This document shows, piece by piece, positions 1 to 36,667 of a stretch of 36,667 nucleotides of DNA. A program made the position numbers and the translations under genes. The stretch's first letter is position 1. The number at the start of each line of letters is the position of its first letter. The stretch covers positions 1 to 36,667 of the forward strand of contig JAHDCF010000029.1 in the NCBI GenBank assembly GCA_020630015.1, read 5' to 3'. The notes below the pieces were generated by a model that was not told where the DNA came from, did no database searches, and saw only the letters and a program-made list of their open reading frames with translations. The DNA comes from Planktomarina sp. GTDB lineage: Bacteria; Pseudomonadota; Alphaproteobacteria; Rhodobacterales; Rhodobacteraceae.

Positions 1-112
1 TCCATTCCTGATTTCGTTAAAGGGACATTAAAACGGCTTTGGATTTCGAGTTGATCTTTTAAACAGGGCGCTTTCCCCTTGTGGCTTGGAAAAGATTTTG
101 CAATTTCAAGCC
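1..112. other. Non-coding stretch before dusA
   Basis: No gene or clear promoter pair is visible here. It is AT-rich near 20-60 and probably contains the dusA promoter. Confidence 0.4.
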
Positions 113-1144
113 ATGCCTGATCACGCCCTTGCACCCATGTCTCTTGCTCAGCATGCCCGCTTTAGCGTTGCGCCCATGATGGCGTGGACAGACCGGCATT
201 GCAGATGGTTTCACCGCCAGCTTTCACAACGGGCATTGCTTTATACAGAAATGGTCACAGCGGCGGCCCTTGTGCATGGTGATGCTAGCAAATTGTTGGA
301 GCATTCCGCCCAAGAACACCCAGTTGCGGTTCAGCTGGGGGGATCGGATCCCGCTTTGTTGAAGGCCGCCACGCAAATTTGCATCGAACACGGTTTTGTT
401 GAGGTTAACTTGAACTGCGGTTGTCCATCCGATCGGGTTCAATCGGGTGCTTTTGGGGCGGTTCTTATGAAAGACCCGGCACTAGTCGCGCGATGTGTTG
501 AAGCGATGATGTCGGTTCAAGGGGCAGAGATTACCGTGAAATGTCGCATCGGTGTGGATGATCAAATCCCGGCGGATGTATTGGTGGATTTTTTAGGCAA
601 ACTGCAGATGGCGGGTATTTCGCGCGTGACGGTGCATGCGCGCATGGCATGGCTGCAAGGGTTAAGCCCGAAAGAAAATCGCGACATCCCACCCCTTGAT
701 TATCCCTTGGTTTTTCAAATGAAACGGGAATTTCCTGAACTTCATATTTCTCTCAACGGTGGGGTCACCACCATCGATCAAGCCTGTGATTTACTGGGGC
801 AGGGGATTGATGGTGTTATGGTTGGGCGATCGGCGTATCATCAACCGTTTGATATTCTTGCCGAGGTTGATCAACGTATTTTCGGACTTGTTCATTCCCC
901 TGATGCCTTTGAAATTGCAGATCGGCTTGGCGATTATATTCTGGCGCACATGAATGATGGTGGACGCATGCACCACGTAACGCGGCATATCCTTGGATTG
1001 TTTCACGGAATGCCGGGTGCACGGCACTGGCGGCGCGGACTTTCCAATCTTGGTGCGGATCCATCCGCAACGCGTTGGGATTATGACAATCTTGTCAAAA
1101 CTGTCCAAAGCCAATCAACGCTTCAACCTCAATTTGTGAACTGA
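113..1144 (+). CDS. dusA: tRNA-dihydrouridine(20/20a) synthase DusA
   Basis: FMN- and NADPH-dependent enzyme that reduces uridine 20/20a in the D-loop of tRNA to dihydrouridine; cytosolic. The protein is a TIM barrel followed by a small helical domain. It has the DusA opening motif VAPMMAWTDRHCR, the substrate-side motif LGGSDP, the loop NLNCGCPSDRV with the catalytic cysteine, the block GLSPKENRDIPPLDYP, and NGGV and MVGR near the FMN phosphate. These match DusA rather than DusB or DusC. The frame opens at a TTG at 86, but the ATG at 113 gives 343 residues, close to the family length; an ATG at 137 is also possible, and no candidate has a strong Shine-Dalgarno. An exporter gene follows 19 bases downstream, so the two are probably co-transcribed. 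Confidence 0.93.
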   Translation: MPDHALAPMSLAQHARFSVAPMMAWTDRHCRWFHRQLSQRALLYTEMVTAAALVHGDASKLLEHSAQEHPVAVQLGGSDPALLKAATQICIEHGFVEVNLNCGCPSDRVQSGAFGAVLMKDPALVARCVEAMMSVQGAEITVKCRIGVDDQIPADVLVDFLGKLQMAGISRVTVHARMAWLQGLSPKENRDIPPLDYPLVFQMKREFPELHISLNGGVTTIDQACDLLGQGIDGVMVGRSAYHQPFDILAEVDQRIFGLVHSPDAFEIADRLGDYILAHMNDGGRMHHVTRHILGLFHGMPGARHWRRGLSNLGADPSATRWDYDNLVKTVQSQSTLQPQFVN

Positions 1145-1163
1145 AACCAAAGGAAACTTAGTT

Positions 1164-1982
1164 ATGCAAATGGATGTTTTGATCTTGGTCATTCCTGCGT
1201 TGATATGCATTGGTTTGTTGGCTGGATTTCTGGCTGGCCTGTTGGGGGTCGGCGGTGGCATCGTTTTGGTTCCAGCTTTCTTTTACACGTTTAAAGCGCT
1301 TGGATTTGATGGGCCAGACATCATGCAAATTTGCTTGGCAACATCGCTTGCAACGATTGTTGTTACATCGCTTAGATCTTTGAAATCACACCATGAAAAA
1401 GGCGCGGTAGATTGGGATGTACTGCGTCGTTGGAGCCCGGGGATCATCATCGGATCCATTGTCGGAGTTTGGTTGGCGGCTATACTTCCCTCACTGGGTC
1501 TTCAGATAATATTTGGGTGCCTTGGAATGGTGATTGGCCTTTATTTGGCGTTTGGAAAAACACAATGGGCCTTGGCGGATGCCTTGCCAATTGGACCTTT
1601 GATGTGGATCCAAAGTGCCGTCGTTGGCATACTGTCTGTTTTATTGGGGATTGGCGGCGGATCTTTGGGTGTTCCTTTAATGACGCTGCACCGCGTTCAA
1701 ATTCATCGGGCTGTTGCAACCGCGGCGGGTTTTGGCTTGGCAATCGCGGTTCCGTCTGTGATCGGATGGTTGTTTGTGAGTGTGGACGGCAGGGTTCCCC
1801 CTTTGACTTATGGGGCGATCAATTTGCCGGCATTTTTGATCATCGTTCCTTTGACATTCATGATGGCCCCCATCGGCGCAAAGACCGCCCATGCCATGGA
1901 TGCCGAACCGTTAAAGAAACTGTTCGGCCTCTTTTTGATGTTGGTGGCCGCGAATATGTTGCGCACCGCCCTATGGACCTAA
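1164..1982 (+). CDS. Sulfite exporter TauE/SafE family membrane protein
   Basis: Integral inner-membrane protein of 272 residues with about eight hydrophobic segments. It has the internal duplication typical of TauE/SafE (DUF81): a glycine-rich GVGGGIVLVP block near residue 30 and a related GIGGGSLGVP block near residue 165. Family members export small organic or inorganic anions, with sulfite and sulfoacetate the best-known substrates, but substrate cannot be read from sequence. The start is supported by AAAGGAAA at 1149-1156, about 8 bases upstream. It follows dusA closely, and its last codons overlap the start of a dioxygenase-like gene by 10 bases, which suggests translational coupling. 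Confidence 0.85.
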   Translation: MQMDVLILVIPALICIGLLAGFLAGLLGVGGGIVLVPAFFYTFKALGFDGPDIMQICLATSLATIVVTSLRSLKSHHEKGAVDWDVLRRWSPGIIIGSIVGVWLAAILPSLGLQIIFGCLGMVIGLYLAFGKTQWALADALPIGPLMWIQSAVVGILSVLLGIGGGSLGVPLMTLHRVQIHRAVATAAGFGLAIAVPSVIGWLFVSVDGRVPPLTYGAINLPAFLIIVPLTFMMAPIGAKTAHAMDAEPLKKLFGLFLMLVAANMLRTALWT

Positions 1983-2764
1983 ACAATCTTGATAAACTGG
2001 GCTGGGCAGGCCCTTTTGATGATCCGTGCATCGCGCAATGGGTTAAGAATGTAAGACCAAGGGCCCTGGACCTTGCGGGAGATTCTGAGCTGAGGTCAAA
2101 ATGGTTGCGCCACGGGGGCACTTGGTTTGCTGGTGTGAATGCGTTGGATAATGATCCAAGCGGAAGTGTTGGAAACAGTGGCCCCCTTCAAGGGCGCTTG
2201 ATTGATCTGATCCGAGAGAAATATGGTAAGTTCGAATGGGATGCCGCTCAGATTTCTGGTGTTTATCCGGGATATCCAAAGCAGGACGAGGGCGAAACAA
2301 TTGCCGCCCATCGGTTCCGAAAAAACCGCGACGCTGCTCATGTGGATGGGTTGGTGCCATCGGGGGTGCAACGGCGACGATACCTAAGCGAACCGCATGG
2401 GTTTGTCTTGGGTTTACCCATCACCGATTGCAATGAACACGCCAGCCCAATGGTGGTCTGGAACAAAAGTCATGAAATCATGAGAGAAGTCTTTCAGGCC
2501 GAATTTGCAGGAATGCCCTCTGAAACTTGGTCCAAACATGATATTACGGATGTGTACAATGCGGCACGCAAACACTGTTTTGATGTTTGCCAAAGGGTCG
2601 TGGTGACGGCGAAACCCGGACAGGCGTACTTAATTCATCGTTTGGCTTTGCATGGTGTGGCGCCATGGGGGCACGGTGCAAATGCCCCTGAACAAGGGCG
2701 CGTTATCTTATACTTTCGACCAGAAATCGACGGCGGTGTCGAAAGCTGGTTATCGGCGCCTTAA
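1973..2764 (+). CDS. Phytanoyl-CoA dioxygenase-like Fe(II)/2-oxoglutarate oxygenase
   Basis: A 263-residue protein. The longer open frame begins inside the upstream exporter; I place the start at the ATG at 1973, which overlaps the exporter stop codon by 10 bases. I see a possible 2-His-1-Asp iron site: HVDG (His123, Asp125) and a distal LALHGVAPWG (His227), followed 16 residues later by Arg243 in RVILYFRP, placed to bind the 2-oxoglutarate carboxylate. This arrangement is typical of the PhyH family. Such enzymes hydroxylate small organic substrates using O2 and 2-oxoglutarate. The substrate is unknown; coupling to a TauE-like exporter hints at a sulfonate or organic anion, but that is inference. 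The stop overlaps the convergent DUF1289 gene by 4 bases. Confidence 0.7.
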   Translation: MDLNNLDKLGWAGPFDDPCIAQWVKNVRPRALDLAGDSELRSKWLRHGGTWFAGVNALDNDPSGSVGNSGPLQGRLIDLIREKYGKFEWDAAQISGVYPGYPKQDEGETIAAHRFRKNRDAAHVDGLVPSGVQRRRYLSEPHGFVLGLPITDCNEHASPMVVWNKSHEIMREVFQAEFAGMPSETWSKHDITDVYNAARKHCFDVCQRVVVTAKPGQAYLIHRLALHGVAPWGHGANAPEQGRVILYFRPEIDGGVESWLSAP

Positions 2765-2997
2765 GTACGTGCAGATCGCCCGCCACGACGCTTGCGCAAA
2801 CGCGGGGCGCGATTTGGAAGATCCTTCATAATATCTGCGCGGTCTTGTGGTGAAAGTCGCGACCAAGCGCCAATTTCATCCATGGTTCTGAAACACCCAA
2901 CACAAATTCGTTCTTCCCTGTGGATTGAACAAATGTTGATACAAGGGCTGTCGATTTCGTTTCGTTTCCAAACCACCTCGTTCGGGTTTTTCACCAT
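2761..2997 (-). CDS. DUF1289 domain-containing protein
   Basis: Small 78-residue protein with the DUF1289 signature: SPCINICSI, then ICVGCFRTMDEIGAWSRLS. The four cysteines (two CxxxC/CxxC-like pairs) could bind a metal or an Fe-S cluster. The C-terminus is very basic (RLRKRRGGRSAR), which suggests nucleic-acid contact, but no function is established that I know of. The ATG lies 4 bases beyond the ruvX stop codon on the same strand, so it is probably the last gene of a ccmI-ruvX-DUF1289 operon. Its 3' end overlaps the converging dioxygenase gene by 4 bases. Confidence 0.85.
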   Translation of the reverse strand: MVKNPNEVVWKRNEIDSPCINICSIHREERICVGCFRTMDEIGAWSRLSPQDRADIMKDLPNRAPRLRKRRGGRSART

Positions 2998-3001
2998 TTG
3001 A

Positions 3002-3475
3002 TCAGCCCTTCCTGATATGACGCAACCGATCCAGCGCCCCTTGCAGGATATACCCCGCTGCGATGTGATCTATGACCTCAGCGCGACGTTTACGAGTCGT
3101 ATCCGCCTCAAGCAGGGCACGTTCCGCCGCCACGGTGGACAATCTTTCATCCCAAAACGTGATTGGTACGTCTGTTAAACGCGACAGGTTACGTGCAAAC
3201 GCGCGTGTGGCCTGCACCCTTGGCCCTTCCGTTCCGTCCATGTTTAAGGGCAAGCCAAGAACAAAGCCACCGACAGATCGTTGCGCCGCGAAATCCAATA
3301 GGGTCGTCGCATCTTGATTGAACTTTTTGCGTTTTATGGTGTGGTTTGGTGTGGCCGTGGCAAGCAACAAATCGCTAATGGCCACCCCGATTGTCTTGGT
3401 GCCAAGGTCCAGTCCAACCCATGGGGTGTGGGGCGGACATGCGGATGCAAAATCCTCGAACTTATCAAAAACCAT
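3002..3475 (-). CDS. ruvX: Putative Holliday junction resolvase / pre-16S rRNA nuclease RuvX (YqgF)
   Basis: 157-residue RNase H-fold nuclease of the YqgF/RuvX family, associated with 16S rRNA 5'-end maturation and proposed for Holliday junction resolution. Sequence evidence: [15 protein letters not shown] near residue 22 carries the first catalytic aspartate, [12 protein letters not shown] is the conserved middle block, WDERLST carries the glutamate, and [10 protein letters not shown] near the end supplies the last acidic residue. The ATG overlaps the ccmI stop by one base (TAATG), so translation is probably coupled. Length is normal for the family. Confidence 0.92.
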
Positions 3476-4668
3476 TATCGTAATCCCGCTTTCACGGCCG
3501 CATCCGTCAAGACTGACAATGCCGATGGATCAGACGCAAATACCGATTGCGCCTCATCGAACACGGCTTGTGCCTGTTGCTGACGGCCCAAAACAGAAAG
3601 TGATGTAATAAGCCGCGCCCATTCTTGTGCCGTTCCGCCAGTTTCAGCCAAACGGGCGCCAAGGCTTGCCACCATGCCTTCGATCATTGTGATGCGATCT
3701 TCTGCGGAAAGGTTTGCCGCGGCGCTGACATCTTCGGCTGTTGGGCCCTTCACGGGGGCGGGGGGTTGGTAACGTGGCGCACCTGCCATGACTGCATAGG
3801 TTGGGATTTGATCGCGAATGAAAGCCATAAAGGCAGCATTGGGATGATCTTCTTCCAACAGGCGCGACCAAACCTGAAACGTCAGATCGGGCCGACCAAT
3901 TTGATCATAAAGCGCCCCAATCCGAAACCGCGCCAGCGGGTTTTCCGGATCGCGTTGCAAAACTAGTTTCAGGCTGTCCTCCGCTTCGGGTGATATATAA
4001 CCGCCTGCGGCCACAATTTGTGTTTCCGCAAGGCGTAGATAATCCATTGCACTGGCCCCATCGCCTTTGATGCCAACGACCCTTTGCTGCGCCTCTTTCG
4101 CGGCGATGGTATTGCCCAAGCGGCTTTCTTCTCGGGCCAAAAGCATATGCCCAGTGATATCATTTGGGCGGGATTCCAATGCGGTGCGCAATTGTTGAAC
4201 CAACGCAAGATGCGCCTCGTCCGCCACAACCGTGCTGGGGGGGGTGTCTTGTTCGGCCTGTGCTTGGCTGATGCGGTTTTGACGTTCTTGATCGGCCTGC
4301 GCCACGCGCGCTGACAAAGGCTGATCAGGCATATCGTATTGACCAAGGGTGGCGTAGGTAATCCCACTTCCCAAAACACAGAACAACCCCACGGTAAGGA
4401 TCAGTGTTTTATTAAGTGTGTTCGCTGTTTGCTGTGGGTTTTGTTTTCCAGCATGAATCAACCTGCGCGCAACTTCTGCACGCAGGGTTTCGAATTCCGC
4501 GTTTGAAATCACACCACGTGCCTTGTCACGATCCAACCCTTGTAACTGGCTTTTGTAAAATGCCACGTCGGCTTGCACACGATCGGCGACGGGCGCTGCA
4601 TTGCGCCACAAGGCCCAAGTGACGGCACCGATGGCCAGACACAGGGTGGTGATGAACAGATAGATCAA
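3475..4668 (-). CDS. ccmI: c-type cytochrome biogenesis protein CcmI
   Basis: 397-residue membrane protein that holds apocytochrome c for the heme-ligation complex CcmF/CcmH. The N-terminus has a membrane helix (residues about 2-20), a cytoplasmic loop with [18 protein letters not shown], typical of CcmI, and a second helix around residues 86-110. The rest is a periplasmic TPR-rich domain with [19 protein letters not shown] and [23 protein letters not shown]. The frame starts at a TTG; TCCTTT at 4677-4682 (AAAGGA on the coding strand) sits about 8 bases before it, supporting that rare start. The other ccm genes lie about 25 kb away at 29866-32593, as a separate operon. Confidence 0.85.
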
Positions 4669-4676
4669 CGCATTGA

Positions 4677-4682
4677 TCCTTT
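4677..4682 (-). promoter_or_regulatory. Ribosome binding site deciding the TTG start of ccmI
   Basis: On the coding strand this reads AAAGGA, about 8 bases before the TTG at 4668. An ATG only 3 bases upstream of that TTG is out of frame and opens a two-codon frame ending in TGA (ATGCGTTGA), so it cannot start ccmI. No in-frame ATG lies nearby. Confidence 0.5.
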
Positions 4683-4726
4683 CATGCCAAATTTGCGGAA
4701 GCCCGCCGTCGCTTTAATGGCGATAT

Positions 4727-4750
4727 GTCGCAATAATGTCCACTTGCGAC
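4727..4750. promoter_or_regulatory. Inverted repeat upstream of soxB, candidate operator
   Basis: Perfect 7-base inverted repeat GTCGCAA (4727-4733) and TTGCGAC (4744-4750) separated by 10 bases, in the 150-base gap between the divergent ccmI and soxB genes. It lies about 70 bases before the soxB ATG, a good place for a regulator of the sarcosine oxidase operon. No T-run follows on either strand, so a terminator is unlikely. The binding protein is unknown. Confidence 0.4.
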
Positions 4751-4818
4751 GCGGCTGGATTGGGTCAAAAACATGTGTCTAGGGCATAGAGTGCCCAACA
4801 CCGTACAGGGATTCGATT

Positions 4819-6063
4819 ATGAAACGGTATTCTGCCTTTGCCATCGCCCGTGAAGCGTTCCGCCAACACAAAGGTTGGGAGCGTGCTTGGGCCAATCCGG
4901 AACCGAAGAAAGCCTATGATGTGGTCATCATTGGGGCCGGGGGGCATGGTTTGGCCACGGCTTATTATCTGGGCAAAAATTTCGGGATCACCAATGTGGC
5001 GATCATCGAAAAAGGTTGGCTGGGTGGCGGCAACACGGGCCGGAATACAACGATCATCCGTTCAAACTATCTGCAGGATCCGTCAGCAGCGATTTATGAA
5101 AAGGCGCGCAGCCTGTACGAGGGTCTGTCACAGGACCTGAACTATAACATCATGTTCAGCCCGCGCGGTGTTCTGATGCTGGCCCAGACAGAGCATGAGG
5201 TGCGCGGATACAAACGCACGGCGCAGGCCAATTCCCTGCAAGGGGTGACGACCGAATTTATCAACGCCCAGCAGGTCAAGAAAATCTGCCCGATCATGAA
5301 TATCGATGGGCCACGTTATCCGGTTCTGGGTGGCCTGTGGCAGGCGCGCGGCGGCACGGCCCGCCATGATGCAGTTGCTTGGGGATACGCGCGGGCCTGT
5401 TCCGATATGGGCATGCATATTTTGCAGAAAACGGAAGTCACAGGCGTAACCCAAGAGGGCGGCAATGTAACCGGTGTTGAAACCAGCCGAGGTCACATCG
5501 GATGCAACAAACTGGGCATCGTGGTGGCTGGCCATTCCAGCGTTGTGGCGGATATGGCGGGCTTTCGTTTGCCGCTTGAATCCGTGCCATTGCAAGCGCT
5601 TGTGAGTGAGCCGATCAAACCCTGCATGGACATCGTGGTGATGGCCAACACCGTGCACGGCTACATGAGCCAGTCTGACAAAGGCGAGATGGTCATCGGC
5701 GGCGGCACCGACAGCTTTAACGGATATCACCAGCGTGGGAGTTTCCACCATCTGGAGGAAACCGTGCGCGCCCTGATCGAAACTTTCCCGATGATCGCGC
5801 GCCTGAAAATGCTGCGCCATTGGGGCGGGATCGTGGATGTGACGGGCGACCGGTCGCCAATCCTGTCGAAAACGCCCTTGGGCGGATGTTTCATCAATTC
5901 GGGCTGGGGCACGGGTGGGTTTAAAGCCATTCCGGGATCAGGTTGGGGCTTTGCAGAGCTGATGGCCAAAGGCCATTCACCCCTGACGGCCGAATTCGGC
6001 TTGGACCGTTTCCGTGAGGGTCGGTTTATTGATGAGAGTGTTGCTGCGGGGGTGGCGCACTAA
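4819..6063 (+). CDS. soxB: Sarcosine oxidase subunit beta
   Basis: 414-residue catalytic subunit of heterotetrameric sarcosine oxidase, which oxidises the N-methyl group of sarcosine and passes the one-carbon unit to tetrahydrofolate. The dinucleotide-binding motif VVIIGAGGHGLATAYYL begins at residue 35 and ENDs in the FAD site; GNTGRNTTIIRSNY follows. His183 in ARHDAVAWGYAR is the expected covalent FMN attachment residue for the beta subunit. The C-terminus has DVTGDRSPILSKTPLGG and GWGTGGFKAIPGSG, both typical. It is the first gene of the soxBDAG operon. Its leucines are mostly CTG, unlike soxA, which favours TTG. soxD follows only after a 235-base gap that holds a possible antisense gene. 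Confidence 0.95.
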   Translation: MKRYSAFAIAREAFRQHKGWERAWANPEPKKAYDVVIIGAGGHGLATAYYLGKNFGITNVAIIEKGWLGGGNTGRNTTIIRSNYLQDPSAAIYEKARSLYEGLSQDLNYNIMFSPRGVLMLAQTEHEVRGYKRTAQANSLQGVTTEFINAQQVKKICPIMNIDGPRYPVLGGLWQARGGTARHDAVAWGYARACSDMGMHILQKTEVTGVTQEGGNVTGVETSRGHIGCNKLGIVVAGHSSVVADMAGFRLPLESVPLQALVSEPIKPCMDIVVMANTVHGYMSQSDKGEMVIGGGTDSFNGYHQRGSFHHLEETVRALIETFPMIARLKMLRHWGGIVDVTGDRSPILSKTPLGGCFINSGWGTGGFKAIPGSGWGFAELMAKGHSPLTAEFGLDRFREGRFIDESVAAGVAH

Positions 6064-6251
6064 TGATCCGAGAAATATGTCCTCACGATTGCCAAGTCCT
6101 TTGCGCGCATGGTCTCGCGATCAGCTTCGGTTTCTTTTCCAACTTCGTTCAAGTCGTGTTGAAGCAAAACTCTTCCACGCTTGCGTTCCCAAACGGCGAT
6201 CGCAATTCCAACAAAGGCCAAAAGGCCGACGATTATAAAAAGCCAGTTCAT
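6060..6251 (-). CDS. Possible small single-pass membrane protein, antisense within the sox operon
   Basis: A 63-residue reading frame from the ATG at 6251; an upstream ATG at 6281 would add 10 residues. The N-terminus is a clear membrane helix (MNWLFIIVGLLAFVGIAIAV), followed by a positive WERKRGR stop-transfer and a charged tail with HDLNEVGKETEADRETMRAKD. That layout is protein-like. Its stop overlaps the soxB stop by 4 bases on the opposite strand. No strong ribosome site precedes either start, and I recognise no family. The same gap carries an 80-residue frame on the plus strand that looks less protein-like. Uncertain. Confidence 0.4.
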   Translation of the reverse strand: MNWLFIIVGLLAFVGIAIAVWERKRGRVLLQHDLNEVGKETEADRETMRAKDLAIVRTYFSDH

Positions 6252-6298
6252 CAGCCGGATATGGCTATGAGCGGCATACAATTCAAGGCTGTGTGTTC

Positions 6299-6628
6299 AT
6301 GCTAACCCTCAACTGCCCATACTGTGGCCTCGACAAAGACGAAACCGAACTAGCGTACGGCGGCGAAGCGCATCTCAAGCGCTTTGGCCCCGGATCAACT
6401 GATGAAGACTTCGAAAGCTATATCTTTGGCCGCGAAAACCCCAAAGGTGTGCATTTTGAACGCTGGCGCTGTGCCTCGGGCTGTACCAAATGGTTTCACG
6501 CCGCCCGTTGCACCGTCACGATGGAGGTGTTTGGCACTTATTCGGCCCAAACGTTTGAGCCGCCAAAGGCGATCAAAGATGCCATCAGCAAAAAACGCCC
6601 CGGTTGGACGTGGAGGAATTTTTCATGA
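6299..6628 (+). CDS. soxD: Sarcosine oxidase subunit delta
   Basis: 109-residue zinc-binding subunit of heterotetrameric sarcosine oxidase. The start is the ATG at 6299, giving MLTLNCPYCG; a GTG two codons earlier is less likely. AAGG about 10 bases upstream may serve as ribosome site. Zinc ligands are Cys6 and Cys9 (CPYC) plus Cys58 and Cys62 in RWRCASGC; in the structurally characterised enzyme the third ligand is histidine, so this site is all-cysteine. The FGRENPKGVHFERW block is also typical. The stop codon overlaps the soxA start in an ATGA, so the two are translationally coupled. Confidence 0.93.
   Translation: MLTLNCPYCGLDKDETELAYGGEAHLKRFGPGSTDEDFESYIFGRENPKGVHFERWRCASGCTKWFHAARCTVTMEVFGTYSAQTFEPPKAIKDAISKKRPGWTWRNFS
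6611..6617 (+). promoter_or_regulatory. Ribosome binding site that fixes the soxA start
   Basis: GGAGGAA lies 7 bases before the ATG at 6625, inside the 3' end of soxD. It excludes the in-frame TTG at 6604 as the likely start. Confidence 0.7.
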
Positions 6629-9600
6629 GCACACGTCTTGCCACAGGTGGTCGCCTAATCGATCGATCCATAGCCCAAGAATTCACCTTTAACGGCAAAC
6701 GTTTCAAAGGGTTCAAGGGCGATACATTGGCCAGTGCATTGCTGGCCAATGATCAAATGTTGATGGGGCGGTCTTTTAAATATCACCGTCCACGCGGGGT
6801 TGTTGGGTCCGGCGCGGAAGAGCCAAATGCCCTGATGAACCTTGGGGAAGATCACCGTTTTGAACCCAATGCCCGGGCCACCACAACAGAGGTGTTCGAA
6901 GGCCTGACGGCCAAATCCCAAAACCATTTTCCATCCTTGGAATTTGATGTGGGGGTTGCCAATAACTATCTCTCCAAATTCCTGACGGCCGGATTTTATT
7001 ACAAGATGTTCATTCATCCGCGTCCGTTTTGGAAACATATCTATGAGCCTTTCATCCGCCGCTCTGCCGGATTGGGGAAGGCACCCAAAGATGTGGATCA
7101 AGATCGGTATGAGCATTTCTATCATTTCTGCGATGTGATGGTTGTGGGGGGCGGAATTGCCGGTTTGCAAGCGGCGCTTGCGGCAGCGCAATCCGGCGTG
7201 CGTGTTTTGTTGGTTGAACAAACGGCCCATTGGGGTGGGCGTGCCCCGGTGGATGGGGCCGAAATTGATGGCACACCCGCGCAAGATTGGATTGATGCGG
7301 CGGTTGAAAAGCTGTCCCAGATGGACAATGTGGTGATGCGTCTGCGCACCATGGGGGCAGGGGTTTATGATCACGGGTACGCCCTTGGGTATGAACGAAT
7401 TGCGGATCATACGCCGGGCGACGGTCGCCCACGCCACCGTTTGTGGCGCGTTCGTGTGGGGCAAATCATCACGGCAACCGGCGCCATCGAACGGCCGTTG
7501 TCATTTGCCGGCAACGATATTCCCGGGGTGATGTTGGCCGGTGCAGTGCGTGATTTTGTTGTAAACCATGGCGTGTCTATCGGGGATCGCACTGTTGTCG
7601 TCACAAACAACGACGATGCCTATCGCACCGCGATTGTCATGAAAGAAGCTGGTTTAGAAGTTCCCGCAATCATTGATGCACGCAAATTCGGCGGTGGGGA
7701 ATTGATGACCCGTGCCCAAGAGTTGGGCATTCGCGTTGAAATGGGCAAAGCCATCGCCAAAGTGAAGGGTGGTAAACGGGTCACCGGCGTGGCCATCTGT
7801 GCCCAAGCGGGCGAAGGATCCACGTTAGAGGAAATCGCATGCGATTGCGTTGCCATGTCCGGTGGATGGTCGCCGGTGGTGCATTTGTGGTCCCACTGTG
7901 GTGGTAAGCTGATTTGGGATGACGAAGCAGCAATGTTCCGCCCTGATGCGTCTAAACCGCCTATTGGTGCAAACGGTGAAGGGTTCGTCAGCTGTGCGGG
8001 GGCCGCAAACGGATTGTTGGCAACCGGCGATATTCTGGGCGATGCACATGCCGCGGGCCAGATGGCCGCCAAAGATACCGGTGGTAAGCTGGGTAAAGAC
8101 AAACCATCCGTGGCAGCACCCACCGATGATGCCCCAATCGAACCGGTATGGTTGATGCCACAAGGGGCCAGTTACAAGTTACGGTCCAAGGCTTGGTTGG
8201 ATTTTCAGAACGATGTGAAAGTCAGCGATGTTCAGCTTGCGGCGCAAGAGGGCTTTGAAAGTGTTGAACATGCCAAACGGTATACCACTTTGGGCATGGC
8301 GACTGATCAGGGTAAATTGAGTAATATCAATGGCTTGGCTATTTTGTCTAAGGCGCTTAATTCGGACATTCCCGATGTTGGAACAACGACGTTCCGCCCG
8401 CCATACCATCCGATTTCCATGTCATCTTTGGCGGGGGAAGCCACCAAAGAAAACTTTCAGCCATTGCGTAAAACACCTATGCATGAATGGCACGACGCCA
8501 ATGGCGCAGATTGGGAGCCGGTTGGGCAGTGGCGCAGGCCGTACGCCTATGTTCGCGATGGTGAAACCGTAGAGCAAGCCGTGCACCGAGAAGTGTCCAA
8601 CACGCGTGAAAACCTTGGCCTATTGGATGCATCAACGTTGGGCAAACTGATCGTCAAAGGGCCCGACGCAGGTAAATTCTTGGACATGATGTACACCAAC
8701 ATGATGTCGAACCTGAAACCAGGCCGGTGTCGGTATGGTTTGATGTGCTCTGAAAACGGGTTTTTGTCAGACGACGGTGTTGTTGCGCGCATCGATGAAG
8801 ACACATGGTTGTGCCACACCACCTCAGGCGGGGCGGATCGCATCCATGCCCATATGGAGGAATGGCTTCAGACCGAATGGTGGGACTGGAAAGTTTGGGT
8901 TGTGAACGCGACAGAACAATTGGCCCAAGTAGCCGTTGTTGGCCCGAATGCCCGCAAGGTTCTTGAAAAGCTCGGCGGTATGGACGTCTCAAAAGAGGCG
9001 TTGCCATTTATGGCTTGGGTGGATGGAACCTTGGGGGGCATCAACTGCCGGGCCTACCGCATCAGCTTCTCTGGTGAATTGTCTTATGAAATCGCGGTTC
9101 CCGCCGGCCAAGGCCGGGCCTTTTGGGATATGTTGATCGAAGCGGGTCAAGAATTTGGCGTGATGCCTTATGGCACTGAATGTTTGCACATCATGCGGGC
9201 CGAAAAAGGATTTATCATGATTGGTGATGAAACCGACGGCACCGTCATCCCGCAAGACTTGGGCCTGCATTGGGCGATTTCCAAAAAGAAGGAAGACTTT
9301 TTGGGCAAACGTGCGCAACAGCGATCCTTCATGGATAATCCCGATCGCTGGCAATTGGTGGGTTTGGAAACAACGGATGGTTCTGTATTGGAAGATGGTG
9401 CTTATGCCATCGCCGAAGGTGTGAATGCCAACGGCCAAACCAACACCCAAGGTCGGGTGACTTCGACTTATCACTCACCAACATTGGGCAAAGGCATCGC
9501 CATGGGCTTGGTCTTGAATGGGCCTGATCGGATGGGAGAGGTCATCGAATTCACCGGTGTCGAACGTGGCCGAAAGAAAGCGAAAATTGTGAGCCCTATT

Positions 9601-9636
9601 TTCTATGATCCAGAAGGGGAGAAGCAAAATGTCTGA
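6625..9636 (+). CDS. soxA: Sarcosine oxidase subunit alpha
   Basis: 1003-residue subunit, normal length, that binds NAD+ and tetrahydrofolate and makes 5,10-methylenetetrahydrofolate from the sarcosine methyl group. Domains in order: an N-terminal ferredoxin-like domain (about residues 10-100, with FKGDTLASALLAND and GRSFKYHRPRG); a dinucleotide-binding domain starting near residue 170 with MVVGGGIAGLQAALAAA; a second nucleotide-binding part around 310; and a C-terminal aminomethyltransferase (GcvT-like) domain from about 610 to 990 with SGELSYEIAVPA and GTECLHIMRAEKGFIMIG. The start at 6625 is fixed by GGAGGAA. It overlaps soxD by 4 bases and soxG by 8. Confidence 0.96.
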   Translation: MSTRLATGGRLIDRSIAQEFTFNGKRFKGFKGDTLASALLANDQMLMGRSFKYHRPRGVVGSGAEEPNALMNLGEDHRFEPNARATTTEVFEGLTAKSQNHFPSLEFDVGVANNYLSKFLTAGFYYKMFIHPRPFWKHIYEPFIRRSAGLGKAPKDVDQDRYEHFYHFCDVMVVGGGIAGLQAALAAAQSGVRVLLVEQTAHWGGRAPVDGAEIDGTPAQDWIDAAVEKLSQMDNVVMRLRTMGAGVYDHGYALGYERIADHTPGDGRPRHRLWRVRVGQIITATGAIERPLSFAGNDIPGVMLAGAVRDFVVNHGVSIGDRTVVVTNNDDAYRTAIVMKEAGLEVPAIIDARKFGGGELMTRAQELGIRVEMGKAIAKVKGGKRVTGVAICAQAGEGSTLEEIACDCVAMSGGWSPVVHLWSHCGGKLIWDDEAAMFRPDASKPPIGANGEGFVSCAGAANGLLATGDILGDAHAAGQMAAKDTGGKLGKDKPSVAAPTDDAPIEPVWLMPQGASYKLRSKAWLDFQNDVKVSDVQLAAQEGFESVEHAKRYTTLGMATDQGKLSNINGLAILSKALNSDIPDVGTTTFRPPYHPISMSSLAGEATKENFQPLRKTPMHEWHDANGADWEPVGQWRRPYAYVRDGETVEQAVHREVSNTRENLGLLDASTLGKLIVKGPDAGKFLDMMYTNMMSNLKPGRCRYGLMCSENGFLSDDGVVARIDEDTWLCHTTSGGADRIHAHMEEWLQTEWWDWKVWVVNATEQLAQVAVVGPNARKVLEKLGGMDVSKEALPFMAWVDGTLGGINCRAYRISFSGELSYEIAVPAGQGRAFWDMLIEAGQEFGVMPYGTECLHIMRAEKGFIMIGDETDGTVIPQDLGLHWAISKKKEDFLGKRAQQRSFMDNPDRWQLVGLETTDGSVLEDGAYAIAEGVNANGQTNTQGRVTSTYHSPTLGKGIAMGLVLNGPDRMGEVIEFTGVERGRKKAKIVSPIFYDPEGEKQNV

Positions 9637-10171
9637 TCGTCAGTTTGATGGTTTGGTGAGTGTTCGTCAGGTCCAAGATCAAGGCATGATTACCGTTCGC
9701 GGCGATTTGAAGGGCAAAAAGATCGCGACAGAACTGAAGGCCGCAACGGGCGTGGACATGCCAGCGCAAATGGGTGCTTCGGTCAAAGGGGCGTCGGGCA
9801 TTTTGTGGATGTCACCGGACGAGGCTATGGTCTTGGCCCCCTTAGGTGATGCGCCGGCATTGGCGGGTGAATTGCAAAAAAAGCTTTCAAAAACCCATGC
9901 CTTGGTGGTTGACGTATCAGATGCGCGTGCTGTTTTTGAATTGACCGGGCCGAATGTACGCGATGTATTGGCAAAGCTGGCACCCGTTGACACCCATCCC
10001 GACGTTCTGGCCCTTGGTGCCCTGCGTCGTACCCGAATGGGGCAGGTTGCCTGTGCGTTTTGGTTGATGTCTGACACAAGCGCCCGTGTGATTTGTTTCC
10101 GGTCGGTCGGTGATTATATGTTTGGAATTCTGTCGTCAGCGGCGGCACCGGGATCGGAAGTTTTCGCATGA
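9629..10171 (+). CDS. soxG: Sarcosine oxidase subunit gamma
   Basis: 180-residue gamma subunit of heterotetrameric sarcosine oxidase, related to the folate-binding GcvT/YgfZ fold. Supporting motifs are GILWMSPDEAMVLAP, VVDVSDARAVFELTGPNVRDVLAKLAP (residues about 92-118) and RTRMGQVACAFWLM. The start is the ATG at 9629, preceded by AGGGGAG, rather than the ATG at 9605 inside soxA. It overlaps the soxA stop by 8 bases, fitting coupled translation. It ends the sox operon; no clear terminator follows before sodB. Confidence 0.9.
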   Translation: MSDRQFDGLVSVRQVQDQGMITVRGDLKGKKIATELKAATGVDMPAQMGASVKGASGILWMSPDEAMVLAPLGDAPALAGELQKKLSKTHALVVDVSDARAVFELTGPNVRDVLAKLAPVDTHPDVLALGALRRTRMGQVACAFWLMSDTSARVICFRSVGDYMFGILSSAAAPGSEVFA

Positions 10172-10187
10172 CGCGGCCTTCACGGGC

Positions 10188-10216
10188 TTGACCTTGGGCG
10201 CAAACAGCCTTCTTTA
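10188..10216 (+). promoter_or_regulatory. Weak candidate promoter for sodB
   Basis: TTGACC at 10188-10193, then 17 bases, then TCTTTA at 10211-10216. The -35 is good and the -10 poor. It lies in the 73-base gap after soxG, where sodB would need its own promoter. A small hairpin (CTTCT-TT-AGAAG, 10209-10220) overlaps the -10. Confidence 0.25.
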
Positions 10217-10244
10217 GAAGAAAAGCAATTGAAAGGACTGACCG

Positions 10245-10844
10245 ATGGCTTTCGAACTTCCTGATCTTCCCTACGCGCATGATGCCCTTGCCAGCAAAGG
10301 CATGTCTGCTGAAACTTTGGAATATCACCATGATTTGCACCACAATGCTTATGTCACAAATGGTAACGCAGCCATTGCTGGGACAGAGTGGGAAGGCAAA
10401 TCGATGGAAGACATCATCACGGGAACGTATGATGCGTCGGCCGTTGCGCAAAACGGAATTTTCAACAATATTTCGCAGCTTTGGAACCACAATCAATTTT
10501 GGGAAATGATGGGCCCGGGCGACAGCAAAATGCCAGGTGAGCTTGAGAAAGCGCTGACAGAAAGTTTTGGGTCTGTTGATGATTTTAAAGCGGCGTTTTC
10601 TGCAGCTGGGGCAGGGCAATTCGGATCCGGCTGGTGCTGGTTGGTGAAAAACGCCGATGGTTCCTTGGCTGTCACCAAGACAGAAAATGGGGTTAACCCA
10701 TTGTGTTTTGGCCAAACTGCGCTTTTGGGATGTGATGTGTGGGAACATTCCTACTACATCGATTTCCGCAACAAACGCCCCGCTTATTTGACCAACTTCT
10801 TGGACAACCTCGTAAATTGGGAAAACGTCGCAGGACGCATGTGA
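10245..10844 (+). CDS. sodB: Superoxide dismutase, iron type
   Basis: 199-residue cytosolic enzyme that dismutates superoxide to oxygen and hydrogen peroxide. Metal ligands are His28 (in EYHHDLHH), His82 (LWNHNQFW), Asp164 and His168 (DVWEHSYY). Gln78, four residues before His82, is at the place typical of iron enzymes rather than manganese ones, and GSGWCWLV followed by NGVNPL also fits the iron group. AAAGGA lies just upstream of the ATG. It sits 73 bases after soxG and ends in a strong terminator at 10866-10894. The nearby sarcosine oxidase makes peroxide, not superoxide, so the closeness may not be functional. Confidence 0.95.
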   Translation: MAFELPDLPYAHDALASKGMSAETLEYHHDLHHNAYVTNGNAAIAGTEWEGKSMEDIITGTYDASAVAQNGIFNNISQLWNHNQFWEMMGPGDSKMPGELEKALTESFGSVDDFKAAFSAAGAGQFGSGWCWLVKNADGSLAVTKTENGVNPLCFGQTALLGCDVWEHSYYIDFRNKRPAYLTNFLDNLVNWENVAGRM

Positions 10845-10865
10845 TCGTATTCCTCAGATCTTTTG

Positions 10866-10894
10866 AAAAGCCCGCCGTTTGCGCGGGCTTTTTT
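10866..10894 (+). terminator. Rho-independent terminator after sodB
   Basis: Perfect 10-base stem (AAAAGCCCGC with GCGGGCTTTT) around a 7-base loop, ending in six Ts. It lies 22 bases after the sodB stop and just before rarD. Confidence 0.9.
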
Positions 10895-10908
10895 GTGGGG
10901 CTGCACTG

Positions 10909-11796
10909 ATGTCACAGGCTGCTAAAGCTGTCATCGCAATGGTGGCTGCATGTGCTGTGTGGGGATTCTCTGCGCTTTATTACGATCTTTTGACACATAT
11001 CCCCCCATCAGAGGTTTTGGCCCATCGGACGCTTTGGTCGTTTGTGATATTCGGGGCGTTGGTTTTTGTTCTTGGTAAGAAGGCCCAATTTATCGAAAGC
11101 ATCCGAAACCCAAAAAGAGTTTTGCTGATCTTTTGCGCGGGTGTGATGATCGCGGTAAATTGGTATGTTTTCATTTTTTCCGTCGCTGCCAATCGTGTGA
11201 CAGAGTCTTCCCTGGGGTATTATTTCTTTCCGCTGGTTATGGTTGTTTTGGGATGGGCGTTTTTCCAAGAAAGGCACAGCCGCCTTCAAAGTTTCGCTGT
11301 TTTGTTGGCCATGATTTCAGTCGGCGGATTAACTGTGGCCTTTGGTGGCATCCCTTGGTTGGCATTGATTATCGCCGGTACCTTTGGCCTTTATGGCATT
11401 CTAAAGCGTGTGATCGCCACAGATCCATTTGTCTCAGTCACACTGGAAGTGGCGCTGTTGATCCCAATCGCGCTTGTGTTCTTGGTTGGTTGGGGCACCG
11501 TTCCCACCTTTGCTGACACTTTGCTTTTGGTGTTTTCAGGTGTGATCACGGCAGGGCCATTGGTCTTGATGACCTACGCAACACGCAGTTTGCGGTCCGC
11601 CACCGTCGGGATATTACAATATCTTAATCCCATCCTGCAGTATTTTACCGCAGTGGCGCTGCTGGGAGAGGTGATTGGCCTTTGGCACGTAGCGTCCATC
11701 GGTTTAATCTGGATTGCGCTGGCGCTTTATTCCATGTCGGTCTTCAAAGAAGACCGCAAAGTTTCGACCGTATCTTCAACAGACGTGCAAACTTGA
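10909..11796 (+). CDS. rarD: EamA family transporter RarD
   Basis: 295-residue inner-membrane protein of the drug/metabolite transporter superfamily with about ten helices. RarD-type features are the N-terminal VWGFSALYYDLLTHIPPSEVLAHRTLWS, the central ESSLGYYFFPLVMVVLG and the C-terminal block STVGILQYLNPILQYFTAV in the variant form SATVGILQYLNP. The start is the ATG at 10909; an in-frame TTG at 10879 lies in the sodB terminator. Substrate is unknown; RarD is often annotated as chloramphenicol-sensitivity protein. The last 70 bases overlap the convergent LOG gene. Confidence 0.88.
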   Translation: MSQAAKAVIAMVAACAVWGFSALYYDLLTHIPPSEVLAHRTLWSFVIFGALVFVLGKKAQFIESIRNPKRVLLIFCAGVMIAVNWYVFIFSVAANRVTESSLGYYFFPLVMVVLGWAFFQERHSRLQSFAVLLAMISVGGLTVAFGGIPWLALIIAGTFGLYGILKRVIATDPFVSVTLEVALLIPIALVFLVGWGTVPTFADTLLLVFSGVITAGPLVLMTYATRSLRSATVGILQYLNPILQYFTAVALLGEVIGLWHVASIGLIWIALALYSMSVFKEDRKVSTVSSTDVQT

Positions 11797-12293
11797 AATA
11801 GATTTTTGAGAGACGCGTCAGCAAAGCTTTGATCCACCACGTGATCCACTAAGGCAATCAAAGGGTCCCAATACCCCTGAATATTCACAAGCAAAATGGG
11901 CTTTGAATGCAGCTTAAGTTGGGCCCATGTCAGAACTTCAAAAAACTCATCCAGTGATCCTGCGCCACCGGGCAAAACGACCACCGCGTCTGAATTTGTA
12001 AACATCAATTTCTTTCGGGTGTGCATGTCATCTGTCACGATTAGATGATCAAGATCACGTTTTGCCACTTCCCAATCCACCAAATGCTGGGGGATCACAC
12101 CAAAGGTTTGCCCGCCCGCGGTTTGGGTCGCATTTGCCACCGCCCCCATAATGCCGACATCCCCTGCGCCATAAACAAGACGCCAATTGTTTTTGGCTAA
12201 AGCTGAACCCATGTTATTCGCGGCCTGCATGAACTCTGGATCTTGGCCGGGGCGTGCACCGCAAAAGACACAGACGGAGGCTTGAAATGTCAT
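11727..12293 (-). CDS. LOG family (TIGR00730) Rossmann-fold protein
   Basis: 188 residues. The family includes cytokinin riboside 5'-monophosphate phosphoribohydrolases (LOG) and nucleotide-5'-monophosphate nucleosidases, often misnamed lysine decarboxylases. Seen: CVFCGARPGQDPEF at the N-terminus, LVYGAGDVGIMGAVANA (YGGGxxGLMG-like), MHTRKKLM and PGGAGSLDEFFEVLTWAQ, which correspond to the substrate motifs (RKxxM and PGGxGTxxE). The ATG at 12293 is preceded by AGAAG; a longer frame starts at 12326. The gene overlaps the end of rarD by 70 bases and diverges from the LysM gene. Confidence 0.88.
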   Translation of the reverse strand: MTFQASVCVFCGARPGQDPEFMQAANNMGSALAKNNWRLVYGAGDVGIMGAVANATQTAGGQTFGVIPQHLVDWEVAKRDLDHLIVTDDMHTRKKLMFTNSDAVVVLPGGAGSLDEFFEVLTWAQLKLHSKPILLVNIQGYWDPLIALVDHVVDQSFADASLKNLFQVCTSVEDTVETLRSSLKTDME

Positions 12294-12369
12294 GGTTTCA
12301 CTTCTTTCTTTGTACTTTGATGGCACCTGATTATCATGAAGCAGGGATGATGAAAACGGGGGGCCCGCG

Positions 12370-13503
12370 ATGACGGAAGATACCTCACATAAACATCGAA
12401 GATGGCCGATCCTGATTTTAGTATTGGCACCAGTCTTGTTGTGGGCATTTCTGAACTATGGGCAAAAAGGCCGTATGGAAGCCCCGCGTCTGATAAGTGA
12501 GGGGACGCTCAATAGCGCCGAACCTTCGCCGCAAGCCATTGGTGATGCGTCGGAAGACAACTCAAAAGTCACCCAGACGGATGAAATCATTCCCCCGTCC
12601 TTTGATGTCGTCCGCGTTGAACCGGATGGAACTGCGGTAATCGCTGGCCAAGCCAACCCCGGCGGTCGAATTTCAGTGCAGGTGGATGGTATTGATTTGC
12701 ATGGGGCAACCGCGCAGGTTGGGCCCGATGGTCGATTTGTAATGATTACCGATGTGCCGCAAAAAGCAACAGTTCAAAAACTGGATTTGGTTTTTCAGCC
12801 CGAAGATGGCGCGACAATTGTAAGATCATCGGAACGGATATTTATTGATGCAACGCAAGTCACAACGCAGGTTGCTTCGATTTCTGCAGATCAGTCAGGG
12901 GAATCCAACACCCCGGCTGGAGTGGCCCCAACAGATCAGTCGATGTCTTCTGAAACCCCGCGCGCGCCAACCCTTTTGTTGGCCGATGATGATGGTGTTC
13001 GGGTGGTGTCAACCGCGCAAGAACCAGCGGCGGTCAAGGTTGTTGCCTTGGATACGATTTCCTATACCAATTCCGGGGATGTTTCGATTGGTGGTCGCGC
13101 CAACGTTGATGGGCGTGTTCGGGTTTATTTGGACAACAGTCCAATTACCGTAACAGATGTCGCCGACAGCGGGTATTGGTCGATCGATCTGCCGGATGTG
13201 GACGCCGGAGTTTACACCCTGCGGGTTGATGAAGTTGCACCAAATGGGGAGGTGAGTTCCCGCATTGAAACACCGTTCAAACGGGAAGAACGTGAAACCT
13301 TGCAGGCCCTTTTGGATCAAAGTGAATCTGGGCTGGCTTCTTACACTGTTAAAACGGTGCAACCTGGTGCCACGCTTTGGGCCATTGCTGAAGAACGGTA
13401 TGGGGATGGGATGGCGTTTGTAAAAGTTTTCGAAGCCAACAAAGACCGCATCAAAGACCCTGACTTGATTTATCCTGGGCAGGTTTTCGATACGCCAGAC
13501 TAG
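12370..13503 (+). CDS. LysM domain protein with N-terminal membrane anchor
   Basis: 377 residues. An N-terminal helix (about residues 13-29) anchors the protein or acts as signal. The middle has two likely Ig-like beta domains: around 75-135 (DGTAVIAGQANPGGRISVQVDG) and 225-300 (SGDVSIGGRANVDGRVRVYLDN). Between them is a low-complexity, Ser/Thr-rich linker. The C-terminus (about 328-376) is a LysM peptidoglycan-binding motif: YTVKTVQPGATLWAIAEERYGD, then IYPGQVF. Expected in the periplasm, bound to cell wall. GGGGGG lies before the ATG. Exact role unknown; the ABC exporter that follows starts about 75 bases later. Confidence 0.8.
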   Translation: MTEDTSHKHRRWPILILVLAPVLLWAFLNYGQKGRMEAPRLISEGTLNSAEPSPQAIGDASEDNSKVTQTDEIIPPSFDVVRVEPDGTAVIAGQANPGGRISVQVDGIDLHGATAQVGPDGRFVMITDVPQKATVQKLDLVFQPEDGATIVRSSERIFIDATQVTTQVASISADQSGESNTPAGVAPTDQSMSSETPRAPTLLLADDDGVRVVSTAQEPAAVKVVALDTISYTNSGDVSIGGRANVDGRVRVYLDNSPITVTDVADSGYWSIDLPDVDAGVYTLRVDEVAPNGEVSSRIETPFKREERETLQALLDQSESGLASYTVKTVQPGATLWAIAEERYGDGMAFVKVFEANKDRIKDPDLIYPGQVFDTPD

Positions 13504-13579
13504 GGTTCAAAGGGCCAAATAAAGTTTTATTTCTCGTAATGGGTTTTAATTCTGTTTGAGCGGCATATTTGTTGAGGCC

Positions 13580-15388
13580 ATGAAAAGTCTTGGTACAACA
13601 TCGCAATCATCCACTCAAAACGCTGAAATACGCGTTGTTCGCAAGGTGGCGCCTTATCTTTGGCCAAAGGACAATCCCGAAATGCGGTGGCGGGTTGTTA
13701 TTGCCGTTGCCGCGTTGGTTTTGGCAAAACTGGTGGCGGTCGCAACGCCGTTAATCTTTGGTCAAGCGGTTGATCGGATTTCAGATCCCGAAAATGCGGC
13801 GACGTTTTTGGCATTGGGGGCAGTATCCCTAACAATTTTATATGGTCTGACACGTTTATTGGAAGCAGGGTTTCAGCAATTGCGTGATGTTGTTTTCGCC
13901 AAGGTGGGGCAACGCGCGCTGAGACGTGTTGGTTTGGAAACGTTTGAACATATTCACAAGCTGTCCCTTCGTTATCACATCAGCCGTAAAACTGGGGGAT
14001 TAAGCCGGGTTATGGAACGGGGCGTAAAAGGGGTTTCTTTCCTTTTGCGCTTCATGCTGTTTTCGATTGGGCCGCTGATCTTGCAGTTGGTTTTGATCTC
14101 TTTTGTTTTGGCGACCGTGTTTGACGTGCGTTACTTGATTGTGATTGTGGTGGCGATTGTTGTTTACGTGTGGTTCACCGCTGTTGTCACGGAATGGCGG
14201 GTGAAAATCCGCAAGGTGATGAACGATCAAGACACTGACGCCAATCAAAAGGCGATTGACAGTTTGTTGAATTTTGAAACCGTAAAATACTTTGGTGCAG
14301 AACGTCGGGAAGCAGAACGATACGATGTCGCCATGGCGGGATACGAGGCTGCTGCGCTAAAAACATCTTATTCCCTTGGCTTCATAAACATTGGACAGGC
14401 GTTGATCATCAACGTGACCATGGTGATCGTCATGGTTATGGCCGCCATTGATGTGTCGAACGGTTCTGCCACAGTGGGAAGTTTCGTGGCCGTAAACGCC
14501 TATATCATGCAGGTTCTCATGCCTCTGAATTTCTTGGGATTTGTGTATCGTGAAATCCGGCAAGCTTTGGTGGATATGGGTGAAATGTTTGGGTTGTTGG
14601 CGCAAGACCCAGAAGTCGCGGACAAACCAGATGCGACACAGTTGAAGGTGACAGGTGGGCGAATTGATTTGAACGATGTGCATTTCAGTTATGAGCCCGA
14701 TCGACCAATTTTGAATGGTGTCAGCCTTTCGGTGGATCGGGGGAAAACGCTGGCCATCGTTGGCCCGTCAGGGTCAGGCAAATCCACGATTGGCCGTTTG
14801 TTATTTCGGTTTTACGATGTGACAGACGGCGTATTGTTGATCGATGGTCAGGATGTGCGTGATGTCACCCAAGACAGTCTTCATGCGGCCGTGGGCGTGG
14901 TTCCACAGGACACTGTGCTGTTTAATGACAGCATTTTTTACAACATCGCCTATGGTCGTGCGGATGCGACCCGAGCCGAAATCGAAGAAGCCGCAAAAGC
15001 CGCCCAAATCCATGAATTTATCATGAGCCTTCCCGCCGGATATGACACCGTTGTCGGAGAGCGTGGGTTGAAGTTATCAGGTGGTGAAAAGCAGCGGGTT
15101 GGGATCGCGCGAACATTGCTGAAAGACCCGCCAATTTTGTTGTTGGACGAGGCGACATCGGCTTTGGATACCGAAACGGAACACGACATTCAGGACAGCC
15201 TGATTGCAATGGGGCAGGGGCGCACGGTTGTCATGATCGCCCACCGGTTATCAACTGTCATCCACGCCGACAAAATTGTGGTGCTGGAAGATGGACACAT
15301 CGTGGAAAGTGGCACCCATGATCAATTGATTTCCTTATCCGGTCGCTATGCCCATCTTTGGCATTTGCAATCAGAGGAAGCGGCATAA
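13580..15388 (+). CDS. Atm1-type ABC exporter (ABCB7/HMT1 family)
   Basis: Half-transporter of 602 residues: six membrane helices (about 35-320), then an ATPase domain. Walker A is GPSGSGKST near 395, the ABC signature LSGGEKQR near 500, Walker B ILLLDEATSALD, and the H-loop AHRLST. It matches bacterial Atm1 closely, with PYLWP at the N-terminus, HKLSLRYHISRKTGG, TEWR, and the NIGQAL block whose Asn and Gln correspond to glutathione-contacting residues in the Novosphingobium Atm1 structure. Family members export glutathione conjugates or metal-glutathione adducts. An upstream in-frame TTG at 13556 would add 8 residues; neither start has an ideal ribosome site. It converges on the RND permease with only 5 bases between. 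Confidence 0.9.
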   Translation: MKSLGTTSQSSTQNAEIRVVRKVAPYLWPKDNPEMRWRVVIAVAALVLAKLVAVATPLIFGQAVDRISDPENAATFLALGAVSLTILYGLTRLLEAGFQQLRDVVFAKVGQRALRRVGLETFEHIHKLSLRYHISRKTGGLSRVMERGVKGVSFLLRFMLFSIGPLILQLVLISFVLATVFDVRYLIVIVVAIVVYVWFTAVVTEWRVKIRKVMNDQDTDANQKAIDSLLNFETVKYFGAERREAERYDVAMAGYEAAALKTSYSLGFINIGQALIINVTMVIVMVMAAIDVSNGSATVGSFVAVNAYIMQVLMPLNFLGFVYREIRQALVDMGEMFGLLAQDPEVADKPDATQLKVTGGRIDLNDVHFSYEPDRPILNGVSLSVDRGKTLAIVGPSGSGKSTIGRLLFRFYDVTDGVLLIDGQDVRDVTQDSLHAAVGVVPQDTVLFNDSIFYNIAYGRADATRAEIEEAAKAAQIHEFIMSLPAGYDTVVGERGLKLSGGEKQRVGIARTLLKDPPILLLDEATSALDTETEHDIQDSLIAMGQGRTVVMIAHRLSTVIHADKIVVLEDGHIVESGTHDQLISLSGRYAHLWHLQSEEAA

Positions 15389-15410
15389 TATTCCTATTCC
15401 GCCGCTTTTA
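15378..15410 (+). terminator. Possible weak terminator at the ABC exporter / RND convergence
   Basis: AAGCGGC at 15378-15384 pairs with GCCGCTT at 15401-15407 across a 16-base loop, followed by TT. The stem spans both stop codons. The long loop and short T-run make it weak. Confidence 0.3.
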
Positions 15411-18400
15411 GTGGGCTTGTGTTGGCCAATGTCGGCTTGGGTGAGTCAAAATCCCAGATGATTTCTTGACCCATACTTGATTTTGATTGGCGGCGCAGGG
15501 CCCAATCACGGGCGGCCTTGCTTGCGCGTCCCATCGACAGGCGCGCCAAAAGTCGCGCAACCCATATGGCGTAAGTGGTGGCCCAAACCCGCAAGGCCAG
15601 CATCGACGGGGTGAACAGCAATGTCAGCACAGTCGCGATTCCCAAACCGAAAACGACAGCAGTTGCCAGTTGTTTCCACCACAGCGATGTGGGTGAGTTT
15701 AGGGTATATCCACCGCCAAAGAAATCGAGGCTGAGGCCAAACATCATTGGGGCAAGACCCGCCATCGTTGTGATGGTCGTCAACAACACGGGCCTAATGC
15801 GATCTTCGGCCGTGCGCACAATCGCCTCGACCTTGGGCATATACCGGCCGTAATCTTGGTAAGTGTCGATCAAAACAATGTTGTTGTTCACGACAATCCC
15901 TGCCAACGCCACGATGCCGGTGCCTGTCATGATGATCGAAAAGGCCTGCCCCATGACCAGCATGCCAATCAAAACGCCCGTGGTCGACAACACAACCGCC
16001 AACAAAACCAGAACGGAATTATAGACGCTGTTGAATTGCGCCAACAGGATGATGAACATCAATCCCAACGCGCCCATGAAGGCTTGGCTGAGGAATGCTT
16101 GGCTTTCGGCTTCGTCTTCTTGATCGCCAGTCCATTCCCATTCAAGGCCCGCTGGCAGAGGGTTGGTTTCCAACCATTCCGTCAGTTTCGCCACGCGGGT
16201 CGCTGGGTTTACGATAACCTCTTGTTCGTCGCCATTTTCATCAACAACGGTTTCGGTCAAATCTGGTGTCACGGCGGCTTTGACGTCGAAGTATCGGGTC
16301 TGATCAATGCGGTTGATCATACCCAATTTGGCGATGGGTTCGCGGGTGATGAAATTTGACAAAGGAACCAAACCCGAAGGGGTGCGAACCTTTAAGGAAT
16401 CCAATGTCGATAAAACCCGATCCTCTTTGGGAAGACGAACCCGAATTTCAACTTCTTCTTCGGAACTTGGGACCCGCATCGTATCCAAGAAAATACCGCG
16501 GGTAACCAATTGCACCATGGCCCCCACAGTGGCCACATCTGCACCGTATCGGCCTGCCTTTTCCACATCGACGTTAATCTGCCAATCAATGCCAGGAAGG
16601 GGCAGGGTATCTTCGATTGAAGAAAGCCCAAAGGTGGATTCAAATTGTTTGCGCGCCAAGGCGGTGCCAGCAAGCAAATCTTCCCAATTGTCACCTTTGA
16701 TGCGCAAGTGCACAGGTTTTGCCGAAGCGGGCCCCATCGCAAGGTTCAGAATTTCGGTTTTGATGCCCGGCAAAACATCCAATCGCGTTTGCAACTGATT
16801 GATAATTGTATTGCCATCCAAGGCTTCGTCTTGTTCGCTGGTGGTCCAGGGAATGAAGCCAAAAATTTTGGTATCAGTGTCAATCGTTGGTCGATCTTCC
16901 CAAGGCACCAACTCGATTTGCGCCTGGCCAATGGTATCAAGGGGCGCGCCTGCACCACCTGTGTTGGCATTTAGCCCGCCTTCACCGGCAAAGGCGAAAG
17001 TGCTTTGAACACCGGGCTGGGACAGGATGATATCCTCTGCCTGGCGCAGCAATTTATCTTTTTCTTCCAATGACATGTTGCCACGCGCCCGGACGTAAAC
17101 GATGGCTTGCTCAGGCTCGGTCTCAACGAAGAATTCAACGCCTTTGTTGTTGCTGCCAAAATAGATGAATGTTGCACCGACAAATGCCACCACGAAGAAT
17201 ACAACCGCCAGAGGCATGACAGGGTTTCCAGTGAGAAATTGAACGAAATAGCCGAACGGGGTGCGCTGACGCTGTGTTTGGATTTTCTTTTCGCGGCGTG
17301 GAAGGATCATTCGCATGCCCGTGCGGAGTGCATTTCCCACACGTGGAAATATCGCGGCCAAAGCAAGAAACAACACGCCGACACCGACAACAAGAAAGGC
17401 AAACCCCAAAACGCCCAGCAATGCAAGCGCTGTCCATGCCAACATTGCAGGTACCACAGTGCCCAAAACTGTGCCGATGCTGCTTCCATCAAAGTTTGTC
17501 GAAACCAAACCAAATCCTGTTTGTACCATCCCCAGAACGGCGGCTGCCAAAGCCATCAAAACGAGAGCGCCAATTGCCAATAATATGTGCTGGTAAAACT
17601 TTGCATTCGCAATCCAAGTGGTGCGGTCATTCAAAAACTTCGCGATGCCGGCTGTTACCCCGCCCAAGACGGGCAGATAAATCAGTGCGACCACCAAAGA
17701 AGCGGACAAAACGAAGATCAGGGTCACAGGTAACATCCCCATGAACTGCCCCGGCACCCCGGGCCAAAATAGCATGGGAAGGAATGCACAGAGTGTCGTC
17801 GCGGTGGAGGATACAATCGGCCAGAACATCCTTTTGGCCGCATCGGTGTAAGCCTCCATCGGTCCTGCGCCGTCGCGGATCCGTTTGTCGGCATATTCCA
17901 CCACAACGATTGCGCCATCCACCAACATGCCCACGGCTAGGATCAGACCGAACATAACAATGTTTGAAATGGTGATGCCCATTAAGGCCAAAAGGGCAAA
18001 GCACAACAAAAACGACGTGGGGATTGCAAATCCAACCAACAGGGCAGGGCGGATGCCGAGGGCCGCCAACACAACAATCATAACCAAGGCGATGGCTGTA
18101 ATGACCGAACCTTCAAGTTGGTTCACCATGGAATCTACTTGCCGCGATTGATCGTTGGATGAGGTAACCGTCACGGCATTCTGCAGCTCTGTTGGCCACA
18201 GTTTGCGTTCTTTTTCAACTTCATCCACCACCAAAGCGGCGGTATCGATCAGGTTAAACCCTTTGCGTTTCACCACCTGCAAGGCAACGGTGGTTTCACC
18301 GTTAAATCGTGCTGTACCTTCGCGATCCTCAAACGTCAGGCCAATGGTTGCCAAATCGCCCAACGTAACAACCCGATCCCCGTTCGTTTTGACGGGCAGA

Positions 18401-19122
18401 TTATAAATATCCTGCGTTTCGTTGAACGAAGACGGAATTTTCACGGCAAAGCTTGACGTGGCGCTGTCGGCAGATCCGGCTGGGATCAATTGGTTGTTGT
18501 TGACAACAACGTTGATCAATTCACCTGCGGTTACATTATAGGCCTCAAGTTTGAGGGGGTCGATGATCACCTCCACCATCTCATCCCGATGACCGGCCAA
18601 TGTCGCACTTAAAACGGGTTCAAGACCTTCCAAACGATCTTGCAGGTTTTGGGCGAGTTTAAGCAACGTTCGCTCTGGCACCTCACCAGACAGGCTGACG
18701 ATGATGATGGGAAATTCAGAAAAGTTGAATTCGTTAATGGAATATTTATCGGCACCGCTCGGAAAATTCGCCTCAGCCGTGTTCATTCGGTCGCGGACAT
18801 CTGCGATGATTTTTGTTTTGTCCCAACCGAATTCAAACTCAAGCACAAGGTTGGCATAGTTATCCACGGCGGTTGAGGTCATCTTTTTCAGACCATCCAA
18901 ATCCGCCAGTTCAGTTTCCATCGGCTTGATCAGAAGTTTTTCACTATCCTCTGCAGAAATGCCCTGAAAAGGGAGGGAGATGATCAAAGCCGGGATTTCA
19001 ATATCGGGCTCACCCTCTTTGGGAAGCGTCACGTAAGCAAGTGTTCCGACAGCCAGCGATAATACGATGAATGCCAGCACCATACGGGCACGGCTTGCGG
19101 CCCAATCGACAAGACCGGTCAT
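15394..19122 (-). CDS. RND efflux transporter permease, enlarged form
   Basis: Inner-membrane proton-driven pump of the AcrB superfamily. At 1242 residues it is about 200 longer than AcrB. Seen: TM1 (11-33), porter sequence, TM2-TM6 (about 337-488), a second porter (660-1000) and TM8-TM12. Extra length comes partly from residues 490-630, which hold two or three extra hydrophobic stretches (512-532, 553-592) and a basic segment (LPRREKKIQTQRQR) before TM7 at about 634. In TM4 the usual VDDA is VDGA (Asp402, Gly403); in TM10 the relay lysine is replaced by Asn (VVNNNIVLID, 1079-1081). Its ATG overlaps the adaptor stop by 4 bases. Substrate unknown, and no outer-membrane channel gene lies nearby. 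Confidence 0.9.
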   Translation of the reverse strand: MTGLVDWAASRARMVLAFIVLSLAVGTLAYVTLPKEGEPDIEIPALIISLPFQGISAEDSEKLLIKPMETELADLDGLKKMTSTAVDNYANLVLEFEFGWDKTKIIADVRDRMNTAEANFPSGADKYSINEFNFSEFPIIIVSLSGEVPERTLLKLAQNLQDRLEGLEPVLSATLAGHRDEMVEVIIDPLKLEAYNVTAGELINVVVNNNQLIPAGSADSATSSFAVKIPSSFNETQDIYNLPVKTNGDRVVTLGDLATIGLTFEDREGTARFNGETTVALQVVKRKGFNLIDTAALVVDEVEKERKLWPTELQNAVTVTSSNDQSRQVDSMVNQLEGSVITAIALVMIVVLAALGIRPALLVGFAIPTSFLLCFALLALMGITISNIVMFGLILAVGMLVDGAIVVVEYADKRIRDGAGPMEAYTDAAKRMFWPIVSSTATTLCAFLPMLFWPGVPGQFMGMLPVTLIFVLSASLVVALIYLPVLGGVTAGIAKFLNDRTTWIANAKFYQHILLAIGALVLMALAAAVLGMVQTGFGLVSTNFDGSSIGTVLGTVVPAMLAWTALALLGVLGFAFLVVGVGVLFLALAAIFPRVGNALRTGMRMILPRREKKIQTQRQRTPFGYFVQFLTGNPVMPLAVVFFVVAFVGATFIYFGSNNKGVEFFVETEPEQAIVYVRARGNMSLEEKDKLLRQAEDIILSQPGVQSTFAFAGEGGLNANTGGAGAPLDTIGQAQIELVPWEDRPTIDTDTKIFGFIPWTTSEQDEALDGNTIINQLQTRLDVLPGIKTEILNLAMGPASAKPVHLRIKGDNWEDLLAGTALARKQFESTFGLSSIEDTLPLPGIDWQINVDVEKAGRYGADVATVGAMVQLVTRGIFLDTMRVPSSEEEVEIRVRLPKEDRVLSTLDSLKVRTPSGLVPLSNFITREPIAKLGMINRIDQTRYFDVKAAVTPDLTETVVDENGDEQEVIVNPATRVAKLTEWLETNPLPAGLEWEWTGDQEDEAESQAFLSQAFMGALGLMFIILLAQFNSVYNSVLVLLAVVLSTTGVLIGMLVMGQAFSIIMTGTGIVALAGIVVNNNIVLIDTYQDYGRYMPKVEAIVRTAEDRIRPVLLTTITTMAGLAPMMFGLSLDFFGGGYTLNSPTSLWWKQLATAVVFGLGIATVLTLLFTPSMLALRVWATTYAIWVARLLARLSMGRASKAARDWALRRQSKSSMGQEIIWDFDSPKPTLANTSPLKAAE

Positions 19123-20681
19123 TGAGCAGCCCCCCGCATCGTCGTTCTGACCTGCACACCTTCGGTGACAAACTCTTGGCCAACCACAATGATTTTTGCC
19201 ATTTCAGGCAGGCCATCCACCCACATGCCGTCGATGGTGTCGCGAAGAACGGTAACGGGTTTGAATTTCACCACATCATTATCATCAACCGTGCGCAGAC
19301 CCAAAGCGCCATTGGCATTCAAAGTCAGGGCAGAACCTGGAACCAAATGCGCTTTCGTCCCTGCAGATGCGATTGCGATATCTGCGGATTGTCCGTCACG
19401 AATGGTCAGATCTGGGTTTGGAACTTCGATTTCAACACGAAACGTACGTGTTGTTTGATCTGCGGATCGGGACAGAAAGGAAACTCTACCTTGCACCTCT
19501 GAACCGTTGAGCAAACGTGCCTGCGCCATTTTTCCAAGCGTCACACGGTTCACATCCACCTCAGTCACGAAACCCACCAGTTTAATTGGGTCAAGCTGGA
19601 TGACGGTGGCGCATAAGGCACCGGGTTGTAAAACGCTGCCCAATTCTGCGGTGTCCGATTCAAGGATGCCGTCAAATGAAGCTTTGATGATCAAACGCTC
19701 AATCTCTTTGGCGGCCGATGCAACGCCGGCCTCTGCACTTTCAATAGCGGCTTGCGTTGATTCAATGCCAGCCTCGGCGGTTTTGATATTGGCTTCGGCA
19801 GAACTAATGCCGGCTTCGGCATTGCGCACACCCGCTTTGGCAGATTCAATCCCCGCTTCCGCATTGCGGACACCCGCAGCGGCAGATTCAATTCCCGCTT
19901 CTGCGTTTCTGATTCCGGCCAGTGCGGTTTCAATTCCAGCTTCGGCTGCTTTAACGCCGGCTTGTGCTGCTTCAAGCGCGGCAGAGGCCGCAGCGACACG
20001 TGTTTGTGATGCAAAGCCACCGGCTTTCAGCTTTGATGCTGCGTTTTCGTTAATCTGCGCTTCTTCTAAGCGTGCGCGCGCTTCTTGCAAACGGGCTTCG
20101 GCGCTTGGCACTTGCGAACGTGCTTCATCCAGACGTGCCTGGAAACTGGGAACTTGTGCACGCGCCTCATCCAGTCGTGCCTCTGAACTTGGTACCTGGG
20201 CTTTCGCTTCCGCCAATCGCGCCTCGGCACTTGGGACTTGGGCGCGTGCCTCCAACAGGCGTGCTTCGGCGCTTGGCACTTGTGCCCGCGCTTCGGCAAG
20301 GCGTGCTTGGGCTTCGGCCAATGCGGTGTCGCGTGTTCCGGGATCAAGTTCGCACATGGATTGCCCGGCTTTCACGAAAGTTCCCTTACGCAATGGAGGG
20401 GAAATCACTGCGCCACTGGTTTCGGCCACCAAATTCACCTGACGTGCGGCTTGGGTTTGCCCCCTGACCAAAACCTGACTGGTCAAATCTTGCGATGCGC
20501 TTTCGATCACCACAACAGAAACCAGCTTCTCTTCGTTGGGATCCGTGTCTTCAGTGGTTTGTTCAGATGCGTTCTCTTCGGTTTGTGAAGCGCCCGAAGG
20601 CAGGATCAAATCGCGCTGAAAAACAAAAAGAAAAATCACAGCCGCAACAATAATGGCGGTCAATATGGGAAGAAGACGCAT
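19119..20681 (-). CDS. RND efflux periplasmic adaptor with repeat-expanded hairpin
   Basis: 520-residue membrane-fusion protein joining the RND pump to an outer-membrane channel. The ATG at 20681, with GAGGG just upstream, fits better than an in-frame start 90 bases earlier. An N-terminal helix (residues 3-21) is followed by an acidic linker. The lipoyl half is LVAETSGAVISPPLRKGTFVKAGQ (about 84-107). The hairpin (about 117-330) has five 14-residue repeats with a proline each (131-200), a tip near 216-226 (SKLKAGGFAS), and twelve heptads rich in AEAGIES (239-322). The second lipoyl half, IIKASFDGILESD, and the beta-barrel domain follow. The hairpin is far longer than in AcrA. The stop overlaps the permease ATG. 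Confidence 0.9.
   Translation of the reverse strand: MRLLPILTAIIVAAVIFLFVFQRDLILPSGASQTEENASEQTTEDTDPNEEKLVSVVVIESASQDLTSQVLVRGQTQAARQVNLVAETSGAVISPPLRKGTFVKAGQSMCELDPGTRDTALAEAQARLAEARAQVPSAEARLLEARAQVPSAEARLAEAKAQVPSSEARLDEARAQVPSFQARLDEARSQVPSAEARLQEARARLEEAQINENAASKLKAGGFASQTRVAAASAALEAAQAGVKAAEAGIETALAGIRNAEAGIESAAAGVRNAEAGIESAKAGVRNAEAGISSAEANIKTAEAGIESTQAAIESAEAGVASAAKEIERLIIKASFDGILESDTAELGSVLQPGALCATVIQLDPIKLVGFVTEVDVNRVTLGKMAQARLLNGSEVQGRVSFLSRSADQTTRTFRVEIEVPNPDLTIRDGQSADIAIASAGTKAHLVPGSALTLNANGALGLRTVDDNDVVKFKPVTVLRDTIDGMWVDGLPEMAKIIVVGQEFVTEGVQVRTTMRGAAQ
19716..19967 (-). repeat. Heptad repeats in descending arm of the adaptor hairpin
   Basis: Twelve 7-residue units (residues 239-322) of the type AEAGIES / AKAGVRN, mostly alternating as 14-residue pairs. 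Almost every unit has Ala-Gly followed by Ile or Val. In DNA this is a degenerate 21/42-base tandem repeat. Confidence 0.85.
20082..20291 (-). repeat. 14-residue repeats in ascending arm of the adaptor hairpin
   Basis: Five 14-residue units (residues 131-200) of the type ARAQVPSAEARLxE, with prolines at 136, 150, 164, 178 and 192, plus one degenerate unit before them (117-130). In DNA this is a 42-base tandem repeat. Confidence 0.88.
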
Positions 20682-20814
20682 GCGATCCCTCGTTTCAATG
20701 CAAAACAATCCAAAGGCCTTATACCTGCAAGACATAGCTATGATCGCAGGGTGCACAAGTATTTTGCCCATTTTCGGGCGATGTGGCGCAGTTCACGTGG
20801 CGGAAATTTGGCTT

Positions 20815-20831
20815 AGTCACGAGACAGTCAC
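20815..20831. promoter_or_regulatory. AGTCAC direct repeat in the efflux/yfgM divergent region
   Basis: AGTCAC at 20815-20820 and again at 20826-20831, an 11-base period. The spacing resembles the tandem half-sites bound by PhoB/OmpR-type response regulators, whose core is GTCA. It lies in the 228-base gap between the divergent adaptor and yfgM genes, about 135 bases before the adaptor ATG and 80 before yfgM. No clear promoter was found beside it. The regulator is unknown. Confidence 0.3.
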
Positions 20832-20909
20832 TGCATTTTAAGGGTTGCCACTTGCCCAATCTTGGAAACTCACGCATATCTGCACCACAGGATTATTGTG
20901 GGCGAAACC

Positions 20910-21569
20910 ATGTCAGAAACAGACAGTTTTATCGAAGAAGTCACCGAAGAAGTTCAGCGCGAGAAATTGTTTGGATACATTAAGCGGTACGGTTGGATCG
21001 TCGCTGTATTTATTCTTTTGTTGGTGGGTGGAACCGCGTTCAACGAATATCGCAAAAGCCAAGCTGCGAAATCCGCGCAAGATCGGGGTGATCGCTTGAT
21101 GACCGCTCTTGAAATTGAAGATGAAGCAGAACGCAATGCGGCGCTCGAAAGCCTTGGTTCAAGTTCAGACGCTGGCATAGTCGAAGTATTGTTGGCCGCC
21201 AACGAACCGAGTCAAAAAACATCAGAAAGTTTGAGAGATTTGGCGTCAGATTCCGACGTTCCACAGCGTTTCCGGGATTTGGCCCAGCTCAAGTTGGTGG
21301 CGTTAAGTCCCGAGATGGACCTCAATGAACGTCTAACCCTTCTGGAACCACTTGCCGCCCCCGGTGCCACGTTCCAAAGTGTGGCGCTTGAATACCTTAT
21401 CGCGGCTTATCTTGAGTTTGGCGAAACTGATAAGGCAATCGAATTGTTGACTGCACAAGTCGAAAATGAATTCACATCCCCCGCGCAGGCACAGCGTATG
21501 ACTGAAATACTTGTTGCATTGGGTGTTGAACCTGATTTGGCAACTGGGCAAAGTGATGATAACCAATAA
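20910..21569 (+). CDS. YfgM-like TPR membrane protein
   Basis: 219-residue protein with a short cytosolic N-terminus, one membrane helix (about 24-45, YGWIVAVFILLLVGGTAF) followed by NEYRKSQ, and a periplasmic helical TPR-like domain. This fits the YfgM/TPR_21 family, which associates with SecYEG and periplasmic chaperones. The ATG at 20910 is preferred over an in-frame TTG at 20862, since MSETDSFIEEVTEEV is typical of alphaproteobacterial members. It is followed after 22 bases by bamB and then der, an order common in proteobacteria and supporting the assignment. Confidence 0.82.
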   Translation: MSETDSFIEEVTEEVQREKLFGYIKRYGWIVAVFILLLVGGTAFNEYRKSQAAKSAQDRGDRLMTALEIEDEAERNAALESLGSSSDAGIVEVLLAANEPSQKTSESLRDLASDSDVPQRFRDLAQLKLVALSPEMDLNERLTLLEPLAAPGATFQSVALEYLIAAYLEFGETDKAIELLTAQVENEFTSPAQAQRMTEILVALGVEPDLATGQSDDNQ

Positions 21570-21591
21570 CCCAATGAATGTGGGGTCGGGC

Positions 21592-22899
21592 ATGACAGTT
21601 TTACGCATCAGCACTTTGGCATTCGTGGCCTTTTTGGCTGCGTGCGGAAGCCAAGATGAGACACTTTCGGGTGAAAGATTGACCTCACTTGGGGAAGACG
21701 TCTCTGAAACCCCTTCAGTCTCCAATGAAATTGTCGGACTGCGCATTTCGCCTTCGAGGGCAAACGCAAGTTGGACCCATGTTGGTGGTTCACCGCAACA
21801 CCGCGTTGCGCATCCGGCACTTGGATCCTCTCTGTCGCAAATTTGGACCACACAGATCGGTGCGAAAGACACAAAAAAGAACAGAACCACTGCCCAGCCA
21901 GTGGTCAAAGACGGGCGGGTTTTTGTCAAAGATAGTTTGTCAAATGTAGTTGCCTTAACAACAAGCGGAACAATTCTTTGGCGCCGTGATTTGGCTCCGC
22001 CGTTGGAACTCGGGGCGCAGTTCAGCAGTGGTGGAATGGCGATTGATGGATCGGCCCTTTATGTGACCACTGGCGCGGGGGATTTGATCGCACTGGACCC
22101 ACAAAATGGGGATGTGTTGTGGGAACAAGACCTCGAAAGCTTTGGTGGATCCGCACCCACTGTTTATGGTGATCTGGTTTATGTTTCGGCAAGAGACGGT
22201 TCTGCGTGGGCGATCAACAAAGATAATGGTCGTATTGAATGGCAACTTGCAGGGCCTGCTGTGGCATCAAGTTTTGTCGGCGGCCCGGGACCCGCAATCA
22301 CAGACAAATGGGCGTTGTTTCCATTCGGGTCAGGGGAAGTGTTATCAACCTATCGCCGTGGTGGACTTCGTAATTGGACGGCATCGGTAACAGGTGGTCG
22401 CAGCGGCCAAGCGGTTGCAATCATCAATGACATTTCTGGTGATCCCGTGGTTGTGGGCAATTCAGTTTATGTGGGAACGGCAACAGGACCCACCGTTTCC
22501 TTGGACCTAAACACCGGTGAGCGGAATTGGTCGATGCGTGAAGGGGTTTTTGACGCCCTTTGGGTTGATGGGAATTCCATGTTTTTTGTGAACGACCAAA
22601 ACGTTTTGATGCGTGTGTCTTCAGGGACTGGTGAAAAAGTTTGGGAATTATCCTTGCCTCGTTTTTTGACCGACAAACCGCACAGAAGGCGGGGTGTTGT
22701 TGCGCATTACGGGCCAATTTTGGCGGGTGGTCGCCTGATCGTCGCGTCCTCGGATGAACGTCTGCGTTTCTTTGATCCAGAAACGGGTGGTTCAAAAGGA
22801 AGCATAACCATTGATGGCGGTGCAGCATCCGCACCTATTGTGGTGAATAACACACTTTATGTTCAAACACGCAACGGAAAGCTGTTGGCGTTTCGATAA
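21592..22899 (+). CDS. bamB: Outer membrane assembly lipoprotein BamB
   Basis: 435-residue beta-propeller with PQQ-like repeats. It supports the BamA complex that inserts outer-membrane proteins. The ATG at 21592 yields a lipoprotein signal, MTVLRISTLAFVAFLAAC, with Cys18 as lipid site; upstream in-frame ATGs at 21574 and 21556 would add residues before the signal. Repeats are visible as VVKDGRVFVKDSLSNVVALT, GSALYVTTGAGDLIALDPQNGDVLWEQD, YGDLVYVSARDGSAWAINKDNGRIEWQ and NTLYVQTRNGKLLAF. It lies between yfgM and der as expected. Confidence 0.9.
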   Translation: MTVLRISTLAFVAFLAACGSQDETLSGERLTSLGEDVSETPSVSNEIVGLRISPSRANASWTHVGGSPQHRVAHPALGSSLSQIWTTQIGAKDTKKNRTTAQPVVKDGRVFVKDSLSNVVALTTSGTILWRRDLAPPLELGAQFSSGGMAIDGSALYVTTGAGDLIALDPQNGDVLWEQDLESFGGSAPTVYGDLVYVSARDGSAWAINKDNGRIEWQLAGPAVASSFVGGPGPAITDKWALFPFGSGEVLSTYRRGGLRNWTASVTGGRSGQAVAIINDISGDPVVVGNSVYVGTATGPTVSLDLNTGERNWSMREGVFDALWVDGNSMFFVNDQNVLMRVSSGTGEKVWELSLPRFLTDKPHRRRGVVAHYGPILAGGRLIVASSDERLRFFDPETGGSKGSITIDGGAASAPIVVNNTLYVQTRNGKLLAFR

Positions 22900-22941
22900 G
22901 CATTCTGGCCTCTGCTGACAAAGGCTGCTAAAGGCGCTTTT

Positions 22942-24411
22942 ATGTCCTTTACGCTTGCAATAATCGGCCGACCCAATGTCGGCAAATCCACACTGTTCAA
23001 TCGCCTGGTTGGCAAAAAGCTTGCGCTTGTTGATAATCAGCCGGGTGTGACCCGCGATCTGCGCGAAGGCGCGGCGCGGCTAGGGCATTTGAAATTCACG
23101 GTTATTGATACAGCTGGCCTTGAAGATGCAACCGACGATAGTTTGCAAGGGCGGATGCGACGTTTGACTGAACGCGCCGTTGATATGGCCGATGCTTGTT
23201 TGTTTTTGATTGATGCACGTGCCGGAGTGACACCGGTTGATGAGGTTTTGGCCGATATTTTGCGAAAAAAGGATACAACAATCCTTTTGGCGGCAAACAA
23301 GGCAGAGGGTGCCGCCGCTGATGCCGGCGTTCTTGAAGCCTATTCACTCGGATTGGGGGAACCTCTCCGGTTGTCTGCCGAACACGGTGAAGGCATGGCA
23401 GAGCTTGCCGTGATGCTGGATCCTTTGATCAAAACCCAATCTGAGACATCAAAATCTGACTCCCCTGATACGGATGTTGCCTTGGATGTTGATGAAGAGG
23501 GCGAAGAAGATTTGCCCGATTTCGCCCCGACCCCTCAACGCCCGCTTCAAATCGCGGTTGTTGGCAGGCCAAATGCGGGAAAATCGACCCTCATCAACAA
23601 AATATTGGGTGAAGACCGTTTGTTAACCGGACCTGAGGCCGGAATTACGCGAGATTCTATTTCGCTAAGTATCGATTGGAACGGTGTTCCTACCCGAATT
23701 TTTGACACTGCAGGTATGCGTAAAAAGGCCAAAGTTCAGGAAAAGTTGGAAAAGCTTTCGGTGAGCGATGGTTTGCGGGCTGTGAAATTTGCAGAGGTTG
23801 TTGTCGTCTTACTGGATGCGGCAATCCCTTTTGAACAACAAGACCTTAGGATCGCTGATTTGGCTGAACGGGAAGGTCGCGCCGTTGTGGTAGCCGTGAA
23901 TAAGTGGGACATTGAAGATCACAAACAGCAAAAACTGGCCTCTTTGCGCGAAGCGTTTGGAAGGTTGCTTCCGCAGTTGCGCGGTGCGCCTTTGGTGACG
24001 GTTTCTGCAAAAACTGGCAAAGGATTGGATCGATTGCACGACGCCATTATGCGTGCTTATGAGGTGTGGAACACCCGCGTTCCGACCGCCCAATTGAACC
24101 GATGGCTTGAGGGCATGTTAGAAGCGCATCCACCGCCAGCCCCATCGGGGCGTCGCATCAAATTGCGGTATATGACGCAAGCCAAAACCCGGCCACCGGG
24201 GTTCGCTGTCATGTGTTCCCAACCCGACAAAATGTCCGATGCGTATAGCCGTTATTTGGTAAACGGCTTGCGGGAAGACTTTGATATGCCGGGCACGCCG
24301 ATCCGTCTTTGGATGCGGGGGCAAGGGGATCAAAACCCATATAAAGATAAGAAAAAGTCTACACCTTCACGCCTGAGAAAGCATCTGGGGAAAAAGCCTT
24401 TGAAAGGTTAA
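22942..24411 (+). CDS. der: GTPase Der (EngA)
   Basis: 489-residue tandem GTPase needed for 50S ribosome assembly. The first G domain has GRPNVGKST near residue 8, DTAGL and NKAE. The second begins near residue 207 with GRPNAGKST, then DTAGMRKK and NKWD. A KH-like C-terminal domain follows ([18 protein letters not shown] and [15 protein letters not shown]). An acidic linker (about 170-195) separates the G domains. The C-terminus is basic. The last 4 bases overlap the convergent TspO-like gene. Confidence 0.97.
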
Positions 24412-25118
24412 GCGCGCCGCCAACTTATGAAAGTGACAGCCGTAATGAGCGCGGCGGCAATCGCGGTGGTAATGGTGATGGAGTAGATGTTATCTGTGTT
24501 CCCCACCACAATGCCAACCAATGCCCATACAACGGCCAACCCATAGGTGGGCATGCCTCCCAAACGAAACTGAACCGTGATCGCAAGCACAGTGGCAACC
24601 ATGATCCCGATTAGGGCCCATGTGGGTTCTTCAAATAGAATGCCAAAACCCGCCAATGTGACCCCCAAAGATACAAAAGATGCGGCGCTTAGCCATCCGG
24701 CATAAAGCGCATAGGGGGCTTTTTGCCACCATTTGACTGACCATGGCGCCCGCATCGCCGCTATGATGGCAAACCCCAACATGATCCAGATCGTTAAAGT
24801 TCCCCAAATGGCGGAGTTATTGGCGATCCAAGTCCAAAAAATGCCAATGAACAGGGAGGGGGCAATTGCAATTCTTGCTGCCCGCCATTCATTAGTCTCG
24901 CTTTGTTTGTATACGCCATAAACAGCAGATACGATGAGCCACCCATAAATCAGCCCCCAAATTGCAAAGGCATATCCCGCCGGCTGTATTGCAGGGTTGG
25001 GCTGGGGCTTGGGCAATACATCTGCCGTGTATCCCATAAAGGGTTCAACGAAATATGGCCCCAGTGCAAAAGCAAGTGTAAGGGCCAATATCAACCATGC
25101 GAGCGCGACGTTTTTCAT
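24408..25118 (-). CDS. TspO/MBR-like tryptophan-rich membrane protein
   Basis: 236-residue polytopic membrane protein with about seven to eight hydrophobic segments. [27 protein letters not shown] near residue 45 resembles the PPxWxFxPVWTxLY block of TspO, and tryptophans are frequent ([33 protein letters not shown]). TspO proteins usually have about 160 residues and five helices, so this is a long form or a distant relative. TspO of Rhodobacter affects porphyrin-related regulation. GAGGA precedes the ATG. It lies 15 bases after serS on the same strand. Confidence 0.55.
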
Positions 25119-25133
25119 GATGACATCCTCTGA

Positions 25134-26432
25134 TCAAGCAGAGGTCAATTCACCATCTGCTGAAATTTTTGTCTTACCCCCAAGGTAGGGCGCTAAAACC
25201 TCTGGTAAAGTCACGGAACCATCTGCATTTTGACCATTTTCCAAAACGGCGATCAGGCAACGACCAACCGCAAGTCCAGATCCATTCAGCGTGTGCACGA
25301 ATTCAGGCTTTCCACCAGCGGCGGGTTTGAAACGTGCATTCATGCGTCTGGCTTGAAAATCGCCGCATACGGAACAAGAGCTGATTTCGCGGTATGTATC
25401 TTGGCCGGGCAACCAAACTTCGATGTCGTGGGTGCGTCGGGATCCAAAACCCATGTCCCCTGTGCAAAGGATAACCGTGCGGTAAGGCAGTCCAAGTTTT
25501 TCCAATATACCTTGGGCACATTCTGTCATGCGATCTAATTCAGCGCGGGAATGATCAGGATGGGTGATACTGACCATTTCCACTTTTTCAAATTGATGCT
25601 GCCGCAACATTCCTGATGTATCACGCCCGGCAGATCCTGCCTCTGATCGGAAGCACAATGAATGCGCCGTGTAGCGGCGTGGAAGATAAGATTCCTCAAT
25701 CACAGCGCCCGCGACAAGGTTGGTAAGTGTCACCTCTGACGTTGGGATCAACCACCAACCATTGGTGGTCTGATAGGCATCTTCGGCAAATTTGGGAAGG
25801 TTGCCAGTACCGTACATGGCGTCGTCTTTCACGATCACTGGCGTGTTGGTTTCCGTCAAACCGTTTTCATCAACGTGGGTGTTAATCATGAATTGAGCCA
25901 GGGCGCGGTGCACGCGCGCAACAGCACCCGACATGACAACAAATCGGCTGCCTGACAGTTTGGCCGCAACCTCAAAATCCATACCATCTTGAACGGCCGC
26001 CAGTTCATAGTGTTCGACAGGTTTAAAGTCGAATTCTCGCGGTGTGCCCCAGCTATGAATTTCGACATTGTCATTTTCATCTTCACCGTCTGGCACTTCA
26101 TCAAGTGGGCAATTCGGCAAAACCATAAGGGCGTGACGCATTTCAGCGTCTTTGGCCTTTGCCTCTTCTTGCATTTTTGCGACTTCAGCTTTCTTTTCTG
26201 CAACAAGCGAACGTAAACGTTCGAACTCGGCTTCGTCGCCTTTGGCCTTTGCCGCGCCGACCAGTTTGCTGGCTTTGTTTTGGTCTGCTTGCGCCTCTTC
26301 TGCGGCTTGGATGCAGGCGCGGCGCGCGGAATCGATCTCCAAAATTGCAGAAGATTGTGGGGATACACCGCGTCGAGCTAAAGCTTTGTCAAAGGCAGCC
26401 GGGTTTTCACGAATGGCGCGGATGTCATGCAT
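25134..26432 (-). CDS. serS: Serine--tRNA ligase
   Basis: 432-residue class II synthetase that charges tRNA(Ser). The N-terminal coiled-coil arm (about 28-100, with [31 protein letters not shown]) binds the tRNA. Motif 2 is [22 protein letters not shown] and motif 3 [39 protein letters not shown] is the usual N-terminus. Length matches the family. It is divergent from yajC across a 164-base gap that carries two TTGCGAC repeats. Confidence 0.97.
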
Positions 26433-26450
26433 GATCGTATCCTCAAAAAA

Positions 26451-26468
26451 TTGCGACTCACTTGCGAC
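26451..26468. promoter_or_regulatory. TTGCGAC direct repeat between serS and yajC
   Basis: TTGCGAC at 26451-26457 and 26462-26468, an 11-base period, 19 bases upstream of the serS ATG in the divergent gap. The same heptamer forms one arm of the inverted repeat before soxB. It could be a regulator site or coincidence. Confidence 0.3.
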
Positions 26469-26596
26469 CTCTTATGGCGAAAGTTGTGGGTAACGTCACG
26501 GTGTTTGCCAGCCTTTCGAAATGAATACCCCAGTGCGACTTGCAAAGGATGGTTGCGCCCTTTACCTAACCCAAGACCAAAATACATGAGGACACC

Positions 26597-26878
26597 ATGG
26601 AAGCCCTGAACGCTCTGCTTTTTCCACTTTTGATCATTGGTATTTTCTATCTGCTGGTTTTCAGACCGCAGCAAAAGAAAATGAAAGCCCACCAAACAAT
26701 GGTTTCAAACCTACGCCGCGGGGATGAAGTAATTACCCAGGGTGGTTTGAAAGGGAAAGTCACCAAGGTTGTTGAGGGTGAAAACGAGGTTGAAGTTGAA
26801 TTGGCCAAAGACATGCGGGTGCGCGTTGTCCAATCAACAATCGCGGATGTCGTCAGTAAGACCGAACCTGCCAAATAA
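26597..26878 (+). CDS. yajC: Preprotein translocase subunit YajC
   Basis: 93-residue inner-membrane protein of the holotranslocon with SecDF. One membrane helix (about 5-24, ALLFPLLIIGIFYLLVF), then RPQQKKMKAHQTMVSNLRRGDEVITQGGL, the YajC signature. The rest is a small charged beta domain. GAGGA lies 8 bases before the ATG. secD follows after 33 bases. Confidence 0.95.
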   Translation: MEALNALLFPLLIIGIFYLLVFRPQQKKMKAHQTMVSNLRRGDEVITQGGLKGKVTKVVEGENEVEVELAKDMRVRVVQSTIADVVSKTEPAK

Positions 26879-26911
26879 AAAACTTTTAGCTTTGCCCACG
26901 GGGGGCGTGCG

Positions 26912-28543
26912 ATGCTGCAAATTGAACGTTGGAAACGCTGGTTAATCATTCTTTTGTGTGTAACCGGATTTGTCTTCGCGCTTCCCAATGGGTTTTATTC
27001 GGGTGTTGAACGCCACAACGATGCCATTGCGGCAGGTGAGGAATCGTCGGCTTGGCCTTCCTTCTTGCCTTCCAACCTTGTGAATTTGGGGTTGGATCTT
27101 CGTGGTGGGGCCCATCTGTTGGGTGAAGTCGCGTTGGAAGAGGTTTACACAACCCGAATGGAGGGGTTTTGGCCCGAAGTGCGAAATGCATTGCGCGATG
27201 AACGCGCAACCATTGGTGCCATTCGCCAACAAGATGGCGCGCCGGGTGAATTACGGGTGCGCATTGGTGAAGTGACTGGGATGGATCGCGCGCTGGAAGT
27301 GGTTCGTGGTTTGTCGCGCCCGGTGACCACCCTGACAGGCGGGTTGGAGCAAGACATTGTGGTGCGGGCTGAAGGCAATGAAGTGGTCGTGACATTGTCC
27401 GACGCGGAAAAGGCCGCCACGGATCAACGAACCATGGCGCAGTCTTTGGAAATCATCCGTCGACGTGTGGACGAAGCCGGGACAAGAGAGCCGACAATCC
27501 AACGCCAAGGGAATGATCGCATTTTGATCCAAGTTCCCGGGATTGGATCAGCACAAGAATTGAAAACCCTGATCGGAAAACCGGCGTTATTGACGTTTCA
27601 AACCGTTGTGGGTGAAACGGGAAATCCCGACGGACGGGCAGGGGCCGGGAATGAAATCCTTCCAGATGCAACCATTGAAGGGCGTTACTTTATTCTTGAA
27701 CGTTCGCCTGTGGTGACGGGTGAAGAATTGGTCGATGCACAACCGTCTTTTGACCAAAATGGGCGCCCGGCGGTGAACTTCAGGTTTAACGCGACAGGTG
27801 GGCGAAAATTTGGTGTCTATACCGCGGAAAACATAGGACAGCCCTTCGCGATTGTATTGGACGGTGAAGTTATTTCCGCGCCTGTAATTCAATCGGCGAT
27901 CACCGGGGGATCTGGTATCATTACCGGTGACTTTACCGTACAAGAAAGTACAGAATTGGCGATTTTGCTGCGGGCTGGTTCTTTGCCGGCCAGCATTGAA
28001 TTTATCCAAGAGCGCACAGTCGGGCCTGAGCTGGGCCAGGATAGTATTGATGCTGGTAAATTGGCCACCATCGTGGCCTTCGTGGCGGTTTTGATTTTCA
28101 TGGCGCTCAGCTATGGCCTGTTTGGCTTATTCGCCAATGCCGCGCTTATCATAAACGTGATCTTGATTTTTGCGCTGCTCAGCATGATTGGTGCCACACT
28201 TACGTTGCCAGGAATCGCTGGGATTGTGTTGACGATCGGGATGGCTGTTGACGCAAATGTTTTGGTTTTCGAACGCATACGCGAAGAAGCCAAAACATCT
28301 AAAGGGCCGGCCCGTGCGATCGAACTGGGGTATGAGAAAGCGCTGTCGGCCATTATCGATGCGAACATCACGACGTTCCTGACGGCAGTGATCCTTTATG
28401 TTATGGGCGCGGGGCCGGTGCGCGGCTTTGCCATCACGTTGGGGCTTGGCATCATGACATCCGTGTTCACAGCCATTTTTGTCACTCGCTTGTTCATTAT
28501 AATTTGGTTTGAACGCCGTCGCCCCAAAAAGCTGGAGGTGTGA
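26912..28543 (+). CDS. secD: Protein translocase subunit SecD
   Basis: 543-residue inner-membrane protein using the proton motive force to help pull exported proteins through SecYEG. TM1 is near residues 11-28; NLGLDLRGGAHLL is the conserved first block; a large periplasmic domain follows (about 60-370) with AVNFRFNATGGRKFGVYTAENIGQPFAIVLDGEVISAP and GGSGIITGDFTVQES. Five helices close the protein (about 380-535) with GMAVDANVLVFERIREE, typical of TM4 in SecD. GGGGGG lies just before the ATG. secF begins immediately after the stop. Confidence 0.97.
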   Translation: MLQIERWKRWLIILLCVTGFVFALPNGFYSGVERHNDAIAAGEESSAWPSFLPSNLVNLGLDLRGGAHLLGEVALEEVYTTRMEGFWPEVRNALRDERATIGAIRQQDGAPGELRVRIGEVTGMDRALEVVRGLSRPVTTLTGGLEQDIVVRAEGNEVVVTLSDAEKAATDQRTMAQSLEIIRRRVDEAGTREPTIQRQGNDRILIQVPGIGSAQELKTLIGKPALLTFQTVVGETGNPDGRAGAGNEILPDATIEGRYFILERSPVVTGEELVDAQPSFDQNGRPAVNFRFNATGGRKFGVYTAENIGQPFAIVLDGEVISAPVIQSAITGGSGIITGDFTVQESTELAILLRAGSLPASIEFIQERTVGPELGQDSIDAGKLATIVAFVAVLIFMALSYGLFGLFANAALIINVILIFALLSMIGATLTLPGIAGIVLTIGMAVDANVLVFERIREEAKTSKGPARAIELGYEKALSAIIDANITTFLTAVILYVMGAGPVRGFAITLGLGIMTSVFTAIFVTRLFIIIWFERRRPKKLEV

Positions 28544-28544
28544 T

Positions 28545-29513
28545 ATGCGCCTAAGACTTGTTCCGCAAAACACTTCGTTTGATTTTTTCCATCGCTGGAA
28601 ATTTTGGATCGGCCTGTCAAGTTTGATGATGGTTTTGTCCTTGGTGGCAGCCTTGGTATTGGGATTGAACTTCGGCATCGATTTCCGTGGTGGCACAACC
28701 ATCCGAACTGACAGTCCAACACCGGTGAACGTGGCCGTGTATCGTCAGGCGATCGAACCTTTGGGTTTGGGCGATATTTCGATCGCCGAAGTAAATGACC
28801 CGACATTCCGTGATGACCAATTTGTCGCCCAAGTGCGGATCCAATCCCAAGATGGTGAAGAAGCGGTTTCGGAAGAGGTGATAACATCCGTGCAAAATGT
28901 CTTGCGTGGTGTTGCCCCGGATATTTCATTTCCCGCGATTGAATCGATTGGGCCCAAAGTATCGGGCGAGCTGATCCAATCTGCGATTTTGGCGGTGATC
29001 GCAGCGTTGTTTGTTGTGCTGATTTATATTTGGTTGCGGTTTGAATGGCAGTTCGCGGTCGGGGCTGTTGCGGCTCTGTTCCATGATGTTCTGATCACAA
29101 TCGGCGTTTTTGCTGTTTTGCAAATCAAGTTTGATCTTGCGATTATTGCCGCGCTTTTGACCATTGTTGGGTATTCCTTGAATGATACGGTTGTGGTCTT
29201 CGACCGGGTTCGCGAGAACCTTCGAAAGTATAAGAAAAAGGCGTTGTCCGAAGTTTTGAATTTGTCGATCAACGAAACGCTTAGCCGGACATTCATGACA
29301 TCTGTCACAACTTTGATTGCCTTAATTTCACTGTTTGTTTTGGGCGGTGATGTGATCCGTGGATTTGTATTTGCCATGATCTTGGGCGTGATTTTCGGGA
29401 CCTATTCATCGATCTTTGTGGCGACGGCAACTCTGTTGTGGCTGGGGGTAAAGAGAGATTGGTCCAAACCGGACAACACCGAAGGCAACCAATTTGCAAA
29501 CATTGATGCGTGA
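28545..29513 (+). CDS. secF: Protein translocase subunit SecF
   Basis: 322-residue partner of SecD. TM1 (about 20-41) is followed by LNFGIDFRGGTTIRTDS, a short periplasmic domain, and five helices with SIGPKVSGELIQSAILAV, FHDVLITIGVF and GYSLNDTVVVFDRVREN, all SecF signatures. The ATG at 28545 has GGAGG 9 bases upstream in the end of secD. Its stop overlaps the start of the Mth938-like gene as TGATG. Confidence 0.97.
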   Translation: MRLRLVPQNTSFDFFHRWKFWIGLSSLMMVLSLVAALVLGLNFGIDFRGGTTIRTDSPTPVNVAVYRQAIEPLGLGDISIAEVNDPTFRDDQFVAQVRIQSQDGEEAVSEEVITSVQNVLRGVAPDISFPAIESIGPKVSGELIQSAILAVIAALFVVLIYIWLRFEWQFAVGAVAALFHDVLITIGVFAVLQIKFDLAIIAALLTIVGYSLNDTVVVFDRVRENLRKYKKKALSEVLNLSINETLSRTFMTSVTTLIALISLFVLGGDVIRGFVFAMILGVIFGTYSSIFVATATLLWLGVKRDWSKPDNTEGNQFANIDA

Positions 29514-29866
29514 TGCAACTGAATGAGATTTCATATGGTGATGCGCAGCCCATAGATGGCTATGGTCCGGGATTTTTTCGGATTGGTGGTGAGGTGGTGG
29601 AAGGGGCAATCACGGTTTTGCCCAATGGTATTTCTGCATGGGATGGTTTGACATCCGCGTCTCCTTTCGAAAATGCGGCAGGCGAAATTGATTTTGTGCT
29701 GGTGGGAACAGGTGCCGAAATGAAACCCGTTCCACAGGATTTTCAATCAAAGCTTGAGGCGATGGGCACCGGCGTGGAAATCATGAACACACCCACGGCT
29801 TGCCGTACATTTAATGTGTTGTTGTCAGAGGGTCGCCGGGTGGGGTTGGCGGTTTTGCCCGTTTGA
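29513..29866 (+). CDS. Mth938-like domain-containing protein (DUF498)
   Basis: 117-residue soluble protein. IDGYGPGFFRIGGEVVEGAITVLPNG near the start, then FVLVGTGAEMKPVPQDF and MNTPTACRTFNVLLSEGRRVGLAVLPV, match the Mth938/DUF498 (NDUFAF3-related) fold. The function is not known in bacteria; the mitochondrial relative helps complex I assembly. It overlaps secF by one base and ccmA by one base, in a tight operon, which suggests coupled expression rather than a shared role. Confidence 0.85.
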   Translation: MQLNEISYGDAQPIDGYGPGFFRIGGEVVEGAITVLPNGISAWDGLTSASPFENAAGEIDFVLVGTGAEMKPVPQDFQSKLEAMGTGVEIMNTPTACRTFNVLLSEGRRVGLAVLPV

Positions 29867-30468
29867 TGGTGCGGTTGGATCAAGTCAGCGTCGCGCGCGG
29901 TGGTTTGATCCTGCTTGATAATCTGTGTTTCGATTTGACGGCTGGTTCAGCGTTGGTGCTGCGTGGGCGGAACGGGATTGGTAAAACATCCCTTTTGCGC
30001 ACTATTGCGGGGATACAACCGTTGGCCGGTGGTCGGATTGATCGACCTGATTGTGCATACTTTGGACATTCGAATGCTGTCAAAGGAACGCTTTCTGTTT
30101 CAGAAAACCTTGCGTTTTGGCGTGATGTTTATGGAACCTCTGATGACGTTAAAACCCTTACAGAGGCCAGCTCGATCCCTCCAAACACGCGTGCCAGCGA
30201 TTTATCGGCTGGTCAAAAGCAAAGATTGGGTTTGGATCGTTTGATTTTAAGTCAAGCGCCCTTATGGCTTTTGGATGAACCGACAGCATCGCTTGATGTT
30301 GAAAATACCGATCATTTAATCAGGGTTCTGCAGGACCATTTATCATCAGGTGGAACCGCCATCTTATCTACGCACATCGATGTTAAGCTACCTGCAAAGA
30401 CACTTGATTTGGAAAGCTTTGAAGCAAGACGAATGATGTCAGACGGTTTCGATGAGGTCTTCGTATGA
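29866..30468 (+). CDS. ccmA: Heme exporter ATP-binding protein CcmA
   Basis: 200-residue ATPase of the CcmABCD complex, which releases heme-loaded CcmE during cytochrome c maturation. Walker A is GRNGIGKTS, the signature is LSAGQKQRLGLDRL and Walker B is LWLLDEPTASLD; GHSNAVKGTLSVSENLAFW is a CcmA-specific block. Start is the ATG at 29866, overlapping the previous stop by one base. It overlaps ccmB by 4 bases. Confidence 0.93.
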   Translation: MVRLDQVSVARGGLILLDNLCFDLTAGSALVLRGRNGIGKTSLLRTIAGIQPLAGGRIDRPDCAYFGHSNAVKGTLSVSENLAFWRDVYGTSDDVKTLTEASSIPPNTRASDLSAGQKQRLGLDRLILSQAPLWLLDEPTASLDVENTDHLIRVLQDHLSSGGTAILSTHIDVKLPAKTLDLESFEARRMMSDGFDEVFV

Positions 30469-31121
30469 GGGCGATCTTGATCAGAGATCTGCGATTATCT
30501 TTTCGCGCGGGCGGCGGCTTCGGTCTTGCGTTGGTTTTTTTCCTGATCTTGATCGTTTTGACACCCTTTGCGGTTGGCAATGATCCTGTAGTCCTTTCAA
30601 AGGTTTCCATCGGAGTGATCTGGATCGGCGCTTTGCTTGCGTGCCTTTTGTCTTTGGATCGTTTGTTTGCCCATGATTTTGAAGACGGCACGTTAGAGGC
30701 TTTGGTGGTGTCACCTTTGCCTCTTGAAATGGTGGTTCTGATAAAGGTGATTGTACATTGGTTGACCACCGGCCTGCCACTTGCGGTATTGGCCCCGATA
30801 TTTGGTGCAATGTTGGGATTACCTGCACAGGCAGGTCTTATGATCGCCGTGACACTATCGATTGGAACCTTGGGCTTATCCGCAATTGGCGGTTTTGGCT
30901 CTGCGTTAACGGTGGGCGTGAAACGTGGTGGTTTGCTTCTATCTCTATTGGTTTTGCCAATGTACGTTCCAACCTTAATATTTGGGGCGATGGCCGCGCG
31001 TCAAACTGCCTCGGGTGGGGATCCAACAATTGCTTTGACAATTTTGGGGGCTATCACTTTGACAGGGATTGCGACATTGCCATTTGTCGCAGCCATGGTT
31101 TTACGGATGAATGTGCGATGA
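30465..31121 (+). CDS. ccmB: Heme exporter protein CcmB
   Basis: 218-residue permease with about six membrane helices. RAILIRDLRLSFRAGGGFGLALVFFLIL at the N-terminus, then FEDGTLEALVVSPLPLEMVVLIKVIVHW and GLPAQAGLMIAVTLSIGTLGLSAIGGFG, are CcmB signatures. It pairs with CcmA; the start overlaps the ccmA stop by 4 bases. Confidence 0.94.
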   Translation: MRAILIRDLRLSFRAGGGFGLALVFFLILIVLTPFAVGNDPVVLSKVSIGVIWIGALLACLLSLDRLFAHDFEDGTLEALVVSPLPLEMVVLIKVIVHWLTTGLPLAVLAPIFGAMLGLPAQAGLMIAVTLSIGTLGLSAIGGFGSALTVGVKRGGLLLSLLVLPMYVPTLIFGAMAARQTASGGDPTIALTILGAITLTGIATLPFVAAMVLRMNVR

Positions 31122-31162
31122 ACTGCAAATATCCAGCACAAAACTTGGATTAGGAGACAGCC

Positions 31163-31900
31163 ATGTCAATCTGGGAATATGCTAATCCGAAACGGTTTAT
31201 GGGGTGGTCGGGCACAGTTTTACCATGGTTTGCCGTTTTGGCCGCTGGCTTGCTTACAACTGGCTTGGTCTGGGGTTTCTTTTTTACACCCAATGATTTT
31301 CGTCAGGGATCGACGGTTAAAATAATATATTTGCATGTCCCCTCGGCATGGATTGCGATCAACGCCTATCTGATGATGTTTGTTTGTTCACTGATTTGGT
31401 TGATCCGCCGTCATCACGTCAGCGCTTTGGCGGCAAAGGCCGCAGCCCCTGTTGGATTGGCAATGACGTTGATTGCCTTGGCAACTGGTGCACTTTGGGG
31501 GAAACCAATGTGGGGAACCTATTGGGTTTGGGATCCCCGATTGACCAGCTTTCTTATCTTGGCGCTTTTCTACATAGGGTACATTGGGTTGTGGTCTGCG
31601 ATAGAAGATCGCGACACGGCGGCGGATTTAACGTCCGTTCTGGCGATGGTCGGGGCCGTTTTTGCGCTGCTCAGCCGATATGCCGTTTTGTTTTGGAATC
31701 AAGGCTTACACCAAGGGACGACTGTTACGATCGCAGATGGCGCCCAACAGGAAAATATTTCGACCGTGTTTTTCGTTCCCCTGCTTTTATCGATGGGGGG
31801 ATTCACGCTTTTGTTTGTGACCTTGGTTCTTCTGGGCACCAGATCAGAGGTTATGGAACGCCGTTTGGCCGTTTTGAGAAAGAAAGCGCAAATCTTATGA
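31163..31900 (+). CDS. ccmC: Heme exporter protein CcmC
   Basis: 245-residue six-helix protein that presents heme to CcmE. The periplasmic tryptophan-rich heme motif is WGKPMWGTYWVWDPRLTS (residues 112-129); conserved histidines include His58 in IYLHVPSAW. TAGGAGACAG precedes the ATG, giving a good ribosome site after a 41-base gap from ccmB. Its stop overlaps the ccmD start as ATGA. Confidence 0.96.
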   Translation: MSIWEYANPKRFMGWSGTVLPWFAVLAAGLLTTGLVWGFFFTPNDFRQGSTVKIIYLHVPSAWIAINAYLMMFVCSLIWLIRRHHVSALAAKAAAPVGLAMTLIALATGALWGKPMWGTYWVWDPRLTSFLILALFYIGYIGLWSAIEDRDTAADLTSVLAMVGAVFALLSRYAVLFWNQGLHQGTTVTIADGAQQENISTVFFVPLLLSMGGFTLLFVTLVLLGTRSEVMERRLAVLRKKAQIL

Positions 31901-32049
31901 ATGTGGATCTTGGAAAGTATGCGAGTGATGTTCTGGCGGCATATGGGGTTGGGATCGCGGTTCTGACGGTAATGGTTCTGGCGTATGTTTTTCGCCATCG
32001 CCGTATGTCCCGAAATCTTCTTGATCAAGAAAGCAAATCAAATGACTAG
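31897..32049 (+). CDS. ccmD: Heme exporter protein CcmD
   Basis: Only 50 residues. CcmD is a small single-helix protein that helps release holo-CcmE. DLGKYASDVLAAYGVGIAVLTVMVLAYVF is typical: a short N-terminus, one helix (about 16-32) and a basic RHRRMSRN stretch on the cytosolic side. It sits between ccmC and ccmG, overlapping the first by 4 bases and the second by 8. Confidence 0.88.
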   Translation: MNVDLGKYASDVLAAYGVGIAVLTVMVLAYVFRHRRMSRNLLDQESKSND

Positions 32050-32593
32050 GCTTTTTTATCTTATCCCGGTTCTGGTGTTCGCTGGATTTGCAGCCTTGGT
32101 GTTTAATGGCATGCGCGGGGGTGAAAATAACACACTTCCCAGTACCATGGTGGGAAAGACCGCGCCGAAGATAAGTGTGATACCCTTTTCCGATCTGCCA
32201 ACATTGGGCGAAGCGGATCTGAAATCAGGTCAGGTTAGTTTGGTAAACTTCTGGGCCAGTTGGTGTGCGCCTTGCAGGGCGGAACATCCAAATTTGATGG
32301 CGATATCAGAGGCGGGTGTGCCTGTCTTTGGTGTGAACTATCGCGACGATCCCGCAAAGGCGCAGGCGTTCTTGAACGAACTTGGAAACCCTTATGTTGC
32401 GGGTGGGGCTGATCCCATCGCCCGCATGGCTTTGGACTGGGGGGTTTATGGTTTGCCTGAGACCTTTGTCATTGGATCGGATGGAAAGATCATTGCGCGT
32501 GTTGCCGGCCCGGTAACACAGCGAAATATCAAATCCAGAATAGAAACAGCTTTGTCTTCTGCAGGTGAAACCTGGTCTTATCGCGCGAATTAA
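32042..32593 (+). CDS. ccmG: Thiol:disulfide interchange protein CcmG (DsbE)
   Basis: 183-residue periplasmic thioredoxin-like protein anchored by an N-terminal helix (about 4-21). The redox motif is WASWCAPC (Cys75, Cys78); the cis-proline loop is YGLPETFVIGSDG. It keeps apocytochrome cysteines reduced for heme attachment. Start is the ATG at 32042, overlapping the ccmD stop by 8 bases, rather than an upstream in-frame ATG inside ccmD. It ends the ccm operon and meets ornithine cyclodeaminase head-on after 4 bases. Confidence 0.94.
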   Translation: MTRLFYLIPVLVFAGFAALVFNGMRGGENNTLPSTMVGKTAPKISVIPFSDLPTLGEADLKSGQVSLVNFWASWCAPCRAEHPNLMAISEAGVPVFGVNYRDDPAKAQAFLNELGNPYVAGGADPIARMALDWGVYGLPETFVIGSDGKIIARVAGPVTQRNIKSRIETALSSAGETWSYRAN

Positions 32594-32597
32594 CGCG

Positions 32598-33662
32598 TCA
32601 AATGTCTTGGGCTGCGCGGCGCACCATCCCGAACAAATCACGCGGGTCGTCGGGATCGGCCAAAAGATCAAGATCAACGTAATGATCCAAATGGTTCAAT
32701 TGATCTCTCACATATCGCAGTGCAGAAAAATCTTCGACTGCGAACCCCACGCTGTCGAACAACGTCACCTGATCTGAGGAAGACCGGCCTTTGGATTTTC
32801 CGGTTATGACCTCCCACAGCTCAGTGACTTTGTGATCAGGTTCCAACTGTTGAATTTCACCTTCGATGCGGGTTTGGGGGGTGTATTCCACAAAAATGTC
32901 AGATCGCATCAGGATATCACGATGCAGTTCTGTCTTGCCGGGGCAATCGCCACCGATTGCGTTTATATGAATGCCAGAGCCCACCATGTTATCTGTCAAA
33001 ATGGTGGCGAATTGTTTGTCGGCCGTGCATGTTGTTATGATATCAACAGCTGAAACTGCGTCCTCTGGTGTGGGGCACTTAACGACATTTAATCCGCTTG
33101 TGGCCAAATTATTGGCGGCTTTTTCGGTTGCAGCCGGATCAATATCGTACAAGCGCACGGTTTCGATCCCCAATGTCTCTTGAAATGCGAGGGCCTGAAA
33201 CTCGCATTGTGCCCCGTTGCCAATCATCGCCATGGTTTTTGGGTTCTTGGGGGCCAAATATTTGGCCGCCATCACTGATGCCGCAGCGGTTCGAAGGGCC
33301 GTCAAAATCGTCATCTCTGTGAACAAAACGGGGTATCCGTTATCCACACGCGCCAACACCCCAAATGCTGTGACGGTTTGAAATCCACGTGCCATATTGG
33401 CAGGGTGCCCATTCACATATTTGAAGCCATAAGTTTCGCCATCGCTGGTGGGCATCAATTCGATCACACCCTCGCGCGAATGGGATGCAACGCGTGGCGT
33501 CTTGTCAAACAGCTCCCACCTTTTGAAATCATCTTCGATGTAGGAAGCAATGTCAGCGATCATTTGGGCAGGACCGATGGTGTTCACAATCTTCATCATA
33601 TTGTCCACGCTGATGAAGGGCACCATGGCAAGTTTGGAAGGTGTCAAATCAATTTTGGTCAT
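32598..33662 (-). CDS. Ornithine cyclodeaminase
   Basis: 354-residue NAD-dependent enzyme converting ornithine to proline and ammonia. RVASHSREGVIELMP, FKYVNGHPANMARGFQTVTAFG and PVLFTEMTILTALRTAAASVMAAKYLA are family blocks near the N-terminus; AMIGNGAQCEFQALAF (around 145-160) binds the dinucleotide; NAIGGDCPGKTELH holds the catalytic Asp; VEYTPQTRIEGEIQQL and DSVGFAVEDFSALRY follow. The match to the Pseudomonas enzyme is close along the whole length. GGAG lies 5 bases before the ATG. It follows arginase after 33 bases, forming an arginine-to-proline route. Confidence 0.95.
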   Translation of the reverse strand: MTKIDLTPSKLAMVPFISVDNMMKIVNTIGPAQMIADIASYIEDDFKRWELFDKTPRVASHSREGVIELMPTSDGETYGFKYVNGHPANMARGFQTVTAFGVLARVDNGYPVLFTEMTILTALRTAAASVMAAKYLAPKNPKTMAMIGNGAQCEFQALAFQETLGIETVRLYDIDPAATEKAANNLATSGLNVVKCPTPEDAVSAVDIITTCTADKQFATILTDNMVGSGIHINAIGGDCPGKTELHRDILMRSDIFVEYTPQTRIEGEIQQLEPDHKVTELWEVITGKSKGRSSSDQVTLFDSVGFAVEDFSALRYVRDQLNHLDHYVDLDLLADPDDPRDLFGMVRRAAQDI

Positions 33663-33695
33663 CGGAACTCCGAAAGTGTGAGAATGAAAAGGGGA

Positions 33696-34631
33696 TCACA
33701 TACGGTTTGTTGGACGGTCCAACACTTTGCGTCCCAGCAAACTTGCGCAAAGATCCGTCATAAGCTGCGCAGTGCGGCCGCGTTCATCCAAAAATGGATT
33801 CAATTCAACCATTTCAAGCGATGTCATCAAGCCGCTGTCGCACAACATTTCCATGATCAAATGTGCCTCGCGAAATGTTGCACCGCCGGGAACCGTTGTC
33901 CCCACCGCCGGGGCGATGGAAGGATCCAGAAAATCGACATCCAAACTGACGTGAAGTGCACCTTTGGCTTTTGCGACTTTTCCCAAAAAGCTTCGCAAAG
34001 GCACAACAACGCCATTTTCGTCAATGGATCGCATATCATGCACCGTAATGGGGCTTTGCGACAGGAATTCCCGTTCCTCTGGATCAATGGATCGTATTCC
34101 CATCATACACATATTTTGCGGATCAACCGCATGGCTTAGATCAGGATAATGACCTTGGAAACCTTCGCGTCCGGTGAAGTATGCGACGGGTGTTCCATGC
34201 AAATTGCCACTGCTTGTCGTCGCAAGTGTATGAATGTCGGGATGAGCATCAAGCCATAGAACAAACTGGGGCCGCCCTTGTTCTGCCGAATATTTGGTAA
34301 TGCCCGGAACGGTTCCAATAGACATACTGTGATCCCCACCCAAAAAAATTGGCAGATCAGAAGATCGGGCCATATCAAACGCAGCTTCGCTAAGGGCGTG
34401 GGCCCACCCGACAATGCCGTCCAAATCGTGAATGGCCGGGTTATTATGCGGTGTAATCGGCATGGGGTTTGGCTTTAGGTTGCCCAGATCGGTTACCTCA
34501 TGGCCAAGTTCTTGAAGTGTTTGCACAATTCCCGCGGTGCGGAACGCATCCGGCCCCATTAAGCAACCTTGTTGGCTTGCACCATCTTGTGTTGGGGCAC
34601 CGAGAAGCGAACATTTCAGCATTTTGGTCAT
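33696..34631 (-). CDS. rocF: Arginase
   Basis: 311-residue dimanganese enzyme that hydrolyses arginine to ornithine and urea. Metal-binding motifs are GGDHSMSIG, DAHPD (in LWLDAHPDIHTL) and SLDVDFLDPS. SSGNLHGTP matches arginase rather than agmatinase; the position often Asn after DAHxD is His here. It is transcribed with ornithine cyclodeaminase and lies opposite an Lrp-type regulator across a 108-base AT-rich gap. Confidence 0.93.
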   Translation of the reverse strand: MTKMLKCSLLGAPTQDGASQQGCLMGPDAFRTAGIVQTLQELGHEVTDLGNLKPNPMPITPHNNPAIHDLDGIVGWAHALSEAAFDMARSSDLPIFLGGDHSMSIGTVPGITKYSAEQGRPQFVLWLDAHPDIHTLATTSSGNLHGTPVAYFTGREGFQGHYPDLSHAVDPQNMCMMGIRSIDPEEREFLSQSPITVHDMRSIDENGVVVPLRSFLGKVAKAKGALHVSLDVDFLDPSIAPAVGTTVPGGATFREAHLIMEMLCDSGLMTSLEMVELNPFLDERGRTAQLMTDLCASLLGRKVLDRPTNRM

Positions 34632-34660
34632 CCATTGTGTCTTGCGTGGCTAAAAATAAA

Positions 34661-34710
34661 CGATCAAATTTGAACAAATAGTGCTAAAAGTGTCTAATTG
34701 GATCAAAATT
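34661..34710. promoter_or_regulatory. AT-rich divergent region with repeated GATCAAA, candidate Lrp operator
   Basis: GATCAAATTTG starting at 34662 and GATCAAAATTA starting at 34701, about 40 bases apart, in the gap between arginase and the Lrp-type gene. The first contains the palindrome CAAATTTG. AT-rich, poorly conserved repeats are typical of Lrp-family sites. No confident -35/-10 pair is seen. Confidence 0.3.
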
Positions 34711-34739
34711 ATAGTCGAAATGATGGATAATATGTCAAA

Positions 34740-35168
34740 ATGAAAGATCTGACATGCACTGAACGTTTGCTTTTGTCAGCCTTAAGCAAGGATTCCCGGG
34801 CATCGGTGACGACGCTGTCAAAGGAGTTGGGGGTGTCGCGTGCCACCGTTCAGTCCAGCTTGAACAAATTGACTTCGGCACAAGTTATTCGCCGCTTCAC
34901 AATCGATGTGGATCCGGAGGCAAAGGCAGACACCATCAATGCCATTACCATGATTACGGTCAAAGGCAATTTGACCACTTCTGTTGTAAAAGCGCTGCGC
35001 AAAATGACTGGTGTGACTGCGGTTCACAGCACAAACGGAAGTTGGGATCTTGTGGTGGAAATTGAAACCATAAGCTTGCCCGCATTTGATCAGCTTTTGC
35101 GGCAAATCAGAGAGCTGTCAGGGATTCAAAACAGCGAAACAAGCCTTTTGTTGAATACGCTGATATGA
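34740..35168 (+). CDS. Lrp/AsnC family transcriptional regulator
   Basis: 142 residues. The N-terminal helix-turn-helix (about 3-55) has LLSALSKDSRASVTTLSKELGVSRATVQSSLNKL; the C-terminal ligand domain follows, with GVTAVHSTNGSWDLVVEIETISL. Divergent orientation to arginase suggests that it controls arginine use, as Lrp-type ArgR does in other alphaproteobacteria. An ATG 8 bases earlier opens only three codons before a TGA that overlaps this start (ATGTCAAAATGA). Confidence 0.92.
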   Translation: MKDLTCTERLLLSALSKDSRASVTTLSKELGVSRATVQSSLNKLTSAQVIRRFTIDVDPEAKADTINAITMITVKGNLTTSVVKALRKMTGVTAVHSTNGSWDLVVEIETISLPAFDQLLRQIRELSGIQNSETSLLLNTLI

Positions 35169-35194
35169 AAAAGGCCACCGCTGCGACGGTGGCC
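35168..35194 (-). terminator. Rho-independent terminator of acnA
   Basis: Perfect 8-base stem (GGCCACCG at 35173-35180, CGGTGGCC at 35187-35194) with a 6-base loop. On the minus strand it is followed by five Ts, so it serves aconitase. The T-run touches the stop codon of the convergent Lrp-type gene. Confidence 0.85.
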
Positions 35195-35219
35195 TGGAAT
35201 TCAGTTCTTTAGGAAAAGC

Positions 35220-36667
35220 TTAAGCAGCCTTTGCCAGATTGCGCAGCACGTAATGCAGCACGCCACCATTTTCGATGTAGTCGATTTCGACCTCTGTATC
35301 GATCCGGCACTTCAGCGTGATGTCCTTGCTTGAACCGTCAGCAAAGGTGATTGTCGCCGACACTTCCTGCAAAGGTTTCACGCCAACCAGATCGTTGATC
35401 GCTACGGTTTCTTCACCTGTGATGCCCAGCGTTTTGCGTGTGTCGCCGCCTGTAAATTCAAACGGGATCACACCCATACCAACCAGGTTGGACCGGTGAA
35501 TGCGCTCAAAGCTTTCAGCAATCACAGCCTTTACGCCCAACAGGGCCGTGCCTTTGGCAGCCCAGTCGCGCGATGATCCGGCACCATATTGTTCGCCACC
35601 AAAGATGACCAGCGGTGTACCGTTTTCCTGATGTGCCATAGCGGCATCATAGATTGACGTTTGGTTGCCATCGGGGCCTTTGGTATAGCCGCCTTCAACG
35701 CCATCCAGCATCTCGTTCTTGATGCGGATATTGGCAAATGTGCCGCGCATCATCACCTCGTGGTTGCCGCGGCGTGAGCCGTAAGAGTTGAACTCGCGCG
35801 GGGAAACCTGCCTATCTGTCAGATACTTACCGGCCGGTGTTGTTTCTTTGAACGAGCCGGCGGGGCTGATGTGATCCGTGGTGATCATGTCGCCCAAAAC
35901 GGCCAAGACTTTGGCCCCTGCGATGTTTTCAATCGCTTTGGTTTCCATTGTCATGCCCTGGAAGTATGGCGGGTTTTGGACGTAAGTGGATGCCGCAGGC
36001 CAGTCATATGTTTTCTGCTGGGGGACTTCGACGCCACGCCATTTGTCGTCGCCTTTGAAGACGTCTGCATATTTTTCCAAGAAGGCTGCACGGGTGACGG
36101 TTTTCTCAACCAGTTCCGCCACTTCCTGCGCGGATGGCCAGATGTCTTTCAGGAACACATCGTTGCCGTCTTTGTCTTGGCCGATGGCATCTTTGGTCAG
36201 ATCAATGTCCAGCGTTCCGGCCAAAGCATAGGCTACCACAAGCGGCGGCGAGGCCAGATAGTTGGCGCGTACATCAGGGCTGATGCGGCCTTCGAAGTTG
36301 CGGTTGCCCGACAGCACAGACGTGGCCACCAGATCGCCGTCAGCGATGGCTTTCGAAAGCTCTGGCTGGATCGGGCCTGAGTTACCGATACAGGTGGTAC
36401 AGCCGTAGCCAACAAGGTTGAAGCCGATGGCATCCAGATCATCCTGCAGTTCGGCCGCTTCAAGATACGCCGAAACCACCTGTGACCCCGGTGCCAAAGA
36501 CGTTTTGACCCAAGGCTTGCGGTTCAGGCCCAATGCACGCGCCTTGCGCGCCACAATGCCCGCACCGATCATCACGTATGGGTTGGATGTGTTGGTGCAC
36601 GATGTGATCGACGCGATCACAACCTTACCTGATTCCATGGTGTAATCTTCACCGTCCACGGCCACTT
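35220..36667 (-). CDS. acnA: Aconitate hydratase (C-terminal part, cut by window edge)
   Basis: About 482 residues, a little over half of an AcnA-type aconitase of about 890; the N-terminal part lies beyond the right edge. The enzyme converts citrate to isocitrate in the TCA cycle. Cluster ligands are in [10 protein letters not shown] and [13 protein letters not shown] (three cysteines). The swivelling domain has [34 protein letters not shown] and [12 protein letters not shown] with the active-site Ser-Arg. Codons are rich in C and G at third positions, like soxB. It ends in a terminator at 35168-35194. Confidence 0.95.

Follow-up and report, generated by a model that had tools for sequence, protein, structure and literature searches.

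Matched arm lengths in the repeat-bearing hairpin of an RND-type periplasmic adaptor family

How can one protein alter two distant segments in concert? The question is raised by an adaptor gene lying in a 36,667-nucleotide contig of Planktomarina sp. (JAHDCF010000029.1; this whole stretch of DNA is hereafter called the window), the product of which carries a repeat array in each arm of a predicted helical hairpin. Its family makes this question testable, and also whether an adaptor's length serves as a ruler, is unconstrained or is taken up by coiling. It amounts to a natural experiment: in one orthologous adaptor-pump pair the pump and the tip are kept, the stalk varies about tenfold and the arms stay matched. 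The reading that we favor, at a probability of roughly 0.8, is that both arms of the hairpin grew by additions that kept them in register, that mismatches were selected away, and that length is loosely constrained.

Table 1. Adaptor-pump locus of the window and parts of the adaptor hairpin.
Feature	Coordinates	Strand	Extent	Basis
RND pump (ACR_tran), partner of the adaptor	15394..19122	-	1242 aa	PF00873, 1e-136
RND-type periplasmic adaptor (membrane fusion protein)	19119..20681	-	520 aa + stop	TIGR01730, AlphaFold2, Foldseek
N-arm helix of the hairpin	20022..20333	-	aa 117-220, 104 residues	AlphaFold2, DSSP
Five 14-residue proline units (QVPSAEARL-type), N-arm	20073..20282	-	aa 134-203, 70 residues	Tandem Repeats Finder
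Hairpin turn (tip conserved around L218/G222)	20007..20021	-	aa 221-225, 5 residues	AlphaFold2
C-arm helix of the hairpin	19698..20006	-	aa 226-328, 103 residues	AlphaFold2, DSSP
Twelve heptads, C-arm, glycine in 10 of 12	19719..19970	-	aa 238-321	Tandem Repeats Finder

The adaptor belongs to a two-gene RND pump operon. Its gene lies directly upstream of the pump gene, the stop codon of the former and the ATG of the latter sharing four bases (ATGA, 19119-19122), and the same overlap is present at the 11 other homologous loci examined (11/11). No outer-membrane-factor gene adjoins the adaptor gene; such genes occur elsewhere in the genome. A longer reading frame, opened by an upstream ATG, would reach 20771, but homologues favor the start at 20681, and the corresponding M1 is almost invariant among the 51 sequences of alignment A1. 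The adaptor scores 167 bits with the RND adaptor model TIGR01730 (RND_mfp; cut-off 94.9). Lipoyl domain, beta-barrel and helical hairpin follow each other in the order expected of the family, as judged from the AlphaFold2 elements and the Foldseek matches, and the best Foldseek matches of the model in the PDB are AcrA and MexA, EmrA and MacA being found as well. The original prediction of an RND adaptor is supported by the family model, by an AcrA/MexA/MacA-like fold and by the RND pump partner. By its length the hairpin had been placed nearer to EmrA-like or HlyD-like adaptors; membership of either type found no support: the EmrA/EmrK model TIGR00998 gives 60 bits (cut-off 390.8), the HlyD-type model TIGR01843 gives 67.4 bits (cut-off 208.65), and the partner is an RND pump. 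Domain order and fold are common to the window adaptor, MexA and AcrA. AcrA and MexA are lipoproteins (PMC13328181), whereas the window adaptor has no cysteine before residue 110.

The region proposed to hold the repeats, 19716-20291 on the minus strand, corresponds to residues 131-322 of the adaptor. Both arrays are real. The N-arm does contain before the tip the five 14-residue units with one proline each that had been described: the prolines stand at residues 136, 150, 164, 178 and 192, i.e. exactly 14 apart. Of about 64.4 million placements of five random prolines in a 97-residue arm, 41 give this exact spacing (a calculation made post hoc). After the tip, the twelve heptads are present as claimed, but glycine is not found in each of them: the two heptads without it read ANIK and AAIE. 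Tandem Repeats Finder independently retrieved the N-arm array with a period of 84 bp (score 183) and the C-arm array with a period of 42 bp (score 129). Between N-arm units of the window the pairwise divergence averages 0.78 at synonymous sites (pS) and 0.15 at non-synonymous sites (pN); the C-arm 14-mers are looser (pS 0.68, pN 0.27). Since synonymous sites have diverged strongly between units while amino acids were kept, the repeats look like ancient sequence under constraint and not like the product of recent slippage.

Both arms are predicted to be helical. The AlphaFold2 monomer, built with the 51 sequences of alignment A1, has a mean pLDDT of 90.9 and a pTM of only 0.62; being a monomer model, it is silent on the oligomer and on the outer-membrane-factor partner. 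According to DSSP both arm helices are unbroken. The prolines sit within the first of them, in blocks of pLDDT 92-97 over residues 131-210, so that the proline repeats are helical in the model, a point on which the original prediction hinged. The arms had also been supposed equal from the count of repeats; with predicted helices of 104 and 103 residues, this equality extends to the whole arms. At 1.5 angstroms per residue the longer helix would measure 156 angstroms, in agreement with the earlier estimate of about 150 angstroms. The short homologue L040 is predicted to have helices of 27 and 26 residues, joined by a 5-residue turn as in the window adaptor, which thus exceeds it by 77 residues, or 11 heptads, on each arm. 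MexA aligns with L040, a member of the shortest class, without gaps through the hairpin; each arm of the window adaptor thus surpasses a MexA-length form by 11 heptads. A further difference from MexA and AcrA lies in its regularly spaced prolines and glycines. Among the forms with N≥69 (N, the length of the first arm, is defined below), 30 in number, position a is L/V/I in 96% and position d is A in 91% of cases in the N-arm, these values being 94% (V/I/L) and 96% in the C-arm. Alacoils are defined by alanine at one core position per heptad in both helices together with a close helix spacing; the arms, both of them aliphatic at a and alanine-rich at d, show the residue pattern, and the hairpin may be an Alacoil.

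The predicted 156 angstroms are, as had been expected, well above the 58 angstroms of AcrA and the 47 angstroms of MexA, and exceed even the 127 angstroms of Aquifex EmrA (PMC4158417), the longest solved hairpin in the literature consulted. The AcrA hairpin is seven residues longer than that of MexA (PMC13328181). EmrA too has a very long antiparallel two-helix hairpin, with 11 heptads per helix (PMC4158417). Disparities nevertheless appear between the two: EmrA is devoid of a membrane-proximal domain, works with an MFS pump and has heptad shifts, whereas the window adaptor pairs with an RND pump and its family adds residues by multiples of seven (195/195, see below).

To follow the arms among homologues, mostly Rhodobacteraceae, we measured N from the arm start to the tip leucine and C from the tip leucine to the next domain, and expressed the lengthening as k, the number of extra heptads. 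The tip was located by a profile made from ordinary-length members, with no condition imposed on C-N. The family search gave the best matches listed, so that the 195 distinct adaptors measured are no random draw, and a separate long-arm search served to enrich the sample for long forms. Among the matches listed, C-N equals 20 in 195/195 adaptors, and the residues added to the arms are multiples of seven in all of them. N takes the values 20, 27, 34, 41, 48, 55, 62, 69, 83, 97, 111, 125, 139, 153, 167, 195, 209, 223, 265 and 279, all inside one orthologous family. An additional genome, G792, has k=23, against k=29 for G144 of the same genus, and its C-N is again 20. Thus the two arrays vary together and not independently, as the original prediction required. 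The weakest tip scores among the 195 are those of L062 (-1.0 bits) and L060 (7.8 bits), and the offset is still 20 in both. Two sets were kept apart. The loci L098-L101 belong to another paralogue (C-domain E above 1e-30, tip-profile score below 0) and gave differences of 38-39; in 29 frames the N-domain was unmatched, and four long ones were refetched and measured while 25 were examined separately. L305 is cut by the contig end.

The commonest form is k=3 (101/195). All 30 forms with k≥7 have an odd k, as does G792, and growth by two heptads (14 residues) at once is the simplest reading of this. Within the window's own genus k is 11, 7 or 3, and k=37 is common to four genera that do not make one clade on the tree. 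A maximum-likelihood tree made from the other domains, with the arms left out, requires at least 62 changes of k, against at least 87 in 30 shuffles of the labels; with FastTree and 174 sequences the figures are 46 changes and, after shuffling, no fewer than 64. The maximum-likelihood tree places the 30 long forms in 8 separate groups. A query made of one long arm (E≤1e-20) matched 30 of 394 family genomes, of which 29 were measured as long and one is cut by the contig end. Over 385 genomes of the class the same query matched the window's own alone; at this threshold divergent types, e.g. those with 25-residue units, would be missed.

Such units were seen in marine adaptors of Pelagibacteraceae and uncultured Alphaproteobacteria. 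There, 19 of 25 frames gave arms, all with an offset of 20, the other six being unmeasurable (masked, cut by a contig end, shifted in frame or from another paralogue). Tips were taken by pattern and, in case of a double match, the match at the conserved place was used. In eighteen of these adaptors, at loci within L061-L082, each arm has 25 additional residues; in one (L059) it has 50. In L059 a 25-residue repeat is visible in each arm. The 19 sequences are close to one another and not independent. The marine arms are a distinct instance of matched growth, in steps that are not heptads. Thus equal change appears as the general rule, while steps of seven residues are a property of the main group.

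The prolines follow a strict code. A single heptad position holds 463 of the 465 found in N-arms; for 429 of these the place modulo 14 is the same as well, namely b of every second heptad. Forms with N≥69 have 285 of 293 expected sites filled, and no proline was found in the 195 C-arms. Since 99 of the 101 ordinary k=3 forms already have a proline at one such position, the array appears to multiply a pre-existing proline.

At the tip, a leucine and, four residues on, a glycine are present in 195/195 adaptors, the corresponding L218 and G222 being invariant in the 51 sequences of the alignment. This conservation at every length argues that the stalk presents the tip to something, and the tip may dock a TolC-type channel. 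The RLS motif of TolC-docking adaptors is RxxxLxxxxxxS (PMC3391258). Its Ser/Thr is found at the tip of 163/195 adaptors, but its Arg, present in MexA and AcrA, in none of the 195, with Ala instead in 182. The combination of Arg, Leu and Ser that defines RLS membership is therefore absent from the family, and ordinary RLS docking to TolC cannot be assumed.

How could both arms change together? The additions would most simply be duplications of 14-residue (two-heptad) units. In an antiparallel coiled coil of two helices, with aliphatic residues at a and alanine at d, every such unit would extend the hairpin by about 21 angstroms. After an unmatched change in one arm, tip and base would no longer close. 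If unmatched arms fail to close, selection would remove the mismatches, and this would explain why matched forms alone are seen. Paired change would then take a two-step route, yet no mismatched-arm intermediate was found among the homologues measured. Placement of the paired indel between G144 and G792 gave nearly flat scores along the N-arm, and no site stood out. The stalk, in a presumed hexamer, would form a tube that keeps the conserved tip and the lipoyl domain about 155 angstroms apart in the window adaptor; in its relatives, if straight, this distance would reach as much as about 430 angstroms.

We then considered the partners. Long- and short-armed forms have orthologous pumps, the matched segments of which, at the same locus, are 55-80% identical. 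The length of the pump varies, in 12 homologues, in three internal and two C-terminal segments, which include residues 536-574, 962-969 and a place near 1226. All seven homologues with k≥21 carry the C-terminal insertion near 1226 (1-43 residues) and none of the five with k≤11 has it, while the segment near 965 is long in the same seven and also in one k=4 form. No variable segment follows arm length, and a ruler matched by the pump was rejected. Outer-membrane factors were sought with the PF02321 profile in 13 genomes, and frames matched over most of the profile were retained; the other rows are the adaptors themselves (G090:C1, G000:C35, G008:C77), one fusion protein and short partial matches. 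The retained frames measure 427-587 aa except for one in G144, which has 1220 aa but an untrimmed start. A ruler matched by a longer outer-membrane channel was also rejected. Finally, among the matches listed in nine long-armed genomes (30 loci, L311-L340, 7 of which are the long adaptor itself), 23 other adaptors have hairpins equivalent to about 0-4.7 extra heptads, as measured by alignment. A periplasm wide throughout the cell was rejected on this ground. Given the orthologous pump, the sizes of the outer-membrane factors and the short hairpins of neighboring adaptors, the long stalk looks specific to its operon.

These results bear on what the length is for. If the hairpin were a straight ruler, its length would match the pump-to-channel gap of each species, be adaptive and set the length of the conduit. 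Conservation of the tip whatever the length would suit such a ruler, as would the unequal hairpins of the EmrA, MacA, AcrA and MexA systems (PMC4158417), and the restriction of the insertion near 1226 to k≥21 homologues (7 of 12) indicates that the pump is not wholly indifferent. But N spans its whole range inside one orthologous family with an orthologous pump, the variable segments of which do not scale with k, and both the outer-membrane factors (apart from the 1220-aa frame) and the 23 other adaptors keep to ordinary sizes; we judge a ruler unlikely. Loose constraint with bending or tilting is ranked above it because the sizes of the outer-membrane factors and the neighboring adaptors are constant and the pump changes little. 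Thus the length in vivo is most likely loosely constrained, with a stalk that tilts or bends, perhaps at the prolines. A straight hairpin of 430 angstroms would exceed the ordinary width of the periplasm. A strongly tilted form has been suggested for an engineered, lengthened Lpp of E. coli (PMC8824477), which gives a precedent for the tilting of a long coiled coil. Constraint could also be looser still, further paired 14-residue units being near-neutral as soon as a first one is in register, selection acting on register and tip alone and length drifting. The 62 inferred changes of k, the 8 separate long groups on one tree and the variation within a genus (23 and 29; 11, 7 and 3) agree with drift, yet the N-arm units of the window are under amino-acid constraint, four genera share k=37 though they are not one clade, and the long-arm query found one genome of the class in 385; we give this version somewhat less than an even chance.

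Bending may itself be encoded. We propose tentatively, and with more doubt than belief, that hairpins reaching N=279 (about 430 angstroms) are too long to stand straight and that the proline array, perhaps with the glycines, acts as a bending code. If so, the trans-envelope conduit would be curved or coiled, or would take an indirect path between pump and outer membrane. In one form of this proposal, possible but equally doubtful, the N-arm prolines, perhaps with the C-arm glycines, kink the hairpin into a superhelix, with a shorter span or a wrapping of the assembly as the result. The single register of the prolines and the near-complete filling of their sites are in line with it, and the CusB hairpin offers a precedent for fold-back (PMC4446572), whereas in the AlphaFold2 model DSSP finds no break in either helix. 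Ala, Glu and Arg abound in the arms, which cross-match the coiled-coil Pfam families OEP and tropomyosin, as low-complexity sequence might. That the arrays are chance low complexity, a misassembly or a disordered proline linker in place of a hairpin is nevertheless very improbable: lockstep is exact in 195/195, synonymous sites have strongly diverged between units, and the helices are predicted with confidence.

Paired-heptad lengthening as such is already known. A review states the rule that length changes of adaptor coiled coils come in heptads, in both helices, and mentions Gram-positive adaptors said to bear extremely large hairpins (PMC4446572). Here the rule is measured in one orthologous family, over N 20-279, with no exception in 195; odd heptad numbers and a proline code are not mentioned in the accessible part of that review. 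Likewise, the accessible parts of the open-licence literature gave no report of this adaptor family, of hairpins so long or of proline arrays. What is new is thus the exact lockstep over this range of N, the proline code and hairpins that, if straight, would reach up to about 430 angstroms.

Several minor observations were made along the way. The hairpin spans of the other adaptors in the long-armed genomes lie exactly on a 14-residue ladder (67, 81, 95, 109, 123) in 17 of 23 cases. A 937-aa frame in G130:C4 was considered as a giant hairpin and rejected as a different protein; this locus (L341, G130:C4:164500-171500) is an unusual fusion of a membrane region with a part that resembles an adaptor and has a short hairpin. 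In the window, the Pfam family OEP (outer membrane efflux protein) matches the hairpin at 19908-20231 on the minus strand, barely over the cut-off, as a coiled-coil cross-match; such matches could get adaptors of this kind misannotated as TolC-type proteins. An antisense open frame of 311 aa with a TTG start (19507-20442, plus strand) spans the arms and looks like a by-product of the codon composition of the repeats.
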